From NCBI GenBank assembly GCA_013697045.1, contig JACCXJ010000173.1:1-42984 (forward strand): a stretch of 42,984 nt of DNA, in the 5' to 3' direction. Below are positions 1 to 42,984 of this stretch, piece after piece. How positions within the stretch are numbered: the first letter of the stretch is position 1; every line of letters starts with the position of its first letter. The position numbers and the translations under genes were made by a program. Below the pieces are notes generated by a model. It did no database searches. It had not been told where the DNA came from and saw only the letters and a list, made by a program, of their open reading frames with translations. The stretch is from Gammaproteobacteria bacterium. Lineage in GTDB: Bacteria > Pseudomonadota > Gammaproteobacteria > JACCXJ01.

Positions 1-399
1 AGCCGTGATGCACGAGGGTGGCGAGTCGGACAGTCTCATAGTACCTGAGAAGCAACCGAACAATATGGAGGCATGGACCCTGATGGGTGGCTATGGTGAG
101 CCCTACACGGGCACGCAGGTGGAAACGCCGGAGACAGCCAAGGGTGAACCTAAAGTCCTCTGTCGGGGACATGATGAAATGGCGGAGGTTGTGGAGGGAA
201 GGGGACTGGCCAAGGGGAATTCGGTTGAGCGAAACAGGGGCCGGACACAGCGCCGGGTTGCCTTGTCACATGAGCTTGGCCGAGTACGCCGGCCTAGCAA
301 CGCCTGTGCGTCATTACCCAAGGCAGGAGCCCGGTGCGGTAATTCCGCACGCCGGGATCTGTGCGGGGGGTGCCGGGTAACCGGTATCCCTACCGCGAC
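1..399 (+). ncRNA. Group II intron, 3' portion (ORF-less within the window)
   Basis: The segment ends in a recognisable group II intron domain V at 327-359 (GAGCCCGG arm, TAAT-containing tip, CCGGGATC arm). A domain VI-like hairpin follows at 362-396, ending CTACCGCGAC, so the intron 3' end is near 399. Upstream, strings such as GTGAACCTAAAGTCC and GGTGAAATGGCGG-like text resemble domain I-III of proteobacterial group II introns. No reverse transcriptase/maturase gene lies between this part and domain V, so within the window the intron has no ORF. The 5' end is probably just outside. Splicing would need a maturase acting in trans. The class was not determined. Confidence 0.75.
327..359 (+). 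ncRNA. Group II intron domain V hairpin
   Basis: This 33-nt hairpin starts with the catalytic AGC triad context (GAGCCC) and closes with GGGATC. The middle stem GTGCGG pairs with CCGCAC around a TAAT-type loop. Domain V is the catalytic core of group II introns and the most conserved part. Confidence 0.75.
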
Positions 400-421
400 C
401 ATCACCTAAGTACGGGCTGTC

Positions 422-906
422 GTGCGACAGAAGACGAACATCTCCGTTGCATTGCAGCGGGAGCCAGCTGAGAAGATCGCAAACGCCATCATGGCGTTTA
501 TTGGCGAAGTTCCGACAACGACCGCAAGAAGGAGCAAAGCTCCGGAGGTCACTGCAAGGTCGAAAGCAAACCACTCTGCCGCGAAAGCAGCACTTGCAGC
601 CGGCACATTGGCGCTTCCTCCTGGACCCGTCGGATGGCTAACCATTCTTCCCGAAATGATTGCCGTGTGGAAGATTCAGGCGCAGGCGGTCTCGGACATC
701 GCTGCACTGTATGGGAAGAAGTCTACGCTTAGGAGGTTCGAATAACTCAAAGAGCTATCGGCAAGGGGATTTCAAGATGGCTACCCATAATCGGCGCTGT
801 TGGTGTCGGTGGATATGCGTACTATGACACGGTACAAGTGGCAAAGACGGCAATGGACCTGTTCGGAAGCTCGATCGATATTGAGCCGCCGGCGAGTGAT
901 GCCTAA
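422..906 (+). pseudogene. EcsC-like protein, internal deletion and frameshift
   Basis: A GTG-initiated frame (422-745) encodes about 107 residues with an Ala-rich stretch and the block LPPGPVGWLTILPEMIAVW followed by IQAQAVSDIAALYGK, as seen in EcsC-like proteins. It then runs out of frame. In another frame, from about 751 to the stop at 904-906, there is a fitting C-terminal block: GISRWLPIIGAVGVGGYAYY then DTVQVAKTAMDLF. The central part of the family is absent, so this is a deletion derivative. The stop codon TAA is embedded in GCCTAAC, the 5' core of an attC site, which suggests the gene was an integron cassette. The family name is recognised from motif pattern only; function is unknown. 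Confidence 0.55.
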
Positions 907-907
907 C
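901..907 (+). other. attC 5' core half-site (R''), separated from its partner by an IS91 element
   Basis: GCCTAAC fits the RYYYAAC consensus exactly and overlaps the stop of the preceding gene, as is common in integron cassettes. The bases AACCAG that follow recur at 2855-2860, where an attC-like arm resumes and ends in GTTAGAC. I infer that one attC was split by insertion of the IS91-family element. Confidence 0.45.
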
Positions 908-917
908 CAGTAACCAG

Positions 918-1146
918 TAAGGATTGAGACGACCTGAAAGGTCGTTTCAATCCTTTGTTCAAGAAGCCCGGTTGCGGGCAGGGGGCTTTAGTAAGGGGAA
1001 AGCTTCAGCAGCGGGCGGGTAGCGTGGGGAGGGATGGCGGTGGCTTGAGGGGTAGACCGGTCAGAGTAGCAGTAGCGGATGCGTTTGGGGTGGGTTTTCT
1101 GAGCGCAGATGAGGGCAAGGAACCCATCCGGCAAGGCAAAGTTGGC
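918..1146. repeat. IS91-end direct repeat, copy 1
   Basis: About 229 bp that recur in the same orientation at 3393-3620 with scattered substitutions and small indels. The copy opens with a near-perfect palindrome at 921-953 (arms GGATTGAGACGACC and GGTCGTTTCAATCC, one mismatch), then a GTTCAAGAAGCCCG block with a terminator-like hairpin. It continues to GGCAAGGCAAAGTTGGC. This copy is attached to the transposase remnant. Confidence 0.8.
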
Positions 1147-1267
1147 GTTGGGGAAAAGGGGGCCCTGGCCCGGAGGAAATACCGAGCGCAGAGGCCCCTG
1201 GCAAGGGTGGTGGTGGCTATGGTTTATCCATTTGCTGCGAGGGCGGTCGAGCCCGGGGGCCCGGCAC

Positions 1268-2399
1268 TCATGGGCAAAGGCCGAGTGCTGCGGGGGTACG
1301 CACCGCGCTATGGAAGCGCAGTGGCCCGCCGCAGGCCCGGCAGATCGGTTCATCCTGTACCTCATAAAAGCCGGGCTCCTGCCCGTTCGGTTGTGACCAA
1401 GGGGGTAGCTCGATCTCGGGCACGGTCACGGTGAAGCCGTGGGCCAGTTCGACCAGGGCCTTGATGTCCTCCAAGGGCAGCTTGGCGGTGGGCGAGAGGA
1501 AGCCGTAATAGCGGACTTTCATGAAGCCTTTGGGCAATACATGCTGGAGGAAACGGCGGATGAACTCCAGTGGATCGAGCGTGAGGGTCCTCAAACGAGT
1601 GCTGCCGGGTTTTTTGTAGGAGAAGGAGACAGCGTTTTCCTCGACCTTGAGGATGCGGTGATCGGAGATGGCCACCTTGAAGACGTAGGGGGCGAGATAC
1701 TGGATCGGCCTCGGCGTTGGAGACCGCCTGGCAGTTGACGTTCCAGTCCTGCTGCCAGGTTTCGGAGGGATCTGATCGAGCAGTGCGGCCTTGCGGATCC
1801 GCGCGCGGCACTTGCCGCGGAAGAGTCGTGAGAGGGCTTTCACGGGCAAGAAGAAGCTGGGGCTCGAGGCATACCAGGCGGCCATCCTCGGAGGAGAGTG
1901 CCCCGCCCGGCACCACGTAATAGATGTGGGGGTGATACTGCAGCTGTCGGCCCTAGGTGTGGAGCACACCGAAGAAGCCGGCTCGATCGGCGCCGAGAAA
2001 GCGGGGATCGTGCACCAGGGCCTTGATGGCTTGGGAGGAGGCCGCGAACAGCGCGTCGTAGCCCAGTTCCTGGTGGCTGCGCAGAAACGCGCGCAGGGGC
2101 TCGGGCACCGTGAAGGTGAGCATGAAGTGGTGGCCTGGCAGTTGGCGTTGCAGCCCCCGCTCGAGCCACTGCTGGGTCTTGCGGTGCTGGCACTGGGGGC
2201 AATGACGGTTGCCGCAGGCGGCCGGGAGGATGTGAGGATGGCCGCAGTCCTCGCACTGGTAGCAGACCGAGCCATAGGCCTCGGTGCGGCATTGGCAGAT
2301 GGCCTCGATGACCTTGTGATGTTGGGCAGGGATCTGCTCGCCGAAGCGCGCCAGGTACTCCGGTCCGAAGCGCTGGAAGATCTGTTGGATGGCACCCAT
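1268..2399 (-). pseudogene. IS91-family (Y2, HUH) transposase, frameshifted
   Basis: The first frame (2399 down to a stop at 1953-1955) encodes the N-terminal zinc-binding domain, with C-x2-C, C-x4-C and CPQC motifs (residues about 45-75), and the start of the transposase domain. After 1955 the coding sense continues in another frame with HPHIYYVVPGG. In a third it continues with the domain end (LAPYVFKVAISDHRIL, GFMKVRYYGFLSP) and a C-terminal zinc-ribbon-like tail. At least two frame breaks are therefore needed. The HUH motif reads H-I-Y where family members have H-U-H, so a metal-binding histidine is also lost, while the Y-x3-Y active-site pair seems kept. The start ATG at 2399 overlaps the integrase stop (TGAGATG). 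Confidence 0.75.
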
Positions 2400-2400
2400 C

Positions 2401-2689
2401 TCACAGCCCTCCCATCAGCGTGTTGATGCGGGCGTAGGCGTCCTCCTGGCCCTTGCGGGTCAGATGCAGATACACCATGGTGGTTTCCAACTGCGCATGG
2501 CCGAGGTATTGTTGGATCACCCTGAGGTTGACCCCGGCCTCGAGCAGATGGGTGGCATACGAATGCCTGAGCGTATGGACCGAACTCGCAGAGCATGCGC
2601 AACGCGCGCACATAGGCCTCCTGGGTGCGCTCGCCGAGACCGTTGAGTTGAAGGGCATCGATCGCTTTTTGGTACCATTCGGTCATCAT
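2401..2689 (-). pseudogene. Tyrosine integrase of the IS91 element, core deleted
   Basis: The N-terminus ([20 protein letters not shown], then [12 protein letters not shown]) is a SAM-like core-binding domain start. About 35 residues in, the sequence jumps frame into the C-terminal catalytic block [15 protein letters not shown], then [15 protein letters not shown], and ends at 2401. The H-x2-R, H and Y residues of box II are present, but the middle of the protein, including the first catalytic Arg, is gone. It sits immediately upstream of the transposase gene, as in IS91-like elements that carry an accessory integrase. Confidence 0.7.
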
Positions 2690-2854
2690 GATGTGTCTCC
2701 TCTTCTGGGTTGAACCAGTAGCCGCGGGATGCGACCTGGTGAGGAAAGTAAAGCTGACCGAGTGGCGGGTGGGACAGGGGGACGGAGCAAGGCCGAGGCT
2801 ACATACCCAGCCGTGCCAGACTCACAGAGACTCTGCCGCGCAGCGGCTTACTTG

Positions 2855-2922
2855 AACCAGCGGTTGCAGGCGACGGTCCTCGCGCTGCGCGCTCGGCCCG
2901 CGCGTGAACCGCGGCGTTAGAC
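2855..2922 (+). other. attC-like recombination site arm (3' part)
   Basis: The stretch starts AACCAGCGGTTGCAG and ends GAACCGCGGCGTTAGAC, closing with GTTAGAC (2916-2922), a perfect GTTRRRY core. GCGGTT and AACCGC form the inner arm pairing expected of attC, with a GC-rich imperfect palindrome between them. Joined to GCCTAAC at 901-907 it would make a complete site of about 72 bp. The DUF486 gene lies directly downstream, in cassette orientation. Confidence 0.55.
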
Positions 2923-3008
2923 GACTCCGGTGCGAAGGCGGGGATCAGACAAGCTTCGCGCGGGTATTAAGCCAGACTCAAATGACTAACCCAAAGGAGA
3001 ACGAGACG

Positions 3009-3350
3009 ATGAAGGCGGTACTTGTCCCCGCATTTATGTTTCTGTCGAGTTGCCTGATGGCGCTGGCGTGGCTTGGACACCTACGGTTTCGCGATAAGAT
3101 CGGCTTCTGGACCGCCCTCGGCGCAAGTTGGCTTCTAGTCCTGCCCGAGTACGTCCTCAACGTTGCGGCCACGAGGTTCGGATACGGCACATACAACGGC
3201 GCTCAGATGGCCTGCTTTCATTTGGCGTTCGGAGTGGTCTGCGTCGCGCTCGTCTCCCACTTTGTGCTCGGCGAAAGTTTTGCTCTCTCTCAGATGCTCG
3301 GACTTGTGTTGTTGGTGGTTGCGATAGTGCTCATTACATACCGTCCCTAA
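3009..3350 (+). CDS. DUF486 / DMT-family small membrane protein
   Basis: A 113-residue protein with four hydrophobic helices. The start at 3009 was chosen because AAAGGAG lies 9 nt upstream (2993-2999) and because DUF486 members usually begin MK and are about 115 residues. Motifs such as SCLMALAWLGHL, LPEYVLNVAATRFG and AQMACFHLAFGVVCVALVS match this drug/metabolite-transporter-like family of unknown substrate. It lies 87 nt downstream of an attC core and upstream of a solitary IS91 end, so I infer it is an integron cassette gene caught between mobile sequences. It appears intact. Confidence 0.8.
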   Translation: MKAVLVPAFMFLSSCLMALAWLGHLRFRDKIGFWTALGASWLLVLPEYVLNVAATRFGYGTYNGAQMACFHLAFGVVCVALVSHFVLGESFALSQMLGLVLLVVAIVLITYRP

Positions 3351-3392
3351 GCGGCTTGAGGAGTGCGCGTAGAAGCCAGGAGGTATAACCGA

Positions 3393-3620
3393 TAAGGATT
3401 GAGACGACCTGAAAGGTCGTTTCAATCCATTGTTCAAGAAGCCCGGCATCGGGCACGGGCTTTTTATAAGGGGAAAGCTTCAGCAGCGGGCGGGTAGTGT
3501 GGTGAGGGATGGTGGTGGCTGGGGGGTGAACCGGTCAGAGTAGCAGTGGCGGATGAGTTTGGGGTGGGGTTTCTCGGTTCAGATGGGGGCAAGGGACATG
3601 TCCGGCAAGGCAAAGTTGGC
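3393..3620. repeat. IS91-end direct repeat, copy 2 (solo end)
   Basis: Second copy of the 918-1146 segment, same orientation. It includes the palindrome at 3396-3428, the GTTCAAGAAGCCCG block and the ending GGCAAGGCAAAGTTGGC. No transposase gene follows; pdxB begins 52 bp further on. It is either the relic of a second element or the product of one-ended IS91 transposition. With copy 1 it brackets the transposase remnants and the DUF486 gene. Confidence 0.8.
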
Positions 3621-3672
3621 TGGAACAGGCCACCGGCACGGTGGACGCGCTTCGCATGACGCTCCGGTTTAG

Positions 3673-4818
3673 TTAGTCGTGTGTGAGCGCAGACCTTATC
3701 CTGAACCCGAGGTCCGCGAGCGCAGAACAGACCGGGGCACGGTCCGGGCCGACATGGACCGCGTGGGCTGAAAACTCGCGGCGTTCGCGGTAGTTCGCCC
3801 TTAGCGCGTCGAACGATCGGCCGAGCGCCCCCCGCGCTCCGGACAGACAGGCCCGCAGGGTCCGATCGTCGTCGCGGACATCATAGGCCAGAAGGACCGC
3901 TTCCCGCTGTGCGTCCTCCGGTGACTGCGAGACCAACGTGATCTCCCGTCCCATCGGGCTCGACGCGGACCAACGTCCGGAGATCGCAAAGAGCTCGCAC
4001 GCGGCGGCATGTAGCATCGATGTCGCCCGGAGCTTGGCGTCGGCGCTATATCCCGCGATATGGGGGGTCGAAAGGGTGGAGCGGCTCGCCAACTCGGGAT
4101 CGATGTGTGGCTCGCCTTCCCAGCAGTCGATGACGGTGGCCATATGGTCCTGGCGTGCCAAGCGCCGTTTCAGGGCGGATTCATTCACGATCCCGCCACG
4201 CGCCGTATTGATCAGGATCACATCGGATTTCATCCGCGACAAGGCCTCTCGCCCGATCAAACCCTGGGTGGGGTAGGGGCCTTGGTTCGCCAAGGGCACG
4301 TGCAGGGTCACGATGTCGGCGCCAAGGGCCTCGTCCAAGGGCCGGTATCGGGCGTCGCCGGTGCTGTCGGCGAGGGGCGGGTCGTTGATCACGCATCGGA
4401 TGCCGACCGTGGAGAAAAGCCGGACGACCCGGGACCCCACCTGGCCGCAGCCGATCACCCCGGCCGTCGTCTCGCGTAAACAGAGACCGCGCGCCTCAGC
4501 CAGGACCAGGACGGCGCTCACGACGTACTCGGCGACTGCCTGGGCGTTGCTGCCGAGGGCAGCGGCGAAGGCGATCCCTCTGTGAGAAAGGTACGTGCGA
4601 TCGATGTGGTCGACGCCGCTGGTCGCCGTGCCCACGAAGCGCACACGGCTGTCTTGAAGGAGCCGCGCATCGACCCGCGTCACCGAGCGCACGAGCAACA
4701 CGTCGGCATGGCGGACCAGGAAGGGCGTCCACTCGCGCCCCGGCACGAGTTGGACGTCACCCAGATCGGAAAACGCCTCTTCGACCGCGGCGATGTTCGG
4801 ATCGGCAATGACCTTCAT
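3673..4818 (-). CDS. pdxB: Erythronate-4-phosphate dehydrogenase
   Basis: 381 residues, the usual PdxB length. It oxidises 4-phosphoerythronate in the DXP-dependent route to pyridoxal phosphate, in the cytoplasm. It begins MKVIADPNIAAVEEAF. It has the Rossmann motif GVIGCGQVGSRVV, the ARGG catalytic-Arg loop (NTARGGIVNESAL), a catalytic Glu context (CWEGEPHID), the catalytic His in TPHIAGYS, and the C-terminal PdxB dimerisation domain. The start at 4818 is preferred over an upstream in-frame ATG because homologous sequence begins there and GGGAGGGAG precedes it. The leader and ribosome-binding region lie inside a dispersed repeat (4826-4876), which is unusual. It is transcribed alone. Confidence 0.95.
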   Translation of the reverse strand: MKVIADPNIAAVEEAFSDLGDVQLVPGREWTPFLVRHADVLLVRSVTRVDARLLQDSRVRFVGTATSGVDHIDRTYLSHRGIAFAAALGSNAQAVAEYVVSAVLVLAEARGLCLRETTAGVIGCGQVGSRVVRLFSTVGIRCVINDPPLADSTGDARYRPLDEALGADIVTLHVPLANQGPYPTQGLIGREALSRMKSDVILINTARGGIVNESALKRRLARQDHMATVIDCWEGEPHIDPELASRSTLSTPHIAGYSADAKLRATSMLHAAACELFAISGRWSASSPMGREITLVSQSPEDAQREAVLLAYDVRDDDRTLRACLSGARGALGRSFDALRANYRERREFSAHAVHVGPDRAPVCSALADLGFRIRSALTHD

Positions 4819-4825
4819 GCCAGAA

Positions 4826-4876
4826 CTCTCCCTCCCCTGTTCGTGCTGTTTACGAACGGGGGAGGGTAGGGTGGGG
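4826..4876. repeat. Dispersed 51-bp repeat, copy A (at the pdxB leader)
   Basis: Imperfect palindrome with CCCTCCCCTGTTCGTG and CGAACGGGGGAGGG arms around a TGTTTA-type loop. The reverse complement recurs at 31146-31196 with one difference in 51 bases. A related CCCCCACCCTAACCTCCCCC string follows at about 4898-4917. Confidence 0.85.
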
Positions 4877-4995
4877 GTCCGCCGCAACGCCTTTACCCCC
4901 ACCCTAACCTCCCCCGCTTCGCAGGGGAGGGGACCAGTCAAGGCGAAACGACGGTTACAGGATGCGCGAGGACGCGGGAGCGTCCCGATCTCGAA

Positions 4996-5937
4996 TCAAG
5001 GCCGGCGGTCCACCTCGGCACCCTCCTTCTTGACGGGCGCCCGCACCAGGTCCGCGCGGGAGACGCCCAGCCACATGACAATGGGGCTCGCTACCAGCGC
5101 CGAGGAGTAGATGCCGAACAGGATCCCGATCGTCAGCGCGAGCGCGAAATAGTGCAGCGTCTCGCCGCCAAACAACAGCATGGAGAGCACGGCGAGCTGG
5201 GTACACCCGTGCGTGATGATGGTGCGCGACATCGTGCGTGTGATGGCATTGTCGATGATGTCCGGCACGGTGGCGACGCGCATCTTGTGGAAGTTCTCGC
5301 GCACGCGATCAAACACCACCACCGATTCGTTCACCGAGTAACCGAGGACCGCGAGCACAGCCGCCAGCACGCTGAGCGAGAAGTCCCATTGGAAGCACGC
5401 GAAGAACCCGAGGATGATAACGATGTCGTGCAGGTTGGCGATAATGGCCGCCAAACCGAACTTCCATTCGAAGCGGAACCACAGGTAGATGACAATACCG
5501 AACGAAACGAACAAGAGCGCGAGCCCCCCGTTCTCCAACAGCTCCTCGCCGACCTGCGGCCCCACGAACTCTACGCGCCGCAGCTCCGCGCTGCGATCGA
5601 CCTTGCGCAGCGCGGCCAGCACGGTCTCGGAGATCTCCGCATTCCCCGCGCCCTGCTTGGCCGACAGTCGGATCAGCACGTCCCTCGGGCTGCCGAAGTT
5701 CTGTACCGACACATCGTGGTAGCCAATTCCCGCGACGGCCTCGCGGATCCTGGGTAGATCGGCCGGCTGGCCATAGCTCACTTCCATGACCGTACCGCCC
5801 GTGAAGTCCACCCCCAGGTTCAGTCCCTTGATGGTCAAGAACAACACCGCGAGGATGAACGTGACCAGTGAGATCACATTGAACGCCAACGCATGGCGCA
5901 TGAACGGGATGTCTTTGCGGATCTTGAAGAATTCCAT
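4996..5937 (-). CDS. secF: Protein translocase subunit SecF
   Basis: 313 residues, six predicted membrane helices and one periplasmic loop. With SecD it uses the proton-motive force to pull preproteins out of the SecYEG channel at the inner membrane. Visible motifs are GLNLGVDFTGGTVMEV (D1-type loop, residues about 38-53) and GYSVNESVVVFDRVREN (D4 motif; many homologues have NDTVVV). It is the last gene of queA-tgt-yajC-secD-secF, 48 nt after secD. The C-terminus ends in a charged tail. No defect is seen. Confidence 0.96.
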   Translation of the reverse strand: MEFFKIRKDIPFMRHALAFNVISLVTFILAVLFLTIKGLNLGVDFTGGTVMEVSYGQPADLPRIREAVAGIGYHDVSVQNFGSPRDVLIRLSAKQGAGNAEISETVLAALRKVDRSAELRRVEFVGPQVGEELLENGGLALLFVSFGIVIYLWFRFEWKFGLAAIIANLHDIVIILGFFACFQWDFSLSVLAAVLAVLGYSVNESVVVFDRVRENFHKMRVATVPDIIDNAITRTMSRTIITHGCTQLAVLSMLLFGGETLHYFALALTIGILFGIYSSALVASPIVMWLGVSRADLVRAPVKKEGAEVDRRP

Positions 5938-5985
5938 GTCGCGTTGCCCTACTTTAAAACGTATAAAAATAAGGCCGGAGGCGAG

Positions 5986-7863
5986 CTAGGCCCACCTCGT
6001 GTTACCGATGGCGATCCTCGCAACCTTGCGGCGCCCGCCGTAGATGAGATTGACCATGCTGCGCGAGACCATGACGGCGCTGAACATGGAGGTCAAAATG
6101 CCGAGACACAATACCACGGCGAAACCGCGGATCGGGCCGCTACCGAAACTGAACAAGGCCACGCCGGCGATCAAGGTCGTGACGTTGGTATCCAGGATGG
6201 TGCCCCACGCGCGGTCATAGCCCGCGCTGATGCTCGCCTGCGGCGTGTTGCCGTTACGCAGCTCTTCGCGGATGCGCTCGTTGATGAGCACGTTGGCGTC
6301 GATCGCCATCCCGATCGTGAGGGCGATGCCGGCCATGCCGGGTAACGTGAGCGTCGCCTGGAGGAGCGACAAGAGCGCGATGAGCAGGCACACATTGACC
6401 CCGAGCGCCACGACCGCGGTCACGCCGAACGTGTGGTAATAGGCGATCATGAACACCGCAATCGCGGCGAAACCGACCCAGGTGGAATGAAAACCGCGCT
6501 GGATGTTGTCCTGGCCGAGGCTCGGCCCGATTGTGCGCTCCTCGATGATGCTGATGGGCGTGGCGAGCGAGCCGGCCCGCAGGAGCAGGGCGAGGTTGCG
6601 GGCCTCCTCGGTGCTGTCGAGGCCGGTGATCTGGAAGCGCTTGCTCAATTGCTCGCGGATGGTGGCGACGTTGATGACCTCCTCGACGGTGCGCTTGACC
6701 TTCACTTGCTTACCACCCACGGTCTTGGTGTCCACCTTGTTCTCGATGAACACTACCGCCATGGGCCGACCGACGTTGTCCTTGGTGGCACGGCTGAAGA
6801 TCCCGGCGCCCTTGCTATCGAGGGTGATGAACACGGCCGGCTGGCCTTCGGTCTGGTCGATGCCGGAGGCGGCATTGACGATGCGGTCGCCGGTCAGCAT
6901 CACCTGGCGTTTCAAGAGTATAGGCCTACCCTTGCGGTCCCGATACAGCTTGGCGCCGACCGGCACCTTGCCCGCCGCGGCGGCCTCTGGATCACCGTCT
7001 TCGTGCACCATGCGAAACTCCAAGGTCGCGGTGGCCCCGAGGATCTCCTTGGCGCGTGCGGTGTCCTGAACCCCGGGGAGCTGCACCACGATGCGCCCCT
7101 CGCCCTGCTGCTGGATGATGGGCTCCGCGACCCCGAGCTCGTTCACGCGATTGCGCAGCGTGGTCAGGTTCTGCTGCAGGGCCAGCTTGCGCTGTTCCTT
7201 GACATATTCGGGTTTGACCTTGAGCCTGAGCGCCGGGTCCGGTCCCTGGTTCACTTCGGCCGAGGTCAGGTCGGAGGCCTCCTCGGCGATGACCGCCGCC
7301 GCCTTGGAACGGCTCTCGGCATCGCGGAAGATCACGAGGATACCGCCGTCCTCCTCGCGCGCTACGGTCTTATAGCGCAGCTTGTTGTCGCGCAGGAGCG
7401 AGCGGAGATCGGACACGAAGCGCTCCTCGACCATGCGCTCGGCGGCTTGCATGTCCACCTCCATGAGGAAATGGACCCCGCCACGGAGATCGAGACCCAG
7501 GAACATGGGCTCGGCACCGATGGCGCGCAGGAACGCCGGGGTCGCGGAGGCGAGGTTCAAGGCCACCACGTAATCGTCGCCGAGCGCGTTCGCGACGACC
7601 TCCTTGGCTTTGAGCTGGCGCTCGGTGTCGTCGAAGCGCACCAGGATGCTGCGCGGGCCGCGTTCCAGCGCCAGGGGCTTGAGCCCGGCGCCCTTGAGCG
7701 CGTCCGCGATCCGCCCCTCTAATGCGGCGTCGATGGGCGCACCTCGCACCGGGTTGACCTGCAGGGCCGGGTTGTCGCCGTACAGGTTGGGCAGCGCATA
7801 GATCACCCCGAGCGCGAGCACGATCAGGATCAACAGGTTCTTCCACAAGGGATAGCGATTCAT
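5986..7863 (-). CDS. secD: Protein translocase subunit SecD
   Basis: 625 residues, the usual gammaproteobacterial SecD size. There is an N-terminal membrane helix (LLILIVLALGVIYALPNLYG), a large periplasmic P1 domain, then five membrane helices. Family motifs are GLDLRGGVHFLMEVD, GRIVVQLPGV, GSLATPISIIEERTIGPSLG and GMAIDANVLINERIREE. It forms the SecDF-YajC complex with its neighbours. It begins 21 nt after the yajC stop and is followed 48 nt later by secF, so all are probably co-transcribed. Confidence 0.97.
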   Translation of the reverse strand: MNRYPLWKNLLILIVLALGVIYALPNLYGDNPALQVNPVRGAPIDAALEGRIADALKGAGLKPLALERGPRSILVRFDDTERQLKAKEVVANALGDDYVVALNLASATPAFLRAIGAEPMFLGLDLRGGVHFLMEVDMQAAERMVEERFVSDLRSLLRDNKLRYKTVAREEDGGILVIFRDAESRSKAAAVIAEEASDLTSAEVNQGPDPALRLKVKPEYVKEQRKLALQQNLTTLRNRVNELGVAEPIIQQQGEGRIVVQLPGVQDTARAKEILGATATLEFRMVHEDGDPEAAAAGKVPVGAKLYRDRKGRPILLKRQVMLTGDRIVNAASGIDQTEGQPAVFITLDSKGAGIFSRATKDNVGRPMAVVFIENKVDTKTVGGKQVKVKRTVEEVINVATIREQLSKRFQITGLDSTEEARNLALLLRAGSLATPISIIEERTIGPSLGQDNIQRGFHSTWVGFAAIAVFMIAYYHTFGVTAVVALGVNVCLLIALLSLLQATLTLPGMAGIALTIGMAIDANVLINERIREELRNGNTPQASISAGYDRAWGTILDTNVTTLIAGVALFSFGSGPIRGFAVVLCLGILTSMFSAVMVSRSMVNLIYGGRRKVARIAIGNTRWA

Positions 7864-7884
7864 CGAGGCGCCTGGCGGGGCGTG

Positions 7885-8226
7885 CTAGAGGGGGGACTTG
7901 ACGGTGCCCTTGGGGACCGTATTGGAGATGGCCTGGCGCTGGACCTTGACCTTGATGTCGCCGCCGAGATCGATGAGCACGAAATTGTCGCCCACGTCCA
8001 TGATCTTACCGAGCAGCCCGCCGCTGGTCACGACCTCATCGCCCCTGGTGAGCGATTCGAGCATCTTCTTCTGTTCCTTGGCGCGCTTGTTCTGGGGGCG
8101 GATCAGCATCAGGTAGATGAGCCCGAGGAGGAACACGATGGGGAGCATCTCGACGAAGGCGGCCAGCCCCGAAGACCCCCCCGCTCCAGAACCCTGCGCA
8201 TAGGCGTCGGCGATCAAAAATTCCAT
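7885..8226 (-). CDS. yajC: Preprotein translocase subunit YajC
   Basis: 113 residues with one N-terminal membrane helix (MLPIVFLLGLIYLMLIRPQN) and a cytoplasmic domain containing LTRGDEVVTSGGLLGKI, the YajC hallmark. It is an accessory subunit of the SecDF complex. It lies between tgt (171-nt gap) and secD (21-nt gap), as in E. coli. Confidence 0.95.
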   Translation of the reverse strand: MEFLIADAYAQGSGAGGSSGLAAFVEMLPIVFLLGLIYLMLIRPQNKRAKEQKKMLESLTRGDEVVTSGGLLGKIMDVGDNFVLIDLGGDIKVKVQRQAISNTVPKGTVKSPL

Positions 8227-8397
8227 TCCACTGTCTCTGTGGTTGATTACTGTGATTGATTAAGGCTCATGCGCCTGAGGCCGGCCTCGGCGCGGCGGAT
8301 CGGCTCTCCTCCGCTGCCGGTGCGGCGCCGCAGCCGAGCGGGGAAGGCGGACGGAGCGCGGATGCGCCGGAGGATTCGGCTCGCGGTTACCACGTGA

Positions 8398-10594
<2,197 letters not shown>

Positions 10595-10655
10595 CAGGCG
10601 AATGATAAACGATGCCACACCAGCGTCTGCGATCGATTTTCGGGCCACCGTTTCT

Positions 10656-10661
10656 TATACT
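10656..10661 (+). promoter_or_regulatory. -10 element of the tRNA-Leu promoter
   Basis: TATACT lies 11 nt before the mature tRNA 5' end, followed by a GC-rich discriminator (GCGCGGCTCGG) typical of stringently controlled stable-RNA promoters. No convincing -35 hexamer is seen. Confidence 0.5.
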
Positions 10662-10672
10662 GCGCGGCTCGG

Positions 10673-10759
10673 GCCGAGGTGGCGGAACTGGTAGACGCGC
10701 TGGACTCAAAATCCAGTGGGGGCGACCCCGTGAGAGTTCGATTCTCTCTCTCGGCACCA
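10673..10759 (+). tRNA. tRNA-Leu (anticodon CAA)
   Basis: 87 nt with encoded CCA. The acceptor strands GCCGAGG and TCTCGGC pair (one G-U). The D-arm contains GGTAGACGCGCTGG. The anticodon stem CTGGA/TCCAG encloses loop CTCAAAA, giving anticodon CAA. A long variable arm follows (GGGGGCGACCCC), then the T-loop GTTCGATTC. The long variable arm and discriminator A identify tRNA-Leu. Confidence 0.95.
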
Positions 10760-10850
10760 AGTAAAATGAAGTAGTTACGAGGTATGGCAGGGCTGGGAGA
10801 GGATGGTAGCAGCGATTTCCCAGGACGTTTCCCAAAATTCCGCGAAACGC

Positions 10851-11225
10851 ATGACCAGGACCGTACTGATCTTCTGCGTCCTGTCGGTCGTCACGGCCGC
10901 CGGCGGGTGCGGGGAGGGCCGGCCAGAACCGAGCAACGCACCACAGGCCCCCAAGATCTCGGCAGGTTTCAAGGCCTACGTCGATCCCGTCACCGGCGAG
11001 ACCTTGGAGCGTCCCCACGAGATGGCGCCGGCTCTGGAGCTCGATGCCATGCACACCACCTCCGATCGTGGACTCCGCGAGATCGTGTCACCCGAGCCGG
11101 GCGGCGGGGTCAGCGTCGATCTCGAGGGGCGGTTTCGAGTACCCCTGGAAGCGACCGTCACGCCGGACCGACGCCCATCGATCCGACACCGCGACGTGCC
11201 GGAAGCCCCTCGAACCACGCCTTGA
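10851..11225 (+). CDS. Hypothetical lipoprotein
   Basis: 124 residues. From ATG 10851 it has a lipoprotein signal peptide (MTRTVLIFCVLSVVTAAGGC, lipobox Cys at residue 20). The mature protein includes AYVDPVTGETLERP and PSPEPGG-type text (EIVSPEPGGGVSVDLEGRF), a pattern I associate with uncharacterised gammaproteobacterial proteins found beside extracellular peptidases. The downstream metallopeptidase starts 62 nt later on the same strand, so the two may be co-expressed. No enzymatic motif is visible. Confidence 0.7.
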   Translation: MTRTVLIFCVLSVVTAAGGCGEGRPEPSNAPQAPKISAGFKAYVDPVTGETLERPHEMAPALELDAMHTTSDRGLREIVSPEPGGGVSVDLEGRFRVPLEATVTPDRRPSIRHRDVPEAPRTTP

Positions 11226-11287
11226 AATCGGACTCGGGGCCGCACGCACCTAGTCAGGAGTGGGTCCATGGGGAGGGAAGCGGATCC

Positions 11288-12631
11288 ATGGGGTGTGTCG
11301 CGAGGCTCCTTTGGCTCCTGACCCTCTTCAGCGCCGCCGTCGGCCCCGCCCCGGCCGCCGACATCAAGGTCATCAATCGCGACGGGCGCCTGGAGGGATT
11401 CAGGGACCGAAGCCCGCCGGACGTTGATTCTGCCATCGGCCTTAACCGGGGGGCGACGCTCGGCCGGCAGCGCCTCATCGCCTTTCGTGCCGCCGCCGCC
11501 ATCTGGGCCGAACGCATCCAGAGCTCCGTGCAGATCCGGATCGATGCGCGTTTCAATGCCGACGACCCCGATCTGCCGTGCGACGCATCGAGCGCGGTCT
11601 TGGGGGCCGCGGGCCCGAACTCCGCGCACCGCGACTTCCTCGGGGCACGCATCGCGAAGACCTGGTACGTTCAGGCCCTGGCGAATGCCCTGGCCGGACG
11701 GGACCTCGCGCCGGGACAGAGCGATATCGACGCGGAATTCAACAGCGACGTGGGCACGACCTGCGCGTTTCCCGATGTCTGGTATTACGGGCTCGACGGC
11801 CGGCCGCCCGGAACCAAGATCGACTTTGTGACCGTGGCCTTGCACGAGCTCGGGCACGGCCTGGGCTTCCTGTCCTTGGTGGATCTCAAGACCGGCGAGA
11901 GATTCAAGGGCCTGAACGATATCTACATGCGCCGGCTGCAGAACACGAGCACCGGCAGGCGCTACCCGGAGATGACGGACCGCGAGCGCGTGCGCGCGAG
12001 CAGTAGCGGCAGGGCCCTCAGGTGGACTGGCGGGCGAGTGGTCGCCGCGAGCACGCTCCTCGGTGCTGGGGTGGATCGGAGCGGGCGGGTCCGGATGTAC
12101 GCGCCGAGGCCCCAAGAGCCTGGGTCCTCGGTGTCGCACTTCAGCACCTCGCTGTTCCCGAACCAGTTGCTGGAGCCGATGTATACCGGCCCGGACCACG
12201 TCCCGGACCTCGAGCTGCCGCTCCTGCTCGACCTCGGTTGGAAGCCTGCGGGCGCCGATCTGTCGATCGTCGTCGTCGATACCCCCGATCCGGTGCCGCA
12301 GGGTGGCACGCTGACCTATGACATCACCGTCCTGAACGGTGGCCCCGGGGCCGCGACCAACGTCACCCTCACCGATATCCTGCCGGGTGGGGTGGGCTTC
12401 GTCTCGGCGAGCCCGAGCCAGGGGACGTGCACAGGGACGGCGACCGTGATCTGCACCCTGGGGGAGGTGGCGAACGGGGCCGCCGTAACCGTCTCTACCC
12501 AAGTCCTGGCCAACGTCGTCGGATCGCTGACCAACAGCGCCGCGGTCAGCGCGGAGCGCGATTCCAACCCCGCGAACAACACCGCGGCCGCGACGACCAC
12601 CGTGAACGGGGTGCCCCCGGCGCTCCCATGA
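11288..12631 (+). CDS. Secreted zinc metallopeptidase-like protein with DUF11 domain
   Basis: 447 residues. The signal peptide (GCVARLLWLLTLFSAAVGPA, cleavage near PAPAADI) is followed by a domain with VALHELGHGLGFL at about residues 190-202, an HExxHxxGF zinc-binding signature. From about residue 320 there is a DUF11 repeat (GADLSIVVVDTPDPVPQGG, LTYDITVLNGGPGAATNVTL), a Greek-key adhesion-like domain common on cell-surface proteins. The start at 11288 has a purine-rich GGGAGGGAAG upstream. It probably acts outside the cell or at the surface; the substrate is unknown. It ends 35 nt before the convergent yqeC. Confidence 0.75.
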   Translation: MGCVARLLWLLTLFSAAVGPAPAADIKVINRDGRLEGFRDRSPPDVDSAIGLNRGATLGRQRLIAFRAAAAIWAERIQSSVQIRIDARFNADDPDLPCDASSAVLGAAGPNSAHRDFLGARIAKTWYVQALANALAGRDLAPGQSDIDAEFNSDVGTTCAFPDVWYYGLDGRPPGTKIDFVTVALHELGHGLGFLSLVDLKTGERFKGLNDIYMRRLQNTSTGRRYPEMTDRERVRASSSGRALRWTGGRVVAASTLLGAGVDRSGRVRMYAPRPQEPGSSVSHFSTSLFPNQLLEPMYTGPDHVPDLELPLLLDLGWKPAGADLSIVVVDTPDPVPQGGTLTYDITVLNGGPGAATNVTLTDILPGGVGFVSASPSQGTCTGTATVICTLGEVANGAAVTVSTQVLANVVGSLTNSAAVSAERDSNPANNTAAATTTVNGVPPALP

Positions 12632-12666
12632 AGTTTTATTTATACGGGCGCTCGACCCGGGGTCGA

Positions 12667-13440
12667 TCAGCGCGCCACGATCTCGACGAGGGGCGAATCG
12701 GCTTCCATGGAGGCCAGAATTACGCGGTCGAAACGGCGCGTCAAGGCCAGCGCCCAGCGCGCCGCCTGGCGCGCGACCACCGCGATCTCATCGTTGTCCA
12801 CCATGTTGATGAGGGGAACCATGGTCGCCTTCCCGGCCCCCTTGAGCGCCCCTTGCTCATCGGCGAGCAAGCGCGCCACGAGGTCCGGCGTGATGATGTC
12901 GCCGGGTTGGGCACCGGTGATTGCGGTGATCCGATCGACGCGATGCGCGATGTCCTCGCGCAGGCGCTCGCCGATGGCGCGCGCCGAGACCACCGGGATC
13001 ACGGTATCGACCCCCTCGGGGAGCTGAGGCTCGTCCGGATCGGGGGCCTTGATCCATCGCGATCGCGCTCCGTCGGCCTTGACCAGTGTGACATCGAAAC
13101 CGGCGCTTTCATGGATCCGCCTTACCTCTCCGGGTGGGAGGCCCGCGAGCCGGTCCGATTTGTCCGAGGGACGGGCGAAGGCCACGATGCGGTGCTGCTG
13201 CGCTTGGTCGACGAGCGCCGGGAGCGCGCTTGTCGCGGCGACGATCACATGGGCACCGAGGTCTTCGGGGAACGGCGGGATGGCCACGGTCGCGGTGATG
13301 CCGATACGACCCGCGTGGGCCCGCGCCAGCCGGTAGAGGGTGGTCTTCTTACCCCCCGCGCCGACCAGCGCCACGAGCCCGCGCGTCGCGGCCAGGGCTT
13401 CCAAGAGCGCCTCGCGATCTCGCTCGGTCGAGTCACTCAC
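12667..13440 (-). CDS. yqeC: YqeC-like selenium-dependent hydroxylase accessory protein
   Basis: 257 residues. The N-terminal P-loop-like GAGGKKTTLYRLARAH, ATVAIPPFP, VKADGARSRWIKAPD and ITGAQPGDIITPDLVARLL motifs match the YqeC family linked to selenium-dependent molybdenum hydroxylases. No molybdenum hydroxylase lies in the window, so the partner must be elsewhere or the role may differ. Its start overlaps the stop of the upstream BNR-repeat gene by 8 nt, implying co-translation. Confidence 0.8.
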   Translation of the reverse strand: MSDSTERDREALLEALAATRGLVALVGAGGKKTTLYRLARAHAGRIGITATVAIPPFPEDLGAHVIVAATSALPALVDQAQQHRIVAFARPSDKSDRLAGLPPGEVRRIHESAGFDVTLVKADGARSRWIKAPDPDEPQLPEGVDTVIPVVSARAIGERLREDIAHRVDRITAITGAQPGDIITPDLVARLLADEQGALKGAGKATMVPLINMVDNDEIAVVARQAARWALALTRRFDRVILASMEADSPLVEIVAR

Positions 13441-14509
13441 AGACGCTGACCTGCACGGACAGGATCCGCGGCAGAAAGCTCGCGAGCAACTCCCAATGCG
13501 CGCCCAGATCGCGGCTGGCGAAGAGATGGCCGCTGGAGGTGCCGAAGTAAACGCCGCAGGGGTCGAGCCCGTCGGTGGCCAGTGCCTCTCTCAGGACGGT
13601 GATGTAGACGTGCTCCTGCGGAAGCCCTCGGGTCTGTGGCTCCCAGCGTCGTCCCCCATCACCGCTGCGATAGACGCAGAGCTTCCGTCCGACGGTGGTG
13701 CGCATGTGCTGGCTCTCCTCCGGGATCACGAATACGCTGTCCGGGTCGGAGGGACAGGGGGCGATCGCGTAACCGAAGTCGCTCGGGAGGCCCGCGGTGA
13801 TCTCCGTCCAGCTCTCGCCCCGGTCGTCGCTGCGATAGGTACCGTTGTAGCACTGCCGGTAGAGGCGCTCGGGGCGGGCCGGGTGCATGACCAGACGGTG
13901 AATGTTATGGCCGGTCTCGGGACAGGGGCTCGGGAGGTTGTGCGCCCGTACGCCGCGGTTGATGGGACGGAAGCCCACCCCCCGATCGTCGGAGCGGAAC
14001 GCGCCACCGGCCGAGACCGCGGCATAGATGCGGCGCGCGTCGGTGGGGTCCACGTAGATCGAATGGACCGCGAATCCCCCGCGTGCCGGCTCCCAGGTCG
14101 GGCGCGTCGGGTGATCGTTCAACCCTCCCACGGGCTCGAAACGCTCCCCGTGATCCGTGCTCACGAAGAGACCCGGCGGATCGATGCCGGCATACATCAC
14201 CCCGGGGGCATCCCGAGGTCCCGGCGCCAGGAACCAGATGGCCTCGAGGGAAGGTCCCTGGCGACCGGGCGCATGGCAGGGGGCGCGATCGAGGGCCTTC
14301 CAGCTCCGCCCACCGTCGTCGCTGCGATGGACCTGCGCCCCCCAGATCGGGTGGTTCGCCGCAGCATACCCGCGTCGCGGCAGACGCGGGTCGAGCCAGG
14401 CATGAGACACCTCGTAGCCGGCGATCCGAGGCCCCTCGATCGACCATCGCCGCCGATCGCGATCGGAGCGAAAGCAAAAAAGACCCTTCTGAGTACCGAC
14501 GAGCACCAC
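13433..14509 (-). CDS. BNR/sialidase-type beta-propeller protein
   Basis: 358 residues. It contains several Asp-box-like repeats (HRSDDGGRSWKAL, VSTDHGERFEPV, FRSDDRGVGF, YRSDDRGESWTEI, YRSGDGGRRWEPQ, FASRDLGAHWELL), giving a six- or seven-bladed propeller similar to sortilin/VPS10 or photosystem-assembly-type BNR proteins. No signal peptide is visible, so it is probably cytoplasmic. It begins with GTG at 14509 (MVLVGTQKGLF). It is translationally coupled to yqeC by an 8-nt overlap. Enzyme activity cannot be inferred; Asp-boxes are structural. Confidence 0.8.
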   Translation of the reverse strand: MVLVGTQKGLFCFRSDRDRRRWSIEGPRIAGYEVSHAWLDPRLPRRGYAAANHPIWGAQVHRSDDGGRSWKALDRAPCHAPGRQGPSLEAIWFLAPGPRDAPGVMYAGIDPPGLFVSTDHGERFEPVGGLNDHPTRPTWEPARGGFAVHSIYVDPTDARRIYAAVSAGGAFRSDDRGVGFRPINRGVRAHNLPSPCPETGHNIHRLVMHPARPERLYRQCYNGTYRSDDRGESWTEITAGLPSDFGYAIAPCPSDPDSVFVIPEESQHMRTTVGRKLCVYRSGDGGRRWEPQTRGLPQEHVYITVLREALATDGLDPCGVYFGTSSGHLFASRDLGAHWELLASFLPRILSVQVSVCE

Positions 14510-14613
14510 GCAATGCCGTTCGAGTGACAGATCGATTGCCCTGGCAGGACCGAATGGTGATCTGACGCGATCCTGTCGCGCCCGTCAATCACTCGGAAGG
14601 GGGGAAGGTGGGA

Positions 14614-15990
14614 TCAGTGCAAGGATGTCCCCACCTTTATCACCGTCTCCCGGTCGCGGGTATCGACGGTGCGCATCATCACCGGGCGCCGCCACACCCG
14701 ATGGATGTATTCGAGGACCCTGCGGGCATGCTCGATGTCGAGGCCGCGCCGGTCGCCGCCATGGTCCTGGGTCAGTTCCAGGCTGCCGTCGTTGCCGAGG
14801 GACGCCACCGAGATGCGCGGCGCGCCGAAGTGGTAGCGTGGGGCCAGGAGCTCTTCGCGCAGCGCGTCGATGTCCCAGTCGCCGACCTTGATCTCACCGT
14901 TGCGCCTGGCCTGGAAGCGAAACAGCCCGAGCTCACGGGCCAGCTCCGCGTCCAGATAGTTGTGCAGGAAGCTGCAATCGTCTTCTTCGCGCATGATGCG
15001 GCGCGCGGCGTCGAGGCCTTTGTCTTCGATGATCTTCTCCCACAGCGCGAATCCCAGGTGGTAGGGGTTGACGGAGAGCGCGATCTCGCGATCCCCGGCA
15101 AACGGCCTCACCACGTCGGAATGCGCCTTCAAGGCGTCGAGATAGACATGATTGGGCAGGAAGCCGGCCTCCCGCAAGAGCCGCGCGTGCCAATACGAGG
15201 CCCAGCCCTCGTTCATGATGTGGCAGGCGAATACCGGGTGGAAGTAATACGATTCCTCGCGCACGGCCAGGAAGATGTCGCGCTCCCAGTCCTCCATCTC
15301 GGGCGCGTAGTGGGCAATGAACCACAGGAGATCGGACTCCGGGTGCGGTGGGATCGAAACGCGCGCGTGCTCGCGGCCCATCGCTGGCGGCTGGTCCTCC
15401 CCCGGCAGGGTCTCGAAGCGCTTACGAAAGCCCTCGATCGTTCGTGGCTCCCGAGCCTTTGGTTTTTCGGGGTAGCGCGGGCGTGTCAATCGCTGATGGT
15501 CGTCGATGTGCTGTTCCAGGGCCAGCGCGGCATCCAAGACCGCCTCGACGCGGTTCTGACCGTACTCGGCGATGGCGTTCTCGATCTGATGGGCGTGGGT
15601 GGCAGCCTGCTCCACCACGTGAAAACCGACCTGTTCCTGGGCGCGCTTGAACAGCAGGTTGTTCTTCGAGAAGTCCGCGTGGCCGAGGACGTGGGCGATG
15701 ACCAGGGTGTTCTCCTGCACGCTGTTGGTGTTGGCCAGATAGGCCCGTCCAGGATTGCCCGGGAACACCACCTCGAAGATCTTGGAGTGGCCCATGCGGT
15801 GTTGGACCAGTTGATAGATGTAGCGCACCCCGAAGGACCAGTGCGGCATGCGCACTGGCAGGCCATAGACCGCCACCTCCATCATGAAGCTCGGTGGGAC
15901 CACCTCGAAATCGACCTCATAAAAATCGAGCCCGAGGTCGCGGGCCATGGCCTCTATGGGAGCGCGATAGGTGTCGGCGGTCCTTTGCAT
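14614..15990 (-). CDS. SpoVR family protein (YcgB-like)
   Basis: 458 residues. The family motifs DFYEVDFEVVPPSFMMEVA, YGLPVRMPHWSFG, NEGWASYWHARLL and VNPYHLGFALWEKI mark a SpoVR/YcgB protein of unknown biochemical role. Its genes co-occur with prkA (yeaG) and yeaH, and the three are consecutive here. It begins 3 nt after the yeaH stop. The set is known as a starvation/stationary-phase stress module in Enterobacteria. Confidence 0.93.
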   Translation of the reverse strand: MQRTADTYRAPIEAMARDLGLDFYEVDFEVVPPSFMMEVAVYGLPVRMPHWSFGVRYIYQLVQHRMGHSKIFEVVFPGNPGRAYLANTNSVQENTLVIAHVLGHADFSKNNLLFKRAQEQVGFHVVEQAATHAHQIENAIAEYGQNRVEAVLDAALALEQHIDDHQRLTRPRYPEKPKAREPRTIEGFRKRFETLPGEDQPPAMGREHARVSIPPHPESDLLWFIAHYAPEMEDWERDIFLAVREESYYFHPVFACHIMNEGWASYWHARLLREAGFLPNHVYLDALKAHSDVVRPFAGDREIALSVNPYHLGFALWEKIIEDKGLDAARRIMREEDDCSFLHNYLDAELARELGLFRFQARRNGEIKVGDWDIDALREELLAPRYHFGAPRISVASLGNDGSLELTQDHGGDRRGLDIEHARRVLEYIHRVWRRPVMMRTVDTRDRETVIKVGTSLH

Positions 15991-15993
15991 CGT

Positions 15994-17193
15994 TTAGGCG
16001 GCCTCGGCACCCGCCTGCTGCTTGAAGAATCGGCGGATGCTGGGCCAGATGTCCTCATGGCTCTGCAAGGGAAAGCTGCCGATAGGGAGGTCGACGGTGG
16101 CGAGGTCGTGGAACAGGGCCCCCATCTGGGTGTCGAGGGCCTCGCTGGCGGCGTGGCTGATCTCCACGTAGCCGATGAAGTTCAGCAAGGCGCCCAGTTG
16201 CTGCAACGCCGCCGCGGTGGGCTCGCGGTCTTCGATGAAGTTATCGCCGTCCGAGGCGTAGAACAGATAGGCGTTGTAGCGAGCGGGGCTGTAGCGCTCG
16301 TGCAGGATGTCGAGCGCCAGGGTGAACGCGCTCGAGGCCTGGGTGCCGCCCTGGGCCGTCACGCGGAAGAACTCCGCCTCGGAGAACTCCCAGGCCATGG
16401 CCGTGTGGGCGATGAACACCGTGTTGATCTCGTGATACTGACGCCTGAGCCCCTGCAGGGCCCAAAAGAAGAAGGTCTTGGCGAGCTTGCGGTCTGCTTC
16501 CTCCATGCTGGAGGAGGCATCGAGCAGGAAGAAGATCACGGCGCGGGTCGCCGGGCGGCGGCGCCGCGCGAGCTGGCGAAAGCGCAGGTCCTCGTTCGAG
16601 AACTCCGGCCCGTCGTGCTGGACCGAGCGGCGCTTGATGGCCTCTTTCAGGGTACGGCGCCGATCGAGCCGCGAACGCACGCCGCGCCGGTCCCAACCCT
16701 CGCGCACGTATTGCTCATCGACCAGCGCGTCGCCGGGCCGCGGCTCGAGGTTCGGCAGCTCCAACTCCTCCCACAGCCAATCGACGATGTCGTCGATCTT
16801 GAGCTCCAGGACCAGCTCGAATCCGCCCATTTCGGACCCGCCGCCGCGGTCCCTGGGATCCAGGGGCGCCTGGCCGGGTCGCAACACGTCACCCGGTTTC
16901 ACCTGGCCGGGCTTACCCTGACCGACGGATTGCTGCGCCTCCGGATCGCGCAAACGAAAGCGGTAGTGATCGAGGAAGCGCACCGGGACCTGGACCGTGC
17001 GGTTGTCGGGACGCGAGATGACATCGGAGTTGGCGACGAGCTCCGGGAGATGTTCTTTGACGCTGTCCCGGACCTTGTCGTTGTGGCGCAGCCAATCGCG
17101 TGCCCCGCGAGAGAAGAGATCGTACCAATCGGCTTCTTTGGAGTCGTGCGACTGTTTGTCCTCGTCACTCCCAGAAGAGAAAATAGGGTTCAT
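15994..17193 (-). CDS. yeaH: YeaH/YhbH family protein (DUF444, VWA-like)
   Basis: 399 residues. The C-terminal half has a von Willebrand A-like fold with a DxSxS metal site (VIFFLLDASSSMEEADRK). The N-terminus (DNRTVQVPVRFLDHYRFR) and a Gly/Pro-rich linker with GQGKPGQVKPGD match DUF444. It is the usual partner of the PrkA kinase and lies between prkA and spoVR. It is followed 3 nt later by spoVR, so the pair is surely one transcript; a 166-nt gap separates it from prkA. Confidence 0.93.
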   Translation of the reverse strand: MNPIFSSGSDEDKQSHDSKEADWYDLFSRGARDWLRHNDKVRDSVKEHLPELVANSDVISRPDNRTVQVPVRFLDHYRFRLRDPEAQQSVGQGKPGQVKPGDVLRPGQAPLDPRDRGGGSEMGGFELVLELKIDDIVDWLWEELELPNLEPRPGDALVDEQYVREGWDRRGVRSRLDRRRTLKEAIKRRSVQHDGPEFSNEDLRFRQLARRRRPATRAVIFFLLDASSSMEEADRKLAKTFFFWALQGLRRQYHEINTVFIAHTAMAWEFSEAEFFRVTAQGGTQASSAFTLALDILHERYSPARYNAYLFYASDGDNFIEDREPTAAALQQLGALLNFIGYVEISHAASEALDTQMGALFHDLATVDLPIGSFPLQSHEDIWPSIRRFFKQQAGAEAA

Positions 17194-17359
17194 CGGCCCA
17201 TGCGCCTTCGCTTACCTCATCCCGTCGAATGATATGATTTACGATGGATGCAATGGCGCATCGATGTCAGGTCCGCCATTGTTTGTTTGCGCCCACCGGT
17301 CTCCGATCCCGCCCTACGAGCTTTTGGTTGTTCACACAGAGCTCGGGTCGTTCTCCATT

Positions 17360-19309
17360 TTATTCTTGAGACAGCAGGGTAGTGACATAATTCAACGCCT
17401 CCTTGGCACTGTGCTCGTCATAGCCGTATTCTTCCGCGAGCCGGCGCTGCACCGCCGAGATCTTCTGGCGTGCCTCCTCGTCGGGACGGGTCGTCGAGGT
17501 CACGAGCCGAAGCACATCGCGGCGCTCCTCGAACAGGTACTGCTCAATGGCCTGGTGCAGGCGCGCGTGCGAATCGAGGGTGAACTTCTCGCCCTGCTTG
17601 TACGCCACCATCGCCTTGCGTACCACCTCCTGGCGGAACGATACCTTGCCCGACTCCGAGATGTTGATCTTCTCTTCGACCGCGCGCTTGAAGCGTTCGT
17701 CGGGCGACCGCCGCTCGCCGGTGATGGGATCGACGATCTCGCGATGGTCCAGGGCCGCCTCCACCTCGTCGAGGTACTTCTCGAGCAGGCCCTGCGCCTC
17801 CTGCTCGAAGGAAGCGAACAGGGCCTTGTGGACGTCTTCTTTGACCCAGCGATTGTAGAAGTCCTTGCGGGCGATCACCAGGAAGTCCAGCCACTGGCGC
17901 TTCTGCTTGGCGTCCATGCGCGCATCGGAGTCGATGGCGTCCTTGAGCGCGAGCAACACCTCCATGGTGGTCAGGCTCCGTGCCTCGCTCTTGCTGATGG
18001 CCTTGGACAGGGCATTGATCACGAACCGCGGGCTCACCCCCGACATCCCTTCTTCGGGCGACTCACCGCGGATCCGCTCGACCTCCGAGGGGCTCACCCC
18101 CTCGACGTCCTCGCCGGCGTACAGCGACACCTTCTTGGTCAGATCGAGCCCCTCGCGCTCCGACTTGTGGACTCTTGTCAGCACCGCGAACACGGCCGCG
18201 ACCTGCAGCGCGTGCGGGTCGAGGTGGACCTCGCGGAAGTTGGGTGTGGCCGAGATGAGCTTGGTGTAGATGCGCGCCTCGTCCTTGTAAGACAGGGTGT
18301 AGGGCACCTTGACGATGACCATGCGATCCAAGAGGGCCTCGTTCTCGCGCTCTTGCAGGAACTTGTGGAACTCGGCGAGGTTGGTGTGTGCCAAGATCGT
18401 CTCGTCGAGGTAGATGAGCGGGAAGCGCGACACCTTGACGTTCTTTTCCTGGGTCAAGGTCAAGAGCAGATACAGGAACTCGCGCTTGACCTTGAGGATC
18501 TCGATCATCTCGAGCACCCCGCGGCTCGCGGCATAGACCGCCCCCGACCACGACCAGGCCCTGGGATCGCCTTCGTCGCCGTATTTGCTCACCTTCGAGA
18601 GGTCCACGGACCCGACCAGATCGGCGATGTCGGCGGTGGTGGGATCATGCGGCGCGTAGGTGCCGATCCCGCTGCGTCCGGCCTCGGAGATAAAGATGCG
18701 ATGCACGGGGAAGCGCATGAAATCGCCGCTGAACTCCTCCTCCATGCGCATGCGGCAGTAAGGACACACCTGCCCGGCGATCTCGACGCCGTAGGTCTCG
18801 CAGAAGTTGCCGCGCAGGGTGTGGGGTACGAGGTGCAGTGGGTTCTCGCTGGTCGGGCAGCCCCTGATCGCGTATAGGGCGCCATCGTCCGTGTGGGAGT
18901 ATTCTTCCAGGCCGCGCTTCAAGAGGATCACCATCGTCGACTTGCCCCCCGAGGGCGGGCCGAGCAGGAGCAAGAGCCTGCGTCCGACCTCGGAGCCCGC
19001 ACTCGCGGCCTTGAAGTAGTCGACGGCGCGCTCCAGGGCATCGTCGATCCCGAACAGCTCGTCGGCGAACAGGCTGCGCTGCTTGGGCTCCGTGTCTTCC
19101 TCACCGCCATTGAGACCGGCCCGCCGCAGCATGTCCCAGACGTACTGGTGACTGTTGCGCGTGAGGCCGTGAGGGCGTTGCGGCAAAACCTCGCCGAGGA
19201 AAGCCCCGAACGAACCTTCCCAATGCCGCGCCTGATGTTCCTTCGTGAACGCGGTCAGCGAATCGATGAACCGAGCCTGCGAATCGTTGGTCATGTGGTT
19301 CCCGGTCAT
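17360..19309 (-). CDS. prkA: PrkA family serine protein kinase (YeaG-like)
   Basis: 649 residues. The N-terminal AAA-type domain has a Walker A (LLGPPSGGKSTMVILLKRG, residues about 98-116), a Cys cluster (GQVCPYCRMRMEEEF) and a downstream YLDETILAHTNLAEF region; the C-terminal part is the PrkA kinase-like domain. It begins MTGNHMTNDS; an internal ATG 15 nt later is an alternative start. It heads the prkA-yeaH-spoVR set. In E. coli the orthologue is induced in nitrogen starvation and stationary phase. Confidence 0.95.
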   Translation of the reverse strand: MTGNHMTNDSQARFIDSLTAFTKEHQARHWEGSFGAFLGEVLPQRPHGLTRNSHQYVWDMLRRAGLNGGEEDTEPKQRSLFADELFGIDDALERAVDYFKAASAGSEVGRRLLLLLGPPSGGKSTMVILLKRGLEEYSHTDDGALYAIRGCPTSENPLHLVPHTLRGNFCETYGVEIAGQVCPYCRMRMEEEFSGDFMRFPVHRIFISEAGRSGIGTYAPHDPTTADIADLVGSVDLSKVSKYGDEGDPRAWSWSGAVYAASRGVLEMIEILKVKREFLYLLLTLTQEKNVKVSRFPLIYLDETILAHTNLAEFHKFLQERENEALLDRMVIVKVPYTLSYKDEARIYTKLISATPNFREVHLDPHALQVAAVFAVLTRVHKSEREGLDLTKKVSLYAGEDVEGVSPSEVERIRGESPEEGMSGVSPRFVINALSKAISKSEARSLTTMEVLLALKDAIDSDARMDAKQKRQWLDFLVIARKDFYNRWVKEDVHKALFASFEQEAQGLLEKYLDEVEAALDHREIVDPITGERRSPDERFKRAVEEKINISESGKVSFRQEVVRKAMVAYKQGEKFTLDSHARLHQAIEQYLFEERRDVLRLVTSTTRPDEEARQKISAVQRRLAEEYGYDEHSAKEALNYVTTLLSQE

Positions 19310-19527
19310 GAGACCTCCCTAGGGATCGACTGTCTTCCTGCTGCCCCTATGCTATACCAATCCCCCGTGCCTTGCCCGCCCAGTCGCAGTTTCTTGAATG
19401 CGCCCGCCAACGCGTTTCGGGCTTATCCAAAAGTTCCCTGCCTCTTCCTATCTTAGAACCACGTCTCGGGATAATAAACCCGTGCCGGGGGGGCGACCCG
19501 GAAGGCGGGGGAGGGGGCTGCCGGGGA

Positions 19528-20664
19528 TCAGCGGGGGGCGGCGAGGAGCGCCAGTGCCCGATTTAGCTTGCGACGCGGGGTGTAGAAGTGCGGAGACCAG
19601 CGGACGGCGCCCCCCCGCACGGCACAGACGACCCCGTGTTCGCGGAGCCTGCGGTGCAAGGTCGCGACCTCTCCGTCTCGGGGGCGGAAGCTCACGATGC
19701 CGGACAAGCGCCGCTCTGCGCCTGGGCTCAGCACCGTGGCGCCGAGATTATTTGTAAGTTGATCCAATAGATAGATCGTATTATTGATAACCGTTCTACT
19801 GATGGCGGCGATACCCAACTCCAGGAGTAGCGAGAGGCTCGCCGAGAAGGCGTGGGCACCCAGGAGGTTCGGACTGCCGCACTCGAAGCGCCTGGCGCTG
19901 CCAGCGACACGCCAGGTCTTGCTGTCGTAGTCAGAAGGACGGGCCGTCATGTGCCAGCCGTACTCGCTGGGCCTCAGCCGATCCCAGACGCGTTCGGCGA
20001 CATAGAAGAGCGCGATGCCCTCGGGTCCGAGCAGCCATTTGTGGGCGTCGGCCACTACGAAGTCCGCATGACAAGTCGCGACATCCAGGGGCAAGGCCCC
20101 GAGGCCCTGGATGGCATCGATACAGAACAAGATCCCGCGCGCCCGGCAGAACACCCCGAGTGCGTCCAGATCGACGCGGAATCCGCTCGCGAACTGGACG
20201 GAGCTGATGGTGAGAAGCCGTGTGTGCCGATCGCAGGCGGCCCCGAGCGCCGATTCCAGATCGCCATCCGGGGGGAGCGCGACCTCACGCAAGATCACGC
20301 CGCGCTCCGCGAGTGCCTGCCACGGGATGCGGTTGCTCGGGAACTCCTCTGCACAGGTGACGATGTTGTCGCCGCGGGACCAGGACAGGCCACCGGCCAC
20401 GAACGACAGGCCCTCGGAGGTGTTCTTGAGGAGCGCGATTTCGTCCGTCGATGCGGCGTTGATCAAGGACCGAAGCTGGTTCCGCAGCCGGCTCTCGGTC
20501 TCGAGCCAGCGCTCGTAGTGCAACGGCCCGGAGACGATGTTCTCCTCTGCGAAGCGCTGAACGGCGAGGGCGGCGCGGCGCGGCCAGGGCGAGATTCCGG
20601 CATGGTTGAGGTAGATGAGATCCTCCGGTTGAGGGAACTCGACGGCCAGATCGGCGGGCGTCAC
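19528..20664 (-). CDS. Class V aminotransferase / cysteine-desulfurase-like PLP enzyme
   Basis: 378 residues, probable GTG start. It begins with LIYLNHAGISPWP. The PLP-binding Lys is in VVADAHKWLLGPEG and the cofactor Asp/Gln region is CIDAIQGLGALPLDV. LLKNTSEGLSFVAGGL and the C-terminal RGGAVRWSPHFYTP complete a fold-type I class V enzyme. I see no clear catalytic-loop Cys as in SufS/NifS, so a desulfurase role is not established. Codon and base composition are like the core. It stands alone between prkA and the VapBC-like pair. Confidence 0.85.
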   Translation of the reverse strand: MTPADLAVEFPQPEDLIYLNHAGISPWPRRAALAVQRFAEENIVSGPLHYERWLETESRLRNQLRSLINAASTDEIALLKNTSEGLSFVAGGLSWSRGDNIVTCAEEFPSNRIPWQALAERGVILREVALPPDGDLESALGAACDRHTRLLTISSVQFASGFRVDLDALGVFCRARGILFCIDAIQGLGALPLDVATCHADFVVADAHKWLLGPEGIALFYVAERVWDRLRPSEYGWHMTARPSDYDSKTWRVAGSARRFECGSPNLLGAHAFSASLSLLLELGIAAISRTVINNTIYLLDQLTNNLGATVLSPGAERRLSGIVSFRPRDGEVATLHRRLREHGVVCAVRGGAVRWSPHFYTPRRKLNRALALLAAPR

Positions 20665-20689
20665 GACGAGACGGGGGTCGGCATACTAT

Positions 20690-20705
20690 ACTTCGTATAA
20701 TGTAT
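20690..20705. other. AT-rich patch with a 16-nt loxP-like stretch
   Basis: ACTTCGTATAATGTAT equals 16 consecutive bases of the phage P1 loxP site (left arm plus most of the spacer). The right arm is not conserved. The patch (20683-20720) is far more AT-rich than its surroundings, lies just upstream of the aminotransferase start, and holds TATAAT-like hexamers on both strands. A promoter is therefore the simpler explanation. Confidence 0.3.
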
Positions 20706-20731
20706 ATTATGTTAAATAAAGGACAACGCTG

Positions 20732-21148
20732 TCAGTCCGCATCGCGTGGCAGGAGCTTCGGTCGCCCACGGATCTCCACGGCTCCGAAGTGCCGCAGGTC
20801 CAGGGTGGCGATGACCTTGCTGTGCCGCCGTTCGGCTATCGCGATCACGACGGCATCGACCAACCCGAGGCGCAACGCCCGGTAGCGCTGATTGACGTCC
20901 TGCGCCCGCGCTAGGTCTGCCGGGATCCCCCAATCGATCGCGTAGATCCCTTCGGCAACGTCCGCCATGAACACGCGCGCCGCCTCGTCACCCACATGGG
21001 ATGCGACCAGGTAATCGACCTCCGGGAGCACGGCCCACGGCACCACCCAGCGGTCCGGGTCGCGCTCATAGAGGTCTCGCATGTACCCGTGGTAACGATC
21101 GTCAGCGTCGATCAGGGCGACCAGCGCGCCCGTATCGGCAACGATCAA
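20732..21148 (-). CDS. PIN-domain toxin (VapC-like)
   Basis: 138 residues. The N-terminus MIVADTGALVALIDADDRYH carries the first acidic residue. Further acidic residues lie in LPEVDYLVASH, in ADLARAQDVNQRY, and in LVDAVVIAIAERRHSKVIATLD, the last being the PIN core. PIN toxins are Mg2+-dependent ribonucleases. The start overlaps the antitoxin stop by 4 nt. The module is in the core region, not in the integron. Confidence 0.88.
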   Translation of the reverse strand: MIVADTGALVALIDADDRYHGYMRDLYERDPDRWVVPWAVLPEVDYLVASHVGDEAARVFMADVAEGIYAIDWGIPADLARAQDVNQRYRALRLGLVDAVVIAIAERRHSKVIATLDLRHFGAVEIRGRPKLLPRDAD

Positions 21149-21384
21149 GCGTCGCTCCCCAGCCCCACGAGTAGCTCTTCGGCCTTTTCGCTAAGGTCCG
21201 CTCGACCGCTGCGCCCGATCCCGAGGCTCGCGGGACTGCGCCGCCCGCCGTGGCGCGCGGCATACTCGATGATCGCCTCGCGCACCAGCTCGGCCGCAGG
21301 CCGCGTTTGCTGGCGGGCCAACGACTTGAGCACCCGGTATTCCGCTTCCGGTAGGTACAGCGTGGTCTTCGTCAATGCACTCAT
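21145..21384 (-). CDS. Ribbon-helix-helix antitoxin (VapB-like)
   Basis: 79 residues. KTTLYLPEAEYRVLKSLARQ is a ribbon-helix-helix N-terminus that should bind operator DNA as a dimer; the C-terminal tail (SGRADLSEKAEELLVGLG) would contact the toxin. It lies immediately upstream of, and overlaps by 4 nt, the PIN toxin. No Shine-Dalgarno is visible before its ATG, and the promoter and operator lie directly over the start, suggesting autoregulation and a leaderless mRNA. Confidence 0.85.
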   Translation of the reverse strand: MSALTKTTLYLPEAEYRVLKSLARQQTRPAAELVREAIIEYAARHGGRRSPASLGIGRSGRADLSEKAEELLVGLGSDA

Positions 21385-21419
21385 GTGGCGACTGTATATT
21401 GCGCCACAGGATTCGTCAA
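21384..21419 (-). promoter_or_regulatory. Promoter and palindromic operator of the VapBC-like module
   Basis: On the minus strand, TTGACG (21414-21419) precedes TACAGT (21391-21396) by 17 nt, or TATACA (21393-21398) by 15 nt. A perfect inverted repeat, TGTGGCG at 21384-21390 and CGCCACA at 21402-21408, straddles the -10 and touches the antitoxin ATG. Transcription would start at or within a few bases of the ATG. Confidence 0.65.
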
Positions 21420-21556
21420 GCCGATCGTTTAACAGGGCCTGGTCTGTCCATCATCAGAACCGGTTCCGTGGTGCTTCGCAGGATGCCCGAATCCGATTGC
21501 AAGGGATCCTCGATCATCGTTTGGTACGTGACAAGATCTGGCCCCTTTGTCCCCAA

Positions 21557-22918
21557 TCAGTGCGGCAGCCCCGGCGGCAGGCGCCCGCCCATGGCGCGCA
21601 TGAGCTTCTGGAGACCGCCTTTCTTCGTGGCGCGTTTCATGGTCTTCTGGATCTGGGTGAACTGCTTGAGCAGGCGGTTGACGTCCTGGACCTCGGTGCC
21701 GGAGCCCGCCGAGATGCGGCGCTTGCGCGAGGCCTTGATGACATCGGGGAAACGGCGCTCGCCGGGGGTCATCGAGTCGATGATCGCCTCGAGCCGGACT
21801 AATTCTTTGTCGTCCATCCGGTCCTGCACGGGCTTCGGCAGATCGGATACGCCCGGCAGCTTGCTCATGAGCCCGCCGATCCCGCCCATGCCGCGCATCT
21901 GCTTGAGCTGGACACGGAAGTCCTCCAAATCGAAGCCCTGGCCTTTCTTCAGGCGCTCCGCGAGCTTCTCGGCCTCTTGGCGGTCGACGCGGCGTTCCAC
22001 CTCCTCGATGAGCCCCAGGACATCGCCCATGCCAAGGATCCGGGTCGCGACGCGATCGGGATAGAAGGGCTCGAGCGCATGGGTCTTCTCGCCCATGCCC
22101 ACGAACTTGATGGGCTGGCCGGTAATGAAACGCACCGAGAGCGCCGCGCCCCCGCGGGCATCGCCGTCGGCCTTGGTCAGGATCACGCCGGTCAGGGGCA
22201 GGGCCTCGTGGAAGGCACGGGCGGTCGTGGCGGCGTCCTGGCCGGTCATGCTGTCCACCACGAACAGGGTCTCGATCGGATTCAGGACCGCATGCAGGCG
22301 CTTGACCTCGTCCATCATCTCGCTGTCGATGTGCAACCGCCCGGCGGTGTCCACGATGAAGACGTCGTAGAATCCCTTGCGCGCCTGCCCGAGCGCCGCC
22401 TCCGCGATCCCGACCGCACCGTCTTTCGGATCGGCCGGGAAGCAGTCCACGCCGATCTCGCGCGCCAAGACGGCGAGCTGCTCGATGGCCGCCGGGCGGT
22501 GGACATCGCAGGAGGCGAGAAACACGGACTTCTTGTCCTGTTCTTTGAGGCGGCGCGCGAGCTTGGCGACGGTCGTGGTCTTGCCCGAGCCTTGTAGCCC
22601 GGCCACCATCACCACATTGGGCGGCGCTTGGCGGAGGCTCAATTCCTCGCAGCGCTCGCCCATGAGCGTGGTCAGCTCGTCGCGCACGATGCGGATGAGG
22701 GCCTGGCCGGGGGTGAGGCTCTGCAACACCTCCTGCCCGACCGCCCGCGCGCGGATGTGCTCAATGAAACCGCGCACCACCGGCAGGGCCACATCGGCCT
22801 CCAGGAACGCCAGGCGCAGCTCGCGCAGGGTCCCCTGGATGTTTTCTTCGCTCAGGCGACCGTGGCCGCGCAGATCGCGGACAATGCGTGCGAGGCGTCC
22901 CGTGAGATTATCGAACAT
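21557..22918 (-). CDS. ffh: Signal recognition particle protein Ffh
   Basis: 453 residues. It is the SRP GTPase that binds 4.5S RNA and delivers nascent membrane proteins to FtsY. It has an N domain, a G domain with GLQGSGKTTTVAKLA, DTAGRLHID and TKADGDARGG, and a Met-rich M domain (LKQMRGMGGIGGLMSKLPG, SRKRRISAGSGTEVQDVNRL). It is complete and of typical length. It is divergent from the ypjD-like gene, the usual neighbour in many gammaproteobacteria. Confidence 0.97.
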   Translation of the reverse strand: MFDNLTGRLARIVRDLRGHGRLSEENIQGTLRELRLAFLEADVALPVVRGFIEHIRARAVGQEVLQSLTPGQALIRIVRDELTTLMGERCEELSLRQAPPNVVMVAGLQGSGKTTTVAKLARRLKEQDKKSVFLASCDVHRPAAIEQLAVLAREIGVDCFPADPKDGAVGIAEAALGQARKGFYDVFIVDTAGRLHIDSEMMDEVKRLHAVLNPIETLFVVDSMTGQDAATTARAFHEALPLTGVILTKADGDARGGAALSVRFITGQPIKFVGMGEKTHALEPFYPDRVATRILGMGDVLGLIEEVERRVDRQEAEKLAERLKKGQGFDLEDFRVQLKQMRGMGGIGGLMSKLPGVSDLPKPVQDRMDDKELVRLEAIIDSMTPGERRFPDVIKASRKRRISAGSGTEVQDVNRLLKQFTQIQKTMKRATKKGGLQKLMRAMGGRLPPGLPH

Positions 22919-23042
22919 GGATGGACTAACCTGGGGGGATCACCCTGGCGATGGCCCCGACGAATGAGCTTACCGACGCGGCGTTCGCCTTCTCCAGGCG
23001 CGGCCTTTGTGTCATCATGCAGCCCCTTCCACCCGAGCGTTC

Positions 23043-23855
23043 ATGAACACCCTGGCGATCGGCCTGACCGCGATCATACTCTACGTCGCGGCGGCGGCGC
23101 GGCTGGCCGTGGAGATCCTGCGCCGCACGCGTGGGGAGCCGCCCGGCAACCCGGCGGAACGCCTGCTCGGGTTCCTCGCCCTCCCCTTCCACGGCTTCCT
23201 CCTCTATCAGGGCATCGTCACGAGCGGCGGCCTCAACCTCGGCGTCTTCAATGCCGCCTCGCTGGTCGCCTTCGTCATGGCCACGATCATCCTGATCGCC
23301 ACCTGGCGGCGGCCGCTCGAGAACCTCGCCGTCGTGCTCTTGCCGCTGGCGGCGCTGTGCATCGGCATGGAGCTCATCTTTCCCACCCGGCATGTCCTCT
23401 CGGCATCGGCGCCCGCCGGATTGCAGGGCCATATCCTGCTCTCCATCCTCGCCTATAGTCTGTTGATGGTGGCGGCGCTGGAGGCCGGAGTGCTGGCCGT
23501 CGAGGACCACCTCCTGCGCGCCCGGCGCCCGCTGCGCGCCGTGCAGGTCCTGCCCCCGCTCCAGACGCTGGAGGGCCTCATGTTCCAGCTCATCGGGGCC
23601 GGGTTTTTCCTGCTGAGCCTGGGCCTCATGAGCGGGATGATGTTCCTGAACGACATCTTCGCCCAGCACCTGGTACACAAGACGGTGCTGTCGCTCGTCG
23701 CCTGGCTGGTATTCGCGATACTCCTGTTCGGCCGCTGGCGCTATGGCTGGCGCGGGCGCACGGCCATCCGCTGCACCCTCGGCGGGTTCGCCTCCCTCAT
23801 GCTGGCTTACTTCGGCAGCAAAGTCGTCCTGGAGCTGATCCTCCACCACGTCTGA
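23043..23855 (+). CDS. ypjD: Inner-membrane protein YpjD (CcsA-like cytochrome c assembly domain)
   Basis: 270 residues with about eight hydrophobic helices. ATG 23043 is chosen because the first helix (LAIGLTAIILYVAAAARLAV) follows directly. The block GHILLSILAYSLLMVAALEA and the later HLVHKTVLSLVAWLVFAILL contain the conserved histidines of the CcsA/CcmC-like superfamily. Position divergent to ffh supports YpjD. Its exact function is not established. Confidence 0.88.
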   Translation: MNTLAIGLTAIILYVAAAARLAVEILRRTRGEPPGNPAERLLGFLALPFHGFLLYQGIVTSGGLNLGVFNAASLVAFVMATIILIATWRRPLENLAVVLLPLAALCIGMELIFPTRHVLSASAPAGLQGHILLSILAYSLLMVAALEAGVLAVEDHLLRARRPLRAVQVLPPLQTLEGLMFQLIGAGFFLLSLGLMSGMMFLNDIFAQHLVHKTVLSLVAWLVFAILLFGRWRYGWRGRTAIRCTLGGFASLMLAYFGSKVVLELILHHV

Positions 23856-24003
23856 AGGCGCGCCAAGCTTATCGGCAGGAGAAGCTTCGCCCCTCCCGGC
23901 CTATTCGCGTCCCTCGCCGGTTTCGTCCCGAAACCCCTGGATCCTCCACCGCATGCAAGGGTTTGCAGCCCTTCGCGATTCAAGTACCATGCGCCGGATC
24001 CTG

Positions 24004-24026
24004 AAGGGGCACAGCGCCCCTTTTTC
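24004..24026 (+). terminator. Rho-independent terminator after ypjD
   Basis: AAGGGGC ACAGC GCCCC TTTTT: a 5-bp GC stem (24006-24010 with 24016-24020) followed by five T. It lies between ypjD and hppA, so the latter needs its own promoter. Confidence 0.65.
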
Positions 24027-24073
24027 ATGCTCGCCTACGACCGGTAGGCGCCAACCACCAAAAGGGGACCTCC

Positions 24074-26251
<2,178 letters not shown>

Positions 26252-26959
26252 GCCCCCCTCGCCCCTCCCCCCCCACCCGTCCTTCCCCCGTCCACAAAAG
26301 CGCGGACCGGGTGGGGGTTCGATCCCCTCCCCTGCGTAGTGTAAAGACTTGATGCATGGTGGACGTGTGTGGAGGCTATGGAGCCGGGGTTGTGCCGGCG
26401 TCCTCGTGCAGAGTGACGTTTATTGAGGTCGGTGCTCCAAAGTATCCCGCCGACTCTATCCAAAACAGGCAGCGCTTGGCAGCCGAGGGCCTCGCTTCCG
26501 CGATACCCGCTCGTCCCTGGGACACCCGTCCTCCTTTCGAACAGGCCTCTCAGCACCACTCTGGTCCGGATCCACCCGGGGCTACATTTGTCCTACTCGA
26601 AGTGGACGAGCGGAGGGCGGGGCGCAAGAGTAGGAACCGAAGCAAAAAATTTCTACTTATAAACCGATCTCCAGGGTGAGTTCAGTGAACTACTTCACAG
26701 CACCATCAGGCTGGAGATCGTATGCTGTTATGGTTCCACGGACCGCGGTCGACCATAGTTGCCGGCGCCAGGGGGTAGCAGCATGTCTCCGTCCAATGAG
26801 AAACGACTTGCTCCGGCATATCCGCGCCATGCCCTCTCGCGGAGGAATACTCCAGCACGCTCGTTTGAAGCAATTCGGCAGTTCGCCGAGTACCGCCGCT
26901 CCCGTCGGGGTTACCCTTGTCCGTACCCGACGCGCGTCCCAGGCAGAACGGGAACGATC
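26252..26959. other. 708-bp stretch without a recognisable gene
   Basis: It opens with C-rich sequence after hppA. Short open frames have no recognisable product. A 13-bp palindrome AGTTCAGTGAACT lies at 26679-26691. The promoter of the lipoprotein run that starts at 26960 should lie in the last 200 bp, but I cannot point to a clear one. Confidence 0.5.
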
Positions 26960-27457
26960 GTGCTCCTCTTTTGCCTATGCGCAGGTTGCGCCGTCAACGA
27001 CCGCGGCCTCGTAAGCACCCGCCTCTACGAGAACGACACCGCCTATGTGCTCAAATTGGAGGCATGGGGGGGACACCTAATCACGAATGCCGCAGACGCG
27101 GGCCTCACGATCGGCCGATCGAGGCGCTTGTACGTCTATCCCAAGGCGCGGCCCACCGGTGCTCGGCTCGCGGTATGGCCCGCCTATCCAAGCGAGACGG
27201 ATACACGCCTGCGCGAGGTGCACGGGACTGAGATCCGCGCCCGGCGCGGCGCTTGGAGCGACCCTGTAGGCCTGGTCACGGAGGATTCCGGCCTGGCCTT
27301 GCACCTGAACCGGCTTCGTACCGGCCTCCTGCTCGGAGCGCGTTCCGCGAGCGCATTACTCATACCCCGTGATTTCATCGGCGTCTTTCTGTTCCGGTAC
27401 GACTCCAACAACACAAACGAAACCCACGTCTACTATTTGAAGGGAGGTTACCCGTGA
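26960..27457 (+). CDS. Hypothetical lipoprotein 1 of the cell-envelope run
   Basis: 165 residues from GTG 26960, chosen because it gives a short lipoprotein signal (VLLFCLCAGC, lipobox Cys about residue 10); upstream in-frame sequence looks non-coding. Mature protein has no recognised domain; it contains LKLEAWGGHLITNAADAGL and ends YYLKGGYP. Its stop overlaps the next start (4-nt overlap), so it heads a tightly packed run of three lipoprotein genes. Confidence 0.65.
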   Translation: MLLFCLCAGCAVNDRGLVSTRLYENDTAYVLKLEAWGGHLITNAADAGLTIGRSRRLYVYPKARPTGARLAVWPAYPSETDTRLREVHGTEIRARRGAWSDPVGLVTEDSGLALHLNRLRTGLLLGARSASALLIPRDFIGVFLFRYDSNNTNETHVYYLKGGYP

Positions 27458-27867
27458 TCCGACCGCTTTTGTTGTTTGCCCTGGCGCCCGCCTTGCTCGG
27501 CGGTTGTCAAGCCACCCACCTGCTCTACGTCACCGATACGGTGCTCGGAATCGACGTCGCCGCTAGCGCCGAAGGTACCGGACATCTGATCTTCGGCTAC
27601 GACCGCGAGACCTTTGCACTGGTCCCACGTAAGGGGAAGGAGGAAAACGACAACGAATCCGACGCCATGAGCCTCTCGGCGGTGAGCTGTGTCTATGCCG
27701 ACGGCTTGCAGGAGGTGAGGTTCAATCACTTCGTCGCGACCGGTCCATCGGCCATGTTTGTCACTGAGGACGAAACCGGGTACGCCACGATCCGGGCAGC
27801 GATCTTCGGAAAGGAAGCCTCTTTAGCGAAACAAGGGCAAGAGCAGGGGGACCGGCCATGCGACTGA
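27454..27867 (+). CDS. Hypothetical lipoprotein 2
   Basis: 137 residues, GTG start overlapping the previous stop (GTGA). The signal MIRPLLLFALAPALLGGC places the lipobox Cys at residue 18. The mature part includes YVTDTVLGIDVAASAEGTGH and an acidic stretch. AAGGGAGG lies upstream. It overlaps the next gene by 10 nt. No family recognised. Confidence 0.7.
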   Translation: MIRPLLLFALAPALLGGCQATHLLYVTDTVLGIDVAASAEGTGHLIFGYDRETFALVPRKGKEENDNESDAMSLSAVSCVYADGLQEVRFNHFVATGPSAMFVTEDETGYATIRAAIFGKEASLAKQGQEQGDRPCD

Positions 27868-28478
27868 GAACGACGACAGCATTGGCAGGTGCGTTTACGG
27901 TACTATGCGGGTGCAGCAACGCTCTCTATTTCTACGAGACAGAGAAGATATCCATGAGCCTCGAAGGGCGCCCGGATTCCTCTCAACCGGTGCAAGGCAG
28001 CCTGGGTCTCAAGCAGCGCGTCGCGGTCGTCGCACCGCCGAAGGACCCCGATACGATGAGCCGGGCGCGGAGCGACGCGGTATCGATGATCAGTACCTTC
28101 CGTTTCCGTAAAGACAAAGGCGGCTTCGCGGATCTGGGGCCCGTCACGATCCAAACGGCGCTCGTGACCGGTAGCGCCGCGACCGGCTTGGACAGGCCCA
28201 AAACGCAACAGGTTGCGGCGGTGCAGGTCACCGGCGTCCGCACCGTCGGTCCCGATACGCCGGACATCCATGCCCGAAAGAAAAGGCTTACGGACTGCGT
28301 AATAGATATCAGCGACAACACAAAACTAAACGCGATCGCCAAGAAATTGGGGATAACACCCAATATTGATGATCCTAATGGCACAAAAACTGGGATCAAG
28401 ACCAGGATTGGTGAACTAAAACTTCCAGAACTTGAAGGACTTGAGAAGTCTGACGAGTTGAATTCATGTCCCCAATAG
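27858..28478 (+). CDS. Hypothetical lipoprotein 3
   Basis: 206 residues. The signal RLRTTTALAGAFTVLCGC carries the lipobox Cys at residue 19. YFYETEKISMSLEGRPDSSQ and a later VVAPPKDPDTMSRARSDAVS resemble uncharacterised lipoproteins whose N-terminal part describes an 'ETEKISLT.EAR' type motif. The C-terminal third is more AT-rich and Lys-rich than the start. It overlaps lipoprotein 2 by 10 nt; the next gene starts 10 nt downstream. Confidence 0.7.
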   Translation: MRLRTTTALAGAFTVLCGCSNALYFYETEKISMSLEGRPDSSQPVQGSLGLKQRVAVVAPPKDPDTMSRARSDAVSMISTFRFRKDKGGFADLGPVTIQTALVTGSAATGLDRPKTQQVAAVQVTGVRTVGPDTPDIHARKKRLTDCVIDISDNTKLNAIAKKLGITPNIDDPNGTKTGIKTRIGELKLPELEGLEKSDELNSCPQ

Positions 28479-28487
28479 GAGGTATCC

Positions 28488-28787
28488 ATGCCGAATTTAA
28501 CTGCTGTTCGTTTCAGCGAAGATCATCTAGGACTTGATCCGATCACGACAACGGTTCAGCAGGGGGAAAGCCTTGTTGGCCCCTTGCTGGCGATCAGTTC
28601 TTGCGAAAGCTTTCCGCCGAAGCGCCTCACCTGTTTCACCCACGAACAGGCGAACGCGCCCGGCCAGGCCATTGAATTGCACCTGTGTCCGGGCGGAGCG
28701 ATTCCGACGATCCCCGGCAAAACAGTGGTTTGCATAGGAAACTGCTTCGTGGAGGCAAAGCTACGGATAGTGGCGGCCTTTCGCTGA
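28488..28787 (+). CDS. Hypothetical 99-residue protein
   Basis: Not recognised. It has a strong ribosome-binding site (AGGAGGT ending 5 nt before the ATG) and starts 10 nt after lipoprotein 3, so it is probably in the same transcript. No signal peptide or membrane segment. Five Cys residues, including SSCESF, LTCF, HLCPGG and VVCIGNC, could form disulfides if the protein is exported by another route. Confidence 0.6.
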   Translation: MPNLTAVRFSEDHLGLDPITTTVQQGESLVGPLLAISSCESFPPKRLTCFTHEQANAPGQAIELHLCPGGAIPTIPGKTVVCIGNCFVEAKLRIVAAFR

Positions 28788-28871
28788 TCACCCATTCCTG
28801 TCCGGCGGCAGGCCGGCTCTTCGCGCGTATCCGACATCCGATTAGACTATCAATCAGAAGGAGTCTTCACG

Positions 28872-29063
28872 ATGGCCCTCACCGCCCTCATCCCGATCCC
28901 GGCGCGGATCAACCCGAGCCTTCGCTCGGCCAAGCAAGCAACCATGCTGCAAGTGCTGGGCAGCCCACGTCATACTTACGACCGCGAATGCCAGCCGGTG
29001 CTCAACCCGGACTTGAAGGAACATTTGTTCACGCGCTCCGTAGGGCCGTTCCGCGTCACCTAA
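28872..29063 (+). pseudogene. N-terminal fragment of an M15-type peptidase-like protein
   Basis: 63 residues with AAGGAG 11 nt before the ATG. The sequence ARINPSLRSAKQATMLQVLG and ...SVGPFRVT resembles the N-terminus of D-Ala-D-Ala carboxypeptidase-like M15 proteins, which normally go on for another 120 or so residues with His/Asp zinc ligands. Here a stop follows at once and no ligands are present, so I call it truncated. The assignment rests on pattern memory and is moderate. Confidence 0.45.
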
Positions 29064-29138
29064 GGTCGGCCGAACCGCGCCCGCGCTTCTAGCAGAGCGT
29101 CCACCGTTACTTACTGTGCGATAAAGAGGAACGAGATC

Positions 29139-29939
29139 ATGACTGACCGAATTGTAGACCTTGAAGCATTGAACCTTCGTTCTGCACCCGACGAATCCAC
29201 TCTAGCCAACCGAATCGGGATCTTGCATTTAGGGCAGCCCGTCAAGGAGATCGGGCCGGCCTCCGCGGTGGGTTGGGTGGAGATCGATGCGGAGATCAAC
29301 GGCGCAACCAAGCGCGGTGTGGTCAAAGGCGAGATCGACGGCCTGCCGTCACTGCGGGAACCTGTGTCCACCGCTCGGGAAGCCTTGGTTGCGGAGGCAA
29401 TCAAGGAGTGGTTGCGGTTCGAGAAAGGGCAGGGTTTGGAACACCACGATCCCTTTTTCAAATTTGTCGGCGAGATGTGGGAGGCGATCGGCCAGCATCT
29501 CGACGGCAAGGATAGGGATGTTCCCTGGTCCGCTGCCACGATCTCTTTCATGGTGCGCCATGCCGGCTCCGCCTTTCCGAAGTACAAGAACTTCAAGTTC
29601 GCGGCGGCCCATGCGCGGTACATTCACGACTCCGTCGTACAACGTAAGGCCGGCAACACGCAAGCACCGTTCTGGGGATTTCGATTGCACGAGAAGAAAC
29701 CCGAGATCGGCGATATCGTGGGCAGGTGGCGTGTAACGAGGAGGGATTTCAGTGATGCCGAGAGCAGCGACGATTTCAAGAGCCACACCGATATCATCGT
29801 CAGCGTCCGCCCGGACTTTGTCCTCGCCATAGGCGGGAATGTCCGCCAATCGGTAAACATCACCCGCTATGCGAAGACCGGTGCGGGTTTCCTGGCTCCC
29901 AAAGATAACGTCTTCATCCACATGGTGAACCAAGCGTGA
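29139..29939 (+). CDS. SH3-like + DUF2272 domain protein
   Basis: 266 residues. Residues 1-70 look like a bacterial SH3 domain (LNLRSAPDESTLANRIGILH). Residues about 85-210 match DUF2272, a papain-like/NlpC-related fold, with PWSAATISFMVRHAG and AAAHARYIHDSV. The usual nucleophile position is a Ser (PWSA), as in many DUF2272 members, so activity is uncertain. No signal peptide is seen. A GAGG ribosome-binding site precedes it. It overlaps the following lipoprotein gene (TGATG). The context suggests cell-wall processing or an exported lytic factor. Confidence 0.6.
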   Translation: MTDRIVDLEALNLRSAPDESTLANRIGILHLGQPVKEIGPASAVGWVEIDAEINGATKRGVVKGEIDGLPSLREPVSTAREALVAEAIKEWLRFEKGQGLEHHDPFFKFVGEMWEAIGQHLDGKDRDVPWSAATISFMVRHAGSAFPKYKNFKFAAAHARYIHDSVVQRKAGNTQAPFWGFRLHEKKPEIGDIVGRWRVTRRDFSDAESSDDFKSHTDIIVSVRPDFVLAIGGNVRQSVNITRYAKTGAGFLAPKDNVFIHMVNQA

Positions 29940-30304
29940 TGTCACGAGCGCGGCGTCCGAGGACTTGGCCTATCGCGGTCCTTGCCGCTTTCTCGGGCGG
30001 CTGCGTAGCTACTGAGCATGTGCCGGAAGGCGCTGCTGTCCCTCCGCTCAGGGCGCGCTGCGACACGGAGGCCCAGCAGTTGATGGAAGCGACTGCCGTT
30101 TACCCCGCTCCGAGGTCGGATCTTGCACCCGTCGCCAAACTCGAGCAGGGACGTTATGTCTATAGGTGCGAGGAGCGGGGCGAATGGCTTGGCGTGATGT
30201 TCCCGGCAGCATACGAAAAGGTCGATTGTTCTCTGCGGCGGCCCGAGCGGGCGTGTTCGCTCGGTTGGATTCGCAAACATACAAAAATGAAAGTATTCGG
30301 CTGA
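29939..30304 (+). CDS. SH3-like lipoprotein
   Basis: 121 residues from ATG 29939 (a GTG 3 nt earlier is possible). Signal peptide WPIAVLAAFSGGC with lipobox Cys about residue 22. The mature part is a short SH3-like domain (LEQGRYVYRCEERGEWLGVM, then SLGWIRKHTKMKVFG). It is coupled to the DUF2272 gene by TGATG. The downstream GH75-like frame begins inside its 3' end; the two may be a split fusion. Confidence 0.6.
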   Translation: MSRARRPRTWPIAVLAAFSGGCVATEHVPEGAAVPPLRARCDTEAQQLMEATAVYPAPRSDLAPVAKLEQGRYVYRCEERGEWLGVMFPAAYEKVDCSLRRPERACSLGWIRKHTKMKVFG

Positions 30305-30849
30305 TCGACATCATCGAGAAGAACGCAAAAACCCGTAAGCCCTGTATCACCCCGGATGGTTACCTCGTGTCGATGACGGCCGATGTTGCCGTGGCTGGTG
30401 GCCGTGTCGGCGACTGCGATCAGTCGAAATGGATCGATGCGCTCACGGCTCCCGCAATCGTCCTGCCCAAGAACTCCCAATTTTTCACTTTCGGCATCGG
30501 CAAGCGCAGCCTCGTGGTGGCGCTGTCAAGCAGGCCGGCCCACCGGACCGTTTTTGGCATCGTCGGCGATATCGGCCCGGCCAAGGAAATCGGTGAGGCA
30601 AACATTGCGATGAACCGGGAGCTCAACGGTCTCGCAGCCAGCGATCAACCGAAGCACCGGCAAGACGCCATCGATCGATTCCAGGCAGGCCGCTCCGCGA
30701 TCCTCCTGTTTCCGGGGCCGGACTTCGTTCTTGATAGGCCGATCTCCGGTTCCCGCATCGCGAGAGAGGGGGCGGAGGCCATGACGGCATTCGGCAGTGC
30801 TCAGAAGCTTATCGATTGTATCCATGAAGAGATCGACCGCGGTTTCTGA
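30166..30849 (+). CDS. GH75-chitosanase-like protein (start uncertain)
   Basis: Up to 227 residues. TPDGYLVSMTADVAVAGG, WIDALTAPAIVLPKNS, AHRTVFGIVGDIGPAKEIGE and ANIAMNRELNG resemble the GH75 (fungal-type chitosanase) fold, including the acidic IVGDIGP segment. Clear homology begins near residue 45 (SIRLIDIIEKN). No good start with a ribosome-binding site exists there; the candidates are GTG 30250, or fusion to the preceding SH3 lipoprotein by a -1 shift near the A-run at about 30283. The 5' limit given is the longest frame. Substrate might be a glycan of the cell wall. Confidence 0.5.
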   Translation: MRGAGRMAWRDVPGSIRKGRLFSAAARAGVFARLDSQTYKNESIRLIDIIEKNAKTRKPCITPDGYLVSMTADVAVAGGRVGDCDQSKWIDALTAPAIVLPKNSQFFTFGIGKRSLVVALSSRPAHRTVFGIVGDIGPAKEIGEANIAMNRELNGLAASDQPKHRQDAIDRFQAGRSAILLFPGPDFVLDRPISGSRIAREGAEAMTAFGSAQKLIDCIHEEIDRGF

Positions 30850-31208
30850 TAGGGTGCGGGTCTCAGCCAGCGTGAGTTTCTCTTAGATGGAGTCGGTCCG
30901 CGCCGAAAACTGCCGGCGGCGAGGCGCCAAGCCTCGCCAATCCCGCAGATCCCTGCATCGGGCCGAAGCCGGTGGTCGGCTTTTCGAGGAACGGCCAGGC
31001 GGGGGGCGCTGTGGTGAGCGGCCTCCGGCCAGGCCGTTGCCCCGGGGCATGAACCGGTTGCGATCCGATTCGACCGGATCGCGCGGCACCTCCGGCCGTT
31101 CGGATGTACGTCCTGTTCACATTGGTCAGCAACCGCAGAGCGGATCCCCACCCTACCCTCCCCCGTTCGTAAACAACACGAACAGGGGAGGGAGAGTCGA
31201 TCCTCCGT
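30850..31208. other. Intergenic stretch with hairpin and dispersed repeat copy B
   Basis: No gene recognised. A perfect 8-bp inverted repeat (GCGATCCG at 31060-31067, CGGATCGC at 31075-31082) could be a transcript end for the convergent genes. The dispersed 51-bp repeat follows at 31146-31196. Confidence 0.5.
31146..31196. repeat. Dispersed 51-bp repeat, copy B
   Basis: Reverse complement of 4826-4876 with one substitution. It lies just past the 3' end of the HTTM gene, whereas copy A lies in the pdxB leader. Confidence 0.85.
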
Positions 31209-33131
31209 TCATTTCGAACGCGACAACGCCTCGATATCGATGCCGGGCGTCTCGACCCGCATCCCGCCGTCCTTCCAGATGACCTTTCCGATGTCCTGCC
31301 ACGACTGGCTGACGTTTTTGTGGCGGAGGTCCCTTTCCCAATCCATCGGCACGCGTATCCTCTTCAGCTTGATCGTAAACTCCGCGTTCGCCACGTCGAG
31401 CCCGACCTCCTTGCCCCAGAAGAGGGTTACTTTCTGAATCAGCCGGTACAGGCGTTCTCGTTTGATCCTGGCGGTGACGGCCACGTTCGCCCACATCGAC
31501 TGCACCCTCCCCCAGTTCGGCGCGACCAGCCTGCCTTCTTCGTTGACGAACGGCAGCCAACGCTCCCGGCCGGCCTGGTCCCGGTAGGTCAGCGCCAGCA
31601 AATGCTCATAGCCCGCGAAGTGATCGTGCAGATAGAGCGCATGGGGCGTGATACCCAGAAAGGTATGGGAAAGACCCAAGACCGCGTTACTCATGACTGC
31701 CGGTAACGCGGCACTCTCCCGCGTCTCGAGGTTCCTGTTCAGCCGATAGACGATTCCATAGTGAATCGTGCTGTTCAATTGAAGCGCGATGATCAAGACC
31801 AGAAACTTGCTGACGCGGACCGGAAGCTGGCGGGGCGTGCCGATGTAGCGCTCGTACAGCAGCCGGAATGGTTCCTCTTCCGGCCGAGGTCGTTTCGGCG
31901 GAACAGCACAGCCTTCGTCGCATACGACTCGGGCCCGGCCGTCGGCGATATGGCGGTAGACGCGTTGGCCCAGATGATAGATCCCCGGCATCCTCATCAG
32001 CCAGCCCAGCGGCGCGAGGTATCTCATGCCGATGAGGATCCGCACGTAGGTATCGAGCCCGCGGTAGAGCCTGCCTTTCCGGTCCAGGCCATAGATGTCC
32101 TTCAATAGCTCATCGTCGGATATCCGATCGAGCGCTCGATACTGCCGGGCATGGGTCTGCAGGCCTCTGAATGCGATCGCTTTGCAGATATCGAAATGCT
32201 GCACCGTGATCACGGTTCTATTGCACAGGGGACATTGTTCATCGTAAAAAACCGTGAGTGCCGGTTCCCGGACGTGCAGCGCCTTCCCGAGACATCTCCA
32301 CCAAGCGAAGGGGACCATCAGCGCATAATGCACCAGCATGCCGAAGCCGAAGGGATAGATGTTTAAGGACAGAATGATTCCGATATGAAACGCAAGCCCA
32401 ATCAGGAGCAAGGGAACGCGAAAGGGACGGAGACAGCAGACGAAGATGAATACGAACTGAAAGATGAGCAGCGCGTACCCGATGATCGCCTGTAGGGGCT
32501 TGTTGTTCAAGATCCAGGTCCAATCGATGCCGGACATATAAAAGGGCATGGTGGCAGGCAGCCATGCCCCCATGCCGTTACGCCAGAACTCGGCCGACAG
32601 CTTGTGAACGGCGGAATCGAAGTAGAGCAACCCCAGGGAGCACAGGACCGGGATGTAATAGCAAAGCACCGACACGTCGGTCGGCGGGACGTAACGATGA
32701 GCAATGGTCGAATACTTGAGCGTCTTACGGAGCTTGTCGAGGGACAGTGCCCTCTCCGTGGGCAGGAACATCAAGAGGAAGCTCGATCCGATCATGAGCT
32801 GGTCGAACCCCCCGTCGAAGTCCTGCCACATCGGCGTGAACACCACGAACACGATCCAGAGAAGATAATTGACGACGGCCGCAAAGCGGGTGCAGTAACC
32901 CACCACCAGGAACACGGCGACCATGGCCCACCCCAGCAGCAGGTACTCGAGGATGGGTGAGGCGATATCGACATAGGGAACGGGGTCGAAGATCAGGTGG
33001 CGGAACCAGTAAAGGAACACGACCTCTTGGAAGACCACCAGGCCAAAGCCTATCCGAAAGACACCGAGGCCGGTGGCGGGCACGCGTTTAGCGACGCCTT
33101 GCTTGACGAGTCTCAGGATCTGCCGGTACAT
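31209..33131 (-). CDS. HTTM + DCC (DUF393) membrane fusion protein
   Basis: 640 residues. Residues about 1-290 form a multi-helix HTTM domain (related to vitamin K-dependent gamma-carboxylase membrane parts), e.g. YIPVLCSLGLLYFDSAVHKL and FWRNGMGAWLPAT. Residues about 295-410 are a DCC thiol-disulfide domain with the CxxC-like FYDEQCPLCNRTV. The C-terminal 200 residues continue with further helices and a beta-rich tail. The substrate is unknown; redox or carboxylation-type chemistry at the membrane is conceivable. It stands alone and marks the boundary before the integron. Confidence 0.82.
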   Translation of the reverse strand: MYRQILRLVKQGVAKRVPATGLGVFRIGFGLVVFQEVVFLYWFRHLIFDPVPYVDIASPILEYLLLGWAMVAVFLVVGYCTRFAAVVNYLLWIVFVVFTPMWQDFDGGFDQLMIGSSFLLMFLPTERALSLDKLRKTLKYSTIAHRYVPPTDVSVLCYYIPVLCSLGLLYFDSAVHKLSAEFWRNGMGAWLPATMPFYMSGIDWTWILNNKPLQAIIGYALLIFQFVFIFVCCLRPFRVPLLLIGLAFHIGIILSLNIYPFGFGMLVHYALMVPFAWWRCLGKALHVREPALTVFYDEQCPLCNRTVITVQHFDICKAIAFRGLQTHARQYRALDRISDDELLKDIYGLDRKGRLYRGLDTYVRILIGMRYLAPLGWLMRMPGIYHLGQRVYRHIADGRARVVCDEGCAVPPKRPRPEEEPFRLLYERYIGTPRQLPVRVSKFLVLIIALQLNSTIHYGIVYRLNRNLETRESAALPAVMSNAVLGLSHTFLGITPHALYLHDHFAGYEHLLALTYRDQAGRERWLPFVNEEGRLVAPNWGRVQSMWANVAVTARIKRERLYRLIQKVTLFWGKEVGLDVANAEFTIKLKRIRVPMDWERDLRHKNVSQSWQDIGKVIWKDGGMRVETPGIDIEALSRSK

Positions 33132-33231
33132 GTCTCGTAAGCGATCCGCCTCGGTCTGACCGATGGCGTGGTTTTGCCTCTAGACGGCGCCAACCACAGC
33201 TTGTTGACGGTCCGGTTAATTGAATAGTTAT

Positions 33232-34029
33232 TCACCTGGCACGGATGTACATGACCTTTTGGCTCGAGCCAGGCCGCCCTCGCTCCTCTGAGACGAAAAT
33301 ATCGTTTCGTGATTTCACTAGGTCGCTGAGTTTCTTGAAACCGTATAGGCAGGAATCGAAGTCGGGGTGTAGCTTTGTTAGATAGCTTCCGAAGGTGCCG
33401 AGGTGCGCCCACCCTGTGTCGTCACATGCTTTTTCGAGTGCTTGAAGGATAAACTCCTTCGGGAACTCCTTCTGAGGTTCTTGTGCCCCCGTTGGTGCAG
33501 TTGGTTCCTTCAGCGGCGGCGACGTGCATTTCGCCGGCGCCGGGGCTTCGGATTGTGGCTGTGAAACAGGTTTTAGTAGTTCGGTAAAGAGAAACTTATG
33601 GCAGGCGTTCCGAAAGGCTTCAGGTGTTTTTTGCTCGCCGCAACCAAGAACGGTCAACCCCTCCTCACGGATGCGAAGCGCAAGGCCTGTAAAATCGCTA
33701 TCGCTCGAACCAAGACAGAAGCCATCGAAGCGCTTTGCGTATAAGAGGTCCATCGCGTCTATGATTAGCGTGCTGTCCGTCGCGTTCTTGTCGGTTGTAT
33801 AGGCGAACTGTTGAACGGGCTTTATTGCATGCTTGTTTAGGACCTGCTTCCACTGTGAACTGGCAGAGGACGTAAAGTCACCATATATCCGCTTTACGGT
33901 GGCTTCGCCAATTTCCGCAAGGAGTCCTTCGATTACGGCTGCCTGACCGTTATCTGCGTCAATGAGAACCGCCAAACGAAGCGTCGGCTCTTCCGCTTCT
34001 ACCTTCTCAACTAGCCTCGGGCTTACCAT
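33232..34029 (-). CDS. NYN-domain nuclease-like protein with LOTUS/OST-HTH domain (integron cassette)
   Basis: 265 residues. The NYN (PIN-like) domain covers about residues 15-150: LAVLIDADNGQAAVIEGLL, DSTLIIDAMDLLY and FCLGSSDSDFTGLALRIREE give the Asp residues for Mg2+. A Pro/Ala-rich linker is followed by a C-terminal LOTUS/OST-HTH-like domain (GWAHLGTFGSYLTKLHPDFD) that in relatives binds RNA. It is probably a ribonuclease. It follows an attC core by 17 nt and is the last cassette of the array. Confidence 0.85.
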   Translation of the reverse strand: MVSPRLVEKVEAEEPTLRLAVLIDADNGQAAVIEGLLAEIGEATVKRIYGDFTSSASSQWKQVLNKHAIKPVQQFAYTTDKNATDSTLIIDAMDLLYAKRFDGFCLGSSDSDFTGLALRIREEGLTVLGCGEQKTPEAFRNACHKFLFTELLKPVSQPQSEAPAPAKCTSPPLKEPTAPTGAQEPQKEFPKEFILQALEKACDDTGWAHLGTFGSYLTKLHPDFDSCLYGFKKLSDLVKSRNDIFVSEERGRPGSSQKVMYIRAR

Positions 34030-34045
34030 CCGTGCGTTTTCCTGT

Positions 34046-34096
34046 TTCTAACGTCGAAAATAACTGGCTGGCGCGGCGCGCCAGTCCGGGTTGAAT
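34046..34096 (-). other. attC site between NYN cassette and gene-less cassette
   Basis: On the minus strand it starts ATTCAAC (perfect RYYYAAC; the + strand shows GTTGAAT at 34090-34096) and ends GTTAGAA (near-consensus R'). CTGGCGCG and CGCGCCAG make a strong inner stem. The length of 51 bp is within the attC range. Confidence 0.6.
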
Positions 34097-34276
34097 GAAA
34101 AGGTAGGCATTTAAGTCGCCCCTGGCCCTTTAATTCCGCTGCCTTGTTCACGCTCCTCGTAGTCTCCTTACCCTCCGGGCGCTCCGCCGCCGGCGCAACA
34201 CTCGATACGGGTGGGTGGTTGGCCCTTACCCGACGGGGACTTGCACCCCGCAAGATGCGCCAAGTTTCGCTTGGCA
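34097..34276 (-). other. Gene-less integron cassette (candidate non-coding)
   Basis: About 180 bp between two attC sites with no credible gene of its own; the open frame that crosses it runs through the attC sequences. On the minus strand it contains GCAAGTCCCCGTCGGG-type sequence and inverted blocks (TTGGCGC/GCGCCAA-like and GGGTGCAAG). It may encode a small RNA or a promoter. Confidence 0.4.
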
Positions 34277-34330
34277 CAATAACGCCCCGCTTCACCGGCG
34301 CTATGCGCCGAGCGCAAGCGGTGGTTAGAT
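34277..34330 (-). other. attC site downstream of apeA
   Basis: On the minus strand ATCTAAC (perfect R'') overlaps the stop codon of the HEPN gene, and GTTATTG is a degenerate R'. ACCGCTT/AAGCGG and GGCGC/GCGCC form the arms around an ATA loop. Length 54 bp. Confidence 0.6.
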
Positions 34331-35719
34331 TTCCCCTTTAAGCTTCTGCGCGACACGGTAGTTCCCGCCTGCAACTTGGTCGAGCTGGTCGGTGGTGAAA
34401 CCGAACCTTCTCAAGAACAGCAGCGTGAACATCGCTTCGAGCTTCATTGACACCTCCGAGAGCGCCTCGCCGGACAAGGCGGCCTGCTTGCTGGACTTGT
34501 CGTAGTGTGTCAAATAATTGCGGGTCGTTACCACCTCGTGTATCAGTGCACCGACGCGTGAGCTATCACCAAAGTAGTGGCTGATCGGGTCGATCAATGC
34601 TCTTAGCCGCTGACGAAGCGAGAGTTCGTTCGCGTAGGTCAGGCGAGTCTTGAGCCACTCGGTATGGCTCTGTGGGCACATAGATAGCACGGTGCGTTTC
34701 ACGTCTTGAAACTCAGAGTCCGGCATGACAGTCTTGTCGCTTGTCCTGCGGTGGAAGGTTTCGAGTCCCTGGACAAGGAAGAGAAATCTCGTTTCGACAT
34801 ACGCGTGTCTTGCGGTCGTCGATGCGAAGTACAGATTGATTGCGGGCTCCAACACCTCATAGTCAGCAAGCCAAGCTGAGATAAGGTCGCCGAGGTTTGC
34901 GGCGACGGCGGCATACGGAAACAGCAAGCGGTGCGAATCGACCGCTGGGGCTTTCTCGGAGTGCGGCAGGCTTGGGAAGTAAACCTGGAGCCCCACCGGT
35001 CGCGTGTTCTCGCCGATCGTCTCCGAGATGGTGGGCGACGATACACCTACGCCCGTTAATGCAACGGCTTCATCTATCGCGAGACAAAGGAAGGTGTTTA
35101 CTCGGTGAACGACCCGCAGCAGATCGTGGAAGGCTGTGGGCTTTGCAGCCTCAATCTCAAGGAAAGCTTCTTGAGCAACCCGGGCTTCCGTGATGCTGCC
35201 GTAGCCGAAGGGGATGGTGGAGCGGAATTTGATGGACAGATCAAGCGCGCCGCCCAGCTTGTAGGCCTGAGCAGGCGGTGGACGGAAAGTGATAGCGGCT
35301 TGCTTCAACTCATGGGCATCCCATTCATGCGAGACCGAGATACCCGTTAGGCCAAGCCACTGATTGAGCCCTTCGACTGAGAAAATGACCCGTGCGAACT
35401 CCAGTGGGTCTGTCTCGTGCAGATGCGCACCAAGGAAGAGGTACGCAGCGGTCGCACTCGCCTTTGGAATTCCCGGGAAGCGAAGTTGTGTAGAATAGGT
35501 GAAACAGTCGAAGAGCGTAGCCGACTTGCCGTTCTCCGTGACGCCGTGAATTATCGGGGCAGGCCTAGGCTCAAACTCGGGTAGCTCTCGAAAAGTTCCT
35601 AGCACGTCGAGGGCGACCTTTCCCGAGTCAGATACCTTCAGTGTTCCGGGTATCTTGTGTTGCAAGTTGTCGGGCAGCCAGAAGTACCCTTGCAGACCGA
35701 TAGACTCTTTTGGGCGCAT
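34325..35719 (-). CDS. apeA: ApeA-family HEPN protein (integron cassette)
   Basis: 464 residues. The N-terminal domain (GLQGYFWLPDNLQHKIPGTL) matches the ApeA N-terminal domain; the C-terminal HEPN domain has TTRNYLTHYD, an intact RNxxxH ribonuclease motif (residues about 415-420). ApeA is a single-gene anti-phage system thought to cut RNA after infection. It begins 10 nt after a perfect attC core and its stop is embedded in the next attC, so it is a textbook one-gene cassette. No frameshift or missing residue seen. The name is given by domain similarity; activity is inferred. Confidence 0.8.
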   Translation of the reverse strand: MRPKESIGLQGYFWLPDNLQHKIPGTLKVSDSGKVALDVLGTFRELPEFEPRPAPIIHGVTENGKSATLFDCFTYSTQLRFPGIPKASATAAYLFLGAHLHETDPLEFARVIFSVEGLNQWLGLTGISVSHEWDAHELKQAAITFRPPPAQAYKLGGALDLSIKFRSTIPFGYGSITEARVAQEAFLEIEAAKPTAFHDLLRVVHRVNTFLCLAIDEAVALTGVGVSSPTISETIGENTRPVGLQVYFPSLPHSEKAPAVDSHRLLFPYAAVAANLGDLISAWLADYEVLEPAINLYFASTTARHAYVETRFLFLVQGLETFHRRTSDKTVMPDSEFQDVKRTVLSMCPQSHTEWLKTRLTYANELSLRQRLRALIDPISHYFGDSSRVGALIHEVVTTRNYLTHYDKSSKQAALSGEALSEVSMKLEAMFTLLFLRRFGFTTDQLDQVAGGNYRVAQKLKGEI

Positions 35720-35729
35720 GGCGGAGGAA

Positions 35730-35817
35730 ATCTAACGTCGTGCTCTGCGGTGGGCAACCGCAGACGGTTGATGAGGCGCGGCGGTTCTGGCCCGTCCGCA
35801 GCAGCTACAAGTTAGAT
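35730..35817 (-). other. attC site between DUF1780 gene and apeA
   Basis: 88 bp. On the minus strand it has R'' ATCTAAC and R' GTTAGAT, both perfect to RYYYAAC/GTTRRRY. The inner arms GCTGCGG/CCGCAG and a variable GC-rich centre complete a well-formed attC. It is the best site in the window. Confidence 0.8.
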
Positions 35818-35824
35818 GTGGCAT

Positions 35825-36439
35825 CTAGTTGACCTTCCGGTGCACGATGCGCTTGAGGGCACCTCGTAGGAACAGCGGTGCGTCGCTTGCCGCGGTCAAT
35901 GTGCAACTACGATGGCGCATAAGAAATGATACGGGTCGCCAGCCAAGCGCTTCGACGGGCGCGAGGTCCGGAAATGGCGTTTCCTTGAGCCCGGAAACGT
36001 CGGTAAGATTCACGTAGAACAAGAGATCAAGGCTCTTGCGCGCTTCAGGTGAGTACTTCGTTTGCGCGAGACTCTTGGCATCCACGTAAACAGACGCACA
36101 AACATCAAATACTGCGACGTCTCTCGGCGTGTACATTTCGACGAGATCGGCGGGCGAAGTTGCCTCGAGTGCCTTTTGCAGCCCTACCTTGTATTCTTGG
36201 TGCCTACGGCGCCCCTCGGAGAGAATCTCCTTAATCTCGAAATTGGCTTCTCGGAACTTAACGTCGGGCGGATCCTGCGCCAGCGACTGGACTTCGCTGT
36301 CCTCAAAGGCCACGCCGAGGTTCGCCAGGAATTCGTGAACAACCCAGCGTTCCCGCTCCGGCTTCTTCGACGAGCGGAAGAATTCCACTGATTCAGCGCG
36401 AGCTTTGCGCTGCGCCTCCAAATACTCATCGTCGGTCAT
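35825..36439 (-). CDS. DUF1780 family protein, putative nuclease-like (integron cassette)
   Basis: 204 residues. KPERERWVVHEFLANLGVAF, DPPDVKFREANFEIKEILSE and GRRRHQEY match DUF1780, in which the D...EIK arrangement (D at about 58, E-x-K about 73-75) resembles a PD-(D/E)XK nuclease core. Function is not established. It ends 8 nt before an attC and starts 70 nt after another, so it is a single-gene cassette. A DUF1780 member beside ApeA suggests a defence or DNA-metabolism role, but that is inference. Confidence 0.75.
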   Translation of the reverse strand: MTDDEYLEAQRKARAESVEFFRSSKKPERERWVVHEFLANLGVAFEDSEVQSLAQDPPDVKFREANFEIKEILSEGRRRHQEYKVGLQKALEATSPADLVEMYTPRDVAVFDVCASVYVDAKSLAQTKYSPEARKSLDLLFYVNLTDVSGLKETPFPDLAPVEALGWRPVSFLMRHRSCTLTAASDAPLFLRGALKRIVHRKVN

Positions 36440-36508
36440 TTGCTCTTACTCCAAATGCTGTTATCCACTAATACACTGCCTTCAGATTGAACTTGGCCTA
36501 AGTATAGG

Positions 36509-36571
36509 GGCTAACGTTGTGGCGATGAGCCGTGCGGTCTTTCCGCGTCGGTCTCCATCGCCAGGTTAGAC
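36509..36571 (-). other. attC site between the 475-residue gene and DUF1780 gene
   Basis: 63 bp. On the minus strand it has R'' GTCTAAC (perfect) and R' GTTAGCC (near-consensus). The inner arms TGGCGATG/CATCGCCA pair over 8 bp and a second stem GACGCGGAA/TTCCGCGTC-like region lies at the tip. Confidence 0.75.
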
Positions 36572-36656
36572 CGCATTTGAATCACGTACAACCGCTTCTT
36601 CTGACGTAGGGCACAAGTAAACGTCAGGCACTCCTCACGGCGCTCAGCAGCAAAAG

Positions 36657-38084
36657 CTACTGGCTGTGAAGGCGACGAACGGCACTGAGCCAGATATCCC
36701 GCTCGACGCACACCGTCAGCTGATCGTCAACGCCACAAATACTTCCGAGTTTTGCTATCGCCGCTTTCAAAAAATGGCCGCCATTTCGACATTCGTATTT
36801 CACATCCTCCAGCAAGGGCTCGATGCTGTCGCGTAATGTCTGACTATCGAACGGTCTCGTGATTTGGAGTGGTTCGCACAAAGACAGCACAGACTCCCAC
36901 GTGTGCGTGATGGCGTTGGCTGTCGTCCCGTCGAGAACTCCGATGGAGCGCTCCACAAACTGAGCGGCTTGACGCAACAGATGCTCGACTGGAAGACCTA
37001 GGGCGTAAGCTCGTTGGCAACATTCGAGAAGTGCAGCACTAACGCCCAAGTCTGGGGTGTTGAATCGGCTCCCGACTGCTCCCTCTCCTAATGGCACACC
37101 ACCCTGAGTCCGACCCAAACGGGTAATGTCGTCTAGGCTTGAGCATATCCGGTCAGACCATGCGGGCTCCTTCGCCGACTCGGGAATTGCCAGAACGCGC
37201 GACAAGATGAGAAGTGTATAGAACACCTTTGTTTCCGGATGGCTGTCGGCGCACCAATACGGAGCGCCGACGGACACCATCTCGAATAGTTGCTCCATTC
37301 CGTGAATGATCTGACGATTTAGCTGCGGCTGCAGCGACTGATACGATGATTCGAGCCTCAACAGATTGAATAACTCGAGTAGATATGCATGTGAGTACGT
37401 CATTCTGGGGTCATGGACCCAGACGCCAGCGAGGCCCAGCAGCAGTCTGGCTCGCGCTTCAACCCAACGTCCCACCTCACGCACGCTCGATTCATTGAGA
37501 ATGTGCGCGCGTAGCCTGAGCAACGAAAGGGTCGATGTTGCCGTATGTCGAATCTCCTTTGCGCAGCCACGGATTTCGTCTGGGTTTGCCGGCAGAGCAG
37601 GAGTTACGAGTCCAATGTCCGTACTATTCCGATCGACCCATCGTCGAACGAGTTCTGGCTCAACTTCTGGAATGGACACGTTGAGAAATGCGAAGCCGCG
37701 GAGAGCGTGGGCGATATGGGTAATGCTTCCCTCACGCAGGTACGAGTCCTTTCTCGCGAGGATCTCGGGATCGTGTGGATAATTCAGCTCGATGTACTTG
37801 TTTATCGTGAATCCCCAGTTCCCCACATCCGGCAGTTGATCGAGACGGAGCAGTACATAAGCCATCCGAATGAGCGGTACCAGCCTCTCCGGTAATCCGG
37901 CCGGGACAATCGTCTCTCTAAGCGGATGTCGCGTAGGCTGCCGAGGGACTGTTGTGCTAGTGCTTACCGCGGTAGTTCTTGCCAACTGTCGGCGCTTCGC
38001 TGCCCATGCGCCAATCCGTACGGCCGCCGTGCCGACAGCCACAAGGCCAGCGAGGATAGCGATGATGGATTCAAAGACTCCCAT
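36657..38084 (-). CDS. Unknown membrane-anchored 475-residue protein (integron cassette)
   Basis: Not recognised. One N-terminal membrane helix (SIIAILAGLVAVGTAAVRIG) is followed by a basic region (AAKRRQLAR) and a largely alpha-helical soluble part. GNWGFTINKYIELNYPHDPE, TPALPANPDEIRGCAKEIRH and NAITHTWESVLSLCEPLQIT recall alpha/alpha-toroid repeat proteins but no catalytic motif is clear. The topology predicts a cytoplasmic C-terminal domain. It is complete and intact, with an attC 86 nt after its stop. Its place among defence-type cassettes makes it a candidate new defence or sensing protein. Confidence 0.65.
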   Translation of the reverse strand: MGVFESIIAILAGLVAVGTAAVRIGAWAAKRRQLARTTAVSTSTTVPRQPTRHPLRETIVPAGLPERLVPLIRMAYVLLRLDQLPDVGNWGFTINKYIELNYPHDPEILARKDSYLREGSITHIAHALRGFAFLNVSIPEVEPELVRRWVDRNSTDIGLVTPALPANPDEIRGCAKEIRHTATSTLSLLRLRAHILNESSVREVGRWVEARARLLLGLAGVWVHDPRMTYSHAYLLELFNLLRLESSYQSLQPQLNRQIIHGMEQLFEMVSVGAPYWCADSHPETKVFYTLLILSRVLAIPESAKEPAWSDRICSSLDDITRLGRTQGGVPLGEGAVGSRFNTPDLGVSAALLECCQRAYALGLPVEHLLRQAAQFVERSIGVLDGTTANAITHTWESVLSLCEPLQITRPFDSQTLRDSIEPLLEDVKYECRNGGHFLKAAIAKLGSICGVDDQLTVCVERDIWLSAVRRLHSQ

Positions 38085-38193
38085 AGCACTGGACCCGAGC
38101 CTTTCCGGCTCTTACGGTAGGAGCCTCTGTTACCAGAAGCCCACCGGGTCGCCGGAGGCGGTCACCCACCTCCGGCTCCCACGGAACGTAGCT

Positions 38194-38234
38194 CGCGTAG
38201 GGCGGAACCCCCGCAGGGGTGTTCCGCCGAATGA
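38194..38234. repeat. REP element, left copy flanking the RAYT remnant
   Basis: 41 bp; the inner arms GGCGGAAC and GTTCCGCC pair around CCCCGCAGGGG-like sequence. The reverse complement is present at 38802-38842 with one difference. Confidence 0.85.
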
Positions 38235-38246
38235 CACATCACCACA

Positions 38247-38780
38247 TTATCGTCTACGCTCGCCGGCAGCAACATCCAACGCACCCTCGCCACCCCAATC
38301 GCGTGGATAGACACCTGCCTTCACCCACCGATGAAATGTGGAATGGGACCAGTGCGCAACCACCGACACGTAGCCATGTTTGACCGGGTTGAAGTGCAGG
38401 TAGTCCATATGGCGCGCATAATCTCCCTCGTCCCGAATGGCATGCTCCCGAAAACGTCGTCGCCGGCCACGTTCACCCTTCGCCGTTCGTATCGATGAAC
38501 GACCGTCCGTTTGCGGCAGCGCCTGTACAAAACGAATTTCATTGTCTTGATGCGGTTGGAAAAGTCATCATCGCCCGGTGGTAGGGTAATCACGCAATGC
38601 ATGTGACCGGGAAGCACGACCCAGACATCGATATGGAACGGTCGATCGGCTCGCGTGCACTTCACTGCCTCCCGCAACGGTTCGATATGCCGCACCAACA
38701 AGTCAGCGCGCCGCTCTAATAGATTGATGGTGAAAAAGTTAAGTGCCTCCCGGTACACGGTAACGGCGGTAATCCGGCAT
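38247..38780 (-). pseudogene. REP-associated tyrosine transposase (RAYT, Y1), frameshifted
   Basis: The minus strand starts MPDYRRYRVPGGT at 38780, then a one-base shift leads to FFTINLLERRADLLVRHIEP. The HUH-type segment is [21 protein letters not shown] second shift near 38410-38450 leads to [19 protein letters not shown], containing the active-site Tyr, and then [17 protein letters not shown], ending at 38247. Both frame breaks disable it. It is bracketed by inverted REP elements, the usual REPtron layout. Confidence 0.85.
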
Positions 38781-38801
38781 CGGTGAGCCTTATCTCCTCA
38801 C

Positions 38802-38842
38802 TCATTCGGCGGAACACCCCTGCGGGGCTTCCGCCCTACGCG
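38802..38842. repeat. REP element, right copy flanking the RAYT remnant
   Basis: Inverted copy of 38194-38234 (40 of 41 bases). The pair of inverted REPs around a RAYT gene forms a REPtron. Confidence 0.85.
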
Positions 38843-38859
38843 GGCTGCTCCGCACTGAA

Positions 38860-39342
38860 TCATTGGGGCGGGGTAGCGAATAAAAAGAACGGGAAGTCTT
38901 CTATCAGACACCCGCTACCAATGAAGCTCCAGTTAGAGTAATAGACAAATCGGGACCATGTAGGAGAAACACCTGTGACAGCCAGGCACGGAACTCTTAT
39001 AGACCAGTAATAGGCTTGGTTTGGCCGAAGTGTAATGTCTAGCTTATGCTCCCGCGTAGGAATTCCTTCGCGAAAATAAATGCGTTTCCCTACAGGCCAG
39101 TCCGCATCATCTACTCGTTGGGTTTTGTAGATAGCTAAGTCGTACCGCTCACCCCGAGTTTGGCATATCGTCTCCCAGCTTAGCGTTGGGCTTAAGCTGT
39201 CGACAACGGGCGGGTCATAAGAATCCGTGTACGCCCAGCGGGAGGGTTCCATGGGATGAAGCGGCGACGCCGCGTAATAATTCATATATCCGCAACTACA
39301 GAGTCCCAGACACAAGAACGCTACCAGCCAATCCTGTCTCAT
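38860..39342 (-). CDS. Hypothetical lipoprotein A (array)
   Basis: 160 residues. Signal peptide RQDWLVAFLCLGLCSC with lipobox Cys about residue 17. The mature part includes SPTLSWETICQTRGERYDLA and YYWSIRVPC, the style of fibronectin-III-like 'argument' domains in envelope proteins. Its start overlaps the stop of lipoprotein B by 4 nt, so the two were one cassette. More AT-rich than the core. Confidence 0.65.
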   Translation of the reverse strand: MRQDWLVAFLCLGLCSCGYMNYYAASPLHPMEPSRWAYTDSYDPPVVDSLSPTLSWETICQTRGERYDLAIYKTQRVDDADWPVGKRIYFREGIPTREHKLDITLRPNQAYYWSIRVPCLAVTGVSPTWSRFVYYSNWSFIGSGCLIEDFPFFLFATPPQ

Positions 39343-39911
39343 GGCGCATATTCGAAGTGCATCAGGTTCTTTGTAGCTAGTCCTTGCGTCGAGCGGTCAA
39401 CGCGCAATCTCTGTATGGCTTCTCCATAGTCGTCTTTTATCTCCAGTGACGGCTGGCCGGCAGGCAAGCGATGAGAGAAGTGCCTGCTTTCGGTGAAAGT
39501 TACAGTTAAGGTGCCAATATAAATAGGCGAGTCTCCCTCTGCGATTTCGAACACCGCAAGGACAGGTCGGGTCAAGTGCGTTAAACTGTCGTGCCACACG
39601 AAACTCGTTAGGGTGTAGTGCCCCGGGGGCAAATGCCAGTAAAACGAACCATCGCCGGAGAGATTATAGGCAAGGAACTGTGTGCTTGAATCTCGAAGGA
39701 GGTACAAACGGAAGTAGGCCGTGACGTGTGGATACCAATGATCAACGAACTTTCCACGGTCTACAACATGAACCCGCCCGAACACTATCGATTCGCCTTG
39801 GGAGATCACTTTTGTTGCCGTAGCGTCGATTAACGATGGTCGAAGCGGTATGAGACCGCAGCCCGCGAATACCAGGAATGATAAGAGCACGAGACCGGGT
39901 TTTGTGTACAT
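39339..39911 (-). CDS. Hypothetical lipoprotein B (array)
   Basis: 190 residues. Signal peptide GLVLLSFLVFAGC, lipobox Cys about residue 18. The mature part has a beta-rich region (FYWHLPPGHYTLTSFVWHDS) reminiscent of carboxypeptidase-regulatory-like or DUF-type lipoproteins whose ligand is unknown. It is coupled to lipoprotein A. A 15-bp palindrome (39940-39954) lies about 30 nt upstream. Confidence 0.65.
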   Translation of the reverse strand: MYTKPGLVLLSFLVFAGCGLIPLRPSLIDATATKVISQGESIVFGRVHVVDRGKFVDHWYPHVTAYFRLYLLRDSSTQFLAYNLSGDGSFYWHLPPGHYTLTSFVWHDSLTHLTRPVLAVFEIAEGDSPIYIGTLTVTFTESRHFSHRLPAGQPSLEIKDDYGEAIQRLRVDRSTQGLATKNLMHFEYAP

Positions 39912-39939
39912 TTACGTATCTGTCCAGCCCGTTGCTTAG

Positions 39940-39954
39940 CTGTTCAGTGAACAG
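39940..39954. promoter_or_regulatory. 15-bp palindrome upstream of the lipoprotein pair
   Basis: CTGTTCAGTGAACAG is a perfect palindrome around a central base. Its 11-bp core recurs at 26680-26690. It resembles a repressor site in form, but the spacing (CTGT-7-ACAG) is not the LexA CTGT-8-ACAG box. No function assigned. Confidence 0.3.
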
Positions 39955-40019
39955 ATCATCCGGTCGATCTACCCATGCGCTTCCCCTATGTCACGCAACG
40001 GAACACTTTTGCCGGAACG

Positions 40020-40225
40020 CTATGTGCCGTTTCGCAGGTGTGACTTCACTTGCTCCCACGAGTATCCGGCTTCGGGATTGGCTTCGAACTCCTTCAGCCG
40101 CTCTTCGAGTTCCGCCTTCGGGGGCCACTTCGATAGCTTCTGCGATGCTTTCCCAGATGAGATCGACAAGGCAGATACTCCTGCACGGGACGTTCAAGAA
40201 TCTCGGCAACGGAGATTTGCTTCAT
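40020..40225 (-). pseudogene. Addiction-module antitoxin (PF09720-like), two frameshifts
   Basis: The minus strand begins MKQISVAEILERP at 40225, shifts to LVDLIWESIAEAIEVA and shifts again to ELEERLKEFEANPEAGYSWE, ending at 40020. In order these give a complete PF09720/TIGR02574-type antitoxin of about 68 residues. No RelE/ParE-like toxin follows in the 108 nt before the next gene, so the partner is lost. Sequencing error is a possible cause of the shifts, though other broken genes nearby favour real decay. Confidence 0.65.
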
Positions 40226-40269
40226 GGTCAATCGATTACAACTGCGGCGGCTGACGCGCTAACGCCTGG

Positions 40270-41184
<915 letters not shown>

Positions 41185-41660
41185 CCCAGGCTGCTCGATC
41201 GTGTCCGCGACGTCATCGGCGGCTGCGTTGCAGCGTTCAGACAGAGCGGGCTCCGTGGATGGGATCCGGGGCTTCATGCTGTTCCGTCGGGGAGTGGCAT
41301 CCCGAGGTGACGGGGCGGTGGAAAGGGGGGCGTTTCTGAAGCGCTCGCGGTCAAGAGCAACGTCGCGTCGTCCATACGGAACCACGCGCCGAACGCCATC
41401 GTGTTCTACCGGCAGATATTGAGGAAGGGGTTCGGCTGGCTGGAGGGTATAGCGCGTGTGAGGAAGCCGGCCAGGCGACCGATCGTGTTCACGCGCGACG
41501 ACGAGCGAGCGGTCCTGGCGCGCTTGGACGGGGTCCGAGGGGGGATGGCGAGCCGCTTGTACGGCTCCGGGTTGCCGCTCATGGAGGATGCCAGCGGCGC
41601 GTCAGGGACGTCGATTCGGACAGGACCCCCTCCAGCGATCCCGGTTTCGACTACAAGCTC
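41185..41660 (+). pseudogene. intI: Integron-type tyrosine recombinase (IntI-like), decayed
   Basis: Fragments in several frames follow the order of an integron integrase: PRLLDRVRDVI (41185 on), VDGIRGFMLF (about 41250-41290), GAFLK, RNHAPNAIVFYRQIL, GWLEGIARVRKPARRPIVF, TRDDERAVLARLDGVRG, MASRLYGSGLPLMED, VRDVDS. The catalytic Arg expected in YGSGLRLME is Pro here (codon 41575-41577). Box II is not readable. Many frame breaks make it non-functional. It faces away from the minus-strand cassettes, the standard intI/cassette geometry. Confidence 0.65.
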
Positions 41661-41947
41661 CCTTGTGACTGAAAGATCGCCGGGGAGCAGTATGCCACCT
41701 TGGCACCGCCTATCTTGGGCGACCGTGGGGCGTTGCTCGGTAGGGAGTACCCCTCCCCTTCCCACGGGATGACGGCGTTCCACCACCGCACGGCGTCGGG
41801 CGGCCGCTCCTCTGCCGCGGCCTACGAGAGGCAATGAGGAGACGTGACACCCTACTACCTGGCGACGGTGACAACCGCAAGTTAAAAGCGTCGTAGGGGA
41901 TCTTTGGTGCGTGCACCAAGATGGATCACCTCAGATCCCTCGCCGAT
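41661..41947. other. Stretch after the integrase remnant
   Basis: Contains no recognisable domain. It probably holds the decayed C-terminal part of the integrase (the box II region), too degraded to align by eye. Confidence 0.35.
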
Positions 41948-42115
41948 TTCGTTCCCCCGGTCGGTACCGTCGTTCCCCGTACGGATACTTCATTCCGCCG
42001 CGCCGGTACGTTGTTCCCCCGTACCGATACTTCGTTCCCCCGCACCGATACGTCGTTCCCCCGTACCGATAGTTCGTTCCCCCGCACTGATACGTCGTTC
42101 CCCCGCACCAGAACT
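41948..42115. repeat. 21-bp tandem repeat, about eight units
   Basis: Units such as TCGTTCCCCCGCACCGATACG repeat every 21 bp; the first three are diverged, the last five are nearly identical. The unit length keeps all frames open: on the plus strand a SFPRTDT heptad, on the minus strand GNEVSVR-like heptads, the latter resembling a beta-solenoid repeat. Neither frame has a convincing start or ribosome-binding site, so coding is undecided. Confidence 0.8.
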
Positions 42116-42784
42116 TCATTTCCGAGCGTGTCGACGACGTATCCGCCCGTGCCGGCGATGGTCCGGGCCGCGTAAACGTCGTCGGCAAGGCCGTGGGTTT
42201 CAGTCCATGGGGAGGAGATCAAGCTCAACATGGACGCGGAGGCTGCTTCGAGGCGTATCGGGCAAGCGATCGAGGTGTCTGTCGGGTGCAAGGAGGGGTC
42301 GCAAAAGCCCAACGCCCTTCCCTCTGAACACTCGGCGTGTCCAGAGACGACCCCGGGCACTAGCCGGCCACGCTCAATAGATCACCGCTTTAAGATCCCC
42401 CCTCCCCCCGGGAGAGAGCTGAGGGACAGGGGATCGAAGAACGGCTATCAGTCACCGTGCTCCATCGGTCCCACCTTCCCCCGGTCCCATGAACCGGTGG
42501 TCTCGATACGCCTAATACGCGAGCAGCCCACGGTCCCGATGCGACTGAGAGATCCGCGCCGTCTCCCCGGGGTCGCTGGCTGTAGCCCGATCTCGGGCCC
42601 ACCACGGGGGCGCCGTTGGCGTCTTTCCTCGGACCCCCCGGGGATCCCATGAAGGACGGGATACTGCCGCACGACCTAAACGATTCTGCATCCCAGCCGA
42701 TGAGCCAGGCGCCGCGCGAACGAGTCTCGCGGCCGATTGAACCGCACCCACGTAAAGGCGACATTCAAGACAGGACCAGCATCT
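42116..42784. other. 669-bp stretch without a recognisable gene
   Basis: Open frames exist on both strands because of GC bias, but none has known motifs. The minus-strand frame leading into the tandem repeat (41926-42360, 144 residues) is the only one with an ordered pattern. Confidence 0.4.
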
Positions 42785-42984
42785 ATGAAACGCAGCGCGA
42801 TACCCGACCAGATCCTCCAACAGCTCGATAACGTCATCGGCGTTTGGGAGGAAAACGCGATCTTCAGCATGGGGCCCGACGTGACGCTCGAGACGGTCAA
42901 GGCGACCCGCGCCCGGCTCGACACCTACGCGATGGACGTCCAGGCGACCAACCGGACCCTGACCAAGCAGATCGACGACCGCGA
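42785..42984 (+). CDS. Hypothetical protein, 3' end beyond the window
   Basis: The first 66 residues (MKRSAIPDQILQQLDNVIGV...) form predicted amphipathic helices and probably a coiled coil (RARLDTYAMDVQATNRTLTK). AGGA lies about 9 nt upstream of the ATG. It resembles short uncharacterised proteins beginning MKRS-IPDQI. No function known. Partial at the right edge. Confidence 0.6.
   Translation, partial: MKRSAIPDQILQQLDNVIGVWEENAIFSMGPDVTLETVKATRARLDTYAMDVQATNRTLTKQIDDR

Follow-up and report, generated by a model that had tools for sequence, protein, structure and literature searches.

ApeA is a two-domain, single-gene system with an Rx4H HEPN motif that was reportedly described by Gao et al. 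in 2020, and its E. coli protein is said to have been experimentally tested. Here we compare with it a gene on a 42,984-nucleotide contig (C319), which was analysed in its entirety and is called the window below, from a gammaproteobacterial genome of 4.57 Mb in 417 contigs (G000). Judged by the Pfam domains ApeA_NTD1 and HEPN_Apea, the window gene has the ApeA layout and motif; it differs from ApeA in that its subgroup is PDC-S58 in PADLOC and in that the gene is an integron cassette. PDC-S58 is a phage defence candidate family, and we know of no function test for it. With a Klebsiella relative as the query, E. coli genomes gave no match.

Growth arrest through RNase activity is the mode of action of other HEPN defence systems that consist of one gene or are small (PMC11087260, PMC13405049). 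Tha, which is found in S. aureus prophages, resembles the window protein in being encoded by a single gene and in carrying a C-terminal HEPN domain with an R-N-x3-H motif (RNSIMH), the histidine of which is required; it differs in its length of 301 aa, in having no discernible N-terminal domain and in its trigger, which is tail proteins (PMC11087260). A type IX retron has been reported to deplete tRNA through a HEPN dimer, and the same paper cites a 2026 ApeA preprint whose title names deoxydinucleotides as the trigger (PMC13405049).

That integrons serve as libraries of anti-phage cassettes is already known, mainly through the expression of cassettes of unknown function, and Darracq 2025, Getz 2025 and Kieffer 2025 are the studies cited for this (in PMC12444791 and PMC12409362). 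As far as these citing papers portray them, the defence cassettes of chromosomal and mobile integrons consist of a single presumed defence gene between attC sites, as in the window. Our literature search, whose reach did not extend to the three 2025 studies, returned no paper that places ApeA-family genes in cassettes. A HEPN family in an integron cassette was listed in 2013 under PDB 3jrt (Anantharaman 2013, PMC3710099), which is a likeness to the present gene; the 3jrt family is listed apart from ApeA in that work, and the window protein matched no PDB chain by phmmer or by a profile search of PDB sequences. We read the window gene, with a probability of about 0.8, as an integron cassette that encodes a stand-alone RNase-type defence protein of the ApeA family (PDC-S58) and is moved by an integrase. 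What would be added to the known integron defence cassettes is recurrence, together with transfer that is exactly bounded by the cassette.

The gene and its catalytic motif are located as follows, in window positions:

34325..35719, minus strand: ApeA-family / PDC-S58 gene, 464 aa, with PF18862 on residues 10-283 and PF18739 on residues 315-445
34505..34522, minus strand: codons of the HEPN catalytic motif R400-N-Y-L-T-H405, from the translation; R, N and H invariant; modelled helix 386-405

The original prediction placed an ApeA N-terminal motif and an intact RNxxxH in a HEPN domain within this gene, and profile searches recovered both domains. ApeA_NTD1 (PF18862) matched with 156 bits (E 1.4e-45) and HEPN_Apea (PF18739) with 113 bits (E 2.1e-32), both far above the curated cut-offs (25.5 bits for PF18862). 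The best PADLOC model was PDC-S58, a full-length match over residues 7-449 (292 bits), and a second match was to the HEPN-only model Cas13-ApeA (185 bits). The motif is contained in TTRNYLTHYD, and R400, N401 and H405 were invariant in an alignment of 12 family members that are 16-38% identical to the window protein. In a full AlphaFold2 model (mean pLDDT 79) the N-terminal domain is mostly beta and the C-terminal domain all-helical; modelled alone, the C-terminal domain is again predicted to be all-helical (pLDDT 88), with the RNYLTH motif inside a confident helix rather than outside a helical fold. Because Foldseek gave no significant match to a solved structure, either with the full model or with the HEPN domain alone, the assignment of a HEPN fold is based on the match to the Pfam profile, the all-helical prediction and the presence of the motif. 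Judging from its sequence, the protein is a complete ApeA two-domain architecture encoded by an intact single gene, and its putative anti-phage function is taken over from the family name.

Because other HEPN defence proteins act in this way, we infer by analogy a mechanism in which the N-terminal, mainly beta-strand domain most likely senses an infection signal, and in which the HEPN domain at the C-terminus most likely forms a dimer and, on release, cuts RNA by means of R400 and H405. The infected cell would then stop growing and the phage burst would be lost. The cassette itself would owe its mobility to an integron integrase that acts on the attC in its folded form.

Three attC sites lie on and beside the gene:

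35730..35817, minus strand: attC upstream of the ApeA gene, part of the preceding DUF1780 cassette; R'' ATCTAAC, R' GTTAGAT, 88 nt
34278..34330, minus strand: the ApeA cassette's own attC; the TAA stop falls in R'' ATCTAAC, and R' is degenerate, GTTATTG
36509..36571, minus strand: attC preceding the DUF1780 cassette; GTCTAAC..GTTAGCC

Read in the direction of the gene, its start is GTTAGAT-TTCCTCCGCC-ATG, with the R' core at 35736-35730, so that the ATG follows a perfect attC core after 10 nt, as had been proposed. The gene ends in GAA-ATC-TAA-C, and the stop codon (34327-34325) falls within the R'' (34330-34324) of the next attC, which agrees with the second boundary that had been claimed; gene and recombination site therefore form one minimal unit. 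The sites at 35730-35817 and 36509-36571, which are 0.8 kb apart and flank one gene, have consensus R''/R' boxes that are nearly fully complementary, and dinucleotide shuffles put the chance expectation for sites as good as these two at 0.15 per window. Compared with shuffles, the gene-strand hairpins have z-scores of -4.6 (35730-35817), -4.2 (36509-36571) and -3.9 (34278-34330). In gene orientation, all three have extra bases left unpaired on their R''/L'' side, which is the side expected for extrahelical bases when an attC is read in the direction of its own gene. Both flanking sites are correctly oriented and the R'' of the downstream one is perfect; the one correction to the earlier description concerns the R' of that site, which departs from the consensus GTTRRRY and is abutted by an intron remnant. 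Relatives have a consensus R' in the attC of their own cassette (GTTGGGC in G171, GTTAGGT in G383), and we read the site at 34278-34330 as a damaged attC, not as the absence of a cassette. With the ApeA gene as the sole gene between attC sites that fold as hairpins, the single-cassette claim is upheld: on the evidence of the sequence, the window gene is a single-gene integron cassette with a correctly oriented attC on each side. The combination of an R' within 40 nt upstream and an R'' at the stop occurred in 0 of 98 further long ORFs from the loci fetched.

The remaining elements of the array and its surroundings are:

35825..36439, minus strand: DUF1780 gene of the neighbouring cassette, putative endonuclease, PF08682
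34124..34243, minus strand: remnant of a group II intron (D1-D4) that separates the ApeA attC from the one after it; RF02005, 27 bits against a gathering score of 49, E 1.7e-4
34045..34096, minus strand: attC-like site before the NYN-LOTUS gene, ATTCAAC..GTTAGAA
33232..34029, minus strand: gene with NYN and OST-HTH/LOTUS domain matches, directly after the attC-like site
40259..40310, minus strand: further attC-like site
41341..41586, plus strand: integron-integrase (IntI) remnant, TIGR02249 positions 52-134, 50.5 bits

From right to left on the minus strand, the array thus reads attC, DUF1780, attC, ApeA, attC, intron remnant, attC-like site and NYN-LOTUS, the last of which is apparently the next cassette gene. 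Immediately upstream of ApeA, the DUF1780 cassette is framed by a well-formed attC on either side. The intron, next to the ApeA attC, seems to have gone in at its R' and may be the cause of the degeneracy there. The IntI remnant, about 5 kb away on the upstream side of the ApeA gene, is divergent from the array, as in an integron; no intact intI was found beside the array on the window contig. A second contig of the same genome (C156, L029) carries a full-length IntI reading with one frameshift (865-1807, minus strand) and attC sites at 5677-5739 and 6042-6115, and this short cassette array represents a second integron of the genome. A TIGR02249 match at 2437-2583 was excluded from the ApeA integron as an integrase piece adjoining an IS91-type transposase. 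Across the genome we counted 37 TIGR02249 matches over about 18 contigs, many of them short fragments.

Seven genome surveys (369, 17, 399, 346, 85, 337 and 349 genomes, some repeated) were searched for PF18862, which proved rare, occurring in 36 genomes. Flanks were read for the fuller matches, in a sampling that is uneven and in which G171 and G383 represent one genus. Six genes have an R' within 40 nt upstream together with RYYYAAC at the stop, and in 6/6 the TAA lies inside the R'': those of the window (G000), G171 (L019), G383 (L036), G706 (L037), G818 (L049) and plasmid pTunz6 of Thiothrix unzii (L013). Relatives carried in cassettes are likewise single genes, equal in length to the window gene. 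Eight genome members score at least 150 bits to PF18862, with five in cassettes (G000, G171, G383, G706 and G818) and three outside them (G1008, G1370 and G1310). A named defence family is repeatedly found in cassette form across several bacterial families, and these recurring cassettes are a concrete set of test genes.

Beyond these, the gene of G196 (L021), whose product is 16% identical to the window protein, has a hairpin ending in GTTAACT upstream and a downstream attC that matches the G818 one in all but 2 of about 65 positions; its flanks were read by eye and the boxes contain mismatches. In a provirus copy (L023), GTTAGAT precedes the gene and the contig stops at ATCTAA. The presumed defence gene is thus seen in cassette, plasmid and provirus contexts, and most of the plasmid and provirus relatives inspected are without attC. 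Because the more divergent PF18862 matches beyond the close group are likewise mostly outside cassettes, we confine the cassette claim to the close group and G196. The sole match of a scan of genome contigs with the single window protein as query (L009, 28% identical) has an R'' at its stop and no R' upstream, and was not retained. A tblastn search of phage records gave no match.

Comparison of whole loci places the limits of homology at the cassette edges. The G706 and G818 loci, from different families of one order, are 95.5% identical in DNA across a stretch of about 1,485 bp bounded by the R' region and the far end of the attC, and have no similarity outside it, so that one near-identical cassette is common to two families exactly to its boundaries. 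Homology between the G171 and G383 loci is likewise bounded by the cassette, except for attC repeats that recur through both loci, as in chromosomal integron arrays. The coding sequences of the two pairs have dN/dS values of 0.21-0.23 (0.21 for G706/G818), which places these cassette genes under purifying selection. In a 21-member tree of the family, the cassette label has to change five times, and well-supported branches force at least three of these changes; gains are indistinguishable from losses; the window protein is on a long branch, with a best identity of 37%. Given the relatives in the same kind of cassette in other bacteria, the presumed defence gene seems to pass from one genome to another as a self-contained unit. 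Whether ApeA-family genes form a dedicated cassette lineage, repeatedly captured and exchanged by integrons of Gammaproteobacteria, we regard as evenly poised; this reading takes in the plasmid and provirus copies, with or without attC remnants, which would derive from the cassette pool or feed it.

We then considered whether the window copy is a passenger, carried unexpressed in a relic array and at present without function in its host. No recognisable sigma-70-like promoter was found at 34200-36900 and no Shine-Dalgarno-like sequence in the 10-nt leader before the ATG, for which reason this copy may be silent; it may also be immobile, because the R' of its own attC, beside the group II intron remnant, is degenerate and the nearby integrase is a remnant. 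These points speak for a passenger, but the reading frame is intact at family length and has kept all invariant residues, and related cassettes are under purifying selection. We therefore consider a functionless passenger possible and distinctly less probable than a cassette-borne defence gene.

Integron cassettes often carry toxin-antitoxin genes, and the HEPN RNase might accordingly serve to stabilise the cassette or array by toxin-like addiction, or serve a general stress response, instead of defending against phage. A toxin role is also known for HEPN RNases (PMC3710099). Against such a role speaks the window cassette, which has no antitoxin partner and whose cassette-borne relatives are likewise lone genes of equal length, and the full-length match of the protein to defence-candidate models and the position of some plasmid relatives near SIR2 or restriction genes also favour defence; we consider this explanation unlikely. 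That the flanking attC sites are chance palindromes around an ordinary chromosomal gene, as the imperfect downstream R' and a contig without a complete integrase might suggest, is scarcely credible in view of the low number of perfect sites expected per window, the extrahelical bases on the expected side, the recurrence of the stop-in-R'' anatomy in relatives and the end of homology at the cassette edges in two pairs.

Three further observations were made. A short tandem repeat at 42000-42130 of the window codes on the minus strand, in ORF 41926-42360, for heptapeptides resembling VRGNDVS. SIR2-family genes lie near ApeA-like genes, downstream of them, on plasmids of Klebsiella and Listeria (L015, L017). 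Finally, a 605-aa protein with a weak ApeA_NTD1 match of 29 bits (L059, G781:C40) starts just after a GTTAGAA attC-like core, and its gene is possibly another cassette.
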